From IMG/VR virus record IMGVR_UViG_3300044701_003953, positions 1-64,000 of that record: a DNA stretch of 64,000 nt. The stretch is one strand, 5' to 3'. Below are positions 1 to 64,000 of this stretch, piece by piece. Position 1 is the first letter of the stretch, and the number at the start of each line of letters is the position of its first letter. The notes beneath the pieces are model-generated. The model was not told where the DNA came from and did no database searches. It was given only the letters and a program-made list of their open reading frames with translations. The DNA comes from a virus. Made by a program: the position numbers and the translations under genes.

Positions 1-42
1 CTACCAATCCGATAGTGGATTGTATCACAGTTAGTTGGGTTA

Positions 43-211
43 CCATATCCAAACGCACTGGCAGGTCGCTCAAGCCTGCTGTCTGCATTGCCGCGGTTGA
101 TCATTCCGAATCTCAATGCGTTTGGATATAGTGTCGCCATATTGAAACACACTAAACGAGGAGTCCTGTTTCGAACCAGTACCGTCTTATCTCTAATGTG
201 TTTCAATATGG
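43..211. ncRNA. Candidate structured RNA: two tandem homologous stem-loops
   Basis: Two long inverted repeats lie in tandem. Unit 1 pairs 45-57 with 117-129 (13 bp perfect). Unit 2 pairs 137-151 with 197-211 (15 bp perfect). The arms are related to each other: ATATCCAAACGCA in unit 1 and ATATTGAAACACA in unit 2, and every difference is compensated on the opposite arm. Both loops start with CT and end with an ATCTC(T)AA-like word, but their interiors (about 59 and 45 nt) differ. Unit 1 also holds an inner hairpin, 61-65 with 75-79. No reading frame is credible here. The strand is unknown because the stems are self-complementary. No match to a known RNA class was recognised. Confidence 0.5.
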
Positions 212-384
212 TACCACAGCACACAGTCTACAAGAAACTGATTTTGTGGTCAACCATATGACAGGGTCGATACCCTGCCCAGGAGTCTTACAGTCTGCGT
301 TCTCGCCACAGAGTTCATGGATCCTGTCCGCCCGTTTATTTTTTTGAGTGCTTATGGGACCTCGTTTCCGCTTGCACCTTAAAA
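212..384. other. Non-coding stretch with a short hairpin
   Basis: No credible gene is seen. There is one perfect 6 bp hairpin at 262-277 (CAGGGT, loop CGAT, ACCCTG). The stretch lies between the tandem stem-loops and the terminator at 391-414, so it is probably leader or spacer of the same non-coding region. Confidence 0.4.
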
Positions 385-414
385 CAAAAAACCCTGGGTC
401 TTTCGATCCAGGGT
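385..414 (-). terminator. Rho-independent terminator closing the left minus-strand unit
   Basis: A 10 bp stem (391-400 with 405-414, one G-T pair, loop TTTC) is followed on the minus strand by a T-rich tract (complement of AAAACAAAAA at 381-390). It ends the long minus-strand unit that finishes with the cysM-like gene. Confidence 0.8.
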
Positions 415-659
415 CCTTGTAGAATTCTATGTGTTACAATGAGTTCTACTCAGACCCTCCACGATCAAGACGCTCAATCATTAGGGCACTAAAGTTAGGC
501 CAATAGGAATGGCCTGCCTTCGATTGGCATCCTAATGTTGATATGTTTGACAGTTTTGTAGTCATCATAGTATCTATTGTATAGTCGTTTTATTTATGTG
601 TCAACCGGTGGGAACCTACAATGTTCTCTATATTTCGTCCGATTTCGAAAATATTTATT
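415..659. ncRNA. Non-coding stretch with nested hairpins, possible small RNA or 3' leader
   Basis: No gene is seen between the cysM-like stop and the terminator. A 7 bp stem, 479-485 with 531-537 (CATTAGG/CCTAATG), encloses two alternative inner hairpins: 499-504 with 523-528 (GCCAAT/ATTGGC) and 497-502 with 510-515 (AGGCCA/TGGCCT). The inner pairings are mutually exclusive. The element resembles a tRNA in its 7 bp closing stem but is only 59 nt and lacks a T-arm, so tRNA was not called. It could be a processed 3' end of the upstream transcript or a small RNA. Confidence 0.3.
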
Positions 660-1535
660 CTATTGATCAAATATTCCTAAATTAGTATACCTGTCCTCGC
701 GGTCACAAACTATGGTGACTATAACAGAATCATCTTTAGCGGGCAATGCCAAAGATGCCCAAATATTAGCACCCGACGTGAAACCAGTTTTGATCCCTTC
801 AACTTTGTAGAGTTTTTTAGCCGTTATCTTTGAATCTTTAATAGAAACATCAATCATTCGATCAATGATCGCCTCTCTTCCTACTTGCGGTTCATACCCC
901 GGGCGCCAGCGAGATATGCCCGGAATGACCCAACTTTCTATGTCTGGCCGTACACCAATGATTTCTATATCGGGGTTCATTTCTTTAAGGAATTTACTCA
1001 CCCCGGTGATAGTGCCCATGGTCCCCATGCATGAAACAAAATGCGTGATCTTGCCGCCGGTATCTTTCCAGATCTCGGGTCCAGTTGTACTGTAATGATA
1101 TCTCCAGTTATCGTCATTGGAAAATTGATCTAACATTTTTCCACGACCCAGAGATACTAATTCTTTAGCACGATCTCTCACATCTGCCTGGTCTCCGTCG
1201 ACGATTTCTAGTTCAGCACCATTGGATATTAAAAGATTCTTTATATTTTCATTGACAAATTTAGAAATCACCAGTAAACATTTATAACCTTTTTGCTGGC
1301 AGATCATAGAAAGACTGATACCAGTATTGCCACTTGTTGGCTCTAATAACGTATCTCCGTTGGCTATCTCTCCTCGACGTTCGGCACCCTCGATCATGCC
1401 GATCACTGCTCGATCCTTTACTGATCCGCTGAGATTTTCGCTCTCCATCTTGACGAATAGACGAATGTTTTTGTTTCTATATTCGTCCGGTATTATACGC
1501 TTGAAATTTTTTAAAGAAGTATTGCCTATAGTCAT
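660..1535 (-). CDS. cysM: Cysteine synthase-like PLP-dependent enzyme (CysM/CysK family)
   Basis: This is a fold-type II PLP enzyme of the O-acetylserine (thiol)lyase family, which makes cysteine from activated serine and a sulfur donor. Visible motifs are the PLP-lysine context SGSVKDR, the substrate loop TSGNTG and a glycine-rich phosphate-binding stretch (MGTMGTITG). At 291 residues it is close to bacterial CysM (about 300). The start at 1535 is chosen because its ATG forms an ATGA overlap with the stop of the MazG-like gene; an ATG six codons upstream would add MVVDIP. It is the last gene before the terminator at 391-414. A phage copy could support sulfur amino acid supply during infection (inference). 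Confidence 0.85.
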   Translation of the reverse strand: MTIGNTSLKNFKRIIPDEYRNKNIRLFVKMESENLSGSVKDRAVIGMIEGAERRGEIANGDTLLEPTSGNTGISLSMICQQKGYKCLLVISKFVNENIKNLLISNGAELEIVDGDQADVRDRAKELVSLGRGKMLDQFSNDDNWRYHYSTTGPEIWKDTGGKITHFVSCMGTMGTITGVSKFLKEMNPDIEIIGVRPDIESWVIPGISRWRPGYEPQVGREAIIDRMIDVSIKDSKITAKKLYKVEGIKTGFTSGANIWASLALPAKDDSVIVTIVCDREDRYTNLGIFDQ

Positions 1536-1804
1536 TGGAATATCGACGACCAAATTTTTAGCTTGTCGATCTTTCTTTTTTTAAATTCGATGATGTTTTC
1601 CTGATCGACTACCGTTTGATCAATGAGTATGTCTATCATCGCTAACACATCGGCGATCTCTTGTTCTAACATTTCTTTGTGCGGAATGTTAGTTTTATAA
1701 TGGCGAGATTCTAGCCCAAACCTACGGCATTTACTAACTTCTACGATGACTTCGGCACACTCTTCTTGTAGGATGTCGAGTGCCTGCTGTGTTTTAGCGT
1801 CCAT
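1532..1804 (-). CDS. MazG-like nucleotide pyrophosphohydrolase
   Basis: A 90-residue all-alpha protein of the MazG/dUTPase-like NTP pyrophosphohydrolase superfamily. It shows the metal-binding pair E15xxE18 (in EECAEVI) and E49xxD52 (in EIADVLAMIDIL). MazG-type enzymes hydrolyse NTPs or ppGpp-like nucleotides and are frequent in aquatic phages. The ATG at 1804 is used rather than upstream codons because it gives the usual short overlap (11 bp) with the DUF3050 gene and starts right before the first helix. Its exact substrate cannot be told from the sequence. Confidence 0.75.
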   Translation of the reverse strand: MDAKTQQALDILQEECAEVIVEVSKCRRFGLESRHYKTNIPHKEMLEQEIADVLAMIDILIDQTVVDQENIIEFKKRKIDKLKIWSSIFQ

Positions 1805-2555
1805 GTATGACGTGGCGTACTGTATCCCAGAATGCCATCTTATCATCGATAGACTTGTGTCCGGCATCCTGCGCTTCTTGTATTTTTGTCGAATTGCCGT
1901 CGCAGAAAATATTAACTAATTCCACCGCTGCCGGGCCATGATCGTCTGTGTCAACCTCGATATGTCTTTTTAACCAGGCGTAGAACTTAGGTGCTTCTTG
2001 CTCAGTGATGCCTAACTGTTTGACCATGTTCATGTACATTCCGGGGATGACTGTCTCTCGACCGAACGCAAATGCAGCTGCGGCCACATGCGGTTTGCCC
2101 GAATTGATAAATCCAAACGTGCTCTTCATAAAGGCTCGGCTAGCGGCAGGTGCTACTTCCATGGCTTCGTACAAACCTACTGAATGTATGCGTTCAACAA
2201 AGTTTAGCACACGGGTGGGGTCAGCGCCGATCTCTTCCATGGCTTCGATGTAGAGATCGAAGTGACTAATATATCTACCGTCAAAACAATCGCTTTCTTC
2301 GGCCACCATGATCGAGTTGATAAGACGAGCGGCACCATTTTTAGTATACTTGCTGGGTATCCACGGCACTGCGGTTGGGGCCACATAATTCTGCAAGCAC
2401 TTGACCAAGCACATGAAATCCCATACACAATAGACGTGATGTTCCATGAACGTGGCCAATTGTCGCTTATTCTCCATGACATCTGTAGTCAGTAGAGGAT
2501 GATTTTCTAATCGTGTCTGATGTTCACGTATAGCTTCAAGATCCAGCATCTTCAT
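1794..2555 (-). CDS. DUF3050 family protein (heme oxygenase-like fold)
   Basis: About 253 residues. The sequence carries the pattern of DUF3050 proteins: an N-terminal helix region ending in LLTTD, then MEHHVYCVWDFM, VPWIPSKYT, and conserved acidic and histidine residues in helices (AEESDCFDG, HFDLYIEAM, DTDDHGP). The family is thought to have a heme-oxygenase/TenA-like di-metal helical fold, and its reaction is not known to me. The start at 2555 (MKMLDLEA) is preceded by AAGGA at good spacing; a longer frame exists upstream but would overlap the neighbour heavily. It sits between a 2OG-oxygenase-like gene and the MazG/CysM pair, suggesting a small metabolic cassette. Confidence 0.7.
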   Translation of the reverse strand: MKMLDLEAIREHQTRLENHPLLTTDVMENKRQLATFMEHHVYCVWDFMCLVKCLQNYVAPTAVPWIPSKYTKNGAARLINSIMVAEESDCFDGRYISHFDLYIEAMEEIGADPTRVLNFVERIHSVGLYEAMEVAPAASRAFMKSTFGFINSGKPHVAAAAFAFGRETVIPGMYMNMVKQLGITEQEAPKFYAWLKRHIEVDTDDHGPAAVELVNIFCDGNSTKIQEAQDAGHKSIDDKMAFWDTVRHVIHGR

Positions 2556-2721
2556 TTTTTCCTTGTTCAGACTTCTTAGCACGAGGCGGTTGCAATGTAG
2601 CGGCAATCTCTGCTTCGATGAGAGCACGACGCAAGGCGCCGCGTTCGGGATGATCCCACCATTTTGCAAAATGTATTTTTGATTGCTTTGAAAGTTTGAA
2701 ATTTTTGTTTGGAGATAGCAT
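2536..2721 (-). CDS. Hypothetical protein, 61 aa, basic
   Basis: The short lysine/arginine-rich protein starts MLSPNKNFKLSK and has a central WWDHPERGALRRALIEAEIA stretch that looks helical. The start at 2721 has an AAGGA ribosome site overlapping the end of the upstream oxygenase gene. No family was recognised. Confidence 0.5.
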   Translation of the reverse strand: MLSPNKNFKLSKQSKIHFAKWWDHPERGALRRALIEAEIAATLQPPRAKKSEQGKNEDAGS

Positions 2722-2723
2722 TT

Positions 2724-3242
2724 TTATTCCTTCATAAACCCTGAAAAATTGACTGTGCATAGATCACGCATGCCACCATTGACAGTAACGTGAGGTACCT
2801 GGTCGTCCCAGATCGTTCCTTCGCCAACTTGCCAGCCAGCACTGGCGTAAAGTGTGCCGTCTACGGCATACTGTGTTATTTGGCCTATGTCAAACGGAGT
2901 AGCATAGATCACGGCTCGGACCATCCGGCCGGTTTCATTAGGGAACTCGGTACGCAATTTATGGAAAGTATCTGAGTGCAGCGGGATAATCGAGCCTGGT
3001 GGTATCACTATGCTTGAGATAGTCTTAACATCAAACCCAAGGTCCTGGCTGATCTTTTCCATATTAAATTCGTCTGTGTTCCACCACAGCTGATGGATGC
3101 GAGTATTTTCTAAACAATATGAAGATGGAAAGTTACTTCCTTCTTGATACATTTTAGTACCAATAGAACTGACTTCGTTTACACGGTGGTCAGCATTGGT
3201 AAAACGCGATAGATCGAAATCTACCTTGACATTTTTCAACAT
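2724..3242 (-). CDS. 2-oxoglutarate/Fe(II) oxygenase-like, aspartyl beta-hydroxylase type
   Basis: At 172 residues this is one double-stranded beta-helix domain. The metal triad is readable as H89-S-D91 (PPGSIIPLHSDTFHKL) and H151 (DDQVPHVTVN), with R160 positioned for 2-oxoglutarate. The HSD motif with PPG before it resembles aspartyl/asparaginyl beta-hydroxylase-like proteins, which are common in T4-like aquatic phages. The substrate is unknown; protein or small-molecule hydroxylation is possible. It is followed immediately by the 61-residue gene. Confidence 0.65.
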   Translation of the reverse strand: MLKNVKVDFDLSRFTNADHRVNEVSSIGTKMYQEGSNFPSSYCLENTRIHQLWWNTDEFNMEKISQDLGFDVKTISSIVIPPGSIIPLHSDTFHKLRTEFPNETGRMVRAVIYATPFDIGQITQYAVDGTLYASAGWQVGEGTIWDDQVPHVTVNGGMRDLCTVNFSGFMKE

Positions 3243-3244
3243 TT

Positions 3245-3481
3245 TTATTTTCCTAACAGTTTAAGATTCAAAACGAAATTCTCTACTGTCAACTTTATTA
3301 TGATAGACAGTAGTATCTCGTCTTTATCTTGTTCATCGATATTTTCAAACATCTCAGCCACGCTACATCCGATCATCATGTATGCGTGGTCTTCGCTGAC
3401 ATTTAACATCCCCCAGTCGATGGGATCTGTGATTTCTACTTCGCGAGCGAGATCGACTATTCTGTCGACAGAGATCTTCAT
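3245..3481 (-). CDS. Hypothetical protein, 78 aa
   Basis: Acidic, predicted mostly helical (DRIVDLAREVEI, then DEQDKDEILLSIIIKLTVENFVLNLKLLGK). Its start touches the stop of the 376-residue gene, so it is translationally coupled. No family was recognised. Confidence 0.6.
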   Translation of the reverse strand: MKISVDRIVDLAREVEITDPIDWGMLNVSEDHAYMMIGCSVAEMFENIDEQDKDEILLSIIIKLTVENFVLNLKLLGK

Positions 3482-4611
3482 CAGCGACGCTCTCTGCCAA
3501 CTCCCTTGTCTGATATTTTTCTTGTTGTTTTAGTTGTTGGTGTGATTTCAACCCTCTTACCGGTGACCGCCGAAGGTGCGGCTATCGGTTTCGAAGGAGT
3601 ACTCGATTTTGCTGTGCCAGCAGAAGAACCGCCCACGGGCATCAATGATACTTTGGGCATGGCTTCCGATTCTGGAGCATAGATATATGTGGTATCGACT
3701 TTGACTAGTCCGCTCATGCTAGGATAGTCACGGAAATATTGTGCCGATTCGCTACGGACATCCATCATCAGGATCCCGTCGAATTTAGAATAGGTCTTGT
3801 AGTTTTCGTAACCAACATTGAGTATAGCTTCACGGATGTCTGCGGCTGTGCTTGACATCAGTGCTTGCTGATATTCGGAATTGTCTGTGTGGTTGAACAG
3901 TCCGTCGGCCATGGCTTTGGTAGTCGATTTCAGCATCTTAGGATCGATCAATGGACGTATGCTGTCTACCCATAGCGCAGGACTGACGCGAGCCGGGATA
4001 GGACCTTCTGGTTCTTTTCCTGTGCTCTTGGTGATGGCATCCACGATAGCCTTTTCTATGCCCGCCATGTCCATAGTGGCTTTGCGAGCATTGATCCAAC
4101 GGCCTCCTGAAGATACTGTCGTTTTGACTTCTACCGCTTGATCGCCGACTTGGATGTCGCCGCCGCCCGCGGCACGGCCACTCCAAGAAATATCTGGGCT
4201 CAAGACAGCCAGTGCTACTTCGCCTGGGCCAACACCTTGGCTGACCAACGAAGTCGATAATGCTTTGAATAATTCGACGTTGAATCCCGGTCCAACTAAG
4301 TCGGCGAAACTATGACCATTGCCATCGAGCAATTTCGCTGTATCAACGATACCTTTAGGAAAGTCTTCTAGGAACTTGTTCTTTTCCTCGATGGGAGATT
4401 TGATCTTGACTATGATGTCAGCGATCTGTTGTACGAAACGCTTGGCATCAGCATCTTTGCTGATGATGTTTTCGATACGTTCCTCGATGTTTCCTGCTTT
4501 GAGTGTGTCTATCACTTTCTGTAACAGACGGTCGTCATCAGTGGATTTCACAGCGGCTACCGCTTGTGCTTTGAGTTCGGGATCTTCAAATATTTGTAAT
4601 AGTTCGCGCAT
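3481..4611 (-). CDS. Hypothetical protein with PD-(D/E)XK-like signature, possible packaged protein
   Basis: 376 residues. The middle has GGDIQVGDQAVEVKTTVSSGGR, with D, E and K spaced as in the PD-(D/E)XK nuclease core (D-x(n)-ExK). The C-terminal 70 residues are Ser/Thr/Pro/Lys-rich and look unstructured. The N-terminus MRELLQIFE matches the (I/L)xE site that T4 prohead protease gp21 cleaves, a pattern shared with three other proteins here. An AATAAATA late-promoter word lies only 5 nt upstream of the ATG. A nuclease carried in the virion is one reading; no activity is demonstrated. Confidence 0.5.
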   Translation of the reverse strand: MRELLQIFEDPELKAQAVAAVKSTDDDRLLQKVIDTLKAGNIEERIENIISKDADAKRFVQQIADIIVKIKSPIEEKNKFLEDFPKGIVDTAKLLDGNGHSFADLVGPGFNVELFKALSTSLVSQGVGPGEVALAVLSPDISWSGRAAGGGDIQVGDQAVEVKTTVSSGGRWINARKATMDMAGIEKAIVDAITKSTGKEPEGPIPARVSPALWVDSIRPLIDPKMLKSTTKAMADGLFNHTDNSEYQQALMSSTAADIREAILNVGYENYKTYSKFDGILMMDVRSESAQYFRDYPSMSGLVKVDTTYIYAPESEAMPKVSLMPVGGSSAGTAKSSTPSKPIAAPSAVTGKRVEITPTTKTTRKISDKGVGRERR

Positions 4612-4616
4612 GACTG

Positions 4617-4624
4617 TATTTATT
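4617..4624 (-). promoter_or_regulatory. T4-like late promoter word, start-proximal
   Basis: The minus strand reads AATAAATA with 5 nt to the ATG at 4611. By T4 rules, transcription would begin at about the start codon. Confidence 0.5.
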
Positions 4625-5393
4625 CTCTACGTTCTATATCGCTTTCATCGCATGCGTCACCGTATTGTATTTCCACTATTTTACAAGGTTCGTCGTAGGG
4701 ATTAGTCAATTTATGCCATTCCCCGCGTGGGATAGTGCGATTCTCGTGTGCGTCTAGCGTCTTCGGTGGCAATGTATACCCTCCTGCCAGCTGCCCATAC
4801 ACATCACATCGTCCGCTAGTGACATGCCAATATTCGTTCCTGTGCGCATGACGCTGTAGGCTAAGACTCTGTTTGGGATTGACTGTGAGTTCTTTTACTT
4901 TAGTACCCGGGACTTCGTGTAACACACGATAATACCCCCATGGCCGTTCAGTCTTGGGAGCCTTCCATTCTTCTAGTATCCACGAGCTTGAATTACCTTT
5001 GTCATGGCCACCAACTCCAAACACGAAACTAAGTCGTGGATCTTGTATCTCCATCTCGGGGATATTTTTATCTGTACGATCACCACCATTAGCGAAGATG
5101 ATTTCGTGGTCTGGGAATAGCTCAAGAGTTTCTTTGATGAAGTGTTTGGCACTACCATCAGCATCTGCTCGATCGTCAAAAAACACGACTTGGTCGACCA
5201 TCTTGAGATTCTGTATCAACTCTGCTCGTTCCCAGACTGGCATGAACGGTCTACCTTTTTTACGAGTCAACCATGCGTCAGAATTGACGCCCACTATCAA
5301 CCGATCGCCAAGAGCCTTCGCGGCACGGAAGTATGCCAAATGTCCCGAATGTAGCGGATCAAAGCCGCCTGTGACTAATACTATTTTTTTCAT
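4620..5393 (-). CDS. Nucleotidyltransferase - cupin fusion (sugar-nucleotide type)
   Basis: 257 residues in two domains. Residues 1-140 are a cytidylyltransferase-like fold (HIGH variant H15-S-G-H18, GVNSDAWLTRKKGRPFMP, GGDRTDKN), most like the nucleotidyl half of HldE/RfaE. Residues about 145-250 are a mannose-6-phosphate isomerase type II cupin (RPWGYYRVL, SLSLQRHAHRNEYWHV, IPRGEWHKLTNP), as in the C-terminus of ManC. Both families act on activated sugars, so a role in glycan or nucleotide-sugar metabolism is likely. The start forms an ATGA overlap with the methyltransferase gene. The fusion of these two domains is unusual. Confidence 0.75.
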   Translation of the reverse strand: MKKIVLVTGGFDPLHSGHLAYFRAAKALGDRLIVGVNSDAWLTRKKGRPFMPVWERAELIQNLKMVDQVVFFDDRADADGSAKHFIKETLELFPDHEIIFANGGDRTDKNIPEMEIQDPRLSFVFGVGGHDKGNSSSWILEEWKAPKTERPWGYYRVLHEVPGTKVKELTVNPKQSLSLQRHAHRNEYWHVTSGRCDVYGQLAGGYTLPPKTLDAHENRTIPRGEWHKLTNPYDEPCKIVEIQYGDACDESDIERRE

Positions 5394-6133
5394 TTATATT
5401 GATAAAAATCTTTGTCTAACCACGGGTATATGAGATCTTCTTGCCTTATGTATCCATACCGTGTTATTGAGTCAGCTGCACTCTTATGGAACATTCCGGC
5501 GTCGACGAGATCATAGAGTTTAGTTTTACGAAAATCAAAAGGGTCACGAGTCTTATAGACACCGGCATATAACCAATTATCTTTTCTATAAAAATAAGCG
5601 TCCTGACAGTCAAACCCGGACATGGCTAGCATGTGTATCAAGTTCACTATATTATAGTTATAAAAGGCATTGTTATACGATCTATTAACTATCCTGCCAT
5701 TTAAATTACCCGAATATTCTGGCACTGATAAAATCAACATGCCATTATCGGACATTTGCCGATTCCATAACGCCAGAGTTTCCATGGGCCTGAGTGCGTA
5801 TTGGAAGCTATCATGGCTCCATATAACATCTACTTTGAGAGGCAAAGATAGTTCCTCGAAATCTTTTTCTAGTATCGATATATTTTCATGTTTTTTCAAT
5901 TCGGGATCAAGCCGAGAAATATCTTTATCTAGAGCAACGACTCTCAAATTACGAGGTTCGGGAGGATCTTCTCGTGTTTGTAAAGTTCCCCACCAAAGAG
6001 CGTCAAGACCGGCTCCGCAGCCCATGTCGCATACCGTAGTGATGCTGTCAAGGAAACTGTCGTATTGATAGATAAGATCTAACACATAACGACTATGATC
6101 GTGGCTTTTGTGATTGCTAATGAATGGTTCCAT
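5390..6133 (-). CDS. Class I SAM-dependent methyltransferase
   Basis: 247 residues with the SAM-binding motif I CDMGCGAGLD near residue 38, an acidic strand end (VVALDKD), and a motif-IV-like region (VDVIWSHDSFQYAL). It is a Rossmann-fold methyltransferase of small-molecule or sugar type; the acceptor is unknown. It is coupled by a 4 bp overlap to the nucleotidyltransferase-cupin gene, which suggests that both act on the same nucleotide-linked sugar (inference). Confidence 0.75.
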   Translation of the reverse strand: MEPFISNHKSHDHSRYVLDLIYQYDSFLDSITTVCDMGCGAGLDALWWGTLQTREDPPEPRNLRVVALDKDISRLDPELKKHENISILEKDFEELSLPLKVDVIWSHDSFQYALRPMETLALWNRQMSDNGMLILSVPEYSGNLNGRIVNRSYNNAFYNYNIVNLIHMLAMSGFDCQDAYFYRKDNWLYAGVYKTRDPFDFRKTKLYDLVDAGMFHKSAADSITRYGYIRQEDLIYPWLDKDFYQYK

Positions 6134-6395
6134 GTTGTAGTGTTTCCATGATTACTTTTTTCTTATACTTGTCTAGTCTTGTTTCAAATTGATAACAAGC
6201 TTCTGCTAAATCAACTGACGGTTCTTTGTCAAACGAATATCGTCTTAATAGTGTGGCCCATTCATCGAGTGATTCTCTCGCACATTCGAGATCCACCGAC
6301 GACACTAGATCGGTCCTGGGGCGGGCATTTCTTACAGTCTGCCACTCGTCGAGCAATGATTGGCTCCAAGCCACGAAGTCCGGCATGGGCCTCAT
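6117..6395 (-). CDS. Hypothetical protein, 92 aa
   Basis: A mostly helical small protein (SLLDEWQTVRNAR, RESLDEWATLLRR, then a basic C-terminus). The start at 6395 forms an ATGA overlap with the uvsY stop, which makes it preferable to upstream codons. It overlaps the methyltransferase start by 17 bp. No family was recognised. Confidence 0.55.
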   Translation of the reverse strand: MRPMPDFVAWSQSLLDEWQTVRNARPRTDLVSSVDLECARESLDEWATLLRRYSFDKEPSVDLAEACYQFETRLDKYKKKVIMETLQHGTIH

Positions 6396-6844
6396 ACCGT
6401 GACGTCCTCCATGCCAGCAGTCCGCAATCTGACCACGTGACCCAGCATCCATTGTTTGTTTTCCAGTCCCTTCATGAGACCTAACCACTTGTTACGGAGC
6501 AGGGCTACTTCGTTGATGATGGTCTCGAAGTCGATGACTTCGTCCTCGCCATCTACATACTTCTCAGCATCACGTGCGCTGAGTGCGCGAGCATAGTTCT
6601 CTAGATACTTCTGGAAATGCTTACGTCGTATCTTCCTGAGCTGTATGTTAAGGAACTCCAACACCGCTTCAATCTCTTGTAGCTGATTGAATCGATGCTC
6701 AGTGATACCCGGCATCTCTTTGAGGTTCTTTTCTACCAAGCCGCCGATCCTGGCGTCGTTTTTGGCCACTGATAGCTCACCTTCGTAATAATCGATGAAG
6801 GGAGGTATGTTACCTAGGTCTGCGACTATCTTGTTATACCACAT
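6392..6844 (-). CDS. uvsY: UvsY-like recombination mediator
   Basis: 150 residues, helical. It shows the pattern I associate with UvsY of T4-like cyanophages and pelagiphages: EHRFNQLQEIEAVLEFLNIQ, then KYLENYARALSARDAEKYVDGE, and ALLRNKWLGLMKGLENKQW. UvsY loads UvsX recombinase onto gp32-coated single-stranded DNA. The presence of uvsX and gp32 within 4 kb in the same direction supports this. Confidence 0.75.
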   Translation of the reverse strand: MWYNKIVADLGNIPPFIDYYEGELSVAKNDARIGGLVEKNLKEMPGITEHRFNQLQEIEAVLEFLNIQLRKIRRKHFQKYLENYARALSARDAEKYVDGEDEVIDFETIINEVALLRNKWLGLMKGLENKQWMLGHVVRLRTAGMEDVTV

Positions 6845-8116
6845 TTATATATCCAAATAAGGAAACAGGGATCGCCAATCGGTCCCGCGACGTCGGTCGA
6901 TCTCGTCGAGATAGATCTTCATCTTATCGACTTCTTTACGGTTGAACTCAGTGACATCTAATCTCGCTTTCATGCCTTCCATGCGTTGCCTTGCTTCTCG
7001 TTGCTCAACAGTATCCGACGGCATGGCATCAAATATCCTGCGCCAATCATCTTGCCAGAACTCCCCGCCATATATCTCTGGATGTAGATAACTATGTCCA
7101 GTGGCGTATTGGAAATAATGACCGATGTGCCTAGTGTCATTATTACTGTAAAAAGTGATTTTGTCAATGAGATCAGGCATCGTTCTCATGGTCAAGGGAG
7201 TCACGGTCTGGTTCACGTTGAGCGTGATCCATTCCTGCTCGGCGACCCAAGCAAAGTTGCGTTCAAATAACTCTAAATCCAATCCCGATCGTGTATATTC
7301 GATCTCTGGTCCCCATGCGTCGATGCTGGCTGTGAAATCGAAACGAGATATCTTGTCCTGTTCATACAGTCTTTCGATATCGCCGATGTACTTACGGAAC
7401 ACCTTTTCTGGTACGCTGAAGTTAGAGAATATACCTAACTCGAGCTCAGGATTAGGGTGTTCGTCTAGTATGCCGATCACACGTTCGATCAACTCTTTCT
7501 GGACCAGTGTCTCTCCACCTAGCAAGTGTAGACGCCGTAGTTCATGCCCTTTACGCTCTAGCCACGAGTAGAACTTTTCGAGATAGAGATCGTCCTGTGG
7601 GTTCTTGTCTATCTTGCCAGGGATCCAGACACCGTTGCGATAGAATTGCCCGAACTTGACATTTTCCTGTTCGATCTTGGAACTTAGGTTCCCTGAACAG
7701 TATACGCAGGCCAGGTTACAAGTGTTCTTGGCGAATATCTCTACTATGCGTGGCGTGACGTGTGTAGCTGTGGGATCTGTAGCGAGCTCGGGTGGCGTCA
7801 ATCCGGGTATGTCTAGGTTGTGCTGTCGATCGCTCCATCCACCGGCTCGTTCGGTGTCACGGCAATACTCGCAACCATACCCCGGCCATTCACCGCGCAA
7901 CATAGCTTCGCGATCGCGGATCTTTTCTGGCAGATTATGGAAATCGTCGGCTTGGTCCAGGGTCATTGGCCAAGGTTGTACACGGTGGCAAGAAGATGAA
8001 GCACCCTGGTTTAACCAGATAGTGCTCCATGTCCATTTGCTCTGACAGGCTGTTTCGGTCTTGATCGGAAAGAAATCGCGATCAGTGAAGACTTTGGCTG
8101 GTTTGATATTCGCCAT
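6845..8116 (-). CDS. Radical SAM protein (twitch-domain phage type)
   Basis: 423 residues. The radical SAM cluster motif is C133xxxC137xxC140 (CNLACVYC), followed by GGETLVQKELIE in the GGE position. Upstream, Cys82 and Cys85 (GYGCEYCRDTERAGGWSDRQ) match the arrangement of phage twitch/SPASM-like proteins. Such enzymes cleave S-adenosylmethionine to a radical and modify peptides or small molecules; the substrate is unknown. The ATG at 8116 overlaps the stop of the acidic gene (TGATG), so it is preferred over the TTG one codon earlier. It sits between uvsX and uvsY. A second copy type occurs at the right window edge. Confidence 0.85.
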   Translation of the reverse strand: MANIKPAKVFTDRDFFPIKTETACQSKWTWSTIWLNQGASSSCHRVQPWPMTLDQADDFHNLPEKIRDREAMLRGEWPGYGCEYCRDTERAGGWSDRQHNLDIPGLTPPELATDPTATHVTPRIVEIFAKNTCNLACVYCSGNLSSKIEQENVKFGQFYRNGVWIPGKIDKNPQDDLYLEKFYSWLERKGHELRRLHLLGGETLVQKELIERVIGILDEHPNPELELGIFSNFSVPEKVFRKYIGDIERLYEQDKISRFDFTASIDAWGPEIEYTRSGLDLELFERNFAWVAEQEWITLNVNQTVTPLTMRTMPDLIDKITFYSNNDTRHIGHYFQYATGHSYLHPEIYGGEFWQDDWRRIFDAMPSDTVEQREARQRMEGMKARLDVTEFNRKEVDKMKIYLDEIDRRRGTDWRSLFPYLDI

Positions 8117-8358
8117 CAATCCTCATCGTAATCGTAATCTTCTTCGTCCTCTTCGTCCTCTTCATCGTCAAACCCGCCACCATATTCTTTCATAGCACGT
8201 TCTAGATAAGAGTCGTACCCGGCGAACTCTTTCAAATCGCCATCGCTCAAGAAATCGACCAGGACGCTGACGATATTGTCAGCGGCCGCTTGGCGTTCCT
8301 TAGAAGGAACATATTCCTTCATGATACCATACAGTTCGGTGAGTGCGTCAATGCTCAT
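8116..8358 (-). CDS. Hypothetical acidic-tail protein, 80 aa
   Basis: A short helical body followed by a tail of almost only Asp, Glu and Tyr (about the last 18 residues). The start overlaps the uvsX stop (TAATG), so it is coupled to uvsX. Acidic tails of this kind occur in DNA mimics and in ssDNA-binding-protein partners, but no function can be assigned. Confidence 0.6.
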   Translation of the reverse strand: MSIDALTELYGIMKEYVPSKERQAAADNIVSVLVDFLSDGDLKEFAGYDSYLERAMKEYGGGFDDEEDEEDEEDYDYDED

Positions 8359-9434
8359 TATGCTTCCTCAAGTTCTCCAGCCGGGATGTCTTCTGCTTTA
8401 GACTCTCCGCGGTGTGGGTTAGCGACGAAATCAGTCATGACTCGGTCAAGGATGCCTTCTTCGTTGCGTTCCCAGGCTTTACGGAATTCTTTGACTTCTT
8501 CGCCGGCTGCTGTGACATATTTAAGCCTGTTACCATCTTTTTGTAACAAACCTTTGCCTTCGAAGAGATCGACTAGTCCTGAGTAAGGGTTCATACCAGT
8601 CTCATAAGGGATCTTGACTTGGACTGACTCGAAAGGCTTGGCATAGCGTGTCTTCATGATCTTACAACCAGCACGGATACCTTTGACTTCGGAGATCTTG
8701 TTGCCGTCTTCGTCCTCTTTGAGCTTCATCTTCTTCATAGCGACTACGATAGAAGAAGCATAGATAAAGCCCTGTCCGCCCGAGATCTTGTCATCGGGGT
8801 CGAACATGTCTTGGCTGGCGTAGGTGTGGTTAGTTGCCACTAGCCCGATGTTGAGACTGCCAAACATGTTCACGCAGTTACGGACTAGAGCTGTCAGTGA
8901 TTTGGCTTTACGACCCAAGTCACCTTTCATGTCGCCGGCTTCGAACTGGTTCACATCAGTGGGAGTCAGCATCATGCCCAAAGAGTCAAGCACGAACATG
9001 ACTTTGGGACGCTGGTCTTCGGGTAGCGTCTTGTATTCTTTGACGAACTCAGAAACCATCTTGGCCACATCGTCGATCATGGCCATGTTGAGTTTGAGTA
9101 GTTTGTCTTCGGAAGTATCTACACCCAAGGCATGTAGCCAGGCTTCGTCAAGTGCGTTCTCTGTGTCGATCAGGATCACATAGATGCCTTGCTGTTGTGC
9201 GTGTCGAACCAGGTTACCGGAACAGATAAACGATTTACCTGCGCCAGACTCGCCAGCGAACACGGTGACTTTACCTAGCGGGACTCCTTTGTGGAAGTCG
9301 CCGGAGATGAGATAGTTCAGAGCATAGTTGCCGGTGCTGATCCAGTCTGTGGGGTCATTGAAGCCCACGGAGATACCGTCGATGCTCTTAGTGATTGATT
9401 TACGGAATTTACTTACGTCGAATGGTTTGCCCAT
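8358..9434 (-). CDS. uvsX: UvsX RecA-like recombinase
   Basis: 358 residues. Walker A is GESGAGKS at 61-68, and the Walker B-like stretch is VMFVLDSLGMM. Downstream are the FEAGDMKGDLGRKAKSL and LVATNHTYASQDMF blocks typical of T4 UvsX. It forms filaments on single-stranded DNA and drives strand invasion for recombination-dependent replication. It lies just downstream of gp32 across a hairpin terminator and upstream of uvsY, as a replication/recombination cluster. Confidence 0.95.
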   Translation of the reverse strand: MGKPFDVSKFRKSITKSIDGISVGFNDPTDWISTGNYALNYLISGDFHKGVPLGKVTVFAGESGAGKSFICSGNLVRHAQQQGIYVILIDTENALDEAWLHALGVDTSEDKLLKLNMAMIDDVAKMVSEFVKEYKTLPEDQRPKVMFVLDSLGMMLTPTDVNQFEAGDMKGDLGRKAKSLTALVRNCVNMFGSLNIGLVATNHTYASQDMFDPDDKISGGQGFIYASSIVVAMKKMKLKEDEDGNKISEVKGIRAGCKIMKTRYAKPFESVQVKIPYETGMNPYSGLVDLFEGKGLLQKDGNRLKYVTAAGEEVKEFRKAWERNEEGILDRVMTDFVANPHRGESKAEDIPAGELEEA

Positions 9435-9456
9435 AATTGATCCTCATTAGTAGAAA

Positions 9457-9478
9457 CGGGTGGGACGGATCCCACCCG
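9457..9478 (-). terminator. Hairpin between gp32 and uvsX
   Basis: A 9 bp perfect stem (9457-9465 with 9470-9478, loop CGGA) sits right after the gp32 stop. The T tract after it is short, so it may be a partial terminator or an RNA-end stabiliser that raises gp32 over uvsX. Confidence 0.6.
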
Positions 9479-9489
9479 GTGTGCTCATA

Positions 9490-10476
9490 TTACTTCTGGC
9501 GATTACGGATCATCGCGAGGATGTCTTCGGCTTTCTGGCTAGAAGGTTTAGCGGCTGCCACGGGAGCGGCTGCTACAGGAGCGTCTTCTTCGTCGACTTC
9601 AAACGGAGCGGACTGTACTGGAGCAGGAGCGGCCTTAGCCACTGGAGCATCTTCGGATGCCGCGGCAGGAGCAGAACCACCACCAGTGAAACCAGCGGGC
9701 TTGTAGTAAGCACCCCACTTGTCGGGATCATATGCTTGACCATCCACAGATGCTTCGAACATCTCTTTCATGACTTTCAGCTCAGTGTCGTTGGGACGCT
9801 TGGGCAAGAAGTCCTGGAGGTCGTAGAGACCATATTGCTCGATGGCCGCACGTTCTACTTCAGTCAGCGCAGACTCTTTACGAGCATACTTGGAAGTAGA
9901 GTAGTCAGCATAACCACCTTTGGAAGTCTTGGTGATCAAGAAGTCCAGACCACGCTCGATGTCAGTTGGCAGTTCTTCCATCTCAGGGTCCATAAGGGCC
10001 GCCTTGACGATGTTGAAGATCTGGGGGCTGATCACGAAACGACGGATTGGATTCTCAGGGACTTTGTCGTCGCCTAGTGTGCTTTCGCGGACGAAGCCTT
10101 GGAAGAGATAAGATTTCTTCTTCCAATATTTGCGACCCATTTCTTCGAGGCTAGGGTCTTTGAACCATGTGCGTACTTCGGCCAAGATCGGACATGCGTT
10201 GGGTTCCCACATCTCGATACAAGGGACCTGGACTACCACTGGTTTAGAATCGGCTTGACCTTTGATGCCAGCGAATGGCAAGCGGATCATCGCACGTTCT
10301 ACCCAGAAGAACGAGTTCTTGGTATTAGCGTCGGGAAGGAAACGGATTCGGGAAGTTGAGCCTTCTGGGATGTTCCAGTGGGCGAAGATGGCGTTATCAC
10401 CACCAGTTGAGTTGCCGCCTTGACGGCTTTCTTGAGCTTGAAGTTTTGCACGGATTTCGGCCAATGTAGTTGCCAT
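9490..10476 (-). CDS. gp32: Single-stranded DNA-binding protein gp32
   Basis: 328 residues. The N-terminal basic segment (LAEIRAKLQAQE) corresponds to the T4 gp32 LAST-type cooperativity region. The OB-fold core contains IRFLPDANTKNSFFWVER and a cysteine-containing loop (C86, C95). The C-terminal part is Ala/Pro-rich and ends in an acidic segment (FEVDEED) followed by the SQKAEDILAMIRNRQ tail. It coats ssDNA and recruits UvsX/UvsY and the replication machinery. A TTTAAGGAG ribosome site and a TAAATA promoter word lie upstream. Confidence 0.9.
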   Translation of the reverse strand: MATTLAEIRAKLQAQESRQGGNSTGGDNAIFAHWNIPEGSTSRIRFLPDANTKNSFFWVERAMIRLPFAGIKGQADSKPVVVQVPCIEMWEPNACPILAEVRTWFKDPSLEEMGRKYWKKKSYLFQGFVRESTLGDDKVPENPIRRFVISPQIFNIVKAALMDPEMEELPTDIERGLDFLITKTSKGGYADYSTSKYARKESALTEVERAAIEQYGLYDLQDFLPKRPNDTELKVMKEMFEASVDGQAYDPDKWGAYYKPAGFTGGGSAPAAASEDAPVAKAAPAPVQSAPFEVDEEDAPVAAAPVAAAKPSSQKAEDILAMIRNRQK

Positions 10477-10552
10477 GATGTTTTCTCCTTAAAAAGTGTG
10501 CCATAATAAATGTGTGAGATTGTCTCGAGCACATACAGAGTATATGCTCAAG

Positions 10553-10560
10553 TATTTAGC
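10553..10560 (-). promoter_or_regulatory. T4-like promoter word upstream of gp32
   Basis: The minus strand reads GCTAAATA, 76 nt before the gp32 ATG at 10476, leaving a normal leader. Confidence 0.4.
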
Positions 10561-10581
10561 AAAGTCAAGAGAAATGTGATA

Positions 10582-11976
10582 TTATTTTTGGAGCCCAGAT
10601 AACCATTTTAGCATAGCCAGATCTGGATCTACGCTTTCAGTTGGTTGCGCAGGAACTGGTTGCTGTTCTGGTTGCTCAGGAGGTTCGAGTGCCGGAGTCA
10701 CTTGCTGTGCCACTTCGGGCATGTTCTGCTCGAGCCAATTTTGGACTACGGGGCGGGCGTCAGTTTCGGGATCCTCTTCGGCCATGGATTCTAGTTCATC
10801 AAACAAGTCATCATCCCCGATGATGTCGTAGAGTGCGCTGGTAGCGTCTGCGGCATCGGCGCCCAACAACAAGGGCTTGGTCATAAGTTCTTTGAGCTTG
10901 TTGATCTTTTCGGCATCGTCGGGTTGTGCCCAGGTGCCTTCGACCATGTCATCGGCCCAGGATTCGAACTCGCGTCCCATGGGTGTGTTTTGGCTGTCGA
11001 GGTATTGGCTGTAGGCACGGCGCACATAGGGCAAGGCTTCTTCCAGTCGCTCGTCAAATACACGGCGGGTGAGTCGATCTTTGATCTCGTCTTCGCCGAT
11101 GCCGCCAGCGTCACCGCTGCTGTCAACGCCTGAGCCGGCCCAGTAGAATCCATAGCCGCGGGGACCACGCATGCTCTTGAGACCTTTACGGACGTTCTGA
11201 TAACGGCGCTTGGCTGCTTCGATCATGACAGGTGTTATATCATCTTCGAATACTTGGTTGCGTGTGGCCGAAACGAATGTGCGTAGCGCGGCCATTTCTT
11301 TTACCAAGTCAATGATATGACCAGCACGCTCGTCCAGCATGTTGCCACCCTGGGCGATGTGCTGACCGATGGCTCTGGCACCTGTGAGGTTAGTGAAAGG
11401 CAATTTGAAACGTTCGCCTTCGGCGGTCTCTACATAGATGCTTTCGATGTTGCGTGTGCGGCAGCCGCGTTTTTCTTCATCCACTGGAGTGCTATGGCGC
11501 ACGATGATACGGGTCTCGCCCATACGGTCATAACTGATACGGCGGGTTCCATACATACGGCTTTCTCCAATGGTGACTTCGTCTGATGTGTAAGCAGAGT
11601 CACTCTTGCTCTGCTGTTTGATATCTCTGATATCCAATGATTTTTTAGTGATGTCGCGTGTGTCAAAATCCATCATGTTGCGCTTGGCGAACATTCGGAT
11701 GCCGCGCAGGAAGTCGAACCAGCCTTGCGTGTCCTCCTCGGGCATGCCGTCGGTGATGTTTTTGCTGTAATAGACTTTGATAGAGTTTTCGTCGATGAGG
11801 CTGATTGTGATATTGCCAAGATTTTCGCCACTCTGTGTAGAGTATTGGAAATTGATGAATCTCGCGTTTTCGGGATCCTGGGTGGCTTTGGCATTTTCGT
11901 CGCCAATGGTCACACCTTCAAACCTCGAGCGGATCTTTTCAAACAGGGCCTCGGCAATTTTATCTAATTCACGCAT
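10582..11976 (-). CDS. Hypothetical virion-associated protein, 464 aa
   Basis: No family was recognised. The N-terminal half is mixed alpha/beta (for example RFINFQYSTQSGENLGNITISL and IRMFAKRNMMDFDTRDITKK). The C-terminus is acidic, then Pro/Gln-rich (PPEQPEQQPVPAQP). The start MRELDKIAE carries an (I/L)xE site at residues 7-9, like T4 capsid-targeting propeptides cut by gp21. The gene lies between terminase and gp32 and has a GATAAATA late-promoter word 7 nt before the ATG. Both features point to a late virion or injected protein (inference). Confidence 0.55.
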   Translation of the reverse strand: MRELDKIAEALFEKIRSRFEGVTIGDENAKATQDPENARFINFQYSTQSGENLGNITISLIDENSIKVYYSKNITDGMPEEDTQGWFDFLRGIRMFAKRNMMDFDTRDITKKSLDIRDIKQQSKSDSAYTSDEVTIGESRMYGTRRISYDRMGETRIIVRHSTPVDEEKRGCRTRNIESIYVETAEGERFKLPFTNLTGARAIGQHIAQGGNMLDERAGHIIDLVKEMAALRTFVSATRNQVFEDDITPVMIEAAKRRYQNVRKGLKSMRGPRGYGFYWAGSGVDSSGDAGGIGEDEIKDRLTRRVFDERLEEALPYVRRAYSQYLDSQNTPMGREFESWADDMVEGTWAQPDDAEKINKLKELMTKPLLLGADAADATSALYDIIGDDDLFDELESMAEEDPETDARPVVQNWLEQNMPEVAQQVTPALEPPEQPEQQPVPAQPTESVDPDLAMLKWLSGLQK

Positions 11977-11983
11977 AGTAGTG

Positions 11984-11991
11984 TATTTATC
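11984..11991 (-). promoter_or_regulatory. T4-like late promoter word, start-proximal
   Basis: The minus strand reads GATAAATA, 7 nt from the ATG at 11976. Confidence 0.5.
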
Positions 11992-13558
11992 AACTCATCA
12001 TTATAAAGGGCATGGGCTCGATGTAGTCATCTAGGCTATCGCGCATTTTTTCATCTAAGTTAGCATCAAATCCCTGTAGCAGTTGTATCATGCGTAGGGC
12101 TAATACTAAGGCCATAACCAAGTCATCGGTTTCCCCGGGCTTGGCCGCAAAGCTCATACCGTGTGCTACAAATCCTTTGAGCTCAGTAATCAAGTTCTTG
12201 CTAGTGAGTGTGATACGTTTGTTTTCTATCAGAGTTTTGAGTTTAGCGCAAGCAGTAAGTTTGGGCTTGTGAGTGGTGTTGAATCCTTTGCGGAAGCGTC
12301 GCACATTTCCGCTTCGCCCGGGCTCGCTAAGGAAAGTGCCTCGTATGTTTTCCTCGCCTACTTCGGCGATGCTGACCAGTCCTGCCTCGCCTAAAGTATT
12401 GTTTTCCAGGCTGTAGTAGATGTCGTTTTCGCTGCCGGTGATACTATAAATGTAGTCGGCAATCTCTCGTAGTATAGCGATCTGTCGCTGGATCACTGTC
12501 TTGTTGTGTTTCCATTCAGCTACCTGTATCATGGACGGGATTTCTACTACTTGGATAGCGGCGTTGTCGCCTCCGGTGCCTAGGCTGGGATCCAGTGCTA
12601 TCACATATTGCTGGCCAGGCTCGGGTCGTTTATACCAGCGCACCTGTCCTTGTTTCTCCAGTGGATCACGCCCTTCCAGTTCCATGAGATGTATAGCCGA
12701 GATCAATGTCTCGTCGTAGATCACCGGTTCGCATTCGTGCTCTCGTTTGAAACGCTCTTCACCAATACTGGAACGCTCTTGGTTGGCCCATACTTCGTCG
12801 CGATCGGGATGACGGTTCCATTTAGCCATGTAGCCTTTGAAACCGTTCTCGCCCAACTCGCGCTGGTTACCGTATTCGTCCTCAGTCCTGTTAGCGGCAC
12901 GCCATAACATCCAGAACTGATCCTCGTCGGAGTTGGGGGTAGAAGTGATTATCGCTTTACCACCAGTAGCCAGCGTCGGTGATATAGAAGTCCAGAACTC
13001 TTTGGCGATAGAGTTTCGCACGAACGCGAACTCGTCAGCGTACAGGAGCGTGATGGACATACCCCGGCCTGTTGTTTCTGTGGTAGTGGCAGAAACTATG
13101 CGGCTACCATTTTCAAAGTCTATGCTGCCTTTGTTATAACTTACCACACCCGCACGGATGAAGTCAGGACACAACTCATAGGCATATCTGATACGTTGCA
13201 TGATCTCCTGGGCACCAGTGTATTTGTGCGCGGCGATCAGGATAGTAGAGTCGGGACGGAACATGGCATACCATAACAGATATCCTGCGGCTGTGGTGGT
13301 CTTACCCATCTGTCGTCCCAGCAGGTTGATACTGAATCGATGATTGTGATAGACGTCGATCAGTTCGTCTTGATAGTCAAAAGGCTGATACAGCATGCGG
13401 CCTTTGACAGGATGCTGTATGTAGAAATAGTTACCCAGGAAGTATTTAGGGCCCGTGGCGGGATCGGCACACCGAGCGAACTCGACGATCTGTTCATTGG
13501 TATATTTTTCTTTGCGGTGTGCGGGTTTGACCAGCACGCCTTCGAGACTCTTGGACAT
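11990..13558 (-). CDS. gp17: Terminase large subunit gp17
   Basis: 522 residues. The ATPase half has the Walker A GRQMGKTT (81-88), Walker B LLYADEFA and a coupling motif (ITSTPNSDEDQFW). The nuclease half starts at VIALDPSLGTGGDNAA with further acidic residues (YYSLENNTLGE). It is slightly shorter than T4 gp17 (610). It drives DNA packaging into the prohead at the portal gp20 and cuts the concatemer. The small subunit gp16 is encoded upstream in the same direction, separated by three hypothetical genes. Confidence 0.95.
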   Translation of the reverse strand: MSKSLEGVLVKPAHRKEKYTNEQIVEFARCADPATGPKYFLGNYFYIQHPVKGRMLYQPFDYQDELIDVYHNHRFSINLLGRQMGKTTTAAGYLLWYAMFRPDSTILIAAHKYTGAQEIMQRIRYAYELCPDFIRAGVVSYNKGSIDFENGSRIVSATTTETTGRGMSITLLYADEFAFVRNSIAKEFWTSISPTLATGGKAIITSTPNSDEDQFWMLWRAANRTEDEYGNQRELGENGFKGYMAKWNRHPDRDEVWANQERSSIGEERFKREHECEPVIYDETLISAIHLMELEGRDPLEKQGQVRWYKRPEPGQQYVIALDPSLGTGGDNAAIQVVEIPSMIQVAEWKHNKTVIQRQIAILREIADYIYSITGSENDIYYSLENNTLGEAGLVSIAEVGEENIRGTFLSEPGRSGNVRRFRKGFNTTHKPKLTACAKLKTLIENKRITLTSKNLITELKGFVAHGMSFAAKPGETDDLVMALVLALRMIQLLQGFDANLDEKMRDSLDDYIEPMPFIMMS

Positions 13559-13563
13559 GCTAG

Positions 13564-13571
13564 TATTTAAG
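13564..13571 (-). promoter_or_regulatory. Promoter word before gp17
   Basis: The minus strand reads CTTAAATA, 5 nt before the gp17 ATG at 13558, in the start-proximal arrangement seen elsewhere. Confidence 0.4.
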
Positions 13572-13573
13572 GA

Positions 13574-13792
13574 TTATTTCTTGCCGAAGGGATTTTCGCC
13601 CGTGAGTTTGGGGCGAGCGAACCAAAGTTTAAACCAGTCATCGGTGCCGGGCTGTATCTTGTGCTTTTTCATGTGCGCAACTTTTTCGGCCGCGGTATGT
13701 GTGATGTTCCCACTGACAGAATGGTCAACGGTGTCTTTAGGATAGACACCGCGACCAACTCCTGCTAGATGTTTAAGTTCTTCTAAAGTCAT
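13574..13792 (-). CDS. Hypothetical protein, 72 aa
   Basis: A small basic protein with a helical start (MTLEELKHLAGVGRGV) and a C-terminal WFKLWFARPKLTGENPFGKK. It sits directly before gp17 and after the 456-residue gene. No family was recognised; a packaging accessory role is only a positional guess. Confidence 0.55.
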   Translation of the reverse strand: MTLEELKHLAGVGRGVYPKDTVDHSVSGNITHTAAEKVAHMKKHKIQPGTDDWFKLWFARPKLTGENPFGKK

Positions 13793-13796
13793 GCAA

Positions 13797-15167
13797 TTAC
13801 TTGCTCAACTTGATGCTTTGGTATTCTTTCATGAGGTCACGACCTAGTTTGGCGACAGGATCATTGTCTTCAAACTGTGTGGTACGCATGGGGTTGTCGC
13901 CTTGCCAGTTAGGGTTAGCACCTTTGCTCTTATGTAGGTCATCGCCAGAAGTCACGACAGCGTCAACACCAGCTGTTTCTTCATCGGGAGTGTTTGCGTA
14001 TTCGATATCACGCTCTTCCTCGACTTCAGTTTCGTGCTCGGGGTGAGCAGCGACGATCGCGACTTGTGGCTCTTTGGCAGGAGCATCGCCCATGAGTCCG
14101 CTGAGCTTCAGCATCTGTGCTAGTTCTACGGCTGAATCACCTTGTGCTGTGATAGTGATGCTCTTGTTGCCATCGGCAGAGTTGTAGTTTGTGCTGACGT
14201 TGATCTCAGGTTTACCGGAGTCGCCAGTCGCACTCATTGGGCTCATCGAGCCACAGCTCTCACGCAAGCCAGCTAATTTAGCTAGTTCATCTAACTCCAT
14301 GGCAGATGGTTGTGCGGAGTCAGGAACGACTACTGTAGTAGTTGTTTCTTCGAGATTGAGTTCAGCGACTAATTTTTCTGTGACCCACTCGTAAGGATCA
14401 CCGCTACGAGCTTTGGCTGTGCCGTAAGGCATCTCGCCCGAACTCAGGTAGTAGTCATAGAGAGCATCATAGAGGTTGTCCTCGAGATCGCCACCTTGCT
14501 CGAAGGTTTTGACTTCAGCTGGGAAACGATCCAGGATGTGTTGTAATGTGTTGCCGTCTTCGTCGATGAGGCGTGCTTCGCTCATGTTCAGCAAGCGGCT
14601 CTTGAGGCTAGGACCTTTGGCACCCATCTTACGACCTGTGCCCTTTGGACGACCGCGGCCACGCTTCTCGCCAGTATCAGCAGGTTTGGCTTTACGACCT
14701 GGTTTGAGGTTGCCCCATTCGTCGTAAGCATCATCATCTTCTTCTTCACGGTCGCCACGGTAACCATATTTCTTATGGATGTTGCGATCGCTTTCAGCGT
14801 CGTGTTGCATCTTGACACCGCCCTTGGCGATGGCTTTCAGCAGGTTGGGGTCAAGACCCTCGACTTTGTATTTCTTACCATCTACTTCAAATTCTTCTTC
14901 GCCGGCAGCTTTGGCTTTGGCCAGTGCGCCCGAGAACTCGTTGCCTTCTTCCATCTCTTCGCACTGGCAGGGCTCGCTGTCGCATACCGGGCAGACTTCG
15001 CCTTCGGCCACGGTTTCTTTGAACTCGCGCAATTGAGCTTCGAGTCTAGCGGCGATGCCTTCCTTGATGCTACCTTTGGCCTCTACGGGCTCGTGGGTTT
15101 CTTTTACTTCTTCTTGTTTAGGTTCTAGGCTGTTCAGCGTAGAGAGGATGGAGTAGATGCTTGTCAC
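13797..15167 (-). CDS. Hypothetical protein with AT-hook-like and CxxC motifs, 456 aa
   Basis: Low-complexity, modular protein. An N-terminal coiled/acidic region holds CPVCDSEPCQC (a zinc-knuckle-like cysteine cluster near residue 60). A central basic stretch GEKRGRGRPKGTGRK is a textbook AT-hook. Later come MSEARLIDEDGN, a Ser/Thr-rich beta segment (ITITAQGDSAVELAQMLKLSGL) and an acidic tail. The AT-hook suggests minor-groove DNA binding, perhaps inside the capsid. No family was recognised. Confidence 0.6.
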   Translation of the reverse strand: MTSIYSILSTLNSLEPKQEEVKETHEPVEAKGSIKEGIAARLEAQLREFKETVAEGEVCPVCDSEPCQCEEMEEGNEFSGALAKAKAAGEEEFEVDGKKYKVEGLDPNLLKAIAKGGVKMQHDAESDRNIHKKYGYRGDREEEDDDAYDEWGNLKPGRKAKPADTGEKRGRGRPKGTGRKMGAKGPSLKSRLLNMSEARLIDEDGNTLQHILDRFPAEVKTFEQGGDLEDNLYDALYDYYLSSGEMPYGTAKARSGDPYEWVTEKLVAELNLEETTTTVVVPDSAQPSAMELDELAKLAGLRESCGSMSPMSATGDSGKPEINVSTNYNSADGNKSITITAQGDSAVELAQMLKLSGLMGDAPAKEPQVAIVAAHPEHETEVEEERDIEYANTPDEETAGVDAVVTSGDDLHKSKGANPNWQGDNPMRTTQFEDNDPVAKLGRDLMKEYQSIKLSK

Positions 15168-15178
15168 TTTAGTGTTCC

Positions 15179-15760
15179 TTATCTTGCGGCGCTCTTGGGT
15201 TCAGGCTTGGCTACTTTGGTAGAGCCAACTGGACTCTCCGTGCCTTGGGGGATTTCGTTTGTGGTCTTACCGTCGGCTTTCTCCTTGCCGTCGATATCGT
15301 ATTTTCTTGTTTCTAATTCTTTGAAGAATGAAGTTAGGCGTTTCTCACCTACCAACTCTTGACCGGACTCCGAACTCATTTCTTCTTGCTCCAGGACAGC
15401 TTCTTTGCTTTCTTCAGAAACATTGAGTTCTTCTTGCTCCATCTGCGATTTCGTATAAACGCAAACATTCTCGCCAGCGATCTGAGCACGTTGGATGATC
15501 AATTGACGGATCTGCTCAGTGATAGTTGGGTAGCGCACAGCCACATCAAATTGGTAGACTTCTACTGGACCTGCTCTAGAAAAGTCTCTGTGTTCTTGGA
15601 TGGGCAGGCGTTTGACCTTGCCGATGGTTTCGACTTCGTATGTGTTGAGAGCGTTCTTGATGCGCTCCATCACTTCGCCTTTAGGGTCGATCCCTGCGAG
15701 TTTGACGCGAAACTCAAACAGTTTACCTGCTTCAAAAAAGTATGCTTGGAAATTTTTCAT
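15179..15760 (-). CDS. Hypothetical protein, 193 aa
   Basis: The N-terminal 95 residues form an alpha/beta domain (FRVKLAGIDPKGEVMERIKNAL, PVEVYQFDVAVRYPTITEQIRQL). The rest is Glu/Ser/Lys-rich and probably disordered. It has an AATAAATA word 19 nt upstream of its start. It is encoded between gp16 and the AT-hook protein in the packaging region. No family was recognised. Confidence 0.55.
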   Translation of the reverse strand: MKNFQAYFFEAGKLFEFRVKLAGIDPKGEVMERIKNALNTYEVETIGKVKRLPIQEHRDFSRAGPVEVYQFDVAVRYPTITEQIRQLIIQRAQIAGENVCVYTKSQMEQEELNVSEESKEAVLEQEEMSSESGQELVGEKRLTSFFKELETRKYDIDGKEKADGKTTNEIPQGTESPVGSTKVAKPEPKSAAR

Positions 15761-15779
15761 GTCCGTATCCTATTATCTA

Positions 15780-15787
15780 TATTTATT
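15780..15787 (-). promoter_or_regulatory. T4-like late promoter word
   Basis: The minus strand reads AATAAATA, overlapping the gp16 stop and 19 nt before the ATG at 15760. Confidence 0.45.
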
Positions 15788-16277
15788 CAGATCTGCCTTT
15801 TTCTTGCTTGGCAGAATCCAGGATTTGTTTCAATAACTCGGAACGGTCTAGGACTACCCCGTGTCCTTCGATGGCCCCATCCTCTGGGCTTTCTTTGCTC
15901 ATCTGGTGATCCAGACGAGCCTTGCTTAATTGTAGTTGTATCATCTTGAGCTTTTTGTCCATCTTAGCAGTCTTGGCGGTTATAGCATGTCCTAATAGCG
16001 TAGATGCTGTTTGTAATATCACGCCCGAGTAACGTGGCTCTACGTTCATGCCCAGATCCATGAGATCTTTGAACTTTTCTTCTGCCAGATCTGCTAAGTC
16101 GTCCATCTCTTTGTCAGCGGCTTCTAACTCGCGGACCATTGGAAGAGCGGCATCGATCTTATCGATAGCAGTATCTACTTCTCTGATGACGTCTTTCTGA
16201 TGAGTTATTTCGGTCGAAACAGACTCGGTCTCGTCCGACGGGGACAGATTTAGTAGTTCCTCTAATTTTTTAGTCAT
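15783..16277 (-). CDS. gp16: Terminase small subunit gp16-like
   Basis: 164 residues, nearly all helical. The layout matches T4-type gp16: a short N-terminal LLNL segment, a long coiled-coil centre (AEEKFKDLMDLGMNVEPRYSGVILQ, then TAKMDKKLKMIQLQLSKAR) and a C-terminal GVVLDRSELLKQIL, comparable to the T4 VFMGSPTELMDEI end. The small subunit forms a ring that binds DNA and regulates gp17. The start at 16277 is chosen because the longer frame would run through the upstream terminator hairpin. Confidence 0.7.
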   Translation of the reverse strand: MTKKLEELLNLSPSDETESVSTEITHQKDVIREVDTAIDKIDAALPMVRELEAADKEMDDLADLAEEKFKDLMDLGMNVEPRYSGVILQTASTLLGHAITAKTAKMDKKLKMIQLQLSKARLDHQMSKESPEDGAIEGHGVVLDRSELLKQILDSAKQEKGRSE

Positions 16278-16313
16278 AAAACTATTTAACCCAACGCAAA
16301 AGGGCGCCCCCAA

Positions 16314-16341
16314 AAAGAAAGGACCTTGCGGTCCTTTCTTT
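16314..16341 (-). terminator. Rho-independent terminator after the DctP-like gene
   Basis: A 12 bp perfect stem (16314-16325 with 16330-16341, loop TTGC) with A/T-rich flanks sits between the DctP-like stop at 16360 and the gp16 start. Confidence 0.85.
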
Positions 16342-16359
16342 CTATAGTTTTTAAAACTA

Positions 16360-17307
16360 TTAGGCTTTACGGATGGCGTCAACCAAGCCAGCTGTGAAGT
16401 AGTCTTCGTACTTGACGTAAACTTCTTTTGTAGCTTCTTGGAATTTGGCTTTTTCTTCAGCTGTCAGTGTGACAACTTCGATACCGTCTTTGGCAGCACG
16501 CTCTTGTGTAGCGGCTACGTCAGCGATCGAAATCTCACGCTCGTGACGGGCAGCAACGATAGCGGCGTCAGCAACAACCTTCTGGAGGTCTTCGCTGAGG
16601 CTGTTCCAGAACTGCTCACCGACTAGGATCGATGTCAGGAACAAGCTGTGCTCTGTGTGGTTGATGACTTTAGAAACAGCGTTCTGGCCTAAAGCGTAAA
16701 CACGTGGGTATGTGGACTCGCCGATTGTTACATCAGCTTGTGCCAGACCTTCTGTCAGCTCTTCTAGTTCCATAGGAACTACGTTGGCGCCAACAGCTTT
16801 GAATGTGTCGATAGCAACGGGAGAGAACGATGTGCGGACTTTCATGCCACGTAGATCTTCGATCTGGCTAACTGCTTCGTTACCTGGGATGATACGGAAA
16901 CCACCCGAGTATGTGAAAGCAAGACCCTTGATCTTCTTCTCTGTGGAAAGGCTGTTTAACAGGCTCTTACCAACTTCACCTTCGAACACGCGGCTGGCGT
17001 GATCGTGGCTTTGGAACAGGAAGGGCAAGTCCAGGGCGAAGAAGTCTTTGTTGACTTTGCCCAGTGTGATTGTGTATGTCTGGCTCATTTCGATTGCACC
17101 GCTGTCCAGCAGGTCGACTAGGTCGTGCTTGCTAACAGCTTTGCCGCCGTTGTATTTCTCAGCATACTCAGAAAGTGTTAAAACTTCGATATCCAATGCG
17201 CCTGCGGCTTTTGCTTCTACTTCAGCAGCAAAAACTTTGGCAGCACGGATGAAAAGCTCGATAGGCTCGTGCGCTAGAACCCAACGGATTTTCTTTGCTT
17301 GTGTCAT
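16360..17307 (-). CDS. TRAP transporter DctP-like substrate-binding protein, no signal peptide
   Basis: 315 residues with the DctP/SBP_bac_7 pattern: DLVDLLDSGAIEMSQTYTITLG, then DLPFLFQSHDHASRVFEGEVG, FTYSGGFRIIPGNEAVSQIEDLRGMKVRTS, and VPMELEELTEGLAQADVTIGE. The conserved Arg for carboxylate binding is probably in GMKVRTS. Normal DctP proteins are periplasmic, but this one starts MTQAKKIRWVLAHEP with no hydrophobic signal sequence, and no DctQ/DctM partner is visible in the window. It is a single-gene unit: a GATAAATA word and AAGGAG site in front, a strong terminator behind. It could be a virion or cytoplasmic binding protein rather than a transporter part. Confidence 0.85.
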   Translation of the reverse strand: MTQAKKIRWVLAHEPIELFIRAAKVFAAEVEAKAAGALDIEVLTLSEYAEKYNGGKAVSKHDLVDLLDSGAIEMSQTYTITLGKVNKDFFALDLPFLFQSHDHASRVFEGEVGKSLLNSLSTEKKIKGLAFTYSGGFRIIPGNEAVSQIEDLRGMKVRTSFSPVAIDTFKAVGANVVPMELEELTEGLAQADVTIGESTYPRVYALGQNAVSKVINHTEHSLFLTSILVGEQFWNSLSEDLQKVVADAAIVAARHEREISIADVAATQERAAKDGIEVVTLTAEEKAKFQEATKEVYVKYEDYFTAGLVDAIRKA

Positions 17308-17341
17308 TTAGGAGTCTCCTTAAACTAAGTTTATGTTTAGA

Positions 17342-17349
17342 TATTTATC
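17342..17349 (-). promoter_or_regulatory. T4-like late promoter word for the DctP-like gene
   Basis: The minus strand reads GATAAATA, 34 nt before the ATG at 17307, with AAGGAG in between. Confidence 0.5.
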
Positions 17350-17427
17350 CGGATCGAGAAGGATATGGGCAGGATAGCGTGAAACGAGGCATTTTATCAC
17401 GGGATTTCCTATCCCGAACTTCACTTA

Positions 17428-17862
17428 CTATTTACCTTTTCCTTGATGAAAAATCTGATCTTCGGTTACTATGCGAAAGTTTAGGCCTTGCCCTTTACAC
17501 CATGCACGGGCAGCTTCCCACTTGGCCATATTAAGTACCACGAATGCTTGATCACGGGTACTTTTAGCCTGTTCCATCGTGGTCTCTTTCTTGGGCTTGA
17601 CTTCGATCACTTCACCGATCTGGTTGCCATTTTTGTCCTGGTATATGATCAGGAAGTCGGGCACATAGATGGTGTTTTTACCTGTGAGCGGATTGCGATA
17701 GTTGATGTGTACTGCTTCGCTCGCCCATTTTAATATATTAGGATTGTTGTCGCAGAACTGCATGAAAACGAATTCCCATGCGCTACGATATGTGGGGGAT
17801 TTCTTACCTATGTACTTGTCGGGATTTTTTATCTGGAACTTTCCCTGGGCATACTTACTCAT
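17428..17862 (-). CDS. gp4: Head completion protein gp4
   Basis: 144 residues, close to T4 gp4 (150). Recognisable blocks are GKFQIKNPDKYIGKKSPTYR, SAWEFVFMQFCDNNPNILKW, IYVPDFLIIY and IGEVIEVKPKKE, and the C-terminus ends in LNFRIVTEDQIF. The D and ExK residues fit a TnsA-like nuclease fold, as proposed for this family. It acts after packaging to finish the head vertex. It is coupled by an ATGA overlap to the 122-residue gene. Confidence 0.85.
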   Translation of the reverse strand: MSKYAQGKFQIKNPDKYIGKKSPTYRSAWEFVFMQFCDNNPNILKWASEAVHINYRNPLTGKNTIYVPDFLIIYQDKNGNQIGEVIEVKPKKETTMEQAKSTRDQAFVVLNMAKWEAARAWCKGQGLNFRIVTEDQIFHQGKGK

Positions 17863-18227
17863 GGTAATATACTACGTTGGATATATTTGTTTTTAACAGG
17901 CTGATTATTGATGCCCAATAAACTTGAATTGACACGATTGATATTTAAGAACATACAAAGATAGGCATTTAATTGATCCTTGCCCATCTTGTTAAACTCT
18001 GCTAAAACTTCCATGACATCTAGTTGTCGAGATTTACTAGTGTTTATAACTGCGCTAGCCAATGCCAAGGCACTTTCTTTATTATCAGTAATTTTTTCAA
18101 AGTTAGTGAAAATAGCATCGTTGATGTTTGATGAAACATCAAGGTCGGGCCGAAAGTAATTGTTAAAGAATCTTTCAGTTTTTGAATCACTGACTTCAAA
18201 ATTTGTAATAGTTCTTTTATCGGTCAT
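17859..18227 (-). CDS. Hypothetical protein, 122 aa, tail/baseplate operon
   Basis: Helical protein (NNYFRPDLDVSSNINDAIFTNFEKI, then ESALALASAVINTSKSRQLDVMEVLAEFNKM). It is encoded with 4 bp overlaps on both sides between the tube initiator/cap gene and gp4. The position suggests a conserved tail or head-completion accessory. No family was recognised with confidence. Confidence 0.6.
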   Translation of the reverse strand: MTDKRTITNFEVSDSKTERFFNNYFRPDLDVSSNINDAIFTNFEKITDNKESALALASAVINTSKSRQLDVMEVLAEFNKMGKDQLNAYLCMFLNINRVNSSLLGINNQPVKNKYIQRSILP

Positions 18228-19354
18228 AACTCAAATCCCCCATCGTCTATACTAGAAAATCCAGATCGTTGTGTGCTGTTAGAAGCAGAAGGTGCATTGT
18301 TTATCACTTCTCCGTTGCTCCTTACTGAACGGCTACTCGACCCAATCGAAGCAAGCCCCGAAGTAACTTTGCTACTGATGTTTGATAAACTTGGAACATT
18401 GATTTTTGAGAGTGGATTATTGCCTCGTAGTATATCCATACCGATGCTTTTTAACTCGGCGCCAGCGATGGCTTTAAGATTAGATCCTCGAAAATTTTGA
18501 GCTCCGCGGGCGCCTTTGAGGGCTGCGCTTAAAAAGTTTCCGTCGGAAAGATCGGTGGTGATCTCGTCGATGGTGTTTAGTAACCCACCGGGGCCTAGGA
18601 TACTATTGGTGCCACCGCCGGCTGGTGTGAGTGGGCTGGGAACATGGTCATAGTGCAAGTCGGCGAATCCAGAAACAGTATTTTTGCTCACGTATCCGTA
18701 GGCATATTTCACCGTCTCAAACTGTACAGTCATCTCGTGAGTCATGGTACCATTTTCGCCGTTGACGTGCTCGCCGTGTCGGAATGCTGTGATCGTCGGA
18801 TTTATGAGTGTATACTCGCTGAACTTTTTCTGATAGAGGCTATAAATTCTAATAGCCTTTACAAACTGTTGTGTCCCGGGATTGTTGCCTGAAGAAAATC
18901 TAGGACTGTAGCCCCAGTCCTGGGATTGCCGAACTCCATATTTATGTGCTGAATTGTAGACGCTTTGTTGATAATCACTGTCTCGATAGTAATAACTGTA
19001 GTAGTCGTACCAGAAATTCCTGACTACATCTGCAGAGTCGTCGTGGAACACGATGTTGACAGGATCGTATTTGATCTTGTTTTGTACTACGTTGACACGA
19101 TTGTAAGCGTTAAAGGTTTTAGTATCAACTGTAAATTTTGGCAAAGAAGCTGACTTAACGATCATTCCTAACTCAAGTATTTGATCTCGAGGAATGCGAC
19201 TGATCTCGGGATTGATATCAACGGCCACATGAAAGAGGAAACCGTACTTGGGACTCAGCCTATAATTATCGCCAACAAAAAGTTTAGAGGCGTGCGAATA
19301 ATCCTTGACATTATCCCCGGTACTAAGTTCTTTAAGAAACTGATTTATGGACAT
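18224..19354 (-). CDS. Baseplate tail-tube initiator/cap protein (gp54/gp48-like)
   Basis: 376 residues (T4 gp48 364, gp54 320). The N-terminus shows the marine T4-like pattern: FLKELSTGDNVKDYSHASKLF, LSPKYGFLFHVAVDINPE, MIVKSASLPKFTVDTKTFNAYNR, DPVNIVFHDDSADVVRNFW. These are tube-fold features shared with gp19. It sits on the baseplate hub and nucleates the tail tube. Which of the two T4 paralogues it corresponds to cannot be decided by eye. It is upstream of gp4 and downstream of gp19. Confidence 0.7.
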   Translation of the reverse strand: MSINQFLKELSTGDNVKDYSHASKLFVGDNYRLSPKYGFLFHVAVDINPEISRIPRDQILELGMIVKSASLPKFTVDTKTFNAYNRVNVVQNKIKYDPVNIVFHDDSADVVRNFWYDYYSYYYRDSDYQQSVYNSAHKYGVRQSQDWGYSPRFSSGNNPGTQQFVKAIRIYSLYQKKFSEYTLINPTITAFRHGEHVNGENGTMTHEMTVQFETVKYAYGYVSKNTVSGFADLHYDHVPSPLTPAGGGTNSILGPGGLLNTIDEITTDLSDGNFLSAALKGARGAQNFRGSNLKAIAGAELKSIGMDILRGNNPLSKINVPSLSNISSKVTSGLASIGSSSRSVRSNGEVINNAPSASNSTQRSGFSSIDDGGFEL

Positions 19355-19375
19355 AGAAAAAATCCTTGCTCCTAG

Positions 19376-19383
19376 TATTTATG
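19376..19383 (-). promoter_or_regulatory. T4-like late promoter word
   Basis: The minus strand reads CATAAATA followed by CTAG, 21 nt before the ATG at 19354, with AAGGA between. Confidence 0.6.
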
Positions 19384-19391
19384 GCCAAAAA

Positions 19392-19413
19392 AAAGCCCGG
19401 AATTCCGGGCTTT
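19392..19413. terminator. Terminator after tail tube gene
   Basis: A perfect 22 bp palindrome, AAAGCCCGG-AATT-CCGGGCTTT, flanked by A8 on one side and GTTTTTT on the other. It works in either direction and lies between the gp19 stop and the promoter of the next unit. Confidence 0.9.
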
Positions 19414-19449
19414 GTTTTTTCTTCTGTGATTTTCTATGCGTCGTCTGGA

Positions 19450-20067
19450 TCAACCAGTCACAGTAGAGCCAATTGTACGAGCCACTGCGGAGCCAACTCC
19501 GGTACCAATTGGGCTTTGTACAGCGTTGTCGAATCTTATAGTTAAACTAATAGTTGCAGGATCGTTGGTGCTGTAATTCATGTCACCGTAGTCAACCTGA
19601 CTGATCTGGCATCCATACATCTCCCAAGTTTCAAGTACGTTGGGCGTGCTGGCACCGTTACCGCCATCGAGCACTTCGTAGCGCAGGATAAACTTGTAGT
19701 CAATGCCCGATGCTGCCGAGGCTTGTTCCATGAAGTCAAACTGCTTCTGGATCTGCTCGCCGACCAATTTAGCCACGTTGCCGGCTGCATCGTCACGCAA
19801 GTTCACTGAGGTTTCTTGCCATTCGGGCTTGCCTTGCAGGTAAACTTTGCTGTTGTAAACATCTAGTGTGATGGGATTGAAGTTTACACTGGGACGCTTG
19901 ATATCAATGACCTGTTTGGTCAATTCTACCTTAGGTTGGCTAACACCAAAACCGTCAAAACTAGCACGGAATCGGAACTTTAATTTTGGCATCAACAGAC
20001 CTTGTGCGCTGGCACTCTGATCTGTGGCTAATGGTACTGTAAATCTCGTCAATGATGATACTGACAT
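19450..20067 (-). CDS. gp19: Tail tube protein gp19
   Basis: 205 residues. Blocks: LKFRFRASFDGFG, KQVIDIKRPSVNFNPITLDVYNS, KVYLQGKPEWQETSVNLRDD, LETWEMYGCQISQVDYGDM and ATISLTIRFDNA. These match T4-type gp19, the inner tube polymer. It has its own GATAAATA promoter word and lies between hairpins at 19392-19413 and 20111-20134, as expected for a highly expressed single gene. Confidence 0.9.
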   Translation of the reverse strand: MSVSSLTRFTVPLATDQSASAQGLLMPKLKFRFRASFDGFGVSQPKVELTKQVIDIKRPSVNFNPITLDVYNSKVYLQGKPEWQETSVNLRDDAAGNVAKLVGEQIQKQFDFMEQASAASGIDYKFILRYEVLDGGNGASTPNVLETWEMYGCQISQVDYGDMNYSTNDPATISLTIRFDNAVQSPIGTGVGSAVARTIGSTVTG

Positions 20068-20087
20068 TTATATTCTCCTGTTACAGA

Positions 20088-20095
20088 TATTTATC
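20088..20095 (-). promoter_or_regulatory. T4-like late promoter word for gp19
   Basis: The minus strand reads GATAAATA, 20 nt before the gp19 ATG, with CAGGAG between. Confidence 0.55.
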
Positions 20096-20110
20096 TGTGT
20101 CAAGGTAACA

Positions 20111-20134
20111 AACGAGGAGGGTTGACTCCTCGTT
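20111..20134 (-). terminator. Terminator after the tail sheath gene
   Basis: A 9 bp perfect stem (20111-20119 with 20126-20134, AACGAGGAG/CTCCTCGTT) lies 12 bp after the gp18 stop and is followed on the minus strand by TGTT. Confidence 0.8.
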
Positions 20135-20145
20135 ATATACCTATA

Positions 20146-23100
20146 TTATCCGCCCAACTTGGCGATATCGCCGGGGTTCTTCAAACGGATTGGAATGTAA
20201 ATGAATTCCACCGCTTTCATTGGCTCGATAGCAATATCGACATAGAGTTCATTGCGTGCAATTCGCTCTGGTGTATTGTTGGTGCTGTCGCAAACAACCA
20301 AGTAGTCATAGATACCACGCTTGGCCACTAAGTCGTTCATAGCGCCTTCAATGATGCTCTTGATTTGATCGCGTGTGATCTTGTCGTTGGGCTCAAACAA
20401 GAATCCGTTGCCTACGCTGGCCAATATCGTACGGATGTAGTTTACTAGACGAGCTACGTTTACGCGATCCATCGCAGATGCGGTTGGGTTTCGTGTCTTC
20501 TGGCCCCAAGCAACTAAACCAACACCGGGCAGGATAGTCAATGGGTTGACACGGTTCTCGTATAACGCATCGCGCATGCCTTGATTGATACCGTTACGGT
20601 TAAATCCGCCAGTCACAGGATTGATGTAACCAATGTCTGTAGCGTTATCAATCAGGCCGCGGCGTGTACCAGCTGGTGCAAACCATGGGTAAGAAACATT
20701 ATCGTTGCGGATGAATGTACGCAGCATCATATGCGATGCTGGGACAACGATAGTGTTGCCGTCTACGTCGTTGGTCAAACCAGCAGGATAGAAAATACCT
20801 AGATAAGGATCTGCTGTCGACAAGCCATCGCCGTTGACGTTGTTAGCCCAATTAGCAACAGCGATCGAATCTGTGGGCAGTGTCATTGGCGTGTCGCCGA
20901 TAACGAATGCTGTATTCTTACGATCGTTGTTGAGTGCAACCATGTTCGTGATTACTTCGGGGTAACCAGGTGCAGCGATCAGGTTGAAGAAGAACTGATC
21001 TTCACGGACTTGTGTGTTTCCGTCAATGGCACTGCGCATAGCTTTAACAACCATGTTGCGCTGTGCTTGTGCGCCCATGTATGGTGCACCATTGTCTTTG
21101 AGACCACTTACTGAGACCCAAGAACTGCGAACATCGGGCAATGTCTCGTTAGGGAAACTATCTTCATTGAAATAGTCACCGACATATTTCTTGACATTGA
21201 ATCCGCTTCGACGTGTGTTAAACAACAATGTTCCTCTGGGGTACAAACGTGGATTTGGTGCATCAAGATCGACATAGTTGCTGATCAGCATCTTGCCAAG
21301 GTCTGGCATTTCTCCAACGATTGGGTCAATCATTCCGCCAACTTGGAGGATCTCGTCGTCTTCACCAAGCTCGGTGTCGGCGTCCCAACGTGCGTCAGCA
21401 AAAATTATTCCGTTTTGGCTGATACGGTCTGTGTTGTCAATTGCTACCCACTTGTTTTGTGTGTTGTAACGATATAACTTGGGATAATTTTCTAGGTCTG
21501 ACGTGTCTAACCAAATATCTCCGGGTCGTAGAACAGAAATGCCATCGTTTTGTGTCTTTGGTTTAGTAGGAGAAATGATTGGGCCATTGGCATCAGTGTT
21601 TGTAAGATCGTATCCGCGGGCATCTGATGCCAGTGTACGATATCCTCTCCAGGCGCTACCATCATTGATCATGATATCGACTTGTGTAGGATCACCAAAG
21701 TACCAGTGTGTTCCATCATTAGGAGACGTGTATGGAGGATCAAAATCAATATCTGTTCGATTACTGATAGTGTCAAGTGCTTGATAAGAACTGATCACAT
21801 ATTCGGTCTCTGTGCTACGAGTATTTTGTTTGCTGAATCCGGCGCTCTCCATTGGAGATCCGGTGATTGTTTCGATCCAGATCGTTCCACCAGATAGGTG
21901 ACCGACGGTCACCGAACCAGTCGAAGAGTCGTATTGAGCAAAGACCTCTGGGGCATTAGCCGTTACGATTGCTCTCACAAAATTCGATTTAAACTCGTCG
22001 CTGGTGTCACCGCTATTAATAGTGATGACACTTGAAACAAATAGCTCGTCTGTACCGGGCTGTGTAGATCTCAGTATGATCGTTCCTCCGGTTAAACCTG
22101 AACCAGATCGTTTACGTGAAGTACGACCTTGCAATGTCTTGTAAAAGATATTGAGTGTGACGCCAGAAGTTAATATTCTATTGTCTCCGTACGATCTACC
22201 GATATTATCGTACTGTACGAATGATGTTCCTAATTGTACTGAGAATCCCCCAGCGATTGGGTCAAATCCATATATGGCACTTTGTTCGCTAGGATATGCC
22301 GGAACGGCTAACAAATTCCATGATGAAGATTCAGCATTGAATTGTTTCAGGGCAAGATTTAAGCCGCCGCCGATAGCCGATGTTTTGATGTAAACGCTAC
22401 CCGACGGTCTAGTTTCAGATGGTAGTATCCAATTTGGAACGTCAATATACGACCCCAGGAATGTTGCTGGGGCACGATACTCGCCGGCAGTAAGACCAAC
22501 GGATGCCAGTCCATTACCTTGGCCGGCTTCTATTTTTACGATGCCATCTTTATTGGCCCCGTCGTTTCCGCTCACTGCGTCTGCAGAGGCAAAAATTTCT
22601 AATTTGTCCCCATTAACGACAGCACGGACACCCGAAGCAAGTGGCGAACCGGGTGTGTATGAACCAAAACGTACTGTAATATCGCTAACTACTGTCTCAA
22701 GAGTATTGCCGGTGAATATAACTTCTTGACCATTGATGATGATTGAGTCATTGGGTTGTATAGTGCTCGACTCGGCAGGAACTGATCCAACTACTGTTGG
22801 CCAATTTTCAATTTGCCAAACAGTGGATCCCACTAGTCTCCAACGATTGCGAGAAGATTTGTGGAAGTATCTAATTTGTTTTTTATCGCAGACTACAGCA
22901 TAATCTCCGATTACACCAACACCATCACTAGGCAAATAAATAGGCACGCCACCAACTGTTATAACAGTAGCGTCGTTTTCTAGGTCAAATATTACTATAG
23001 GCTCTTTTGTAACAAATGCACCCCTTGATTTATCCCACTCATTGATGCCCCAGGCCGAATCACCGAGGTCTAACCATAAAGTAGCATCTTCGGGATCAGC

Positions 23101-23475
23101 TACAGGTCGAACCGAAGTTGGTTCAAGCTCGTCGAGATCAATATCAGCACGGATCGCATAAACGCGATTAGCTATAGCTAATGTGCTGTAGGCCGCCATC
23201 AAACCATATTCATTAAGTGCAGATCCATGCAAAGGAGTACCAGCGGCACTCTGCTTGAACTCAGGGTAACCCAGTGCCGATACTAATTCGCGTTGGCTGG
23301 TAAATACCTGCAATTTTCCAGCATTGGCCTTGGATGTTCCGGTGGCATAACTACCGTTGGATGTTTTGTCTTGTGCGGTAGCCAGGATCACCAATGGGGT
23401 GGATCCTACTGCGCCTGGTACATATTGACTCTCGTCTGTTACTGACAGTTGGAGTCCGGGTGATATCAGTGCCAT
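20146..23475 (-). CDS. gp18: Tail sheath protein gp18, enlarged
   Basis: 1109 residues, against 659 in T4. N-terminal sheath blocks are present (SPGLQLSVTDESQYVPGAVGSTPLVIL, TSQRELVSALGYPEF, YGLMAAYSTLAIANRVYAIRADI). The conserved C-terminal contractile core is also there (WVSVSGLKDNGAPYMGAQAQRNM, RVNPLTILPGVGLVAWGQKT, MDRVNVARLVNYIRTIL, ELYVDIAIEPMKAVEFIYIPIRLKN). The extra mass is a large beta-rich insertion between about residues 130 and 700, likely surface-exposed on the tail. The sheath contracts to drive the tube through the cell envelope. Confidence 0.9.
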   Translation of the reverse strand: MALISPGLQLSVTDESQYVPGAVGSTPLVILATAQDKTSNGSYATGTSKANAGKLQVFTSQRELVSALGYPEFKQSAAGTPLHGSALNEYGLMAAYSTLAIANRVYAIRADIDLDELEPTSVRPVADPEDATLWLDLGDSAWGINEWDKSRGAFVTKEPIVIFDLENDATVITVGGVPIYLPSDGVGVIGDYAVVCDKKQIRYFHKSSRNRWRLVGSTVWQIENWPTVVGSVPAESSTIQPNDSIIINGQEVIFTGNTLETVVSDITVRFGSYTPGSPLASGVRAVVNGDKLEIFASADAVSGNDGANKDGIVKIEAGQGNGLASVGLTAGEYRAPATFLGSYIDVPNWILPSETRPSGSVYIKTSAIGGGLNLALKQFNAESSSWNLLAVPAYPSEQSAIYGFDPIAGGFSVQLGTSFVQYDNIGRSYGDNRILTSGVTLNIFYKTLQGRTSRKRSGSGLTGGTIILRSTQPGTDELFVSSVITINSGDTSDEFKSNFVRAIVTANAPEVFAQYDSSTGSVTVGHLSGGTIWIETITGSPMESAGFSKQNTRSTETEYVISSYQALDTISNRTDIDFDPPYTSPNDGTHWYFGDPTQVDIMINDGSAWRGYRTLASDARGYDLTNTDANGPIISPTKPKTQNDGISVLRPGDIWLDTSDLENYPKLYRYNTQNKWVAIDNTDRISQNGIIFADARWDADTELGEDDEILQVGGMIDPIVGEMPDLGKMLISNYVDLDAPNPRLYPRGTLLFNTRRSGFNVKKYVGDYFNEDSFPNETLPDVRSSWVSVSGLKDNGAPYMGAQAQRNMVVKAMRSAIDGNTQVREDQFFFNLIAAPGYPEVITNMVALNNDRKNTAFVIGDTPMTLPTDSIAVANWANNVNGDGLSTADPYLGIFYPAGLTNDVDGNTIVVPASHMMLRTFIRNDNVSYPWFAPAGTRRGLIDNATDIGYINPVTGGFNRNGINQGMRDALYENRVNPLTILPGVGLVAWGQKTRNPTASAMDRVNVARLVNYIRTILASVGNGFLFEPNDKITRDQIKSIIEGAMNDLVAKRGIYDYLVVCDSTNNTPERIARNELYVDIAIEPMKAVEFIYIPIRLKNPGDIAKLGG

Positions 23476-23506
23476 GTTGTTTTTCCTTTATATGACAAGT
23501 TATCAA

Positions 23507-23514
23507 TATTTATT
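23507..23514 (-). promoter_or_regulatory. T4-like late promoter word for gp18
   Basis: The minus strand reads AATAAATA, 31 nt before the gp18 ATG, with AAAGGA between. Confidence 0.5.
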
Positions 23515-23545
23515 TTAGGATAACAAAATCCCACCGTTACGATGC

Positions 23546-23568
23546 CCTTAATTAAGGTTTAACCTTAA
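23546..23568. promoter_or_regulatory. Overlapping palindromes, possible operator
   Basis: Two perfect palindromes share bases. CCTTAATTAAGG occupies 23546-23557, and TTAAGGTT-T-AACCTTAA occupies 23552-23568. They lie between the divergent sheath gene and the HNH-like gene, 8 bp before the ATG of the latter and over its TTAAATA-like word, so they could be a repressor site or an RNA hairpin. Confidence 0.45.
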
Positions 23569-23576
23569 ATAAGTGT

Positions 23577-23927
23577 ATGAAAATCAGGACATTATGCCCC
23601 ACTTGCAACGAAAGACCAGTAGCCGTCAATTGCCGTAAGAATGGAAAAACCTATTACAGGCGACAATGCGATCCGTGCATTAGAAAAGGGAAAGGAATCA
23701 AACCCAAACCACCATTATGGTTTCGGCAAGGATACAGAAAAAAATCTGTGTGCGATCGATGTGGATTTAAGTCCTCGTCAGATCGTCAGATGATGGTATT
23801 CCACGTGGACGGGGATCTAAAAAATGTGGACTGGAACAACCTCAAAACTATCTGTGCCAATTGCTCAATAGACTTGTTCCACAGTGGGTCAAAATGGAAA
23901 TTAGGAACTACCGTACCAGGTTTTTAA
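23577..23927 (+). CDS. HNH-like zinc-finger protein, possible inactive or divergent homing nuclease
   Basis: 116 residues with two cysteine pairs in the N-terminal half (CPTCNE, CDPC), a further CDRCGF, and a terminal block VFHVDGDLKNVDWNNLKTICANC. That block resembles the HNH core (H, DG, N, NL, CxxC), but the histidine that normally follows the last CxxC is replaced (CANCSIDLFHSG). It stands alone on the plus strand among minus-strand genes and overlaps the gp1 3' end by 20 bp, as inserted homing genes often do. Confidence 0.6.
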   Translation: MKIRTLCPTCNERPVAVNCRKNGKTYYRRQCDPCIRKGKGIKPKPPLWFRQGYRKKSVCDRCGFKSSSDRQMMVFHVDGDLKNVDWNNLKTICANCSIDLFHSGSKWKLGTTVPGF

Positions 23928-24549
23928 TCTTGTTGTATAGATCTTCGATACTACTGTTGTTGTCGACTATATGATCAAAATCTGTCCCTATCCACGCCCA
24001 TTCTGAAGCGTGTACACCCGGGTACATCTGTGGCATTAATTGACCGTGATCTTCGAGAATGTATTGCTCTAACTCTGGGGTAGTGTTTTCTCGCAAAGCA
24101 CATTCGTACCACTCCGGTAAGTCTCCGCGCTGTACCCATATCACAGACCCCCCAGCTCTCTTGATGGCTGCGATTTCGTTGGGGAAACGGCAATCAGAAA
24201 TCACTAGGTCGTCAAGGCTTGTGCGGAGTTTGTTTTCTAAGCTGGCGATCCAGATATCGTCGTGGAACGCTTTGCGGCATACTTCTGTGCCCCAGTATTG
24301 TAGGACCCAGCGAGGAGTAAGATTGGGCATTCCTAGACGTTCCGACCACCACGGATCCACTTGCTCTCGCCATTCGCGGGCTTGTTTGGTGCGCCCTTCC
24401 AGCATGTCACGATCCCAGCCAAACACCGCGGCGACCGCATCCTTGAGCGTAGCGGCGAAACTTTCTCTCCGGAACTCATGGAAGTTTACTAGATAATCTG
24501 CGGCGGTGTCTTTGCCGCTGCCAATGAACCCACATATGCCTACGATCAT
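23908..24549 (-). CDS. gp1: Deoxynucleoside monophosphate kinase gp1
   Basis: 213 residues. The P-loop is GFIGSGKDTAADYL near the N-terminus. LTPRWVLQYWGTEVCR, DLVISDCRFPNEIAAIKRAGG and WVQRGDLPEWYE are typical of T4-type dNMP kinase. It phosphorylates dNMPs (in T4 including the modified dCMP) for phage DNA synthesis. It converges on the HNH-like gene with a 20 bp overlap. Confidence 0.85.
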   Translation of the reverse strand: MIVGICGFIGSGKDTAADYLVNFHEFRRESFAATLKDAVAAVFGWDRDMLEGRTKQAREWREQVDPWWSERLGMPNLTPRWVLQYWGTEVCRKAFHDDIWIASLENKLRTSLDDLVISDCRFPNEIAAIKRAGGSVIWVQRGDLPEWYECALRENTTPELEQYILEDHGQLMPQMYPGVHASEWAWIGTDFDHIVDNNSSIEDLYNKIKNLVR

Positions 24550-24593
24550 GACGAATCTCCTTTGGTACAGTATACACTATACCACCGAACATG

Positions 24594-24986
24594 TCAAACA
24601 CCGTATTTGTTCGTTTTGCGGGTTGGCACAGGACTGCGATTGTTTATATCGCTTAATTCTAGGCTTTTTTCTTGTGGGTTTGGTTTCAGTGCGTCGTCCC
24701 ACTCGACACCAACGGACCGATATGCCCGTTTTAGCATCTCCGATTCTAGTTTCGTGTAAGGTGCGGCTATGTTGTTACGGCCACACCAACTCTGGTCGGG
24801 TACAGATGATTCTGCTTTGCCATCAGACGCGGCTACTGCCATCATCACACGATTCAAGTCGTAGACACGATCGGCTGTGCCCGCTACACGATGTGCCGCA
24901 GGTATAGCCATTTCTTGATCTTTTCGTGGTTTGAGATTGTTGCGCACGGTTCCGGTGCGCCCTTCGGTGATTTCACGAGCTCGCAT
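24594..24986 (-). CDS. Conserved phage hypothetical protein, 130 aa, possible packaged protein
   Basis: The protein contains DLNRVMMAVAASDG, SWCGRNNIAAPYTKLESEMLKRAYRSVG and SPVPTRKTNKYGV, blocks I have seen in aquatic T4-like phage hypotheticals. The N-terminus MRAREITEG has an ITE|G site at residues 6-8 that fits gp21 cleavage. A TCTAAATA word lies 5 nt before the ATG. Function is unknown. Confidence 0.6.
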   Translation of the reverse strand: MRAREITEGRTGTVRNNLKPRKDQEMAIPAAHRVAGTADRVYDLNRVMMAVAASDGKAESSVPDQSWCGRNNIAAPYTKLESEMLKRAYRSVGVEWDDALKPNPQEKSLELSDINNRSPVPTRKTNKYGV

Positions 24987-24991
24987 ACTAC

Positions 24992-24999
24992 TATTTAGA
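24992..24999 (-). promoter_or_regulatory. Promoter word, start-proximal
   Basis: The minus strand reads TCTAAATA, 5 nt before the ATG at 24986. Confidence 0.4.
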
Positions 25000-25031
25000 A
25001 TGCGATTGTGTTCTTTTGACCTACAGAAGTA

Positions 25032-25319
25032 TTAACGGAAGCGATTGAGTTTGTTGATCAAGCGACTGGCGGTGTTGATCTTTTTGGTGCGCTGTGCTCT
25101 ACGAGCCTGTGGCTTTTCGGTCCTAGCACGAGTCTTTTTCATGCGTTCTCGTTTAGCTACATCTATCTGATCGTTACAGTCACTGACTTGAGGGACTACA
25201 CGACCTTTGCGTGGGCCCGTTGTACAGCGCCATTTTAAAACAGGTTTGCCGCCACGAGTAGTAGTCTTGCGACGTGTCCAGACCATCTTGTGTTCCGTGA
25301 TGATCTCAGAGATTTTCAT
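25032..25319 (-). CDS. Very basic hypothetical protein, 95 aa, candidate internal DNA-binding protein
   Basis: Roughly a third of the residues are Lys or Arg (for example KKTRARTEKPQARRAQRTKK), with a central CTTGPRKGRVVPQVSDC cysteine pair. The start at 25319 overlaps the gp13 stop (TGATG). The N-terminus MKISEIITEH has an ITE|H site at residues 7-9 that fits prohead protease processing. This resembles T4 internal proteins that are packaged with DNA. No homologue was named. Confidence 0.6.
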   Translation of the reverse strand: MKISEIITEHKMVWTRRKTTTRGGKPVLKWRCTTGPRKGRVVPQVSDCNDQIDVAKRERMKKTRARTEKPQARRAQRTKKINTASRLINKLNRFR

Positions 25320-26191
25320 CAGCCTGTGATCCAAGTCAAAGGCATGGAGCCATCGACATAATCTTTGAGTTGTTGTTCGAGTGCGTCCATCTCAGCTTGC
25401 GCTTCGCTCTTGAGAGCAGAACCGTTTAATGCTGTGCCGCCCTGTGGACCGGCGATGGAGGCGAACTTCTCACGAGCTTCGCCCACGATGCGCTTGGCGA
25501 AACTGTAGGCATAGTCTTGGAGCCATGGGAAGATCATGTGATCATTGAACAGCATGATATCAGGTTTATAGTTATACAACCACAGCATCACAGGTTCTGT
25601 GCCCGACCCTGCGGGCATCTTGCGCACGATGGTAAGTTTCTTAGTAGCAGGATTGAATGTGAAATTCATGTGGCCGCCGAACATCTTCATGGCTAACTTT
25701 TGATAATCCACAAACAGTTCGTAACTAGAAAGGCCACCTACACGTCCGGCCACCAACATATAAGTGTTTAAATAACCCGAAGCAAAGGGCTCAAATTGAC
25801 TGGCTGTAGTGCCCGATACCGATCCGATACCACGACGTAGTATCTGGCGGACGGCCATGACTTCGCGTGGTAATATGTATTCTTGTGTTTCGGGAAGGAG
25901 TTCCATGAATGCATAACTCTCTTCCTGACTGTTAGAAGCACGTTGGCGATACTTGATCAGTGCTTGGTTGATAGCCAGATTGTAGTGCTCGGGATCTAGC
26001 TCAACATCAACGATCTGATCAGCGAGGCGCAGTCTGATATAGTCCGTGATCTCAGCACGTTTGGCTTCGACTACTTCTAGTTGGCTAGCATCGAACGCGA
26101 TGGGACCTGCGCCTGTGCCCGTGTTGGGGTCATACAGGTTATCGGTTTGGATGTTTAAGTTGGCATCAAGCCCGGTTTTAAGTGTGGCCAT
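25319..26191 (-). CDS. gp13: Neck protein gp13
   Basis: 290 residues (T4 gp13 309). Blocks: ALIKYRQRASNSQEESYAFMEL, YILPREVMAVRQILRRGIG, GRVGGLSSYELFVDYQKLAMKMFGG, FPWLQDYAYSFAKRIVGEAREKFASIAGPQGGTALNG. These match gp13 of marine T4-like phages. With gp14 it closes the filled head and provides the tail docking site. CATAAATA precedes it. Confidence 0.85.
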   Translation of the reverse strand: MATLKTGLDANLNIQTDNLYDPNTGTGAGPIAFDASQLEVVEAKRAEITDYIRLRLADQIVDVELDPEHYNLAINQALIKYRQRASNSQEESYAFMELLPETQEYILPREVMAVRQILRRGIGSVSGTTASQFEPFASGYLNTYMLVAGRVGGLSSYELFVDYQKLAMKMFGGHMNFTFNPATKKLTIVRKMPAGSGTEPVMLWLYNYKPDIMLFNDHMIFPWLQDYAYSFAKRIVGEAREKFASIAGPQGGTALNGSALKSEAQAEMDALEQQLKDYVDGSMPLTWITG

Positions 26192-26212
26192 TTACTGTGT
26201 CCTATTACACAG

Positions 26213-26220
26213 TATTTATG
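26213..26220 (-). promoter_or_regulatory. T4-like late promoter word for gp13
   Basis: The minus strand reads CATAAATACT, 21 nt before the ATG at 26191. Confidence 0.6.
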
Positions 26221-26223
26221 GCC

Positions 26224-27399
26224 TTACTGGACTTTGAGTAACAGGATGTCAGCGTTGATGCGCCCGTTGAGTTTAGCTTCGGTGGCACGGATCTCGTCCA
26301 AGAATTTGCGTAGCTGGACTTTAGATGCTTTGCCAAATTCCCGCAGTTTTTCCTCGGGTTTGCGGAGTGTCTTGCTCACGCTCTTAGACTCGTCATACCC
26401 AGTGATCGAAGTACCTTTGACTCCAAGCTCGTTAAATTGGGCAGCTACATACTTGCCTAGTTTGCGTGTCTTGACGTTATAAACCCATAGCTCTTGTGCG
26501 CCGATAATGTCCGAAGGAGATACAGATACCAATTTAAGGCTCTTATCTTCTTTGAGATATTTGAGCTTGGCTACCACTTTTTCTTTGCTCGGGGCTTTCT
26601 TGACACGGGCTTTGCGCTGTGTCTTCTTGACTTTCTCGAAGCTGTCGATATCGGCGAGGATACGATCGAGCCAACCAATGATGCGTTTGTAGTCAGCGGC
26701 TTTGAGATGGTTGTACCCTTCTTTGAGCTGTTCGTCCTGTCCCGATTTGGCCAGCTCTAGTTCATCTTTTTTATCCTGGAAAAGCACTCGCACTTTACCG
26801 ATCTGCGCTTGCGGCACTTTCTGTGTGGTCAGGAAATCATAGGCTTTATGATCCGTTTTGGCATTAGTATGGACTTCATCGACCCAGCCTTCCATCTCGC
26901 CTAATACTTCTGACAGTTTCTCATTGAGACGGTCCTGGATAGTGGGACGATAAGGTTCGGGTTTCTTTTCTCCCTTCGCCACTGGCTCGTCCGCGTCGTC
27001 GTTGGCATGCTTCGCGGCGTCTGCGATCCATCCGCGGATCTTTTCCAGTGCGTTATCTTTAAGCGGCATGCCTTGTTCGTTGGCCTTGATCAGGCTACAA
27101 AGAGTCATCGGGGTATGACGATCTGGGCTCTTGATATATGCCTTCGCTGTTTCGGGGTCGATTTTACCCGATGTCTTGACCCACTCGTTGACATATTTCC
27201 GCAGTTCTTTGACCGAATAGAAATAGTTGTAATAACGGAGACTGTTCCGTAGATGATGATCGAAATCATCATCGCTCATGGCCCAAGCACGTTCGGCGTC
27301 CCATGCTGGTTCACCGCCAGTGTACTTCTCGTCGGCGAACAACGGGTTTCGGGTGGCTTTGACTTTAGCTTTGATCGTCTTACCGTTTACTTTTACCAT
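26224..27399 (-). CDS. Hypothetical protein, 391 aa, lysine-rich, coiled-coil
   Basis: The first 110 residues are a compact domain (WAMSDDDFDHHLRNSLRYYNYFYSVKELRKYV, then PMTLCSLIKANEQG). The rest is long charged helices with many Lys and Glu. It is probably a virion or DNA-associated protein given its place next to gp13 and gp14. No family was recognised. Confidence 0.6.
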   Translation of the reverse strand: MVKVNGKTIKAKVKATRNPLFADEKYTGGEPAWDAERAWAMSDDDFDHHLRNSLRYYNYFYSVKELRKYVNEWVKTSGKIDPETAKAYIKSPDRHTPMTLCSLIKANEQGMPLKDNALEKIRGWIADAAKHANDDADEPVAKGEKKPEPYRPTIQDRLNEKLSEVLGEMEGWVDEVHTNAKTDHKAYDFLTTQKVPQAQIGKVRVLFQDKKDELELAKSGQDEQLKEGYNHLKAADYKRIIGWLDRILADIDSFEKVKKTQRKARVKKAPSKEKVVAKLKYLKEDKSLKLVSVSPSDIIGAQELWVYNVKTRKLGKYVAAQFNELGVKGTSITGYDESKSVSKTLRKPEEKLREFGKASKVQLRKFLDEIRATEAKLNGRINADILLLKVQ

Positions 27400-27459
27400 T
27401 TCGTGTATTTCCTATGCGGAGTGGATTATCGCTATTATAAAGGTCATTTGAGTTATCAG

Positions 27460-27732
27460 TCAACCACAAAGGTGTGCCAGTGTTATATACTGCTCGATCT
27501 GGACCAATCTCTCGTCCGTTTTGGCTCGCAACTCCTCCAAACGGTTCGTTTCCCGGTGTAAACGGCGGCATTCTACCTCCTCCCGGCTTATTTCGGTAAG
27601 CAAGGCTTCCACGTTTTTATACATACGACCTAGATCCATCCGTGATTGCGGATTCTGGATGCTAGAGATCTGTATCCAAATTTGGTTGGCTCGTTGGCGC
27701 AGTTCTTCGGGCATGTTGACAGTATATAGCAT
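27460..27732 (-). CDS. Hypothetical coiled-coil protein, 90 aa
   Basis: Almost entirely one charged helix (LRQRANQIWIQISSIQ, then LLTEISREEVECRRLHRETNRLEEL). It is divergent from gp14. No family was recognised. Confidence 0.55.
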   Translation of the reverse strand: MLYTVNMPEELRQRANQIWIQISSIQNPQSRMDLGRMYKNVEALLTEISREEVECRRLHRETNRLEELRAKTDERLVQIEQYITLAHLCG

Positions 27733-27752
27733 TTCGCGGCAAACGCCAAATC

Positions 27753-27760
27753 ACTAAATA
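27753..27760 (+). promoter_or_regulatory. Plus-strand promoter word for the gp14-gp15 unit
   Basis: ACTAAATACTAG starts here, 19 nt before the gp14 ATG, with AAGAGGA as ribosome site. Confidence 0.5.
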
Positions 27761-27779
27761 CTAGATAAGAGGACTCGAA

Positions 27780-28946
27780 ATGCCCAGATTAAGCCTTTGG
27801 AAAGACGGTAAAAAGACTAACGATTACAAGTTCATGGATAAGCGTATCCACGAGATGTTCACCGTTGGCGGCACTGGCATCAATGTCCACAAATACCTGG
27901 GACCGATCGATCAGGGCGACACCGGCGATGCTACTAAACCCAGTTATCTGAATCAGAGTGAGCAAAACATCCAGGACTTGCTATTCGTAGAAAACCGCGA
28001 TCGCAAGTATGATTCCGATGTGTATAACATGCGTGGTATCTACAATCGCGGGGATCAGGATTTTGATCTCAGCCAATTTGGTATCTTCTTGAGTGCCGGT
28101 ACCACATTCATGGTGTTCCATTACAACGACATGATCGAGACACTGGGCCGCAAACTCATAGCCGGCGACGTGCTTGAGTTCATGCACTTACGCGACGATC
28201 ATCCCCTAGACGACGATGTTCCTGCTGCACTAAAAAGATACTATGTAGTGGGAGATGCCAGTTTTGCCGCTGAGGGTTTTACCCCCACTTGGTGGCCACA
28301 TCTATGGCGTGTGAAACTCAATCCGTTAGTAGACAGCCAAGAGTACAAAGACATACTTAACAAAATCAAAGTCGGAGATACAGATACCCCCATCGCCGAC
28401 ATACTCAGTACCTATGACAAGTATCTAGGCATCAATGATGCTGTGATCGAACAGGCCGAGTCCGAAGTTCCGGCATCAGGTTACGACACCAGCACATTAT
28501 TGCTGCCTAGAGCTGCAGGAGAGCCTACAGGAGTCACTGCCGACAGCGGCAAATCGGTAGAAGAACTCAATGACGTTGGTAATGCTACTGCCGACTCGGC
28601 GCCTACAACGATCTACAAAAAACCCACTGGTTATCTTACCAGTGACGGGCTCGCACCCAATGGTGAAAATATCTCGGCTGGAATCAGTTTTCCCGAATCG
28701 CCGATCGAAGGAAACTATTTCTTGAGACTGGATTATCTTCCAAATCGTTTGTTTAGGTACAACGGTTCGCGTTGGGTCAAAGTCGAAGATGCTGTACGCA
28801 CATCATTGACTAATAATTCTGACGACAACAAAACTCTTCGTGCCTCGTTTACACATAATACCAGCACATACAACGATCTCAACGGAGATACCATGCCAGT
28901 CAAACAAAGCCTATCTAAGGCATTTACTCCTAAGGCCGATAACTAA
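27780..28946 (+). CDS. gp14: Neck protein gp14-like
   Basis: 388 residues, longer than T4 gp14 (256). The gp14-like core is residues about 60-200 (DLSQFGIFLSAGTTFMVFHYND, LIAGDVLEFMHLRDDH, RYYVVGDASFAAEGFTPTWWPHLWRVKLNPLVDSQEYKDIL). The C-terminal half carries a beta-rich extension with YFLRLDYLPNRLFRYNGSRWVKV, a sequence type also found in fibres of this phage. It directly precedes gp15, as in T4. The gene shares its last base with the gp15 start (TAATG). Confidence 0.65.
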   Translation: MPRLSLWKDGKKTNDYKFMDKRIHEMFTVGGTGINVHKYLGPIDQGDTGDATKPSYLNQSEQNIQDLLFVENRDRKYDSDVYNMRGIYNRGDQDFDLSQFGIFLSAGTTFMVFHYNDMIETLGRKLIAGDVLEFMHLRDDHPLDDDVPAALKRYYVVGDASFAAEGFTPTWWPHLWRVKLNPLVDSQEYKDILNKIKVGDTDTPIADILSTYDKYLGINDAVIEQAESEVPASGYDTSTLLLPRAAGEPTGVTADSGKSVEELNDVGNATADSAPTTIYKKPTGYLTSDGLAPNGENISAGISFPESPIEGNYFLRLDYLPNRLFRYNGSRWVKVEDAVRTSLTNNSDDNKTLRASFTHNTSTYNDLNGDTMPVKQSLSKAFTPKADN

Positions 28947-30376
28947 TGAGCCACCCAAACTTTTTCTACGACGGTCAGATACGACGATTTATCATGCAGT
29001 TCATACGCATGGTATCTAATTTTTACGTGGAGTTCGGCCAAGACCGAGATGGAAACCTAAGCCTGCAACGTGTACCTGTGATCTACGGAGATCAAAGTCG
29101 GCAAGCTGCACAGATACTTCGTGGTAATTCAGAAAACGCTTTACCGTCAGTGCCAGCAATGGCCGTATATGTTTCCGGACTCGACTACGACCGAGAAAGA
29201 GTGCAAGAGCCCAGTCATGTCAGTAAGATAAGCCTAAGGCAACAAAGGTATGATCCCGATACCGGGAACTATGATCCTACCCGTAGTGATTCGTTTACGG
29301 TAGAACGCATCATGCCGGTCCCGTATCGACTTACCCTCAAGCTCGATATCTGGACTTCTAATACCGAGCAGAAATTACAACTCATTGAGCAAATCGCCAC
29401 CTTGTTTAATCCTGCGCTAGAAATACAAAGTACTGATAATTATATCGACTGGACATCATTGAGCGCAGTATTCTTAACAGGTACCAATTGGGACTCAAGA
29501 GTAGTGCCAATGGGCAATGATGAACCCATCAGCATTTCAACATTGACTTTTGAATTGCCGATTTGGATTTCTGCTCCGGCCAAGGTACAAAAACTCGGAG
29601 TAGTGTACAAAATCATCAATTCTATCTACGACGCCGACGGCAATATCGCAAAAACCGTGTTCGATGACGAAAGTTATCTCTCTCGTCGAGTGATAGCACC
29701 ATTTGGTTTCAAGGTAGTCTATATCGGAGATAAAGTAACTTTGGTCAAAAACAGTACTGTGGTCAATGGAGAAGAGCATCCCGAGGTAGCCACGAGTTGG
29801 AAAACTCTCATCGACTACTACGGTGAACTAAAAGATGGACTCAGCGAACTACGCCTAAGACATTTTGACTCAAACTTTGAGTTGATAGGACATGTTAGTT
29901 ACAATCCTTTAGACGAAAGCCAACTGATATTCAACCTCGATCCCGACTCAGCGCCTGTTAATACTTTGACTAATGTGCATGCGATAATCGATCCTTATAC
30001 TATCAACTTAGATAAGCCAATTGGTCGCAGACCACAATATGCCAATCCTCCTGGTGAGCCCGAGCACCCACTTTATCGCATTTTCGTCACGGCGCCAGAA
30101 ATCGGAGATAGATTTTTAATATTGAATCCAATTGGTAGTCTAGACAACACTCAAGCCGCTGAAGTGTGGGCGGACCCAAATTTTGTCGCCGAAGCCAATG
30201 ATATCATTGAGTGGAATGGATCTACATGGCGTGTAGTATTCCATAGCCAGCGAGAATCAAACACCCAGTATGTAACGAACTTAAATACTGGCGTACAGTA
30301 TAGATGGTATCAAGGATCATGGGCCAAGAGCACAGAAGGAATATATCAAGAAGGCGAGTGGAGCATCGTAATCTAG
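28946..30376 (+). CDS. gp15: Tail sheath stabiliser gp15, extended
   Basis: 476 residues against 272 in T4. The N-terminal 230 residues follow gp15: FFYDGQIRRFIMQFIRMVSNFYVEF, VPVIYGDQSRQAAQILRG, SFTVERIMPVPYRLTLKLDIWTSN, IEQIATLFNPALEIQS, ISISTLTFELPIWISAPAKV. The C-terminal 240 residues are a beta-rich addition. gp15 caps the tail end and joins it to the neck. Confidence 0.85.
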   Translation: MSHPNFFYDGQIRRFIMQFIRMVSNFYVEFGQDRDGNLSLQRVPVIYGDQSRQAAQILRGNSENALPSVPAMAVYVSGLDYDRERVQEPSHVSKISLRQQRYDPDTGNYDPTRSDSFTVERIMPVPYRLTLKLDIWTSNTEQKLQLIEQIATLFNPALEIQSTDNYIDWTSLSAVFLTGTNWDSRVVPMGNDEPISISTLTFELPIWISAPAKVQKLGVVYKIINSIYDADGNIAKTVFDDESYLSRRVIAPFGFKVVYIGDKVTLVKNSTVVNGEEHPEVATSWKTLIDYYGELKDGLSELRLRHFDSNFELIGHVSYNPLDESQLIFNLDPDSAPVNTLTNVHAIIDPYTINLDKPIGRRPQYANPPGEPEHPLYRIFVTAPEIGDRFLILNPIGSLDNTQAAEVWADPNFVAEANDIIEWNGSTWRVVFHSQRESNTQYVTNLNTGVQYRWYQGSWAKSTEGIYQEGEWSIVI

Positions 30377-30834
30377 AGAGTTGCGGTGCTCTAATCTATT
30401 GCGTTCCAACGAAAAGATATTTGTTTTTGTTACGAAACCATGACCGACATGAAGGTTCGTGGGGATTAGTCGGCGGCAAAATCGAAAAAGACGAAACTGT
30501 TGTTGACGGTCTACGTAGAGAAATCCAAGAAGAAATTGGTGAAGTTGACTACAAAAAAATAATACCCATCGAAAAGTTCACTAGCGACAACGAAAGATTC
30601 TTCTTTCACACTTTCCTTATTCCAGTCAAAGACGAATTTGTTCCTAAATTAAATAGCGAACACAGAGGCTATTGTTGGGTAGGCATAAAAGATTACCCCC
30701 GGCCGTTACATCCGGGGGTATGGCGTAGTTTTAAATTTGATTCCGTGATAGCAAAACTATCAACTATGGAATCTGTGTTAGCCGATGTCGGCTTCCAAGA
30801 CAAACTCACGAGTGGAAACAGTACGGAAGTTTGA
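30319..30834 (+). CDS. Nudix hydrolase
   Basis: 171 residues. The Nudix box is complete: GKIEKDETVVDGLRREIQEE followed by IGEV, giving G-x5-E-x7-RE-x2-EE-x-G. Flanking strands (ALIYCVPTKRYLFLLRN, WGLVGGKIE) fit the fold. Nudix enzymes hydrolyse nucleoside diphosphates linked to other groups; the substrate is unknown. Its start lies inside the 3' end of gp15 (58 bp overlap), with an alternative ATG at 30304, and its 3' end overlaps the convergent 225-residue gene by 57 bp. Confidence 0.85.
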   Translation: MGQEHRRNISRRRVEHRNLESCGALIYCVPTKRYLFLLRNHDRHEGSWGLVGGKIEKDETVVDGLRREIQEEIGEVDYKKIIPIEKFTSDNERFFFHTFLIPVKDEFVPKLNSEHRGYCWVGIKDYPRPLHPGVWRSFKFDSVIAKLSTMESVLADVGFQDKLTSGNSTEV

Positions 30835-31455
30835 TAACGATTTCCATTCTGTTGGCACATAACCATCGGCACTGAAACCCTGTACTAATACAAAGTCTAC
30901 CTCAGGATAAGTCTCCATAACAAGCTTCATAGATTGCGCCCAGAATGGACGATCGGGGTCAGCTTCGCATCCTAATAGATAAACTTTACTATGTCCATCA
31001 AAACAGGCCATGTAAGCAGCAATGGCGCCCGAGTTCCAGGCTGGATCTTGTGGTACCAGATAGAACTTGCCGGGATAGTCTAAGACGTTGCCAGCGTTGG
31101 TGTAAACGATGTGATTCTTGCAATAGCCGCTCTTGGCTACTGTCTGGGCATTTTCTCGGCCGACTACTACCAGGAAATCAACTTCGATGTCTTTGTAGAC
31201 ATCATTGCAACCATAGGTCTGTAGTTTGCTCTCGCCCAGGATACCACCTTTGTGGTTCTTGATCAAGCGTAGATCAAATTTCTTGGCTGTATCACCACCA
31301 CCGATCACGATGGCTTGGCTGGTTAAGTGGTTGTTGAACACATTGTTGGGCACCCACTCGCGCTCGTATTGTTGATCATTACCGGATACTGTCATCTGTG
31401 TCGTGACTTCTTCACCGGTGTAAGTGGCACGATATTTTTGTTCAATTTTAAACAT
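30778..31455 (-). CDS. Rossmann-like hypothetical protein (DUF115/MAF-like pattern)
   Basis: 225 residues. After a beta N-terminus comes AIVIGGGDTAKKFDLRLI, then VDFLVVVGRENAQTVAKS, HIVYTNAGNVLDYP, and SGAIAAYMACFDGHSKVYLLGCEADPDRP. The order resembles DUF115/MAF-type proteins linked to glycosylation. The match is by pattern only. It lies between Nudix and the fibre genes on the minus strand; a GGAG site precedes the start. Confidence 0.5.
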   Translation of the reverse strand: MFKIEQKYRATYTGEEVTTQMTVSGNDQQYEREWVPNNVFNNHLTSQAIVIGGGDTAKKFDLRLIKNHKGGILGESKLQTYGCNDVYKDIEVDFLVVVGRENAQTVAKSGYCKNHIVYTNAGNVLDYPGKFYLVPQDPAWNSGAIAAYMACFDGHSKVYLLGCEADPDRPFWAQSMKLVMETYPEVDFVLVQGFSADGYVPTEWKSLSNFRTVSTREFVLEADIG

Positions 31456-31508
31456 AGTTGGCTAGCTCCAAAAGTCTATACTACTACTTATCAAAAATCT
31501 CCAAGATC

Positions 31509-31522
31509 AGCCCGGGTGGGCT
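31509..31522 (-). terminator. Weak hairpin after the LamG/Ig fibre gene
   Basis: A 5 bp GC stem (AGCCC/GGGCT, loop GGGT); the nearest T tract on the minus strand is about 11 nt further. Possible but weak terminator. Confidence 0.35.
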
Positions 31523-31540
31523 GTGAAATCTCACTATTCG

Positions 31541-33895
31541 TTAAAACGGTTCCATGGTTGGTATGTCGGCCGCCGTCAAGATCGTGTTCGAGAATATGAA
31601 ACTGTCCATGTATCCACGCAGTTTATTGGCCGATGCTGTGCCGGTGTTGAATGTTATATAATCCACGGTATAGTTGTTATTCGCATAGAACCAACCACTA
31701 CCCCATCTGGTCCAATCCTGACCGCCATAGGCGGCTCCCAGCGTATGCGTCAATGTCCTACTGCTGTTGTATATCCTTGACTGTATGACCGTGGTGTTGG
31801 CCTCGTGGAAAAACTCTATCCAGTTCCAACTATTTGACGATGGCACCGCGGTACCATAAGTCCTGTCGTCGCCGGCGCCAGCACCGTCCCAGGAAAATCT
31901 TGGATAGGCTGTAGAACCATTGAATGTGAGGTATGCGTTCATTATCTCGTTGCTGTTAGTGACGCCATTACGATAAAATCCCACCACTGGGAGATTGAGT
32001 AATGTCGTAGTTGAGTTGAACCACCAGCCCACATACCATGTCGATGATTTGAACCCCATACCCCTTGGGCTGATATCGACCATGACATAGTTGGTGCCAA
32101 TAGTGGGATTGCTGAAAAATATGCTGTTGCCGGTACCGCCGTAGACTGTGTTAGTAGAACCTTGGATGGAAAGATTGTTGCCACCATCGGCACCAATGGT
32201 ATAGACTCCATGAGCATAACTGCTGGAATCAGTGAAGGTGGTTCCAGAGGCGGCGCCATAGAGCTTGACAAGGTATGGTTTTAACTGTATCGCGGCCACT
32301 GTAAGGCTAAATGTGCGCGGACTGTCTTGATTTTCGGCATCGGTGGCCACTACCGTAAAACTGTAAGTGGTCTCTGAAATGATGCCAGTGACTGTGCCTG
32401 ACAGCACGCCTGCCGATGTTAGTGTCACGCCTGCGGGCAACGACGATCCTGCGGCCAAAGCATAGGAAGTCGCGCCAGTGGCAGATAGTTGGATACTGAA
32501 GGCTTGATCTACCATTTGGCTGGTTAATGTGCCGGATGTGACCCAAGTTGGTGTTGATGAGAAAGTCACTCCATTGGGTTTCATGGCCAGGCCACCATCG
32601 GGGTTATTTAGATAGACCATGTAGGAGCCAGCTGCGGTGGCAGGGACCTGTGCTCTGACTGCTGTACCGGACACGAATGTGGTTGATGTGGCTAGTGTGT
32701 CTCCGATCAGTACTTGGCATCCCGACACGAAACCCGAGCCGTTGAGTTTGATATATCCACCTGCGGTATCCACTGCGGTGTCGTCTAGCACCGTCCCCGA
32801 CGAGTCAGTGACTTCTACGGAACTGATCTTGGGCGGAAGTGCTGAGTTGGCATTTTGTATGATGACGGCATTGATAGATCCGGCACTGGTCGCTGCTACT
32901 GCGATCGTTCCAGCAGGGTTCACTATTAATGCCGACGGATTGGGATTAGACTCTGTGACCGGCGGCACGAAAGCGATAGAACCGGTGGTGTCGTCTGTTT
33001 TGATCTGAGCGCCACCAAGATCGATGGTACTGCCGCTCAAGTAAAGATCTCGCCAGCGATATGACGATGATCCAATGTCGTAAGTGACATCAGTGGCAGG
33101 AATGATGTCTTGATCTACTGCCGAAAGATCAACAGCAGAAGCAGCAGATGCCAGGACTTGTGCTCGTATGTAACCTGTAGTAGTGTCAGAGCCCAGCGTG
33201 ATACGATTCACACGAACTGACACATTGGCGCTGGTTCCTGTGCCTTGTAGAACGATGTTGCCACCGGAAATAGTAGTGCCGATCGTGACTACATCTTGCG
33301 CACTGTCGCTGAGTAGCACACCGTATTCAATCTCGGTGATAGTAGTGCCGTTGGTGACAGCATCTACTGTGGAAGTCTTGTGATATCCGCCAACATTGTC
33401 AGTGGCCGATATCAACCAACGCACAGTGGTCACGCCCGAGGCCGAAAATGAGTCGATAGTGGCCGGGCTGTCACTGATGTCTACTGCTTTGACATAGACG
33501 TTGCTGTTTTCTAGATTGGGGACAAATGTGAGTTCGGTGCTGCCAATGGTGATGGGGTCAGCTGTGGTCAGCTTCCAGATCGAACTAGAGTGTAGCGTGC
33601 CTTCAGTGACTGTGAGTATGAGCCCCGACGATACTTCGGCGTTTTCGTTGGCGTCTAGGGCGCGGGTCCAAGAGCCGTTACTGCCTGATCCCAAAGTAGA
33701 AACAAAATAGATACCGTTCTCTGTGGCGTCAGTCTGACCTGTGACCAGAACACGGTCATTGACTTGTAGATTTACGCCATCGACCGTGGCCGGTGTTCCA
33801 CCTGATAGTGTTACATTCGATGTAGTGGCTACACGACAACTGCTTTTAAAGTCTGATTCTTGCAGTTGGTTAAAGCGAGGTCTGGTTAATCCCAT
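31541..33895 (-). CDS. Tail fibre/adhesin with IPT, He_PIG and LamG-like domains
   Basis: 784 residues. N-terminus: a common phage fibre head (VATTSNVTLSGGTPATVDG, NDRVLVTGQTDATENGIYFV, GSWTRALDANEN). About 235-260: a YDIGSSSYRWRDLYLSGS motif. About 345-440: an IPT/TIG-like domain (KISSVEVTDSSGT, YIKLNGSGFVSGCQVLIG). About 445-530: a putative Ig domain (He_PIG; SYALAAGSSLPAGVTLTSAG). The C-terminal 240 residues look like a LamG/concanavalin carbohydrate-binding domain. It probably recognises host glycans. Confidence 0.75.
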   Translation of the reverse strand: MGLTRPRFNQLQESDFKSSCRVATTSNVTLSGGTPATVDGVNLQVNDRVLVTGQTDATENGIYFVSTLGSGSNGSWTRALDANENAEVSSGLILTVTEGTLHSSSIWKLTTADPITIGSTELTFVPNLENSNVYVKAVDISDSPATIDSFSASGVTTVRWLISATDNVGGYHKTSTVDAVTNGTTITEIEYGVLLSDSAQDVVTIGTTISGGNIVLQGTGTSANVSVRVNRITLGSDTTTGYIRAQVLASAASAVDLSAVDQDIIPATDVTYDIGSSSYRWRDLYLSGSTIDLGGAQIKTDDTTGSIAFVPPVTESNPNPSALIVNPAGTIAVAATSAGSINAVIIQNANSALPPKISSVEVTDSSGTVLDDTAVDTAGGYIKLNGSGFVSGCQVLIGDTLATSTTFVSGTAVRAQVPATAAGSYMVYLNNPDGGLAMKPNGVTFSSTPTWVTSGTLTSQMVDQAFSIQLSATGATSYALAAGSSLPAGVTLTSAGVLSGTVTGIISETTYSFTVVATDAENQDSPRTFSLTVAAIQLKPYLVKLYGAASGTTFTDSSSYAHGVYTIGADGGNNLSIQGSTNTVYGGTGNSIFFSNPTIGTNYVMVDISPRGMGFKSSTWYVGWWFNSTTTLLNLPVVGFYRNGVTNSNEIMNAYLTFNGSTAYPRFSWDGAGAGDDRTYGTAVPSSNSWNWIEFFHEANTTVIQSRIYNSSRTLTHTLGAAYGGQDWTRWGSGWFYANNNYTVDYITFNTGTASANKLRGYMDSFIFSNTILTAADIPTMEPF

Positions 33896-33918
33896 GTGCG
33901 AAATCCGTTTTTATCGTG

Positions 33919-33926
33919 TATTTATG
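33919..33926 (-). promoter_or_regulatory. T4-like late promoter word for the LamG/Ig fibre gene
   Basis: The minus strand reads CATAAATACACG, 23 nt before the ATG at 33895. Confidence 0.55.
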
Positions 33927-33954
33927 CTGTTGCTGGATTGTGACAACGGCCAAC

Positions 33955-33978
33955 AAAAAAGGGCCGGAGCCCTTTTTT
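33955..33978 (-). terminator. Rho-independent terminator
   Basis: A 10 bp stem AAAAAAGGGC-CGGA-GCCCTTTTTT lies between the 555-residue fibre gene and the next late promoter. Confidence 0.9.
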
Positions 33979-33996
33979 GCTTGATGCTGAGTTTGA

Positions 33997-35664
33997 TTAA
34001 TAGCGACCAACTGCTACTTCGATCACACCGCTCTGACCATCAAAGTTGGCCAGTGCTTTACCAATGATCTGACCCACTTTGGGATCACGAGCCACTGTGG
34101 CGTGTCCGTTACCGGAAGCTACCAAGATGTCGCCTTTGCGTACAGAACCTGTTACCTTGCAAGGAACACGACCTGTGAATGCTACTGCGACAACATTCGT
34201 ACCTTTGAGACCAGCGTTCATCAAGAAGCCAGGTGCTGTGGAAACCACACCAGCTACGCGAGTGGAACCTGGAGCAGCGACTGTGACTTCTTCGGCGCCG
34301 CCAAACTCAACTACTGTGCCAGCGTCATAGGCCTTGTCAGCAATATAGTTCTCTGCCAAGTCAGCGTATTTGGCTGTAGTCGCTTCGCCATCAAATGTGG
34401 TAGCGTAAACAGTACCAAACTTGTTGTTGCTTTGACCGATGTTGCCTGTGCCGTCTGTGCCGGCTTTGACGATGTCAGTGATCTCGATACCTGTGGCGGC
34501 ATCGGAACCGTCTGTGAACTTCATCTTACCGCTGCTGTTTGTTTGCTTAATAGCAGAAGCACCCGAACCAGTACCAATCTGAGACGAAGCAGCAACAACT
34601 TTCTTCAGGTTGTTGGAACTGTCTTTGATCTCAACGTCACCATTGGCATCTTTAGAGATCTTTGTACCGCCTAGGTTGATAGTAGAACCTGCTAGATACA
34701 AGTCACGGAAACGATATGTTGCCGAACCTAGGTCATAGGTTTCAGTCACTGTTGGTGTCAAGTTACCAGCGATAGTTGTGTTGCCGGGCAGAGCCGAAGC
34801 GTCACCTAGCACGCTGTAGTTTGTACCATCTGTGGTAAATTCCCACTTGTCAGAAGTTTCGTTCCAACGGATCTGTACAGCGGGGTCGTCGCCACGCAAG
34901 ACACGCAGACCAGCGTTCTGGCTTGGAGAACCTGTCGTGACATCGCTGTTGAGGTCGATGATGTTGTCAGCTACGCTCAATGTTGATGTGTTGACTGTGG
35001 TAGTAGTACCAGAAATAGTCAAGTTACCTGTGACTACCATGTCGTCGTCGATGCGTACTACACCTGTACCATTGGCTGTGACTGTGAGGTCTGTGTTTGT
35101 GGTTTTACTGGTTACGCTGTCGGTCTTGATACCAACTGCGATGTTAACAGCGTTACCATCACTGTTAGTGATGTTTGTGCCGGCTTCAATCTGTAGTGTA
35201 CCTTTGACGAGAACCACACCTGTGCCAACTGGATCAAGTTCTAGGTTACCCGAACCCGAAGTCTGGAATACCAGGTTTTGGTTAGCATCAGCTGAAACAA
35301 CGATGTTACCCGAATCTTCTTGCAGAACTTTCTGACCATTAACGTACAAAGATCCAGGACCGACGTAAACGTCTCGCCACTGTAGATCTGCGCTACCTAG
35401 GTCATAGGTTTGGTCTGTGTTGGGCAACATAGCGTTGCCGGTGAATACTACCGCACGAGTTCCGTCAATGATGACATCGACGTTGGAGCCTGTGCCTGTG
35501 TCGTTGATAGCGATAGTACTGTTGTTTTTGCTGATGCTGGATACGGCGATGTTACCGCCGAAAGAAACAGCACCTGCTGTTGAGCTGATCGTACCTGTCG
35601 AGGCATCGATCGATAATGGTCCAATCTGGATACCATTCTTTACTACGAAAAAGCTGCTTGCCAT
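33997..35664 (-). CDS. Tail fibre protein with YDLGS repeats
   Basis: 555 residues. The N-terminus MASSFFVVKNGIQIGPLSI is followed by beta-helix-like repeats with twice TYDLGSA--WRD(V/L)Y(V/L), each followed by a G-rich strand. Further parts are LTISGTTTTVNTSTLSVADNIIDLNSD and a C-terminal folded tip (AKYADLAENYIADKAYDAGTVVEFGG, ... GDILVASGNGHATVARDPKVGQIIGKAL). The tip domain is widespread in phage fibre and head-fibre-like proteins. It is bounded by terminators on both sides, so it is probably its own transcript. Confidence 0.75.
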   Translation of the reverse strand: MASSFFVVKNGIQIGPLSIDASTGTISSTAGAVSFGGNIAVSSISKNNSTIAINDTGTGSNVDVIIDGTRAVVFTGNAMLPNTDQTYDLGSADLQWRDVYVGPGSLYVNGQKVLQEDSGNIVVSADANQNLVFQTSGSGNLELDPVGTGVVLVKGTLQIEAGTNITNSDGNAVNIAVGIKTDSVTSKTTNTDLTVTANGTGVVRIDDDMVVTGNLTISGTTTTVNTSTLSVADNIIDLNSDVTTGSPSQNAGLRVLRGDDPAVQIRWNETSDKWEFTTDGTNYSVLGDASALPGNTTIAGNLTPTVTETYDLGSATYRFRDLYLAGSTINLGGTKISKDANGDVEIKDSSNNLKKVVAASSQIGTGSGASAIKQTNSSGKMKFTDGSDAATGIEITDIVKAGTDGTGNIGQSNNKFGTVYATTFDGEATTAKYADLAENYIADKAYDAGTVVEFGGAEEVTVAAPGSTRVAGVVSTAPGFLMNAGLKGTNVVAVAFTGRVPCKVTGSVRKGDILVASGNGHATVARDPKVGQIIGKALANFDGQSGVIEVAVGRY

Positions 35665-35695
35665 AGTTCCATATCTCCCTTCTGGCTTTTATTAT

Positions 35696-35725
35696 AAACA
35701 CGGGTGGAACCTACCACCCGTGTTT
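35696..35725 (-). terminator. Rho-independent terminator after the VTG-repeat fibre gene
   Basis: A 12 bp perfect stem (35696-35707 with 35714-35725, AAACACGGGTGG/CCACCCGTGTTT, loop AACCTA) directly follows the 1333-residue gene. Confidence 0.9.
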
Positions 35726-35737
35726 GTTCTTGCTCAA

Positions 35738-38700
35738 TTAAGCCGCGATGTAATCTTGCTTGACTACTACGCTGACTGTTCCCGAAGCGGCTGTGTATTG
35801 TAACAATACATTAGCGCCCGAGATCGTTGCTGTGATAGTTCCCAGCGAACCGTTTGTTGCTACGTTGCCGTATTCAACAAATGTTGCTGTTGTACCGTTA
35901 TGTACTACCAACACTTCGCTGACCTCGTAGTCGCCGCCGGCTGTGGAAGCCTGGACGACATACTTGGCGCTGCGATATGTGGCTTTGGCGAACGAGTCAA
36001 CAGTTGTAGCTGTTGTTGTCGCGCTTGTCGCGGCTGCTGTTGTTACGAAAGCACCGTTGGCAATTACTTTGGTTGTGTTAGCACCACCAGTGTACAGCTC
36101 TAATGCTGTGTCTGTTGGGCGGAACTCAAAGTCACCATTGACGCTGGCAACACCCGAAATCGTGGATGTTGTCTGCAGACGGCGCACATCGATCACATCA
36201 CCGTTCTCAGGGGCTTCTGTGAATGTCAGTGTTGTGCCCGAGATCGAGTAGGACACTGTTGGGATCTGGACCACACCGTTGATTGCTACGATAGCGCCAG
36301 CAGTCGTGATCGAGTCGGCCAGTGTAAAGGCTGTCGTAGATCCGTCACCGTTGAAGCTTTCTGCGGAAATGACTGTGAAATCACCGCCGATGTTTCTCCA
36401 CTGTGTACCTGTGTACAGTTCAGCACTGCCAGTTGTGGAGTTGTAACGAATCATACCAGCTGCGCCAGTTGCGGGACGCTCTGCTGTAGTACCTGCGGGG
36501 ATCATCATAGAGTCTGTGCCAAGTACTGCTAGTTTAGCACCAACTACTAGATCACCGGCTGTACCGTCACCACCAATGATGACTTGGTCGTATGTGGCAT
36601 CAGCAACAGAACGGAACAGACCTGCATCTGTGACACCGCTGTGGATGATGTTGTCACCGGCTGTTTGTGCCGAGTTGACTGTGAGGCTTTCGATATCCAG
36701 GTCTGTGGCAGAAACATCAGCTAATGTAGCAGAACCGCTAGCGTCCAGTGTTGTGAAAGCACCAGTGCTGGCTGTTGTAGCACCAACGGGTGTGCCGTCA
36801 ATAGCACCGCCACTGATCTGTGCGTCGCTGAACGAGCTTGTGCCTGTGGATGTTACATCACCTGTCAAGTCACCAGTTACGTTACCTGTGACATTACCTG
36901 TCAAGTCACCAGTTACATCACCAGTTACATCACCAGTTACATCACCTGTCAAGTCACCAGTTACGTTACCAGTCACGTTACCTGTTACGTTACCTGTCAA
37001 GTCACCAGTTACATCGCCTGTTACGTCACCTGTTACGTCGCCAGTTACATCACCAGTTAAATCACCTGTGAAGCCAGCTGAAGCAGAAACTGTTGTGAAA
37101 GCACCAGTGGATGCTGAGTTCGCGCCGATCGCTGTGCCATCGATGTTACCGCCGTTGATGTCAACGGTAGCAAATGTGGATGTACCAGAACTTGTTACGT
37201 CGCCTGTTAGGTCACCTGTTACGTTACCAGTTACGTTACCAGTTACATTACCTGTCAGGTCGCCAGTTACATTACCTGTCACGTTACCAGTCAAATCGCC
37301 TGTTACGTCACCAGTTAGGTCACCTGTTACGTTACCAGTTACATTACCAGTTAGGTCACCTGTCACGTTACCTGTAACATTACCAGTTACATTACCTGTC
37401 AAGTCACCAGTTACATCGCCTGTTACGTCGCCTGTCAAGTCGCCAGTTACATTACCTGTGACATTACCTGTCAGGTCGCCAGTTACGTTACCTGTTACGT
37501 TACCTGTCAAGTCACCAGTTACATCACCAGTAAATGTGGCGTTTGTACCATCGGTGCCATTTTCAAGGATTTTGCTTGTGCCGTTGCTTGCGTAGATATC
37601 GCCAGTTACGTCACCTGTTACATTACCTGTGACATTACCTGTCAGGTCACCTGTTACATCACCGGTTACATCGCCAGTTAAGTCGCCTGTGACATTACCA
37701 GTTACATTACCTGTTAAGTCGCCTGTGACATTACCAGTTACGTTACCTGTGACATCACCAGTTAGATCGCCTGTGACATCAGCAACGATATCTTTGTTAA
37801 AGTCCCATGTATCAGAAGCACTGTTGTATGTGATTGTTGCGTTAGCGCCATCAACTGTCAGGCCAGCACCGTTAGCGGCTGTAGCATTGGCAGCACCTTT
37901 GGCTACTGTGATGTTAAGGTCAGCGATGTCAACCTGTGTGGAGTTGACTGATGTCACAGTACCTTGTACTGTCAGGTCACCACCAACTACCAGATCGCCA
38001 CCAATGTTGGTGTCGCCACCAATACCAGCACCACCAGCGACCACTAAAGCACCTGTAGAGCTGTCTGTGGAAGCAGTTGTGTCTGTGATCTCAACAGCAA
38101 CAGCGGATGTTGTTAATGTTTCGGCAAATGTTGTTGTCAGTGTACCATCAACTGTGACTTCGATGTCGCCGGCGTTAGTACCATCGTCATTGATGATGAC
38201 GCTTGTGTCGTCTTCGATGATGCGGTCACCACCAGCACTGATCTTGCCGTCAACGTAGGCCTTTGTGGCTGCGTCTGTGTTGTCTGTAGGTGTGCCTACG
38301 TTAGTGATCTTGTTGGCACCAGCATCGATAGTGGAAGTAGCGTCAAATGTTGTGTCGCCCAGTGTAGTAGAAGCAGCGGAAGCATCAACTGTACCAGTGA
38401 ATGTGCTTGTACCAGCGGATGTGATATCGCCAGTTACATCGCCAGTTACATCACCAGTTAGGTCGCCTGTTACGTTACCAGTCACGTTACCTGTCAAATC
38501 GCCGGTTACGTCGCCTGTTAGGTCGCCTGTGATCGTTCCACTTGCTGTGATGTCATTGAATGAGCTTGTGCCGGAACTTGTAACATCACCAGTCAAATCG
38601 CCAGTCACGTTACCTGTAACATTACCAGTTACATTACCTGTCAAGTCACCAGTTACATCGCCTGTTACGTCACCTGTTAAGTCACCTGTGAAACCAGCTG

Positions 38701-39739
38701 AAGCAGAAACTGTTGTGAAAGCACCAGTAGAGGCCGAGTTAGCACCGATTGCTGTGCCGTCAATGTTACCGCCATTGATGTCAACTGTAGCAAATGTCGA
38801 TGTGCCGCTAGATGTGACATCACCTGTCAGGTCGCCAGTCACGTTACCTGTTACATTACCAGTTACGTTACCAGTCAAATCGCCAGTTACATCGCCAGTT
38901 ACGTCACCAGTTACATCACCTGTCAAATCGCCTGTGATCGTACCACTTGCTGTGATATTATTAAATGAGCTTGTACCGGACGAAGTGATATCGCCAGTTA
39001 CATCACCAGTTACATTACCTGTGACATTACCTGTCAAATCGCCTGTTACGTCACCAGTTAGGTCGCCAGTTACATTACCAGTTACATTACCTGTGACATT
39101 ACCTGTCAAGTCGCCTGTTACGTCGCCTGTTAGGTCACCAGTTACATTACCTGTGACATTACCTGTCAAGTCACCAGTCACGTTACCTGTAACATCACCA
39201 GTTAAGTCGCCACTGAAGCCAGTTGCGGCTTGTATTGTTGCGGCGCTAACGTCGCCTGTTGTTGTTAGGTCACCGCCTGTGATGCTCAGTGTACCATCTG
39301 TGAGTTCGTCACCAGTGATTACGCCAGCGACGAAGTCAGCTGTGGCTGTTTCGTTGATAGCACCTGCTGTACCACCAGTTTCTGTAGTCAGGATAGCTTT
39401 AAATGCGTCGTCGGCTTCTACCCAGACCAGGGCAGCGTTGACGTTGCCTACGCCAGAGATGCTGGCTAAGTTTCTGTTTACCAGGATACCAATGTCATAG
39501 CTTGGTGAACCGGTATAACCGTTGTTGAAAATGACCAGTGGGTCATTGATGTATGTGTTCGTGCTCTGTACCGTGCTCGTGTCGCCGCTGACAGACAAGT
39601 TACCAACGATGGTAACATTAGAATTCAGTGTTAGATCAGCGTTAAAAACCGAACCAACGAGTGTACCTGGTTTGATCTTGGTATACTCAATGGTTGAGTC
39701 CGTGATCTGATTATTTTTAATTCGTGTAATGTTAGGCAT
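35738..39739 (-). CDS. Giant repeat fibre with GNVTG/GDLTG tetrapeptide arrays
   Basis: 1333 residues. The N-terminus (TRIKNNQITDSTIEYTKIKPGT, VTIVGNLSVSGDTSTVQSTNTY) is typical of marine phage fibres. Long arrays of the four-residue unit [DN]-[VL]-T-G follow, roughly a hundred copies by eye, broken by short folded inserts (TSTFATVDINGGNIDGTAIG, which occurs twice, and a VDGKISAGGDRIIEDDTSVI block). The C-terminal 330 residues are globular (MMIPAGTTAERPATGAAGMI, FTLADSITTAGAIVAINGVVQ). The period fits a thin beta-solenoid or trimeric shaft. One late promoter word 160 nt upstream and a strong terminator define it as a single unit. Confidence 0.8.
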   Translation of the reverse strand: MPNITRIKNNQITDSTIEYTKIKPGTLVGSVFNADLTLNSNVTIVGNLSVSGDTSTVQSTNTYINDPLVIFNNGYTGSPSYDIGILVNRNLASISGVGNVNAALVWVEADDAFKAILTTETGGTAGAINETATADFVAGVITGDELTDGTLSITGGDLTTTGDVSAATIQAATGFSGDLTGDVTGNVTGDLTGNVTGNVTGDLTGDVTGDLTGNVTGNVTGNVTGDLTGDVTGDLTGNVTGNVTGDVTGDITSSGTSSFNNITASGTITGDLTGDVTGDVTGDVTGDLTGNVTGNVTGNVTGDLTGDVTSSGTSTFATVDINGGNIDGTAIGANSASTGAFTTVSASAGFTGDLTGDVTGDVTGDLTGNVTGNVTGNVTGDLTGDVTSSGTSSFNDITASGTITGDLTGDVTGDLTGNVTGNVTGDLTGDVTGDVTGDITSAGTSTFTGTVDASAASTTLGDTTFDATSTIDAGANKITNVGTPTDNTDAATKAYVDGKISAGGDRIIEDDTSVIINDDGTNAGDIEVTVDGTLTTTFAETLTTSAVAVEITDTTASTDSSTGALVVAGGAGIGGDTNIGGDLVVGGDLTVQGTVTSVNSTQVDIADLNITVAKGAANATAANGAGLTVDGANATITYNSASDTWDFNKDIVADVTGDLTGDVTGNVTGNVTGDLTGNVTGNVTGDLTGDVTGDVTGDLTGNVTGNVTGDVTGDIYASNGTSKILENGTDGTNATFTGDVTGDLTGNVTGNVTGDLTGNVTGNVTGDLTGDVTGDVTGDLTGNVTGNVTGNVTGDLTGNVTGNVTGDLTGDVTGDLTGNVTGNVTGDLTGNVTGNVTGNVTGDLTGDVTSSGTSTFATVDINGGNIDGTAIGANSASTGAFTTVSASAGFTGDLTGDVTGDVTGDVTGDVTGDLTGNVTGNVTGNVTGDLTGDVTGDVTGDVTGDLTGNVTGNVTGDLTGDVTSTGTSSFSDAQISGGAIDGTPVGATTASTGAFTTLDASGSATLADVSATDLDIESLTVNSAQTAGDNIIHSGVTDAGLFRSVADATYDQVIIGGDGTAGDLVVGAKLAVLGTDSMMIPAGTTAERPATGAAGMIRYNSTTGSAELYTGTQWRNIGGDFTVISAESFNGDGSTTAFTLADSITTAGAIVAINGVVQIPTVSYSISGTTLTFTEAPENGDVIDVRRLQTTSTISGVASVNGDFEFRPTDTALELYTGGANTTKVIANGAFVTTAAATSATTTATTVDSFAKATYRSAKYVVQASTAGGDYEVSEVLVVHNGTTATFVEYGNVATNGSLGTITATISGANVLLQYTAASGTVSVVVKQDYIAA
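36840..39210 (-). repeat. 12-bp period coding repeat arrays
   Basis: Arrays of a 12 bp unit coding [DN][VL]TG fill most of this interval, in blocks of about 8 to 28 units. Codons are shuffled between copies (GGT/GGC, ACA/ACT, GTA/GTC/GTT/GTG), so the protein repeat is far more regular than the DNA repeat. Two inserts, near 37080-37200 and 38690-38815, encode the same stretch, indicating larger duplications. Confidence 0.85.
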
Positions 39740-39767
39740 ACCTTGTAGCTCCTAAAAAGATTTCGCT

Positions 39768-39800
39768 ATGGTATTTACCAAAATCGTAGGTAAACACCAT
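39768..39800. repeat. Imperfect hairpin in the leader of the repeat fibre gene
   Basis: A 12 bp stem with one mismatch (39768-39779 with 39789-39800) lies in the 160 nt leader, 29 nt before the ATG at 39739. A second small hairpin is at 39863-39879 (TGACTC/GAGTCA). They could control translation or stabilise the 5' end. Confidence 0.45.
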
Positions 39801-39897
39801 TCGTGTGTGAAATTTTTAAGGTCTACAAGAATGGAGTTGGATGGAAGTTAATGACTAAGCCGTGACTCTACAGGAGTCAGGTATTGAATTACATTAT

Positions 39898-39905
39898 TAT
39901 TTATA
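39898..39905 (-). promoter_or_regulatory. T4 late promoter consensus for the repeat fibre gene
   Basis: An exact TATAAATA on the minus strand, immediately after the stop of the 477-residue gene, gives a leader of about 150 nt. Confidence 0.65.
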
Positions 39906-41339
39906 TCACCAGGTGCTTAAAGCGGCTCTAACCCAGGTGTTTTGTGCTACACACACATATACATAGTTACTATCATATGCTACTTGCCCAGGAGTACCAC
40001 TTGCTGTAGCACTAGACGGTGCTGTTGCTGAAGCTAGACGTGTAGCCACAGTTGTAGCTAAGAAACGCACATCAATGATGTCTGTGGGCAACGGAGTTTC
40101 TAAGAAAGTTATGTTTGTGCCCAACACGGAATATGTAGCAGGACTTTGTATCACGCCGTTTAATGACACCATTACGCTGTCTGTGGTCGCTTCTTGATCC
40201 AACGTGTATGTGTCTGAAGAGCCATCAGGTTCGATGATCTGTGATTCGATGTTATTAGTGAGCTTGACCCAGGTATTACCATCGTATAATTCAACTGTAG
40301 CTAGATCTGTGTTATAGCGTATGTCACCTGAATTTGGGGCCGCTGGACGCTGAGAAGTGTTACCAACGGGAAGATTTATCGCGGCCGTAGTATCAATGTT
40401 TAATACACCGGTTGTAGAGACCGTGTCACTGGAGATAGTAGTATTGCCAATCACATACCCTGTGGCATCAAACTGACTGTGTGCTACGCCGTCTACTGTG
40501 ACATTAATGACGCCAGGATCGATCCCGTCATCGTTGATAATAACTGAAGTGTCGCCTTTGATGATCCGGTCGTCATTGAAGTCTAAGAAACGAGTGTCAA
40601 CATAGTTTTTAGTGGCTGCGTCTTGCGGATCTTCAGGGTCAGCTACACTGGTTAGTGGGTTTCCGTTGAGGCTGATTTTGCCAGGGCCAATGGCATCTAG
40701 GACGAGATCTTTAGCGCCATCTAGTGTAGAAATAGTCGTGTCGGTGACTTGTAGGTTACCGATATTGGCTGTTTGTCCTGCGGCGGCGCCTACGCCTTTA
40801 GGGCCGACATATCGGGCGCCTGACACATAGATCGCTTTGTCAGTGACATTAGTAGCTATAGCTGTAGGAAGATTTTCTCCAATAAAATGCAAGATTCCAG
40901 CTTGATAGTCAAAAAACCATTCGTCATCGTTACCGGATCCGGCACCAATTAGCTGTGTGCCGGTGGTCTGCGGTGCCGCGGCGCCTGGATCATTTACATA
41001 AACTTTGACCAAGTAAGTAGATCCAAACTCAGGAGGTATCCAATCAACAAGATCTGTTTTCCAGGTACGATTGTCACTAGATGTGATGTCTTCTGTGCAT
41101 TCTACCGTGGCTGAAGCTAATCCTGAATCATTATAGACTTCAATGATGTCGATGCTGCTATCGGGCATGACCAATGGGATATCGGCAGATCTCTGCCAAA
41201 CTTTGTCTCCGCGCACCAGCAAGGGACTGGAGATGCTTTCGTTAAAAGCACGCTTGTATTCCAGAGTATCAGTTTTAGCTAGTCCGTAACCTAGCTTCTT
41301 CCAGAGATAGTCAACTTTTTGATTGTCGGAGATAGCCAT
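39906..41339 (-). CDS. Tail fibre/structural protein, 477 aa
   Basis: Residues 1-190 form a distinct N-terminal domain (KVDYLWKKLGYGLAKTDTLEYKRAFNE, VYNDSGLASATVECTEDITSS, FFDYQAGILHFIGENLP), found at the head of marine phage fibre proteins. The middle has DPQDAATKNYVDTRFLDFNDDRI, close to a block in the 1333-residue fibre. The C-terminus repeats the DSVMVSLNGVIQSPATYSVLGTNITF module, also shared. It is coupled (TAATG) to the PKD protein gene. Confidence 0.7.
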   Translation of the reverse strand: MAISDNQKVDYLWKKLGYGLAKTDTLEYKRAFNESISSPLLVRGDKVWQRSADIPLVMPDSSIDIIEVYNDSGLASATVECTEDITSSDNRTWKTDLVDWIPPEFGSTYLVKVYVNDPGAAAPQTTGTQLIGAGSGNDDEWFFDYQAGILHFIGENLPTAIATNVTDKAIYVSGARYVGPKGVGAAAGQTANIGNLQVTDTTISTLDGAKDLVLDAIGPGKISLNGNPLTSVADPEDPQDAATKNYVDTRFLDFNDDRIIKGDTSVIINDDGIDPGVINVTVDGVAHSQFDATGYVIGNTTISSDTVSTTGVLNIDTTAAINLPVGNTSQRPAAPNSGDIRYNTDLATVELYDGNTWVKLTNNIESQIIEPDGSSDTYTLDQEATTDSVMVSLNGVIQSPATYSVLGTNITFLETPLPTDIIDVRFLATTVATRLASATAPSSATASGTPGQVAYDSNYVYVCVAQNTWVRAALSTW

Positions 41340-44300
41340 TATGCTGATGCTCCTATACTGATTGAGTTGACATAGTCATTGGTAGCCAACTGTATGCGAA
41401 CCAAGCACACATTTCCTGTGGCTTTGGAAAGATTTTCGCCGCCCAATGTCAGAGTATAACTTCCGTTGATGGCTGTGCCAGTAGGGATTCGGTCTGACGA
41501 TGTTACCGCACAACCATTGCTTCCGTTGCCACCAGTAGCGGTGTTGGCGCCAGGAACACCTGAACCAGCATAGTTAGTCGATGAATCTAACCAACCATTG
41601 AGAGTTGATGTAGTATCAACATCTGTGCCGGGTGCAGCTATCCACAACCCCGATATCTTGCCATTGATAGCGATGTCAAAGTTGGCTACCAATGTTCTGC
41701 GGAAGGCAAATGTGAAATATTGGTATCCTGTTCTTCCGGTGGCTAAATCGGGTCCAGCAGGAAGATAATTTGTAAAGTCTGTAGTGACATTTTTGATCGC
41801 TCCCCATCGAACAACAGCTTCGTTGGTTCCGTCTACCGTAGTAGCTCCTGTGAATACTTGGGTAGTATAATAATTTGTCGCAGAATTAAATGCCGGGGTA
41901 GCGTCTAAAGGTCCGCCGGTGTTTGAAATCACCACTCGTTTACCATTGTCGCTATAAGTACCACCTAAGTTAGATGACACAGGGATAGATTCTTCGTTGA
42001 TACCCGATATCGTCGACGAGTAGACGTTGATAGGTACAGTCACCTGTTTGGTAGTGCCAGATCCATTGACGTTGGTAGCCGTGACATTGAGATAACCAAC
42101 TGAGGCAGCGGTTCCGTCGATGTTGACGTCAATACCACCTAAAGCATATATTGATCCGTTGCCAGTGTTGGCATTGGGAATACCTGATGTCAAGAAACTA
42201 GTTGATCCATCAACGTCAGTATAGGATTTTGATTGTGGTGAGATCAATGATCCTGTGGTGCTTTCAAGGTTGGCGCCATCAGAAACAGTCACAGGGTTTC
42301 CATTGAAATAAGTCTGTCCGATCCAATCTGTGATAGTCACCCCACTGATCGTAACAGCACCACCGGTATTGTAATAAGGTACACCCGATATGTAACGATA
42401 TGTGCCGCTGGTTTTTTCAGTGATAGTAGCCGATGAAGTATCTAAGGTAGGTACCGCTATGAGATCGTCTCGTACAAATCCAGTTGAATTAGTATTTCCA
42501 GATACCGTGTGAGTAAGTTGGAGAGTGCTGTAGCCTACTGGCAAGTCGGAGATAAATTTTGATATGCGTGCATCAAAGACCTTGTAGAATCCTGTGGGGT
42601 AAACACTATCAGATATAGCAAGGTGTGCATCTCTGTCATCGACTACCACTAGGCTGTTATAGGTTCCCGACTTGTTAGATGCTGTGTCAAATATCACTGA
42701 GCCATCATCGGTGCCATTAACACTAGCAACTAATGTTCCTGCTATCGATGTGTTGGCATCAGTAATAGTCGACGACGAAATAGTTCCCGAAACATATCTG
42801 GTCACTGTCGTACCAGCCGATGGCATAGCGCCGCCGGAGTTATTCGTGGCATCATAGGCCAATCTTGGACTGGTGCCTTGGCTGGATGTGCTCATTGACA
42901 GAGTCTTTGACGAAAGATTTCCGGGGGCAACTGGGTTAGCTGCTATGGTTAACGTGCGACTCTCTGTGTCTGTTTGTGCAATGGTCCCGGGCATGCCAGC
43001 CACTGCTAATGTAACTGTCTTGGTGCCAGTAGTGGTGTAAGAATGCGATATCGACCCGCCAGTGGCCGTTCCTGCATCGCCTTCGTTGATTGTGCCCGAT
43101 GTGTTGCCGTCTCCCCAAGACCACTCATAGGTATCAGCATTTTGGCTAGTGGTTGAGAAATTAAACTTTGATCTATCGTTATTGTTGTAATCGGTATAGG
43201 CATAGCCCACCGAACTGCTGTCACCTAATCGGTCACTGACTATGTCGGCGGTCAATGTAAAATTTGATCTTACATCAGGTTCTACAGTGATCACTGTGGG
43301 CAACGAAGTAAATGGGCTGAGACTGTGGCCGTTTACTACGTCAAGAGTCACGCTGTAAGTTTTAGTAACCCCGGCTGCCTGATCGGACGCTGAGAGAGCA
43401 AATGTATGCGATATCGGAGAACCGGGATTTCCTGCGATACCTGGACCAACATCAATGGTGTTGTCGGTGCTATCGTCCCAAATCCAACGATATCTATTTG
43501 ATAGAAAAATAGACGTATTGCCGGGGGCTGTATCAGTAGAGTTAGTGAAAGATACTACTCCGCCAGCGGTCGCTTCTTCGTTGACTACGCGGACGGTGTT
43601 GGCTGTGAAGCTTGGTGTGTGCTCGCTGTAGACATAGATTGGGTAAGGATCTGACTCTATAGTGACTGGGGAAGGGCCTGCTGTGTCGCTGGTCGCTAGC
43701 AGCACTAAATCATATTTGGTGTCACCGTTGGTGTTGCTGTAGATATGGGTGCGAGTATCAGTGCCTGACCCATCGTCTTCCCATACCGCACCTTTAGTAT
43801 TGGGATCGTAGACGATCTTACCGCTACCGTCGACTTGTATACCGCCGTTGAGTTTGGTTAGAGCCGTCGTTGTACCATCGCCCCAGACGATCTCATATGA
43901 GTTTGAATATTCACTGAAGTTAGTGATCGCTAATCCGGTCACATCATCGGTGTCAATGACGTCACTGATCAACGACAACGAAGGCACGGGGTTTGGTGTG
44001 TACAGAGTGATGTAGTCTGTCTTGATCTCTTGATCAACCGATCCACGAGCACCAGCCGATAAGTCACCATTTAGTGTGCCTGCGGAGTTGTATGCTCGTA
44101 ATGTGACTGTGTACTGTTCGCCTTCCTCGTTGTTGTACGTGTGACTCACAACCGATCCGGCAGTTATCACTGTACCATCACCGAAGTCCCAATAATAATT
44201 TGTGGGATTGCCTGTGACAGTGCTTGTGAATTCTACTGTCATCGGGCTAGGACCAGCAACAACATTGGCTGAAAAATTGGCTTCGCCAACATAAGTGCCT

Positions 44301-44800
44301 TTGGCAATATTGAGTGCTACTTGATTGAGATCATCAATAGCGTCTGTGACATAAACATCAGGCGTCCAGCTGTCCCAGGAAGCATGTTCATTTAATGAGC
44401 TGTCGGTAGGAGTTCCAAGTATTACTGTCATTCCAGTAGTGCCAGTGGCCTGTGCCAAGCTACCAATGTCACTCCACCTCAATGTACCGTTGCCATCTGT
44501 GGTCAACACATAGTTAGATGTCCCACCCGAAATAGTGATATCTGTAACAGCACCAAGATCTAATAGACCACTCAATGAAGATATCGACGATCCTGAAATT
44601 AAAACATCTCCAACCCTGGCTTCGCCATTAACATCAAGGTCGTATGCTGGACTATTAGTTTTTATACCAACGCGGCCGTCTTGACTATTTTGATTATTGT
44701 TGACATCGAGGTAGATGAGGTTGCCTTCGAAGCGCAGGTCGACCCCTTGGCGCTCCAAGTTTTCATATAGCATCGCACCTGATATTCTACCTATTGCCAT
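41339..44800 (-). CDS. PKD-domain adhesin/fibre protein
   Basis: 1153 residues. The N-terminus (GRISGAMLYENLERQGVDLRFE, VGIKTNSPAYDLDVNGEA) is a fibre-attachment type. At least four PKD-like immunoglobulin domains follow, recognisable by YYWDFGDGT, YEIVWGDGTTT, YRWIWDDSTD and YEWSWGDGNTSG with SHTY/SHSY strands. The rest is beta-rich without a named family. PKD domains mediate protein-protein and glycan contacts at cell surfaces; here probably host-cell binding. Confidence 0.75.
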   Translation of the reverse strand: MAIGRISGAMLYENLERQGVDLRFEGNLIYLDVNNNQNSQDGRVGIKTNSPAYDLDVNGEARVGDVLISGSSISSLSGLLDLGAVTDITISGGTSNYVLTTDGNGTLRWSDIGSLAQATGTTGMTVILGTPTDSSLNEHASWDSWTPDVYVTDAIDDLNQVALNIAKGTYVGEANFSANVVAGPSPMTVEFTSTVTGNPTNYYWDFGDGTVITAGSVVSHTYNNEEGEQYTVTLRAYNSAGTLNGDLSAGARGSVDQEIKTDYITLYTPNPVPSLSLISDVIDTDDVTGLAITNFSEYSNSYEIVWGDGTTTALTKLNGGIQVDGSGKIVYDPNTKGAVWEDDGSGTDTRTHIYSNTNGDTKYDLVLLATSDTAGPSPVTIESDPYPIYVYSEHTPSFTANTVRVVNEEATAGGVVSFTNSTDTAPGNTSIFLSNRYRWIWDDSTDNTIDVGPGIAGNPGSPISHTFALSASDQAAGVTKTYSVTLDVVNGHSLSPFTSLPTVITVEPDVRSNFTLTADIVSDRLGDSSSVGYAYTDYNNNDRSKFNFSTTSQNADTYEWSWGDGNTSGTINEGDAGTATGGSISHSYTTTGTKTVTLAVAGMPGTIAQTDTESRTLTIAANPVAPGNLSSKTLSMSTSSQGTSPRLAYDATNNSGGAMPSAGTTVTRYVSGTISSSTITDANTSIAGTLVASVNGTDDGSVIFDTASNKSGTYNSLVVVDDRDAHLAISDSVYPTGFYKVFDARISKFISDLPVGYSTLQLTHTVSGNTNSTGFVRDDLIAVPTLDTSSATITEKTSGTYRYISGVPYYNTGGAVTISGVTITDWIGQTYFNGNPVTVSDGANLESTTGSLISPQSKSYTDVDGSTSFLTSGIPNANTGNGSIYALGGIDVNIDGTAASVGYLNVTATNVNGSGTTKQVTVPINVYSSTISGINEESIPVSSNLGGTYSDNGKRVVISNTGGPLDATPAFNSATNYYTTQVFTGATTVDGTNEAVVRWGAIKNVTTDFTNYLPAGPDLATGRTGYQYFTFAFRRTLVANFDIAINGKISGLWIAAPGTDVDTTSTLNGWLDSSTNYAGSGVPGANTATGGNGSNGCAVTSSDRIPTGTAINGSYTLTLGGENLSKATGNVCLVRIQLATNDYVNSISIGASA

Positions 44801-44810
44801 GTTTTATCCT

Positions 44811-45251
44811 TTACAAAGCGTCGGTCTTGACGTCGGTGCTGTTGAAATTGTAAATGATAACGATCTTGTTGGGACTGTTTGGTAAGTCAGGAGCCGGTGG
44901 AGGGCTAGTGAACACTATTTCTGGACCAGATATTGTATAGTTTACACCAGGCTGTTGATATACACCGCCAATGAATACCATGACGTCTGTGGCATTAGCT
45001 ACAGCATTGGTCATGGTAAAATTAGTAGAGGTATTGTTGCCAATTTCTTCTTGTGTTTCTATCATGACATTGCCCACTGATGCAATATCTTTCCAATCAT
45101 TATTATAAACGTATTGTACTCTGTTAGTAGATGTGTTGAATCTAATCATTCCATCTATTAGATTAGAAGGTTCAGGACCTGATGTACCAGCCAGTGGTAA
45201 TCGAAATGCATAACCAACTGAGGTACTTGAATTTTTTAAATAACGTCCCAT
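44811..45251 (-). CDS. Small fibre-associated structural protein, 146 aa
   Basis: It has the fibre-type block LIDGMIRFNTSTNRVQYVYNNDW, followed by a module also seen in the longer fibres (NFTMTNAVANATDVMVFIGGVYQQPGVNYTI). It is likely a short fibre or adaptor in the same late operon. Confidence 0.65.
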   Translation of the reverse strand: MGRYLKNSSTSVGYAFRLPLAGTSGPEPSNLIDGMIRFNTSTNRVQYVYNNDWKDIASVGNVMIETQEEIGNNTSTNFTMTNAVANATDVMVFIGGVYQQPGVNYTISGPEIVFTSPPPAPDLPNSPNKIVIIYNFNSTDVKTDAL

Positions 45252-45273
45252 TTAAATTCTGCTCTTTTATATT

Positions 45274-45585
45274 TTACAATGTGGTATAACTTACTGTGGC
45301 GACGACAACATCATCTGCGGATGCTGATCCATAAACGGTGTCTCCATTATCTAGCAAAAGTTTTTCAGTATCTAAAATATAGGTATCACCGGGTTCAATC
45401 GATAGCGCACCATAAAATTTATTACCGTCCGATGGAGAATCTCCCGACGGAACCGCATAGAGATCGATGGTTCTCATAGTAGAGTCGCCATTGTAGAGAT
45501 ATATCACTGTGACTGCTCGTTCGCCGACAGTGTTGCTGATGATTGGCGCCGGCGTTGAAGTCAAGGTAGTGTTTGCAATTGACAT
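45274..45585 (-). CDS. Small beta-rich structural protein, 103 aa
   Basis: An all-beta sequence (VIYLYNGDSTMRTIDLYAVPSGDS, LSIEPGDTYILDTEKLLLDNGDTVYG). This type is frequent next to fibre genes in T4-like aquatic phages. Probably a virion component; no family was named. Confidence 0.6.
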   Translation of the reverse strand: MSIANTTLTSTPAPIISNTVGERAVTVIYLYNGDSTMRTIDLYAVPSGDSPSDGNKFYGALSIEPGDTYILDTEKLLLDNGDTVYGSASADDVVVATVSYTTL

Positions 45586-45594
45586 GAGTTGTTC

Positions 45595-46140
45595 CTAAAA
45601 AATCAATGCGTAAATAAACGCTTTACGTTTGGTCACTAACTCTTTTTCAATAGAAGAATCGTTAGTGACAAATATTCCTGTGCCGCCACCGGCAACGGTA
45701 TTAAATTTAATTTCAACATTGGCATCTGTGTCTTTGATAGTGTTACCAGCTAATGACAGATTGCCACCTAATTCTGGCTGTAGATCTTCTACTACAGCCG
45801 TCAGTCCTGCCCCTGACGAAGAAGAAACCGAAGTAAGAATATATCTTGCTGTCCCATCTCCGTTGTTAAGTATCCAAGCATCATCGGACTCACGAAACTT
45901 AAGATATGCTGTTGTCAGTGTTCCGCGATCAACTTCAATTCCCGACGTGCTGTCACCACCCAATACGCCAGCTTGCATAGTATCGTCATCCAGTTTATTC
46001 AATGTGATTATTCTATCATTGACTGTGGATTCAATAGATTGTAATTTGGTTTCTGTGCCAGTGACTATGAGATTCCCTTGAAGTTCAATCGTAGGAGATT
46101 TGATGGTGTAATAATCGCTGACTATTTTTTTAGCTGGCAT
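45595..46140 (-). CDS. Fibre-like structural protein, 181 aa
   Basis: It starts KIVSDYYTIKSPTIELQGNLIVTGTET, the same LQGNLIVTG-type strand as in the other fibres, then RIITLNKLDDDTMQAGVLGGDSTSGIEVDRG and a DAWILNNGDG module. It is the first gene of the fibre operon (45595 down to 39906), with CATAAATA in front. Confidence 0.65.
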   Translation of the reverse strand: MPAKKIVSDYYTIKSPTIELQGNLIVTGTETKLQSIESTVNDRIITLNKLDDDTMQAGVLGGDSTSGIEVDRGTLTTAYLKFRESDDAWILNNGDGTARYILTSVSSSSGAGLTAVVEDLQPELGGNLSLAGNTIKDTDANVEIKFNTVAGGGTGIFVTNDSSIEKELVTKRKAFIYALIF

Positions 46141-46167
46141 ACTCTGTTATCCAAGGTAATTTCCTAG

Positions 46168-46175
46168 TATTTATG
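46168..46175 (-). promoter_or_regulatory. T4-like late promoter word for the fibre operon
   Basis: The minus strand reads CATAAATACTAG, 27 nt before the ATG at 46140. Confidence 0.6.
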
Positions 46176-46206
46176 CTCATAGATACATTGTACAAACTGT
46201 TCGACT

Positions 46207-46557
46207 TTATGGAGATACTATGCCAACTACATCGTCATGAGCATTTTTGGCTCCGACTACCCACCGATATCGTTCTCCAGTGGATTTCCAGACAAAGTCG
46301 TCGGTGATTTTGATCACATTAAATTTTCCATGGTTAACATGAGTAGCTGTGATGGTCATTTGGCCTGGGCCCGAAAGTTTATCTACTAGCTTGCATCTGC
46401 TAGTTCCTTCGTCAGTTTTAACTAAAAACACTCTTTCGCCAAGTTGGCTTAGTATATCGCCAACCATGCCTCTTGATCCGCCGATCACCCAGGCGTCCGA
46501 CGAAATCATGTCTTGATTTCCTTGAAAATATTTTGTATCTAAGCTAGGTCTTCCCAT
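46207..46557 (-). CDS. Hypothetical late protein, 116 aa
   Basis: A small alpha/beta protein (AWVIGGSRGMVGDILSQLGERVFLVKTDEG, MTITATHVNHGKFNVIKI, ERYRWVVGAKNAHDDVVG). The start at 46557 is chosen because an upstream extension would run through the gp23 terminator. A TATAAATA word is 7 nt before the ATG. No family was recognised. Confidence 0.55.
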   Translation of the reverse strand: MGRPSLDTKYFQGNQDMISSDAWVIGGSRGMVGDILSQLGERVFLVKTDEGTSRCKLVDKLSGPGQMTITATHVNHGKFNVIKITDDFVWKSTGERYRWVVGAKNAHDDVVGIVSP

Positions 46558-46564
46558 AGTGTAG

Positions 46565-46572
46565 TATTTATA
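46565..46572 (-). promoter_or_regulatory. T4 late promoter consensus, start-proximal
   Basis: An exact TATAAATA on the minus strand, 7 nt before the ATG at 46557. Confidence 0.6.
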
Positions 46573-46579
46573 GTCAACA

Positions 46580-46603
46580 AAAAAGGGCCTTGCGGCCCTT
46601 TTT
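46580..46603 (-). terminator. Rho-independent terminator after the capsid gene
   Basis: A 10 bp stem AAAAAGGGCC-TTGC-GGCCCTTTTT lies 36 bp after the gp23 stop. Confidence 0.9.
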
Positions 46604-46638
46604 GTCCTTCCCATCCCTGGGTTGGTCTGATTCTCTGA

Positions 46639-47805
46639 TTAGGAGAACGACAGATTTTGGATAGCAACTTTACCGAGGTAGTCGGCAGCGTTACCTAACG
46701 AAGAAGCTGTGTTTGTCAGCTCAACGTAGCCATAACGTGTCATGAAGCCTACGACTGGCTCGAATGTTGCTGGGTCAAGAACGACACCAGAAGACATTAG
46801 AGGAACATATGGGCAGTAGAACGCAGCGGCGTCAGCTTCGCTAGAACCTTTGTAGCCAACGAGAACGTCAGCATCATCGGCAGCATAGCTGTCAACGTAA
46901 ATGCGCATTGCACCGTTCAATGTACCAACGAACTTGGTGTTTGTTGGAGCTTCGAATGTGCCTTCTGTTGTACGAGCAAAAGCAGAAGTTGTGGCAGACT
47001 GTAGAACAGTCAGAGCAGCTGGGGAAACAACGGCCCAGTTACCAGCACCACGACGTGTGCGTTGAGCGATACGGTTAGCAACGCGGTTGATCAGAACTGC
47101 TAGAGCAGCGTGCTGGTCACCAACGAATGTAGCTTGACCGGAAACACCAGTTTGGTCGAATGTTTCTTGTGCTGTACCGGCTAAGCTACGCAGAGAACCG
47201 AGAACTTCTTGATCGATTTCAACTGTGATTTCTTGTGCCAGAGCAGCCATGATTTCTGCTTCAACGTCCAGGCCATGCATGGCTTGTGCGTCTTGAGCAG
47301 CTTCAAATGTCCAACGAGCAGACAGTTTACGAGTTTTAGCCTCGACAACTTGCTTCAGGATTTGGACGTTGATCTTACGACCAGGTGCGCCTTCCAGGCT
47401 AGCTGTAGAAGAAGCCTTACCATTAGGATCTGTACCTGTACCAGAGTACGCAGTAGCGATCTTGAATGGGCTCAGTGCTTCGTCACCGGCTGTTACGTTG
47501 TCATTGCTGTCAGCGTAACGAACGCGGAGTGTGTGGATCTGAGCAACGGGGCCTGTCATTGGCTGAACACCAACGATTTCGTTAGCGATAACTGTTGGCA
47601 TTACTCGACGGATAACTGGAAGAATAACGCGGTTCAGTGTAGCTACGTTACCGGAAGCTGTTGCACCGGCTGTTGCATTTTCAGATAGATACTTCTTTGT
47701 GTTTTCAAGGATCACGCCCATTGTTGTGCGCTTGGAACCTTGGAGGCCTTCGAGCAGAGCTTCTTTGGTCTCGCCCCAGCGGCTCTCTAATAGTGCTTGT
47801 GTCAT
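46639..47805 (-). CDS. gp23: Major capsid protein gp23
   Basis: 388 residues, shorter than T4 gp23 (521). HK97-fold capsid blocks are visible: VILPVIRRVMPTVIANEIVGVQPMTGPVAQIHTLRVRY, KTRKLSARWTFEAAQDAQAMHGLDVEAEI, LINRVANRIAQRTRRGAGNWAVVSP, YKGSSEADAAAFYCPYVPLM and FMTRYGYVELT. Residues 40-42 (LSE, then NATAG) fit the gp21 cleavage rule (I/L)xE and probably mark the mature N-terminus. It follows scaffold and protease genes and ends at a strong terminator. Confidence 0.95.
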   Translation of the reverse strand: MTQALLESRWGETKEALLEGLQGSKRTTMGVILENTKKYLSENATAGATASGNVATLNRVILPVIRRVMPTVIANEIVGVQPMTGPVAQIHTLRVRYADSNDNVTAGDEALSPFKIATAYSGTGTDPNGKASSTASLEGAPGRKINVQILKQVVEAKTRKLSARWTFEAAQDAQAMHGLDVEAEIMAALAQEITVEIDQEVLGSLRSLAGTAQETFDQTGVSGQATFVGDQHAALAVLINRVANRIAQRTRRGAGNWAVVSPAALTVLQSATTSAFARTTEGTFEAPTNTKFVGTLNGAMRIYVDSYAADDADVLVGYKGSSEADAAAFYCPYVPLMSSGVVLDPATFEPVVGFMTRYGYVELTNTASSLGNAADYLGKVAIQNLSFS

Positions 47806-47830
47806 TTTACCTTTTCTCCTTTAGGGTAAG

Positions 47831-48928
47831 TTATTTAAGCCCTGCTAGACGCTTGATTTCGATGACGTTACTGACATCAGCCTCAGCGGCGGTTTTAGCA
47901 GTTTTATCTCCTGTAACCTCTACTCGACTTTCAGCAACCATTTGCTTTTGGGCTTGTGGTTTGCTAGAAGCATTGAGTACAGCAGGTAGATACTTTTCAA
48001 ATGCGGACTGTAGCTTATCAGTCTGCACCGATTCTAGAAGCTCGCTCATTACAGCGGCTTTTTCCTTGTTGAGAGGCTTGAGCAGTTCGGCCATAGTGGC
48101 TTTGCGCTCTGATAGATCCTTGACAACACGGATTTCACGTTCTTTGGATTCCACGATCGCTTGTTTCTCTTCAGCCGCACGAACCGCTTCGGCTAACTGT
48201 TGATCTTTTTCTGCGACAGCTTCGCGTAGTTTAGCGATTTCTTTGTTCTCATTGAGATGAGTAACAGCAAATTCACCTGCGAAGGCTTCAAAGATTCTAC
48301 GACCAAACATGTTTTCACGTGCGATCGAGATGTCTTCTTTGAGCTGGGTCAGTTCAGACTCCAGATTCTTGGCAACACTCTCTTTGACCAGTTTGGAAGC
48401 CTTGGCCACGAAGTTTTGCTGGAGCTCGGCCATTTTGGCTTTTGCTTCGGCTACTAAGCGAACCTTGGTTTCTACCACTGCTTGTTTGTCTTGCTCAAAT
48501 TCCTGGATTTCCTCGGCAAGAGCCTTGATGACAAACTGTTCGAGTTTAGCGATGCTATTCTCGTAAGTCTTGCGATCACTGCGCAGCTCTTTGATTTCTT
48601 CAGCCAATTTAGTAACCATGAAGTCGTTGAACTTCTTGGAACTTTCTGTCATGTGAACTTTGTGGTTCACACGCTCTTCGGCTAGGGCTGCTTTTTCTGC
48701 TTGGAATTCTTGGATTTCAGCTTGGAGAGATTCTGTCACCATCTTGTCTAGAGCTTCAACCATTAATGCTTTATCGTGCTGATAGCGTTCCGCGAATTCT
48801 TCGCGTAATTCAGCGCGGACTTGCTCGCGAGCTTCCGTCAGCTTGGCTTCCCAGGCTTCAGAGATCGCTGTGCGAGTTTCCTCGTTGATGATGCCACTAT
48901 CTAGCAATGGTTTGATAGCATCTAACAT
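47831..48928 (-). CDS. gp22: Prohead scaffold protein gp22
   Basis: 365 residues, almost all charged coiled-coil (AEEIKELRSDRKTYENSIAKLEQFV, VRLVAEAKAKMAELQQNFVAKASKL), with GRRIFEAFAGEFAVTHLNENKEI in the centre and a C-terminal VSNVIEIKRLAGLK. This length and order fit gp22, the main core around which the capsid assembles. It lies between gp21 and gp23, as in T4. Confidence 0.85.
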   Translation of the reverse strand: MLDAIKPLLDSGIINEETRTAISEAWEAKLTEAREQVRAELREEFAERYQHDKALMVEALDKMVTESLQAEIQEFQAEKAALAEERVNHKVHMTESSKKFNDFMVTKLAEEIKELRSDRKTYENSIAKLEQFVIKALAEEIQEFEQDKQAVVETKVRLVAEAKAKMAELQQNFVAKASKLVKESVAKNLESELTQLKEDISIARENMFGRRIFEAFAGEFAVTHLNENKEIAKLREAVAEKDQQLAEAVRAAEEKQAIVESKEREIRVVKDLSERKATMAELLKPLNKEKAAVMSELLESVQTDKLQSAFEKYLPAVLNASSKPQAQKQMVAESRVEVTGDKTAKTAAEADVSNVIEIKRLAGLK

Positions 48929-48937
48929 CGGTTTCTC

Positions 48938-49564
48938 CTATAGTTTCAGTTCGTTGATGAGACGTACAACCGCCTCTTTCATGTACTTCTGTACTCTTTG
49001 ATCTGTATTGGCTTCACGTGCCATTTCAATGATCCCAGCACCACCTCTCATGTTCATGAGTCCTTCATAAATTGCTTTAGGATAGGCATGAGGTGCGCTA
49101 GGTTGAGCAACAACGTCCACGGTAACGATTTCAAACTCGCTAACATGGCCGGTTCCTTCGTTTACATTGCCGGAACCACGGCTTGAAACGCCGAGTTTTA
49201 CACCGGCTTCCAGCATGCTCTTGACTAGATTTCCCATTGGTGTGGGAAGAATCTTGAGCTTGCCGTGACCACAAGGACCATCCATCCACATTTCTGTGAT
49301 CATATGGCTCACGCGGTCTAAGTTGATCTTTAAATCATCAGGGTGATCAACTTCGCCTAAAACGGAGTAACCACCCTTGATCTGCTCATTGATAGTCGAA
49401 ACAGCTTTTTCGATCTCGTTAACGGGATACACACGCTGGTTAGCGTTTTTGACGCCACCTTCGATGAATATACCTTTCATGTAGAGATTCTTGCCATCTT
49501 CACCGCTTTCAACGATCATGTTGGCGCGGTCAAATGTAAGATTCTCGCGGAGATACAGGGCCAT
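48938..49564 (-). CDS. gp21: Prohead protease gp21
   Basis: 208 residues, as T4 gp21 (212). The catalytic His is in VLGEVDHPDDLKI and the catalytic Ser in LGVSSRGSGNV (peptidase U9/S78-like). The enzyme cleaves scaffold, capsid and packaged proteins after (I/L)xE sites during head maturation. Candidate substrates in this window are noted under gp23 and four other genes. Confidence 0.9.
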   Translation of the reverse strand: MALYLRENLTFDRANMIVESGEDGKNLYMKGIFIEGGVKNANQRVYPVNEIEKAVSTINEQIKGGYSVLGEVDHPDDLKINLDRVSHMITEMWMDGPCGHGKLKILPTPMGNLVKSMLEAGVKLGVSSRGSGNVNEGTGHVSEFEIVTVDVVAQPSAPHAYPKAIYEGLMNMRGGAGIIEMAREANTDQRVQKYMKEAVVRLINELKL

Positions 49565-49577
49565 CTCTATCTATTCC

Positions 49578-50357
49578 TTATTCTGCTTTTTTAGGAGCAG
49601 GAGCTTTTTCCAGGCTACCAGCTTTGGCACCAGGAACGTTTTTGTTACCGCTGTTGATGGTAGAAGGAGCTTTTACTTTGCCGCCTTGCTCTTCACCGCC
49701 TTGAGCTAGGTTCTTGGCAGAACCGCCCATGTCGTTTTTACCAGCAACTACAGAAGCTTTGTTATCAGCGCCTTCGGTGTTGGAAACACCAGCGACTTTT
49801 TCTACGTATTCACGCAGTTTGTCAAGTTCAGCTTGACCGTCGTCTTCGGCAACTTCTTCTTTGTCTTCTTCAGCTTCGTCTTCGTCTTTGGCTTCAACAA
49901 CAGACTCTTCCATTTCAGCTTCTTCAGCTTCGTGGTCGGCCATGTCGTGGTCGCCGTTGCTGTCGGCGTCAACTTCGCCCATCAGCTTGTCAAATTCTGC
50001 TTTGAGTTCGTCGAGAGCGTCTTCGAGATCCATAACGCGATCTTCGATAGCTTCTTCGCCGCCAAACTCTTCTTCGCCGCCCATGTCGTCACCGCCAAGA
50101 TCCATTTCTTCGTCGCCGCCCATTTCAGCGTCAACTTCCATGTCTTCTTCGGAGATGCCTTCTTCGTCGGCTGTGATCTCGTCAACGAGATCTTCGACTT
50201 CGTTGCCGCCAACAGTCTCTTCTACGCCTTGCTCGTCAGAGAGTAGGCTTTCATAGATGTCACGGCTCTTTTCTACTACGATCTCGTGAAACAGTTCACG
50301 AGCCTGAGATTCTTGGTCATTGATGATATACTCAATGAGCTTTTCATATTTGTTCAT
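49578..50357 (-). CDS. Acidic prohead core protein (gp68 position)
   Basis: 259 residues. N-terminal helix MNKYEKLIEYIINDQESQARELFHEIVVEKSRDIYESLL, then a very long Asp/Glu/Gly/Met-rich segment (to about residue 190) and an Ala/Gly/Lys/Pro tail. It occupies the place of T4 gp67/gp68 between portal and protease. It probably fills the prohead core and is degraded by gp21. TGTAAATA lies 35 nt upstream of the start. Confidence 0.7.
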   Translation of the reverse strand: MNKYEKLIEYIINDQESQARELFHEIVVEKSRDIYESLLSDEQGVEETVGGNEVEDLVDEITADEEGISEEDMEVDAEMGGDEEMDLGGDDMGGEEEFGGEEAIEDRVMDLEDALDELKAEFDKLMGEVDADSNGDHDMADHEAEEAEMEESVVEAKDEDEAEEDKEEVAEDDGQAELDKLREYVEKVAGVSNTEGADNKASVVAGKNDMGGSAKNLAQGGEEQGGKVKAPSTINSGNKNVPGAKAGSLEKAPAPKKAE

Positions 50358-50392
50358 GGTAAAAGGACTCCTTTTAATATGTTCCGTTAAAC

Positions 50393-50400
50393 TATTTACA
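50393..50400 (-). promoter_or_regulatory. Promoter word before the prohead core gene
   Basis: The minus strand reads TGTAAATA, 35 nt before the ATG at 50357, with AAGGAG between. It may start the core-protease-scaffold-capsid transcript. Confidence 0.45.
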
Positions 50401-50417
50401 AAAGTACGTAGATAATC

Positions 50418-50442
50418 ACTAAAAAACGGCTGTTTTTTTAGT
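50418..50442. repeat. A/T-stem hairpin between core genes
   Basis: ACTAAAAAAC, loop GGCT, GTTTTTTTAGT with one bulged T. It resembles a weak bidirectional terminator or attenuator just upstream of the core gene promoter. Confidence 0.4.
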
Positions 50443-50475
50443 CAAATGTTACAAAAGTATTATCTGAGGATATTT

Positions 50476-50709
50476 TTACAGCGAAGGTGCGCCTTCGGCG
50501 CCGGGGATTGGGGCAGCATACTGACGAGAAACATCTTGCAATTCTTGTTCTTTTTCAAACTTGCGTACATCGTTGACCATACGGATTTTGTTAAGATCAG
50601 CAAGAGTTAGACGTGTTTTACGGGTATCAGTTTTCTGCAATACCGTGTTGTCGTCACCATCTTTACCGTAACCAGTAGGGACATCTTGGAAGAATTCTAG
50701 TAGCACCAT
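50476..50709 (-). CDS. Small conserved prohead-region protein, 77 aa (gp67 position)
   Basis: It starts MVLLEFFQDVPTGYGKDGDD and has a helical C-terminal half LTLADLNKIRMVNDVRKFEKEQELQDVSRQYAAPIPG. A protein of this type sits between portal and protease in aquatic T4-like phages. The start at 50709 is chosen because a longer frame would be only a shadow of the portal Ala/Pro repeat (giving HQQ repeats). Confidence 0.65.
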   Translation of the reverse strand: MVLLEFFQDVPTGYGKDGDDNTVLQKTDTRKTRLTLADLNKIRMVNDVRKFEKEQELQDVSRQYAAPIPGAEGAPSL

Positions 50710-50731
50710 AGTGTTATTTAACCAAAAACCT

Positions 50732-52444
50732 TTAAACTCCCGGTGCTGGTGCTGCTGGTGCTGCTGGTGCTGCTGGTGCTGCTTCGGCACCACCAGGTAC
50801 TACAACTTCAGCACCTGCTTCGCCACCTTCAACAGGCGCTGGAGCGAACTGTTCGGTGTCGGATTCGATGCCGCCGGGAGTGATGCCCACGCTTCGCAGG
50901 CCGCCGATATCACCGGTGCTGGATGTGGAGTTTTCGCCATGCTCTTCTTTCCACATGATCTCGTTTTCTGCGATCTCAGCTTCGCTCATGCCCAGATAAC
51001 GCTTCATAAGGAAACGCTTGCTCATGTAAGGAAAGCCTTCTAGCTGTGTGAAAGTAGCGATACGAGCCGCATCAACATCAGCTTGGCGATATTGTGCAAA
51101 GTTCTGTGGCTCTGTGAATACTAGATCAAACAATTGGTTATCGATGTTGATGCCACGCCAACGCATGAACAGTTTAAACTCACGATCCAGTGTGTCAGCG
51201 ATCAGGCTCTGCAAGCGTTTGCAGTATTGATTGAAACGCCATTCTTGTATGAGTGCTGTGCCTACTCGGCCGTCATTGACACTTTGTGTGCCGTCATCCA
51301 TGCCAGTAGGCAAGTAACTGCTAGGAATACGCAGGCCACGGAACAGCTTGTTAGTAAAGAATCGCAGATCGGTGATCTCTCCTAGATTTGAACCGCCTTG
51401 CAATGTATCAACGCTGGACCCACGACCGTCAGCGGTCACTGGGAAGAAAAAGTCTTCGTTAGTGCTGAGTGGGTTATAAGTAGCATCCATAACATTGGCG
51501 CCGCCGCCAGTTTGTGTAGGAATACGGCGCTGGCTGACTTCGTTTTTGATGCGATCAACAAAGGCCATGGCCATATGTGGAGGCATGTTACCCACGTCGA
51601 TCTTGAAGATCCTGCGTTCCGGAGCACGCTGTACACGATAGATAATGATGGAATCTTCAAGCAGTTCTTTTTGCTTGAAAGTTTTAAAAATATTTTCTAA
51701 TACACTGGTACCAAATGGCCAGAAAGCATCTAAACCTTCAGTGAGACTGACATGAACCACATGTTCAGCATTAATGGCCGCTTCGTTCTGCGCATGGCTG
51801 AAACGACTGCCGCCAGTGTAAGGTGTGTTGGGTTGTACATAAGCCGAACCGCCGTGTGTAGGTGACGAACTCATGGCGTCAGTGGCTGCCACGGCTGTTA
51901 CAGTGAGATTCTGGAAATTAGGATTGATGTCTTTGATCACATACTGCTCAAGTTTTTTTCCTTCGGCTTCGTTGACGATAACTTTAGTGACCTTGTTCAT
52001 CTCTACCCAAAACAGTTTGAATGTCTCAGGATCGCGCACAAACACTTGGTCGCCGTACTTGAGGGCATTACGAACCACCTTGAATATGCGCTTGTTGAAG
52101 TCGTTGAGATTGACCCACTGCTGTAGTTGCTCTTTGAGGATCTTGACTTCGTTGTCGGTGGGCGAATCTTTGAAAACTATCTCAAAAGGTGTGTGATTTT
52201 CTTCATTGCGCTGTGTGCAAAATTCGCCCAGGATGTCGAGAGCGGCATTGACTTCTGAGTCCATGTCCATCTGCTCGTATTGGTTGTAGCGATCCAAACG
52301 ATTGGAATGTCCTACATAGACATCGGGCAAAGTGCTGGCCCAGTTACGATAGGAGGCATCGGCAGCGCGGTTCGCGCCCGATATGGGACTTCCGCCAACC
52401 AAAGATGGCACATTTGATGTTTTAAAGTATTTTTTCCAGGACAT
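50732..52444 (-). CDS. gp20: Portal protein gp20
   Basis: 570 residues. Diagnostic portal blocks: LDRYNQYEQMDMDSEVNAALDILGEFCTQ, VRNALKYGDQVFVRD, VHVSLTEGLDAFWPFGTSVLENIFKTFKQKELLEDSIIIYRVQRAPERRIF, LGEITDLRFFTNKLFRGLRIPSSYLPTG. The portal ring sits at the unique vertex and is the docking site for terminase gp17. The extreme C-terminus is a low-complexity AAPAAPAAP tail written in a GCTGGTGCT-type DNA repeat (50742-50790). Confidence 0.95.
   Translation of the reverse strand: MSWKKYFKTSNVPSLVGGSPISGANRAADASYRNWASTLPDVYVGHSNRLDRYNQYEQMDMDSEVNAALDILGEFCTQRNEENHTPFEIVFKDSPTDNEVKILKEQLQQWVNLNDFNKRIFKVVRNALKYGDQVFVRDPETFKLFWVEMNKVTKVIVNEAEGKKLEQYVIKDINPNFQNLTVTAVAATDAMSSSPTHGGSAYVQPNTPYTGGSRFSHAQNEAAINAEHVVHVSLTEGLDAFWPFGTSVLENIFKTFKQKELLEDSIIIYRVQRAPERRIFKIDVGNMPPHMAMAFVDRIKNEVSQRRIPTQTGGGANVMDATYNPLSTNEDFFFPVTADGRGSSVDTLQGGSNLGEITDLRFFTNKLFRGLRIPSSYLPTGMDDGTQSVNDGRVGTALIQEWRFNQYCKRLQSLIADTLDREFKLFMRWRGINIDNQLFDLVFTEPQNFAQYRQADVDAARIATFTQLEGFPYMSKRFLMKRYLGMSEAEIAENEIMWKEEHGENSTSSTGDIGGLRSVGITPGGIESDTEQFAPAPVEGGEAGAEVVVPGGAEAAPAAPAAPAAPAPGV
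50742..50790 (-). repeat. Short tandem repeat in the portal C-terminus
   Basis: A GGTGCTGCT-type 9 bp repeat in about five copies, coding Ala-Ala-Pro units at the end of gp20. Length variation by slippage is likely. Confidence 0.7.
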
Positions 52445-52465
52445 GTATATTTCGCTCGGGTGTTA

Positions 52466-52473
52466 TATTTACC
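52466..52473 (-). promoter_or_regulatory. Promoter word before the portal gene
   Basis: The minus strand reads GGTAAATA, 21 nt before the gp20 ATG, in the gap after the tape measure gene. Confidence 0.45.
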
Positions 52474-52477
52474 GTGA

Positions 52478-54760
52478 TTACATTAGGTCTCGCATCATTT
52501 CCTGCGCAACACGAGCACGCTCTATTTCGGCTTTGGTTTCGTCTTGCTTGGTCAAGAACTGCTCAAACAAGGCAATCATGCGATTTTGAGCGTCAATCAT
52601 TGGTGCTGTTCCTTCGCCTACTATAGAGACCTGACCCGATTCAACACGATTGCGGCCTTCTTTGAGTTGCAGTAAGGTCTCACCAAAGCCCTTCATTATT
52701 TCATTAACTTGGGAACGGCCGGCTTCGGATTGTTCGAGTTCTCGGATCTTAGTAGTGGCAGAATTTACATAATCGACCATGGCTTTGCCAAAGTCTCCAC
52801 TGGTGTTGATTCCGTCGGCTACGCTGTTGCGTGTGGTGCTAGTGATCAGCATAGCGGCTCTGCTAAGTTTGTCATACCAGTCAGATTCAAACTGTATAGG
52901 TATCTTATTGTTTTCTAGTGGTACAATCGCTTCAGTTCCATGCATAGTGAGATTGGGCTTATAGCCCGACTGGGGGCCCGACAACACCGCACCCCCGGCA
53001 GCAGCCACATTTTGTCCTTCGACCTCGACTCCGTTACCTAGATCGATTACGCCGGGGCTTTTTTCTGCGGCAGCTTTTTTCTCAGCAGCGATCTCGGCTT
53101 CGGTCTTGGGAATGTCTATGCCTACTTTACGGAATGCTTCGACCATTCCTTGCAGGGCTGTGCTCAGCATGTCGCTGTACTTGGGCAAGGCTTTAGTGGC
53201 GATGTTTTCTACTGCCACGCTGAACTTCATGGCAGCATCGGTGGCTTTGGCAAATCCTTGTGTGGCTTCATCCTGTGTCCCTGCCATGTTTTCGGCCGCG
53301 GCGCGACTCTTATCGGTGTCGCCATAGAATCTTGCTGCGGCATCGTTTGCCATATTTGAATACTCAGCAACAGCGCCCCCGGCTTTTGCTAATATTACTG
53401 CTGTGTCGGCCGCGGCTGCGGCACCACCTGCTTTGTTGAGTCGTCTCTGTTCTTCACCAATGGATTTGACATTGTTTAAAGTTTGATCTTGTAGTTGAGA
53501 TGCTGTTACATTTTGATCTTTAACTCCTGAATACATGGCCTGCAAGGTCTTGTCAAATTCTTTGTTAGTAGCACGCATCAGTGCTCCACCAGCATTAGTC
53601 ACTGCGGTGCCTCCGCTGGCAAAATATTCTAGCACACTTTGTTGCATGCTCTTTGGCACTGATGCATAGGCTTGCATGAACTTCTCGCGTTCGTTGTCAC
53701 TCATGTTAGCCATCAAGGAGGCACGCATACTTTCTTTGCGTGCTTCTTCCATTTTCTTTTTAGCATCTTCACCAGTGATATCAGACAGCACTTTGAGATC
53801 GGCTGCGTACTTACGAGTGCCGGCGGCAATTTCTTCTCTGCTCATCTTTTCAAGATTGCCAGATGATTTCATGTTGGCCATGTACTGACTCATCACGATA
53901 CCTTGCTCTTCGTAGCTGTAGCCCATGCTCAGCATTTCATCTCGGAGTGTTTTTCCACTGCGGCCGGTCATTGTGCTGGCCGATTGCATGCTACTTCCAA
54001 TACGCTGTGCGGCTTCGCCTACGGTCAGGCCCATGCCCATTATTGATTCGCGAGAACTCTTAACTACATTGGTAAATGCCTGCAAATTTAGCCCACTGGC
54101 GCCTGATATATTGCGCAACTCAGTGAGACCACCAGCAAAACTGGCCCCCATGGCTGCGAAATTCTTCATTGATTCGGCTGTCTTAGCTAGTTCTTTGGCC
54201 AAGACGTCATTGGCTATCTTGGCCGCAGCCGACAAGGCTTCGATCGCGCCCTCAGCAGCACCTTTGAGTCCTTTGAATACTCCACCTACTATCGGAATTT
54301 CTGATCCAAGATCTAACAAGGCACCCGAAGTGGTCTTGGCTGCCCGAGCAGTCATGTCGATGCCGACATTGAGTAAACTGGCCCCAGTGCTTATAGGATC
54401 GGCAGCCACGCGGTCGTGCATTTTAATCAAACCAGCCGCTATACGAGTGGCATTGGCGGCCAAGTTGGTGGTGAAATCTCGTACACTGACTTTCATCTGC
54501 TCCATCTGATTGCGTCGATCGGCGGCTTCTTTGGCTGCCATCAATCGTGCCCGTTCTTCTTCAGTGGTGGCGTTTTTTAATGCTTCTTCAAACTTTTTAG
54601 TGGCTGCGGCTGCCTCTTTGTTGGCTGTGGCCGTAGGGGAACTGGAGTTTTTTGGGTCCATGGCCTTGAGTTGGTCAAGGATTTTCTCCATGACGGATTC
54701 TGAGGCTACTCCCTCAACTTGTACTCGACCTACACCAGGAATGTCAATATTAACGGCCAT
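52478..54760 (-). CDS. Tail tape measure protein (gp29-like role)
   Basis: 760 residues, largely helical and Ala/Lys/Met-rich, with a hydrophobic central segment (GALLDLGSEIPIVGGVFKGLKGAAEGAIEAL). A TMP-type region follows (NISGASGLNLQAFTNVVKSSRESIMGMGLTVGEAAQRIGSSMQSASTMTGRSG), then a C-terminal module GYKPNLTMHGTEAIVPLENN that is common to phage tape measure proteins. It sets tail length and passes through the tube at infection. It is divergent from the hub gene gp26. Confidence 0.8.
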   Translation of the reverse strand: MAVNIDIPGVGRVQVEGVASESVMEKILDQLKAMDPKNSSSPTATANKEAAAATKKFEEALKNATTEEERARLMAAKEAADRRNQMEQMKVSVRDFTTNLAANATRIAAGLIKMHDRVAADPISTGASLLNVGIDMTARAAKTTSGALLDLGSEIPIVGGVFKGLKGAAEGAIEALSAAAKIANDVLAKELAKTAESMKNFAAMGASFAGGLTELRNISGASGLNLQAFTNVVKSSRESIMGMGLTVGEAAQRIGSSMQSASTMTGRSGKTLRDEMLSMGYSYEEQGIVMSQYMANMKSSGNLEKMSREEIAAGTRKYAADLKVLSDITGEDAKKKMEEARKESMRASLMANMSDNEREKFMQAYASVPKSMQQSVLEYFASGGTAVTNAGGALMRATNKEFDKTLQAMYSGVKDQNVTASQLQDQTLNNVKSIGEEQRRLNKAGGAAAAADTAVILAKAGGAVAEYSNMANDAAARFYGDTDKSRAAAENMAGTQDEATQGFAKATDAAMKFSVAVENIATKALPKYSDMLSTALQGMVEAFRKVGIDIPKTEAEIAAEKKAAAEKSPGVIDLGNGVEVEGQNVAAAGGAVLSGPQSGYKPNLTMHGTEAIVPLENNKIPIQFESDWYDKLSRAAMLITSTTRNSVADGINTSGDFGKAMVDYVNSATTKIRELEQSEAGRSQVNEIMKGFGETLLQLKEGRNRVESGQVSIVGEGTAPMIDAQNRMIALFEQFLTKQDETKAEIERARVAQEMMRDLM

Positions 54761-54771
54761 TTTTCGCGCTT

Positions 54772-54779
54772 ATAAATAA
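54772..54779 (+). promoter_or_regulatory. T4 late promoter consensus, plus strand (hub operon)
   Basis: An exact TATAAATA, 53 nt before the gp26 ATG. It lies on the far side of the opposing minus-strand promoter, so both leaders overlap. Confidence 0.65.
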
Positions 54780-54812
54780 TAGTAATCTACTAATAGACTA
54801 CTGGTCTACTGT

Positions 54813-54820
54813 ATTTATAG
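54813..54820 (-). promoter_or_regulatory. T4 late promoter consensus, minus strand (tape measure)
   Basis: An exact TATAAATA on the minus strand, 52 nt before the tape measure ATG at 54760. Confidence 0.65.
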
Positions 54821-54832
54821 GATCAAAAAACC

Positions 54833-55654
54833 ATGTCAAATCCCTTAGCCAAACATTTCCGGCAACCTGCCATTTACCTCAAAATACCGTCGGGCGGACG
54901 TTTTTGGCCCGAAGGCAGCATTGAACTCACTGCCACTGGCGAAGTTCCAGTGTTTCCCATGACCATCAAGGACGAGATCGCGCTAAAAACACCCGATGCG
55001 CTCATGAACGGCGAAGGTGTGGTTAACATGATAAAAAGCTGCATTCCTGCCATCAAAGATCCCAAGGACTGCCCCACAGTGGATCTTGATGCTATCTTGA
55101 TAGCCATTAGATTGGCTAGTTATGGACAAGGCATGGATATAAACAGCACCTGCCCGAGCTGTCAGGAAAGCAACGAATCCACTGTCAATCTCACTTCTTT
55201 GTTAGATAATATCAGGATGTCGGGTTTCGTACCCGAAAATATCAATGGCATGACTTTTGAATTTTGTCCGCAGACGTTCCGAGACATCAATCGTGCCAAC
55301 ATGATCGCATTTGAAGAACAAAGGATCCTGGAACTAGTTGGATCAGACCAGATATCCGAACAAGAAAAAAATCGCTTGTTCAAAGAAAGTTTCCAAAAAT
55401 TAACTACCATGAGTCTTGACAGCGTGGTATCATCCATCAAATCCATTACTGTTGACGGAGAGAGCGTCAATGACCCTGGAATGATCCTGGAGTTTTTTGA
55501 CAACTGCGATCGCAAGACCTATGATGCTGTTAAGAAAAAGATCGACGATTACGCGAACGCCAACAAGATTAAACCTATCAAATTGACTTGCGAGCATTGT
55601 AATAAAGATTACGAAACCGATCTCACGTTTGATCAGGCAAATTTTTTCGACTAA
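54833..55654 (+). CDS. gp26: Baseplate hub protein gp26-like (T4 base plate family)
   Basis: 273 residues. It starts LAKHFRQPAIYLKIPSGGRFWPEG and contains MTIKDEIALKTPDALMNGEGVVNMIKSCIPAI and DLDAILIAIRLASYGQGMDI. It has two CxxC pairs (CPSCQES, CEHCNK) that could hold zinc. This is the phage T4 base plate protein family. It acts in assembly of the central hub. It is the first gene of a plus-strand unit with the 73-residue protein and a glycosyltransferase. Confidence 0.85.
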   Translation: MSNPLAKHFRQPAIYLKIPSGGRFWPEGSIELTATGEVPVFPMTIKDEIALKTPDALMNGEGVVNMIKSCIPAIKDPKDCPTVDLDAILIAIRLASYGQGMDINSTCPSCQESNESTVNLTSLLDNIRMSGFVPENINGMTFEFCPQTFRDINRANMIAFEEQRILELVGSDQISEQEKNRLFKESFQKLTTMSLDSVVSSIKSITVDGESVNDPGMILEFFDNCDRKTYDAVKKKIDDYANANKIKPIKLTCEHCNKDYETDLTFDQANFFD

Positions 55655-55659
55655 GGCTT

Positions 55660-55881
55660 TTGAATCTACGCTCTGACCAGGAAGTATTAGATTTTTTAGA
55701 TCGCCTGGAAAAAGAAGCAAAAGCCTTGAGATCAGAAGCATTGAAACTCTGCTGGTACATGAGAGGTGCTATTAGTTACGACGAAGCTATGCAGTTAAGT
55801 TATGACGACCGAGAGATAATTTCAAAATTAATCGACGACAATCTCGAAACAACTAAAAAATCAGGATTACCATTTTTCTAA
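55660..55881 (+). CDS. Small baseplate-hub assembly protein, TTG start
   Basis: 73 residues ending CWYMRGAISYDEAMQLSYDDREIISKLIDDNLETTKKSGLPFF, a block I associate with the small gene after gp26 in T4-like marine phages (position of T4 gp51). No ATG precedes the conserved part, so a TTG at 55660 after TAAGG is the likely start. Role in hub assembly is by position. Confidence 0.7.
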   Translation: MNLRSDQEVLDFLDRLEKEAKALRSEALKLCWYMRGAISYDEAMQLSYDDREIISKLIDDNLETTKKSGLPFF

Positions 55882-55890
55882 GGAAATAAA

Positions 55891-56625
55891 ATGCGAGTAG
55901 CCATAGTAACACCAACTATTGGGAGTAAAAATCTCAAAAAATGCATAGAAAGCGTGCAGACACAGATCTATACTAAAGTCAAACATTATATCTTTGTTGA
56001 CGGCGCCGACCACGAAGACTCGGTCAATGCCATCATTGAAAATGCTCGTATGTTTGATGTTCCGGTAGCCGTCTCTACATTAGCTGAGAATACTGGAGGC
56101 AATGGATGGTATGGTCATCGAGTATATGCGGCGTGCGGATTTTTAATTGATGCTGATGTAATATGCTACCTCGACGAAGATAACTTCCTTGAACCAAATC
56201 ATGTATTAGACCTAATAACCGTAATGGAAAATCAAGAACTTGATTGGGCGTATTCGTTAAGGAAAATCGTTGGTCCAAGTGACAACATTATCTGTCGTGA
56301 CGAATGCGAAAGTCTCGGAAAATGGCCAACTTATGTGGGAGAGAATGTGTTCCATATCGACACATCTTGCTTCATGGTCAAGCGAGACATCGCTACTACA
56401 ATCGGGCATGCATGGTATTTTCAATGGGGAGCCGACCGTAGATTTTTAGCGGCACTAAAACATTACTTTCCAAAATTTGATACTTCAGGTAGCTACAGCC
56501 TCTGTTATCGATTAGGCGGTAACGAAGGATCTGTGACAGAAGATTTTTTCCACGAAGGCAATCGTATCATGTCTGAACGATATCCATCTGGATTCCCGTG
56601 GGATCGTAGCGCATTAGAATATTAA
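55891..56625 (+). CDS. Family 2-like glycosyltransferase (GT-A fold)
   Basis: 244 residues. The N-terminus MRVAIVTPTIGSKNLKKCIESV with IFVDGADH is a GT-A nucleotide-sugar domain. The DxD-type metal motif is YLDEDNFLEPN, and a later WGADRRFLAAL could be the acceptor or catalytic region. It may glycosylate virion proteins, DNA or the host envelope; the acceptor is unknown. It ends at a shared terminator facing amtB. Confidence 0.8.
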   Translation: MRVAIVTPTIGSKNLKKCIESVQTQIYTKVKHYIFVDGADHEDSVNAIIENARMFDVPVAVSTLAENTGGNGWYGHRVYAACGFLIDADVICYLDEDNFLEPNHVLDLITVMENQELDWAYSLRKIVGPSDNIICRDECESLGKWPTYVGENVFHIDTSCFMVKRDIATTIGHAWYFQWGADRRFLAALKHYFPKFDTSGSYSLCYRLGGNEGSVTEDFFHEGNRIMSERYPSGFPWDRSALEY

Positions 56626-56629
56626 AAGA

Positions 56630-56651
56630 AAACCGCCCCATAGGGCGGTTT
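56630..56651. terminator. Bidirectional terminator between glycosyltransferase and amtB
   Basis: A 9 bp perfect stem AAACCGCCC-CATA-GGGCGGTTT with A-rich and T-rich flanks, between two convergent genes. Confidence 0.9.
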
Positions 56652-56672
56652 GTTTTTAGTCGAAAAGAACTA

Positions 56673-57896
56673 CTATTTGACTGATTGACGGAACTCAGGA
56701 TAAGCGATGAGTCCACACTCTTCCATGTCAGAACCTTCGTGTTCCTCTTTGGGAGAGACACGCAAGCCCATGACAGCTTTGATGATATACCAAACGATCA
56801 AGCTAGTGATGAACACCCAAGCGAAAATCACGGCAGCACCGTAGGCCTGGGTCAGGAACGATCCGGCTTTGTTGGTCAATGGCACTGCTAACAGTCCCCA
56901 TAGTCCAGCTACACCGTGTACTGAGATAGCACCAACTGGGTCGTCGATTTTGAAAATACGATCTAAAGTCAGGATGGATGCGTAGCAGATCAAACCACCG
57001 ATAGCACCGATTGCCGTAGAGGCGATGGCAGTGCCTGTGAGTGGTTCAGCAGTGATTGACACCAATCCAGCCAAAGCACCGTTTAGCGCCATGGTGATAT
57101 CTGACTTGCCTGTAAACAGTTTACCAGCGACTAATGCCGCTAACAAACCACCCACAGCAGCCATGTTGGTGTTGACGAAGATCTGTGCCACAGCGTTGGC
57201 GTCAGCGAACGTGCTCATCTTCAGTTGTGAGCCACCGTTGAAACCAAACCAACCAAACCACAGGATCCATGTGCCCAGGGCCACCAGTGTGATGTTTGAA
57301 CCTTGGATAGCACGTGGCTTACCATTGGGTCCATACTTGCCTTTTCTAGCACCCAGCAGGATCACACCTGCAAGGGCAGCGGCAGCACCGGCCATGTGTA
57401 CCACGCCTGAACCTGCGAAGTCCAGGAAGCCAGCAGCGTCAAGAGCGCCTTTGCCCCACTTCCAGAAACCTTCCACTGGATAGATGAAGCCAGTCATCAC
57501 TACTGCGAACAACAGGAAGCTCCACAGTTTCATGCGCTCGGCCACTGCTCCCGACACGATGCTCATGGCAGTTGCCACGAACACTACCTGAAACCAGAAG
57601 TCCGACAGTTTGCTGTAGTAAGCGTCGGCAGCGGGTTTGGCATGATCGCCTGCGACCAGGAAATCAAAGCCCGGGATCCACGAACCTTTGGCTCCGCCGT
57701 ACATGATGTTGTAGCCTACGAGTAGGAACATCAAACAAGCGATGCCGTAGAGCGCAAAGTTTTTAGTGATGATCTCTGAGACGTTCTTGGTGCGGACCAT
57801 ACCTGCTTCCAGCATGGTGAAACCTGCGCCCATGAACATGACCATGGCGCCCATGACTAGGAAGTAAAACGTATCTAAGCTATATGCTAGTTCCAT
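56673..57896 (-). CDS. amtB: Ammonium transporter AmtB
   Basis: 407 residues, about 11 hydrophobic membrane segments. The family signature is DFAGSGVVHMAG (159-170). Both channel histidines are present, H167 and H327 (SVHGVAGLWG), so the channel should be functional. The N-terminus (MELAYSLDTFYFLVMGAMVM) is the type without cleaved signal. The start at 57896 follows GGAGG at 9 nt. It conducts ammonium into the cytoplasm and is normally gated by the PII protein, which is encoded directly upstream with a 1 bp gap. A complete, apparently intact gene inside a phage structural region is unusual. Confidence 0.95.
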   Translation of the reverse strand: MELAYSLDTFYFLVMGAMVMFMGAGFTMLEAGMVRTKNVSEIITKNFALYGIACLMFLLVGYNIMYGGAKGSWIPGFDFLVAGDHAKPAADAYYSKLSDFWFQVVFVATAMSIVSGAVAERMKLWSFLLFAVVMTGFIYPVEGFWKWGKGALDAAGFLDFAGSGVVHMAGAAAALAGVILLGARKGKYGPNGKPRAIQGSNITLVALGTWILWFGWFGFNGGSQLKMSTFADANAVAQIFVNTNMAAVGGLLAALVAGKLFTGKSDITMALNGALAGLVSITAEPLTGTAIASTAIGAIGGLICYASILTLDRIFKIDDPVGAISVHGVAGLWGLLAVPLTNKAGSFLTQAYGAAVIFAWVFITSLIVWYIIKAVMGLRVSPKEEHEGSDMEECGLIAYPEFRQSVK

Positions 57897-57897
57897 T

Positions 57898-58939
<1,042 letters not shown>

Positions 58940-59103
58940 AGTTGAATTACCTTTCTGCTGATACTCTTGATCAGCGTTGATGTCCAGGGTACTCCTGACC
59001 CTTGACACTAATATATATATAGCAGAGCACAATATCAGTGTGTGTTTTGTAGTATTTTTGTCATGGACATATAGATTTATGTCGTTAGCGACGGACAATA
59101 AAA
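58940..59103 (-). promoter_or_regulatory. Leader/promoter region of the porin-PII-amtB operon
   Basis: 164 bp between the terminator at 59104-59126 and the porin start. It contains an alternating TA run (59010-59021) that could serve as a -10 region. No clear -24/-12 sigma-54 pair (TGGCAC...TTGC) was seen. The T4-like TAAATA word found elsewhere is missing, so the operon may use host RNA polymerase signals. Confidence 0.35.
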
Positions 59104-59126
59104 AACCGCTGCCAAAGACAGCGGTT
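59104..59126 (-). terminator. Rho-independent terminator after the Lys/Ala-rich peptide gene
   Basis: An 8 bp stem AACCGCTG/CAGCGGTT (59104-59111 with 59119-59126) is followed by a T6 tract on the minus strand. Confidence 0.85.
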
Positions 59127-59146
59127 CTAGTCCAAGATACGCGAGA

Positions 59147-59341
59147 TTACTTCTTAGCGTCAGCTTTCTTTTCAGACTTAGCGTCAGCTTTCTTTTCAGA
59201 CTTAGCGTCAGCTTTCTTTTCTTCTTTTTTGGCTTCTGCTTTAGCAGGAGCGGCAGCAGGAGCTGCGGGTGCTTTGGCCGCATCGGCAGCAAACACCGAT
59301 GTAGCAATACCCATCATCAGGGCGGCAACTACGTTTTTCAT
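59147..59341 (-). CDS. Secreted Lys/Ala-rich repeat peptide, 64 aa
   Basis: Signal peptide MKNVVAALMMGIATSVFA, then an Ala/Pro stretch and three copies of KADAKSEK-type repeats. It is strongly basic and low complexity, similar in type to small periplasmic acid-shock-like proteins of betaproteobacteria. It lies between agt and the ammonium operon with its own AAAGGA site and terminator, so it is a separate transcript or the last gene of the plcP-agt unit. Function is unknown. Confidence 0.7.
   Translation of the reverse strand: MKNVVAALMMGIATSVFAADAAKAPAAPAAAPAKAEAKKEEKKADAKSEKKADAKSEKKADAKK
59153..59220 (-). repeat. 24 bp tandem repeat in the Lys/Ala-rich gene
   Basis: Two perfect 24 bp copies (59153-59176 and 59177-59200) and a 20 bp partial third copy, coding the KADAKSEK units. 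Perfect identity suggests recent expansion. Confidence 0.85.
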
Positions 59342-59376
59342 TTTGAATTTCCTTTAAAAGAAACTACTCACGTGGT

Positions 59377-59411
59377 GTAGTGAGACCATCTCACTACTGT
59401 AAATATTTACG
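59377..59411 (-). promoter_or_regulatory. Hairpin and TAAATA word before the Lys/Ala-rich gene
   Basis: A perfect 8 bp stem (59377-59384 with 59390-59397, GTAGTGAG/CTCACTAC, loop ACCAT) lies just downstream, in the minus direction, of a CGTAAATA word (59404-59411) inside the palindrome GTAAATATTTAC (59399-59410). It could be a 5' leader hairpin of the small gene or a weak terminator of agt. Confidence 0.45.
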
Positions 59412-59454
59412 CTTAAGATTTTACGCCCAAAAAGAAACCGTCCAATTTGACGAA

Positions 59455-60456
59455 TCAGATTATCTCTACGAGGTTCTCGCGGAATATCTTCCAGCACGAT
59501 TCCCAACTCCACTGTTGGCTAGCTTGTTCAACTCGGTCTCTGGGATAGCCCAAGCAGATACGGGCAGATTCTGTGAGATCTTCGCTCATGTGCCCTGTGA
59601 TGCCGTTTTCCAAGATATCAATGGGGCCAGGTACAGGATAGGCTGCCACCGGAGTGCCCATAGCCAATGCTTCAATGATCACTATACCAAAAGTATCAGC
59701 ACGACTGGCAAACACAAACACATCGGCGTTGGCATAGTAGCGTGCTAGATCCGTACCACGCAAGGCTCCCACAAACTCGATGCTGGGATAGCGAGATTCA
59801 AGTTCTTGACGGTAAGGACCGTCGCCAACCACTATCTTCCTGGCACCTGGTATGTCGATCTCGCAGAAATCATCAAGACCTTTTTCTCGAGACACTCGGC
59901 CCACGCTCAACAGAACAGGTGGTCCCGATTCCTTGGATCGCATGCGATGATCAAAGATGTTGCGATCCACACCGCGTGTCCAGGCTCGGATGTCGCCGCG
60001 GAAGCCATGCTCTTTTAATTCTCTCACCATAGTGTCGGTTGTTGTAAGCACACGACCCGAATGCTTGTGGAACCAACGCAGATAAGCATAAGTGATCCAA
60101 GCAGGAACACCGTAGATCTTTTTCAAGAACTCGGGGAATTTGGTATGGTAGGAAGTGTTGTAGCGATAGAAGTGGCTGTCTAACCACCACCGCGCCGCGA
60201 AGCCAATTGGGCCTTCCGTAGCGATGTGTACATAGTTCGGATCAATCTCTTGGATCTTGTCACCAATGCCCTTGGGCCAACTAAGCCGAACTTCAGGATA
60301 ACCAGGAGCGCCACGATTAGGGAACTGCCGGGGATCAATATAAAAGATATCGTAGCCGTCGCGACGAGCATGTATTTCCAGATTCTGGAAAGTAGTGACC
60401 ACACCGTTGATCTGCGCAGGGTCATTGTCGGTTATGATGAGGATTTTTTTTCGCAT
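59455..60456 (-). CDS. agt: Glycosyltransferase family 4, Agt-like glycolipid synthase
   Basis: 333 residues with a GT-B fold. N-terminal NGVVTTFQNLEIHARRDGYD, then TSYHTKFPEFLKKIYGVP, TTDTMVRELKEHGF and WTRGVDRNIFD. The C-terminal nucleotide-sugar site is LSVGRVSREKGLDDF, VGDGPYR and FASRADTFGIVIIEALAMGTPVA with the E-x7-E type pair. Agt in phosphate-starved marine bacteria transfers glucose or glucuronate to diacylglycerol. The assignment rests on the adjacent plcP; alone it would be called a generic GT4. It starts 69 bp after the plcP stop. Confidence 0.8.
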   Translation of the reverse strand: MRKKILIITDNDPAQINGVVTTFQNLEIHARRDGYDIFYIDPRQFPNRGAPGYPEVRLSWPKGIGDKIQEIDPNYVHIATEGPIGFAARWWLDSHFYRYNTSYHTKFPEFLKKIYGVPAWITYAYLRWFHKHSGRVLTTTDTMVRELKEHGFRGDIRAWTRGVDRNIFDHRMRSKESGPPVLLSVGRVSREKGLDDFCEIDIPGARKIVVGDGPYRQELESRYPSIEFVGALRGTDLARYYANADVFVFASRADTFGIVIIEALAMGTPVAAYPVPGPIDILENGITGHMSEDLTESARICLGYPRDRVEQASQQWSWESCWKIFRENLVEII

Positions 60457-60545
60457 GAGTGTACTATCTTGTAGCCGCGATAGCGTATGTCGTACCGCAT
60501 GGATGCGACTGCCTGTTCGCAGACTTCACGACTGGGCAGATCCAT
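60432..60545 (-). CDS. Candidate small ORF bridging plcP and agt, 37 aa
   Basis: An open frame MDLPSREVCEQAVASMRYDI... of 37 codons begins inside the last codons of plcP and ends inside the first codons of agt, in a different frame from both. It could couple translation of the two genes or be chance. No strong ribosome site is visible. Confidence 0.3.
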   Translation of the reverse strand: MDLPSREVCEQAVASMRYDIRYRGYKIVHSCEKKSSS

Positions 60546-61365
60546 TTGTATCGTTGCTGGTCGATCTTGGGGATTTGTAAGGCTTACTGCTACTAGTATC
60601 AGTGTCCACATCGTCGTGCTCTTTGGTCCAGGTCACTATCTCCCAGCGACCGTCGTAGTGTTCGACAAGGGCAGTCATTGATTCCACCCAATCTCCATCG
60701 TTCATGTATGTGACGCCGTCTATTTCTTTGATCTCAGCGTGATGTATGTGTCCGCAGATAACACCATCAAAGCCACGCTTCTTACAGTATGCGGCAAGGT
60801 TCTTTTCAAATTGAAATATGAAGTCTATGGCTTTTTTCACACGTCCTTTGAGATACTTACTCAACGACCAATAACCAAATCCCATGCGATGTCGTATCCA
60901 ATTAAACTTGCTGTTTAACATCAACACAAAGTCATAGGCCTTGTCGCCTAAAAAGCTGATCCATGGGGCTAGTCTAGTGATACCATCGAAGAGATCACCG
61001 TGTGTGACTAGATAGTGCCGTCCATCTACACCTATGTGTTCGCACTGATTGACCACTTCAATATTGCCAAAGTTGATGCCGTAGGGCATGAGCGGTCTAA
61101 GGAATTCGTCATGATTACCAGCCACATATATGACTCGTGTGCCACGCTTGGCATGACCCATGACACGTCGTACTACATTGGTATGGCTTTGTTTCCAACG
61201 CCATTTGTTTTGCTGTATCCTCCAAGCATCAATGATATCTCCTACTAGGTAAAGCGTTTCACAGGTATGATGTTTGAGGAAGTTGTTTAATTGATTGGCT
61301 TTACAGTCCCGCGTACCAAGATGCACATCAGATATGAATATAGATCTGTAAGTTTGTTGCGGCAT
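60526..61365 (-). CDS. plcP: PlcP-like phospholipase C (metallophosphoesterase)
   Basis: 279 residues. All metallophosphoesterase metal motifs are present: D13-x-H15 (ISDVHLGT), G42-D43 (LVGDIIDAWR), G-N84-H85-D86 (VAGNHDEFLR), H122 (LVTHGDLFD) and GHIHH (205-209). The flanking sequence (HTNVVRRVMGHAKRGTRVIY) is of the PlcP type, often misannotated as UDP-2,3-diacylglucosamine diphosphatase (LpxH), which is the main alternative. PlcP cleaves phospholipid head groups to diacylglycerol under phosphate starvation. The last 30 residues are a Ser/Thr/Lys tail beyond the family core. AGTAAATA lies 6 nt before the ATG. Confidence 0.8.
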   Translation of the reverse strand: MPQQTYRSIFISDVHLGTRDCKANQLNNFLKHHTCETLYLVGDIIDAWRIQQNKWRWKQSHTNVVRRVMGHAKRGTRVIYVAGNHDEFLRPLMPYGINFGNIEVVNQCEHIGVDGRHYLVTHGDLFDGITRLAPWISFLGDKAYDFVLMLNSKFNWIRHRMGFGYWSLSKYLKGRVKKAIDFIFQFEKNLAAYCKKRGFDGVICGHIHHAEIKEIDGVTYMNDGDWVESMTALVEHYDGRWEIVTWTKEHDDVDTDTSSSKPYKSPRSTSNDTNGSAQS

Positions 61366-61371
61366 AACAAA

Positions 61372-61379
61372 TATTTACT
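61372..61379 (-). promoter_or_regulatory. Phage-type promoter word before plcP
   Basis: The minus strand reads AGTAAATA, 6 nt before the plcP ATG, the same start-proximal layout as several phage virion genes. Confidence 0.4.
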
Positions 61380-61917
61380 CTTTCTGCTTTGCGACAAATA
61401 ACTTACTATGACCGTTTCATTACAAGATCCGCATATGCGGATCTATCGCTTTCGCTATTCGCTCAGCGATGTTTTTTCTAAATTAGAACTATTGTTTGTT
61501 TTTAAGTATCATCCAGATTAAGCAGCCACACTTCGCCCCTTGCGGGGCGAAAAAGGTTTTACTAGCATCATCCGAGTAGCACAACCACTTAGCGTTGGAA
61601 CTATGATTGACTATATTTTAATATAAACAATCGCGCAGGCGGTCATCCGGTACCTGCTCATCCCGTCTTCCTATGACGGCGGGGTCTACGACATACGCTA
61701 ACACATCGCAGAGCCGTGTGAGTATCGTTGTAATCTCACATCTTTTAGCCTTGATAAAAGAACATTTGTCTTACAGCGAAACCAGTTGATAAAGGCATAT
61801 CTGGTCATCGTCCTGTCAAGGATAGTCGCTGTATGCTCGCGGCGGCGGCGAGACTTCGGTCCCCGTGATCCAAAGATCCGGTTATCGTCGGCACCCGATG
61901 TTGGCCGGTGCTAGCCT
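61380..61917. ncRNA. 538 bp structured non-coding region
   Basis: No supported gene. It holds a perfect 20 bp palindrome (61425-61444, AGATCCGCAT/ATGCGGATCT) and an 8 bp GC-rich hairpin (61532-61539 with 61544-61551, TTCGCCCC/GGGGCGAA, loop TTGC). It also holds 6 bp hairpins at 61717-61740 (TGTGAG/CTCACA) and 61742-61760 (CTTTTA/TAAAAG), and a 5 bp stem CTCGC/GCGAG near 61840. The density of hairpins suggests one or more small RNAs or a replication/packaging site. A stop-free minus-strand frame crosses 61620-61770 but has no ATG. Confidence 0.35.
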
Positions 61918-62367
61918 TTACTCGCTGATGATATTTTTAAGTTTGCCCTTGATGTGGGAGCCATGTACACGGACTTGTATGTGTCCGTTATAGTATTCGT
62001 TGGATTCTAAGACTTGGTGTCGGAATTGTTCTCTTGCTTCGATGTAACTGCATTCGGCCTTGCTGTAACAGTAATAGAGTATCTCCCTGGTAAAGTTTTC
62101 GGGACCTAGCGTTTCTACATCTCGGTTTAGTTCGTCGTTTGAGCCATAATAAGTCTGCCAGTCTGAATCGATTTTTGATTTGATGCGTTTTTTCTTTTTA
62201 GTGCCATTCTTCAGTTTAACAGTTCGATAAGTGGTTTTTGAGAATTTTGCCAGTTTTTTGCCTATGTATTTCCTACCTGATACTCGATTCGTGATGAGAT
62301 AGACGAAGCCTACACAATCGTCGGGCAAAGATTCTACGGGTGAGTTCTCGAAAAGCCACATGGACAT
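61918..62367 (-). CDS. SegE-like GIY-YIG endonuclease domain protein
   Basis: 149 residues. The GIY-YIG core is GFVYLITNRVSGRKYIGKK, followed by basic loops (KNGTKKKKRIKSK), WQTYYGSNDELNRDVETLGPENF and a helix CSYIEAREQFRHQVL with a conserved Glu. This fits the SegE-like phage endonuclease family, which includes mobile DNA-cutting enzymes. The first of two close ATG codons was taken. It is downstream of the hypothetical 156-residue gene. Confidence 0.75.
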   Translation of the reverse strand: MSMWLFENSPVESLPDDCVGFVYLITNRVSGRKYIGKKLAKFSKTTYRTVKLKNGTKKKKRIKSKIDSDWQTYYGSNDELNRDVETLGPENFTREILYYCYSKAECSYIEAREQFRHQVLESNEYYNGHIQVRVHGSHIKGKLKNIISE

Positions 62368-62391
62368 CCATAGTTATCGTTTTATCGTTGA

Positions 62392-62862
62392 TCATAGATT
62401 TTTTTCGTAGATCCAGCCAAGATGTTCGGTTTCGTGTATCCAGGTGTAGATGGGAAACGTCACGGGCAACACCCATTCTCCGTTCCAACCTAGGTAATCA
62501 CCGCGGATCGCGGGTTCTAACACTATGCCTTGCTGTTCGCAGGTTCTGCGATATGCTTCAGGATAACGCGGATAGTATAAGGCCTGCTGACGGAAACTGT
62601 CAAAATTCATGCCTTCGAACCCGATACCTTCTATGATCACGGCCTTGTCGAGATCCTGTTCGACTACTGTATCGCCGTCCCTTTTGTTGTAGAACTCCAC
62701 GACCAAGAGATGGTCTCCATGTCCTCCGGAGACATCAAAAGTCTTGACGTGGTGATGATCGAGCTCGCCGCGGAACAATACTTGATCGTCCCAACGGATT
62801 TCGATCTCGGGATAGTCGTCCCACCATACGGGTTTTAGAGTGATATCAATGACGGTATCCAT
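62392..62862 (-). CDS. Hypothetical protein, 156 aa, carbohydrate-binding-like N-terminus
   Basis: The N-terminal 80 residues are beta-rich (MDTVIDITLKPVWWDD, VLFRGELDHHHVKTFDV, HLLVVEFYNKRDGDTVVEQDL), resembling a jelly-roll. The C-terminus is GWNGEWVLPVTFPIYTWIHETEHLGWIYE. It overlaps the 3' end of the radical SAM gene by 17 bp and has an AAGGA site. It may work with that enzyme. No family was named. Confidence 0.6.
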   Translation of the reverse strand: MDTVIDITLKPVWWDDYPEIEIRWDDQVLFRGELDHHHVKTFDVSGGHGDHLLVVEFYNKRDGDTVVEQDLDKAVIIEGIGFEGMNFDSFRQQALYYPRYPEAYRRTCEQQGIVLEPAIRGDYLGWNGEWVLPVTFPIYTWIHETEHLGWIYEKNL

Positions 62863-64000
62863 ATATCCTTAACCAATCTGTTGCTTCAGGTAAAAAATCT
62901 TCGACGGTCTTGTCGTGGAGCTCATCCTGCTCGCTGAGCCTAGCAGCCATATCTCGGCGTAGTTCATCGGCTCCTGCCGGTTCAGGTCTCCGCAAGTGTC
63001 GTATCAACGCTTCTGCTTCGTTCTTTAATGTGATCTCGACGTTGTTGGGATTCTTGGTATTGTTGAATCTTTCACCTTGTATCTGTATGCTGTCTGCGAA
63101 ATCCTGTAAGTGCTGTATAGTATATGCTTTGAGATCCTCGGGCAAGAGATCTGACAACATCCATCTTGGACGATTTGGGTAGCTGGCATCGATGGGGATA
63201 CGACGATCCAGGGCGTGTTTCAGTAGCGTGTGGTATCTTAATACTGATAATGCTGTAGGTACTGTACGGAAAGTCCATTGTACTTCTGGCATAGCATCTC
63301 TCATATCATCCACATTACGCAGGATCTGTGTGATGTCTGCGCCTTGCCGCAGATAATCGTTGGCACGGTCTGCTGTTTCGATGCTGACGCCAATCTCTAC
63401 TCGTTTGAAGATACGCAAGAGATCATGATATTTTGAGTAGTTGATACTACCGTTGGTAGTGAACGACAAGTTTAACCAAGTCATCTTTTTGTCGGCAAAC
63501 ATCTTCAGCAGATCTCGGAAACGCTCAATGAGTTCAGGTTCTCCGCCGATGATGTGTACTACACGAACCGACTCGTAATTTACATCGAACCAGTCAACGA
63601 AACGCTGCCAAGCCACCGGATCCTGCGTCCATGGCTCTAACTTGTAGTCGATAGGAATCCATCCCATCTTCCGTTGATCTTGTGCCACACGGCTAGATGC
63701 TTCGGGCGGACAAAACTTACAGCTGAAATTACAAGTGGTACCGATGTTGAGATGTAGGCTGGCTATGCGGGTAACAGTCTCTCCGTCGTTGTTGGCGCTG
63801 TAATCAAAATACCCTTTGTGCGGACTCTGCTCAAAACTACGGTCAAACTGTCGCTGGAAGATCACCGACTTGAGATTTTCTTTCTGTCTCGCAGATGTAT
63901 AACCGGCAGCATCTTTCATCTGGCACATGCGGCACATAGGATCCACGGTATCACCTAATTTGATCCTGCGCTTTTCCCGCATGCGACTGCTGTTCCAATA
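62846..64000 (-). CDS. Radical SAM protein (partial, runs off the right edge)
   Basis: At least 384 residues. The cluster motif is CNFSCKFC (Cys84, 88, 91 from the ATG at 63982), followed by HIIGGEPEL. N-terminal CRMCQMKDAAGYTSARQ matches the auxiliary-cysteine region of phage twitch-type radical SAM proteins. The frame is open to the window edge (YWNSSR before that ATG), and in this family such residues belong to the protein, so the true start is probably outside. The substrate is unknown; it differs strongly in sequence from the radical SAM protein at 6845-8116. Confidence 0.85.
   Translation of the reverse strand, partial: YWNSSRMREKRRIKLGDTVDPMCRMCQMKDAAGYTSARQKENLKSVIFQRQFDRSFEQSPHKGYFDYSANNDGETVTRIASLHLNIGTTCNFSCKFCPPEASSRVAQDQRKMGWIPIDYKLEPWTQDPVAWQRFVDWFDVNYESVRVVHIIGGEPELIERFRDLLKMFADKKMTWLNLSFTTNGSINYSKYHDLLRIFKRVEIGVSIETADRANDYLRQGADITQILRNVDDMRDAMPEVQWTFRTVPTALSVLRYHTLLKHALDRRIPIDASYPNRPRWMLSDLLPEDLKAYTIQHLQDFADSIQIQGERFNNTKNPNNVEITLKNEAEALIRHLRRPEPAGADELRRDMAARLSEQDELHDKTVEDFLPEATDWLRIYGYRH

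Follow-up and report, generated by a model that had tools for sequence, protein, structure and literature searches.

The closest described system is the lipid-remodelling operon plcP-agt, already known from marine bacteria (PMC4796936) and from P. aeruginosa (PMC8528852). In the Pelagibacter (SAR11) glycosyltransferase GTcp, mutagenesis or docking has picked out functional positions: G16, G82, G85, H104, T162, R163, R190, K195, D256, T257, F258, G259, E264 and W320 (PMC8231724). From the side of the phages comes pstS, a known PhoB target (PMC10976474). Then there are the viral genes called lpxH (K03269), which appear in auxiliary-gene lists from open-water samples and are filed there under LPS synthesis (PMC10653327, PMC9611531).

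How common is the bacterial arrangement? Bacterial loci were retrieved with PlcP alone, one genome per species, and a GT4 match lies within the locus for 62 of the 80 best, a few of these being of a distant type and further away. Usually the gene directly downstream of plcP encodes a full-length GT4, about 40% identical. Several of the loci that have no GT4 match have a polyphosphate kinase adjoining plcP. Alphaproteobacteria with small genomes (1.4 Mb) show plcP and then agt; these genomes were considered as the exact source of SAR11 GTcp and set aside, their N-terminal numbering being off by three residues.

The DNA considered here (the window) covers the opening 64,000 nucleotides (64 kb) of an IMG/VR record of 207,520 bases (207.5 kb). 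It carries a portal protein, a major head protein and a terminase of T4 type and is therefore part of a phage genome. The nearest relatives of the head protein belong to large phages, for example PA5oct and Vibrio phage 2.275.O, and the source record is a large T4-like phage. On the minus strand, plcP (60526..61365; 279 aa), which encodes a PlcP-type metallophosphoesterase and predicted phospholipase C, lies upstream of agt (59455..60456; 333 aa), which encodes a GT4 glycosyltransferase of the Agt clade, a predicted diacylglycerol glycosyltransferase. Both genes are intact, 69 nt separate them, and both are under purifying selection, with dN well below dS. A preliminary description of this DNA had seen at 59455-61365 a metallophosphoesterase with all its metal motifs followed in the same direction by a GT4, and the open reading frames, the Pfam matches and the metal residues agree with it. 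Just past the GT4 stop is a weak terminator-like hairpin (59438..59453, minus strand), possibly the end of a plcP-agt transcript; it is not significant alone, five terminator-like sites being found against 3.7 expected from shuffling.

The surroundings of the pair have features of their own. Beside it, on the minus strand at 56673-59098, are genes for an ammonium transporter, a P-II protein and a TorF-type porin, a possible viral set for nitrogen uptake. The transporter fits the 'marine subtype' model TIGR03644 at 609 bits, against a cut-off of 514. As a clue to the host it gave no match at E 1e-100 among 300 genomes of Methylotenera's order, in a search without a positive control. A gene between the porin and agt (59147-59341, minus strand) encodes a small protein whose start resembles a signal sequence and in which the unit KSEKKADA is repeated. 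Another gene, at 62846-63982 and also in loci L176, L178 and L180, encodes a radical SAM protein with a twitch domain (NF033640, above cut-off); there are many diverged copies of it per record, at least five of them close together in L178. At 4620-5393 (minus strand) is what appears by eye, from a GGFDPLHSGH motif, to be a cytidylyl- or adenylyltransferase-like protein, possibly for sugar or lipid head groups.

Is the phosphoesterase a PlcP, the Mn-dependent phospholipase C that takes part in lipid remodelling, or is it LpxH (UDP-2,3-diacylglucosamine diphosphatase)? It matches Pfam Metallophos and Metallophos_2, both above cut-off. The metal positions D13, H15, D43, N84, H85, H122, H206 and H208 are kept in 161-162 of its 162 relatives, and the window protein has the complete metal motifs of a calcineurin-like metallophosphoesterase. 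The predicted model shows a calcineurin fold with a helical insert, which LpxH shares, and the closest solved structures are indeed LpxH, at about 17% identity, in a structure search that confirms the fold only. It is because LpxH is the nearest solved structure that public records give its name to phage relatives, those of Pelagibacter phage Mosig and S-SRM01 being annotated 'UDP-2,3-diacylglucosamine hydrolase/diphosphatase'. The scores say otherwise: the window protein reaches 47.9 bits with one curated LpxH model and 35.9 with the other, where the cut-offs are 134 and 190. When it was used to search 10 bacterial genomes, PlcP was the one match, at E values of 1e-86 to 1e-96, and LpxH was not matched even at 1e-3. 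In a tree whose LpxH sequences were drawn from the bacterial genomes that had also supplied PlcP, LpxH is the outgroup (100/100 support, very long branch), and the phage sequences nest inside the bacterial PlcP clade. The bacterial references in that clade were recognised by an adjacent agt and a Pho box and are uncharacterised relatives of the proven PlcP proteins (S. meliloti, MED193, PA3219). The annotated diphosphatase/hydrolase genes of MT647606 (Mosig_00120) and MW015081 group with PlcP, not with LpxH; the S-SRM01 branch is long and its exact placement unsure. Family cut-offs, genome searches and tree together rule out an LpxH identity and, judged by its sequence, the window phosphoesterase belongs to bacterial PlcP, as the preliminary description had supposed.

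One sequence labelled phage in the PlcP tree, MT836169 (L084, 'Bacteriophage sp.'), was left out as phage evidence. Read by eye, it looks like a bacterial contig, with ORFs resembling tyrS, ppk and ppx. Its PlcP homologue has as neighbours the polyphosphate genes and an ORF resembling another glycosyltransferase.

The second protein matches Pfam Glyco_trans_1_4, Glycos_transf_1 and Glyco_transf_4, all above cut-off. Its AlphaFold2 model (pLDDT 84) is of the GT-B type and finds its best matches in the PDB among GT4 enzymes, which confirms the fold only. What separates it from other GT4s is the searches and the tree. In seven genomes, the Agt type was found with E values under 1e-60, and no other GT4 came closer than about 1e-12. 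The phage GT4s form one clade (100/100), nested among GT4s encoded immediately downstream of plcP in bacteria and joined with a Pseudomonadales Agt at 100/96, and other GT4s from the same genomes fall outside (99/98). The Agt references here are plcP-adjacent bacterial proteins recognised by context, and A. tumefaciens Atu2297 and Pelagibacter GTcp are not among them. GTcp enters by way of its residues: mapped by motif alignment, the window GT4 keeps every one of the 14 residues named for catalysis or substrate, and most are nearly invariant among its relatives. The GTcp motifs GRVAxEKN and FPSxTDTFG read GRVSREKG and FASRADTFG in the window. By sequence, then, the window GT4 is of the Agt type and not a generic GT4 of LPS or capsule synthesis, in keeping with the earlier assignment.

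The equivalent of GTcp Asp256 is Asp in the window GT4 and Glu in 20 of the 32 other phage GT4s. In GTcp itself, the change from Asp256 to Glu lowers activity by more than 90% (PMC8231724). A Glu here, as in L022, L041, L045 and 17 further phage GT4s, may point to another sugar donor.

The pair is far from unique to this phage. The viral contigs of IMG/VR hold at least 597 relatives of PlcP and at least 574 of the GT4. For most of these loci the label 'viral' comes from IMG/VR; phage genes were checked in the window, in two cultured phages and in 11 large records. A T4-type major head protein was found in 11 of the 21 large records tested, including almost every one longer than 200 kb. Among the best 80 of the at least 597 phage PlcP loci, 33 carry the GT4, and in 42 a GT2 of about 238 aa lies directly downstream instead; none of the 80 has both. 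Five have neither, and four of these end within 125 nt of plcP, which leaves L047 as the one locus among the best 80 that is truly without a glycosyltransferase. Approached from the other side, the association is tighter still: plcP lies upstream in every one of 80 phage GT4 loci that were retrieved independently, and in all 78 of the 78 GT2 loci that have enough sequence. Since the order plcP-GT4 recurs in 80 of 80 phage GT4 loci, the pair in the window is not a chance neighbourhood. The coupling of a glycosyltransferase to phage plcP is near-absolute. Two cultured phages, Pelagibacter phage Mosig and S-SRM01, have a PlcP homologue with no glycosyltransferase adjacent.

Behind phage plcP, one glycosyltransferase takes the place of the other. 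On those branches of the PlcP tree that are well supported, at least three switches of type are seen; parsimony counts 15. The GT2 (L051:5910-6629 and 41 other loci) is weakly like TIGR04283 and GT21, and its position behind plcP makes it a candidate for a new glycolipid synthase. A search for its origin, in 250 genomes of Methylotenera's order and without a positive control, gave no match at E 1e-10.

What turns such genes on? Upstream of phage plcP, boxes of the E. coli Pho-box consensus are commoner than in shuffled sequence. After this first look a widened form was chosen, YTGTMAY-N4-YTGTMAY, counted when at least 12 of 14 positions agree within 130 nt. By this measure 51 of 65 non-redundant phage loci have a Pho box upstream of plcP, where 1.8 would be expected, and 19 of the 65 have a perfect one (0.2 expected). 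With the pattern then fixed, held-out loci gave a box in 31 of 42 of the GT2 type and 29 of 64 of the GT4 type, against about 3% expected; the new GT4-type loci thus stand at 45%, against 78% in the first set. Bacterial plcP has a box in 26 of 79 cases (1.2 expected). In the window the direct repeat TTGTAATGAAACGGTCAT (61408..61425, minus strand) lies 42 nt ahead of the start of plcP and agrees at 13 of 14 positions with this widened form of the consensus.

The link to phosphate is also one of neighbourhood. In some loci pstS adjoins phage plcP, and in Pelagibacter phage Mosig the PlcP homologue lies beside a PstS-like gene. Phage pstS has a perfect Pho box in 12 of 13 cases. In four loci (L051, L064, L073, L074) plcP has no box of its own and a pstS with a box lies 60–72 nt upstream. 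The window's own 207,520-base record has phoH, and pstS was not found in it. In L049 a perfect Pho box, at about 6907, stands upstream of a second and different metallophosphoesterase-like ORF just after agt.

The preliminary description had read phage-type promoter words near the gene starts as a sign of phage control. The T4-type late promoter NATAAATA is absent at the starts of both plcP (best 6/8) and the GT4 (best 4/8), though such promoters are enriched elsewhere in the window, where 13 genes have one at 7/8 or better and about 4.9 would be expected. Late-promoter control of the pair was accordingly rejected. The element that does recur upstream is a PhoB-type Pho box, and it points to the regulator of the host. 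Judged by these motifs, control by host PhoB fits the cassette better than a phage promoter does. Of the earlier interpretation, the identities of PlcP and Agt and the role in lipid remodelling under low phosphate have found support, the latter from gene order and the association with phosphate genes, and the phage promoter has not. Neither tree gave the grouping, with LpxH or with LPS and capsule enzymes, that the preliminary description had named as telling against it.

I propose that the phage pair is the plcP-agt operon of bacterial lipid remodelling in viral form, switched by PhoB, whose yield of phosphate would go to phage DNA. I would put the probability of this at about 0.8. What can be read directly in the sequences is the identity of the genes, by phylogeny and by residues, their near-obligate coupling, the Pho boxes, the links to pstS and the purifying selection. 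The model would run as follows. In an infected cell short of phosphate, host PhoB, acting at the upstream Pho box, would turn the pair on, as it does phage pstS. PlcP would remove the phosphorylated head group of host phospholipids, producing diacylglycerol. To this Agt would transfer glucose, galactose or glucuronic acid, with a UDP-sugar as donor. The resulting glycolipid, free of phosphorus, would preserve the integrity of the membrane, and the freed phosphate would enter the synthesis of phage nucleotides and DNA. Enzyme activity, binding by PhoB, the change in lipids and the benefit to the phage are what I infer. With less assurance I lean to a wider view, that many T4-like phages have a fixed phospholipase C and an interchangeable partner, either the GT4 Agt or the GT2, under the control of host PhoB, and that they would by these means convert host phospholipids to different glycolipids free of phosphorus and move the phosphorus into viral DNA.

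Perhaps the purpose is to change the cell surface and not to economise on phosphate, the new glycolipids serving to block superinfection, to alter adsorption or to resist cationic peptides and membrane-acting defence effectors. In bacteria glycolipids alter the properties of the envelope: those made under phosphorus stress are reported to protect P. aeruginosa against an antibiotic (PMC8528852), and in Ruegeria aminolipids and phage attachment are bound in a trade-off (PMC9938194). The repeated swaps between unrelated glycosyltransferases, three or more of them well supported, are also what one would expect of diversifying pressure on the product. But Pho boxes, and pstS beside plcP, tie the cassette to shortage of phosphate, not to every infection, and I consider it unlikely that the surface is the whole explanation. 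The two roles are compatible, and an effect on the envelope (on superinfection, peptides or adsorption) may accompany lipid remodelling.

It is far less probable that phage PlcP serves chiefly to weaken the membrane, for instance as an aid to lysis, and that the glycosyltransferase is incidental. Mosig and S-SRM01, with PlcP and no glycosyltransferase, would suit that idea; against it, in the large family each GT4 and GT2 relative that was retrieved is found behind plcP, and plcP is preceded by a Pho box, not by a late promoter. Least credible is modification of LPS, by an LpxH-type lipid A enzyme and a GT4 of LPS or capsule synthesis, which has on its side the public names of the Mosig and S-SRM01 relatives and the best structural match, and against it scores far under the LpxH cut-offs, the 100/100 split from LpxH, the failure to match LpxH in genomes that possess it, and the place of the GT4 inside the Agt clade.

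A good deal of phosphorus is stored in membrane phospholipids, and DNA viruses need much of that element; yet I know of no phage described as tapping this store. The earlier remark that no such phage system had been described stands, within the open-licence papers to which the literature searches were restricted: no published phage plcP or agt was found in them. Both the bacterial pathway and Pho control in phages are known; what would be new is a lipid-remodelling module of phages in which one glycosyltransferase can take the place of the other. If the proposal is true, a virus-borne plcP–glycosyltransferase module, present on hundreds of viral contigs, ties infection to lipid composition, phosphorus cycling and the properties of the envelope in low-phosphate waters. 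The two interchangeable glycosyltransferases would also offer a direct route in the search for a new glycolipid synthase.

How, then, does the phage pair compare with what is known? The viral lpxH genes (K03269) of the auxiliary-gene lists are also viral phosphoesterases, possibly the same genes as phage plcP. The present analysis suggests that at least some of them could be PlcP, and that these genes, now placed under LPS synthesis, need to be read again with this in mind. Phage genes for phosphate under host PhoB, such as cyanophage pstS and the PhoB-bound genes of S-PM2d (PMC10976474), likewise serve in phosphate shortage and carry Pho boxes of the host type. The known ones act in phosphate uptake, or in nucleotides and replication, whereas the target of plcP-agt would be the membrane of the host, and the Pho box of phage plcP differs from theirs in having the proteobacterial 7-4-7 form. 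The bacterial operon (Pelagibacter HTCC7211, Erythrobacter NAP1, P. aeruginosa PA3219-PA3218) is made up, by tree, of the same two families (PMC4796936, PMC8528852, PMC8231724). It shares with the phage pair an agt downstream of plcP, the tested Agt residues and an upstream Pho box. Unlike it, the phage pair is encoded by T4-like phages, its GT4s form a clade of their own, many phages have an unrelated GT2 in place of Agt, and sometimes a phage pstS is joined to the pair.
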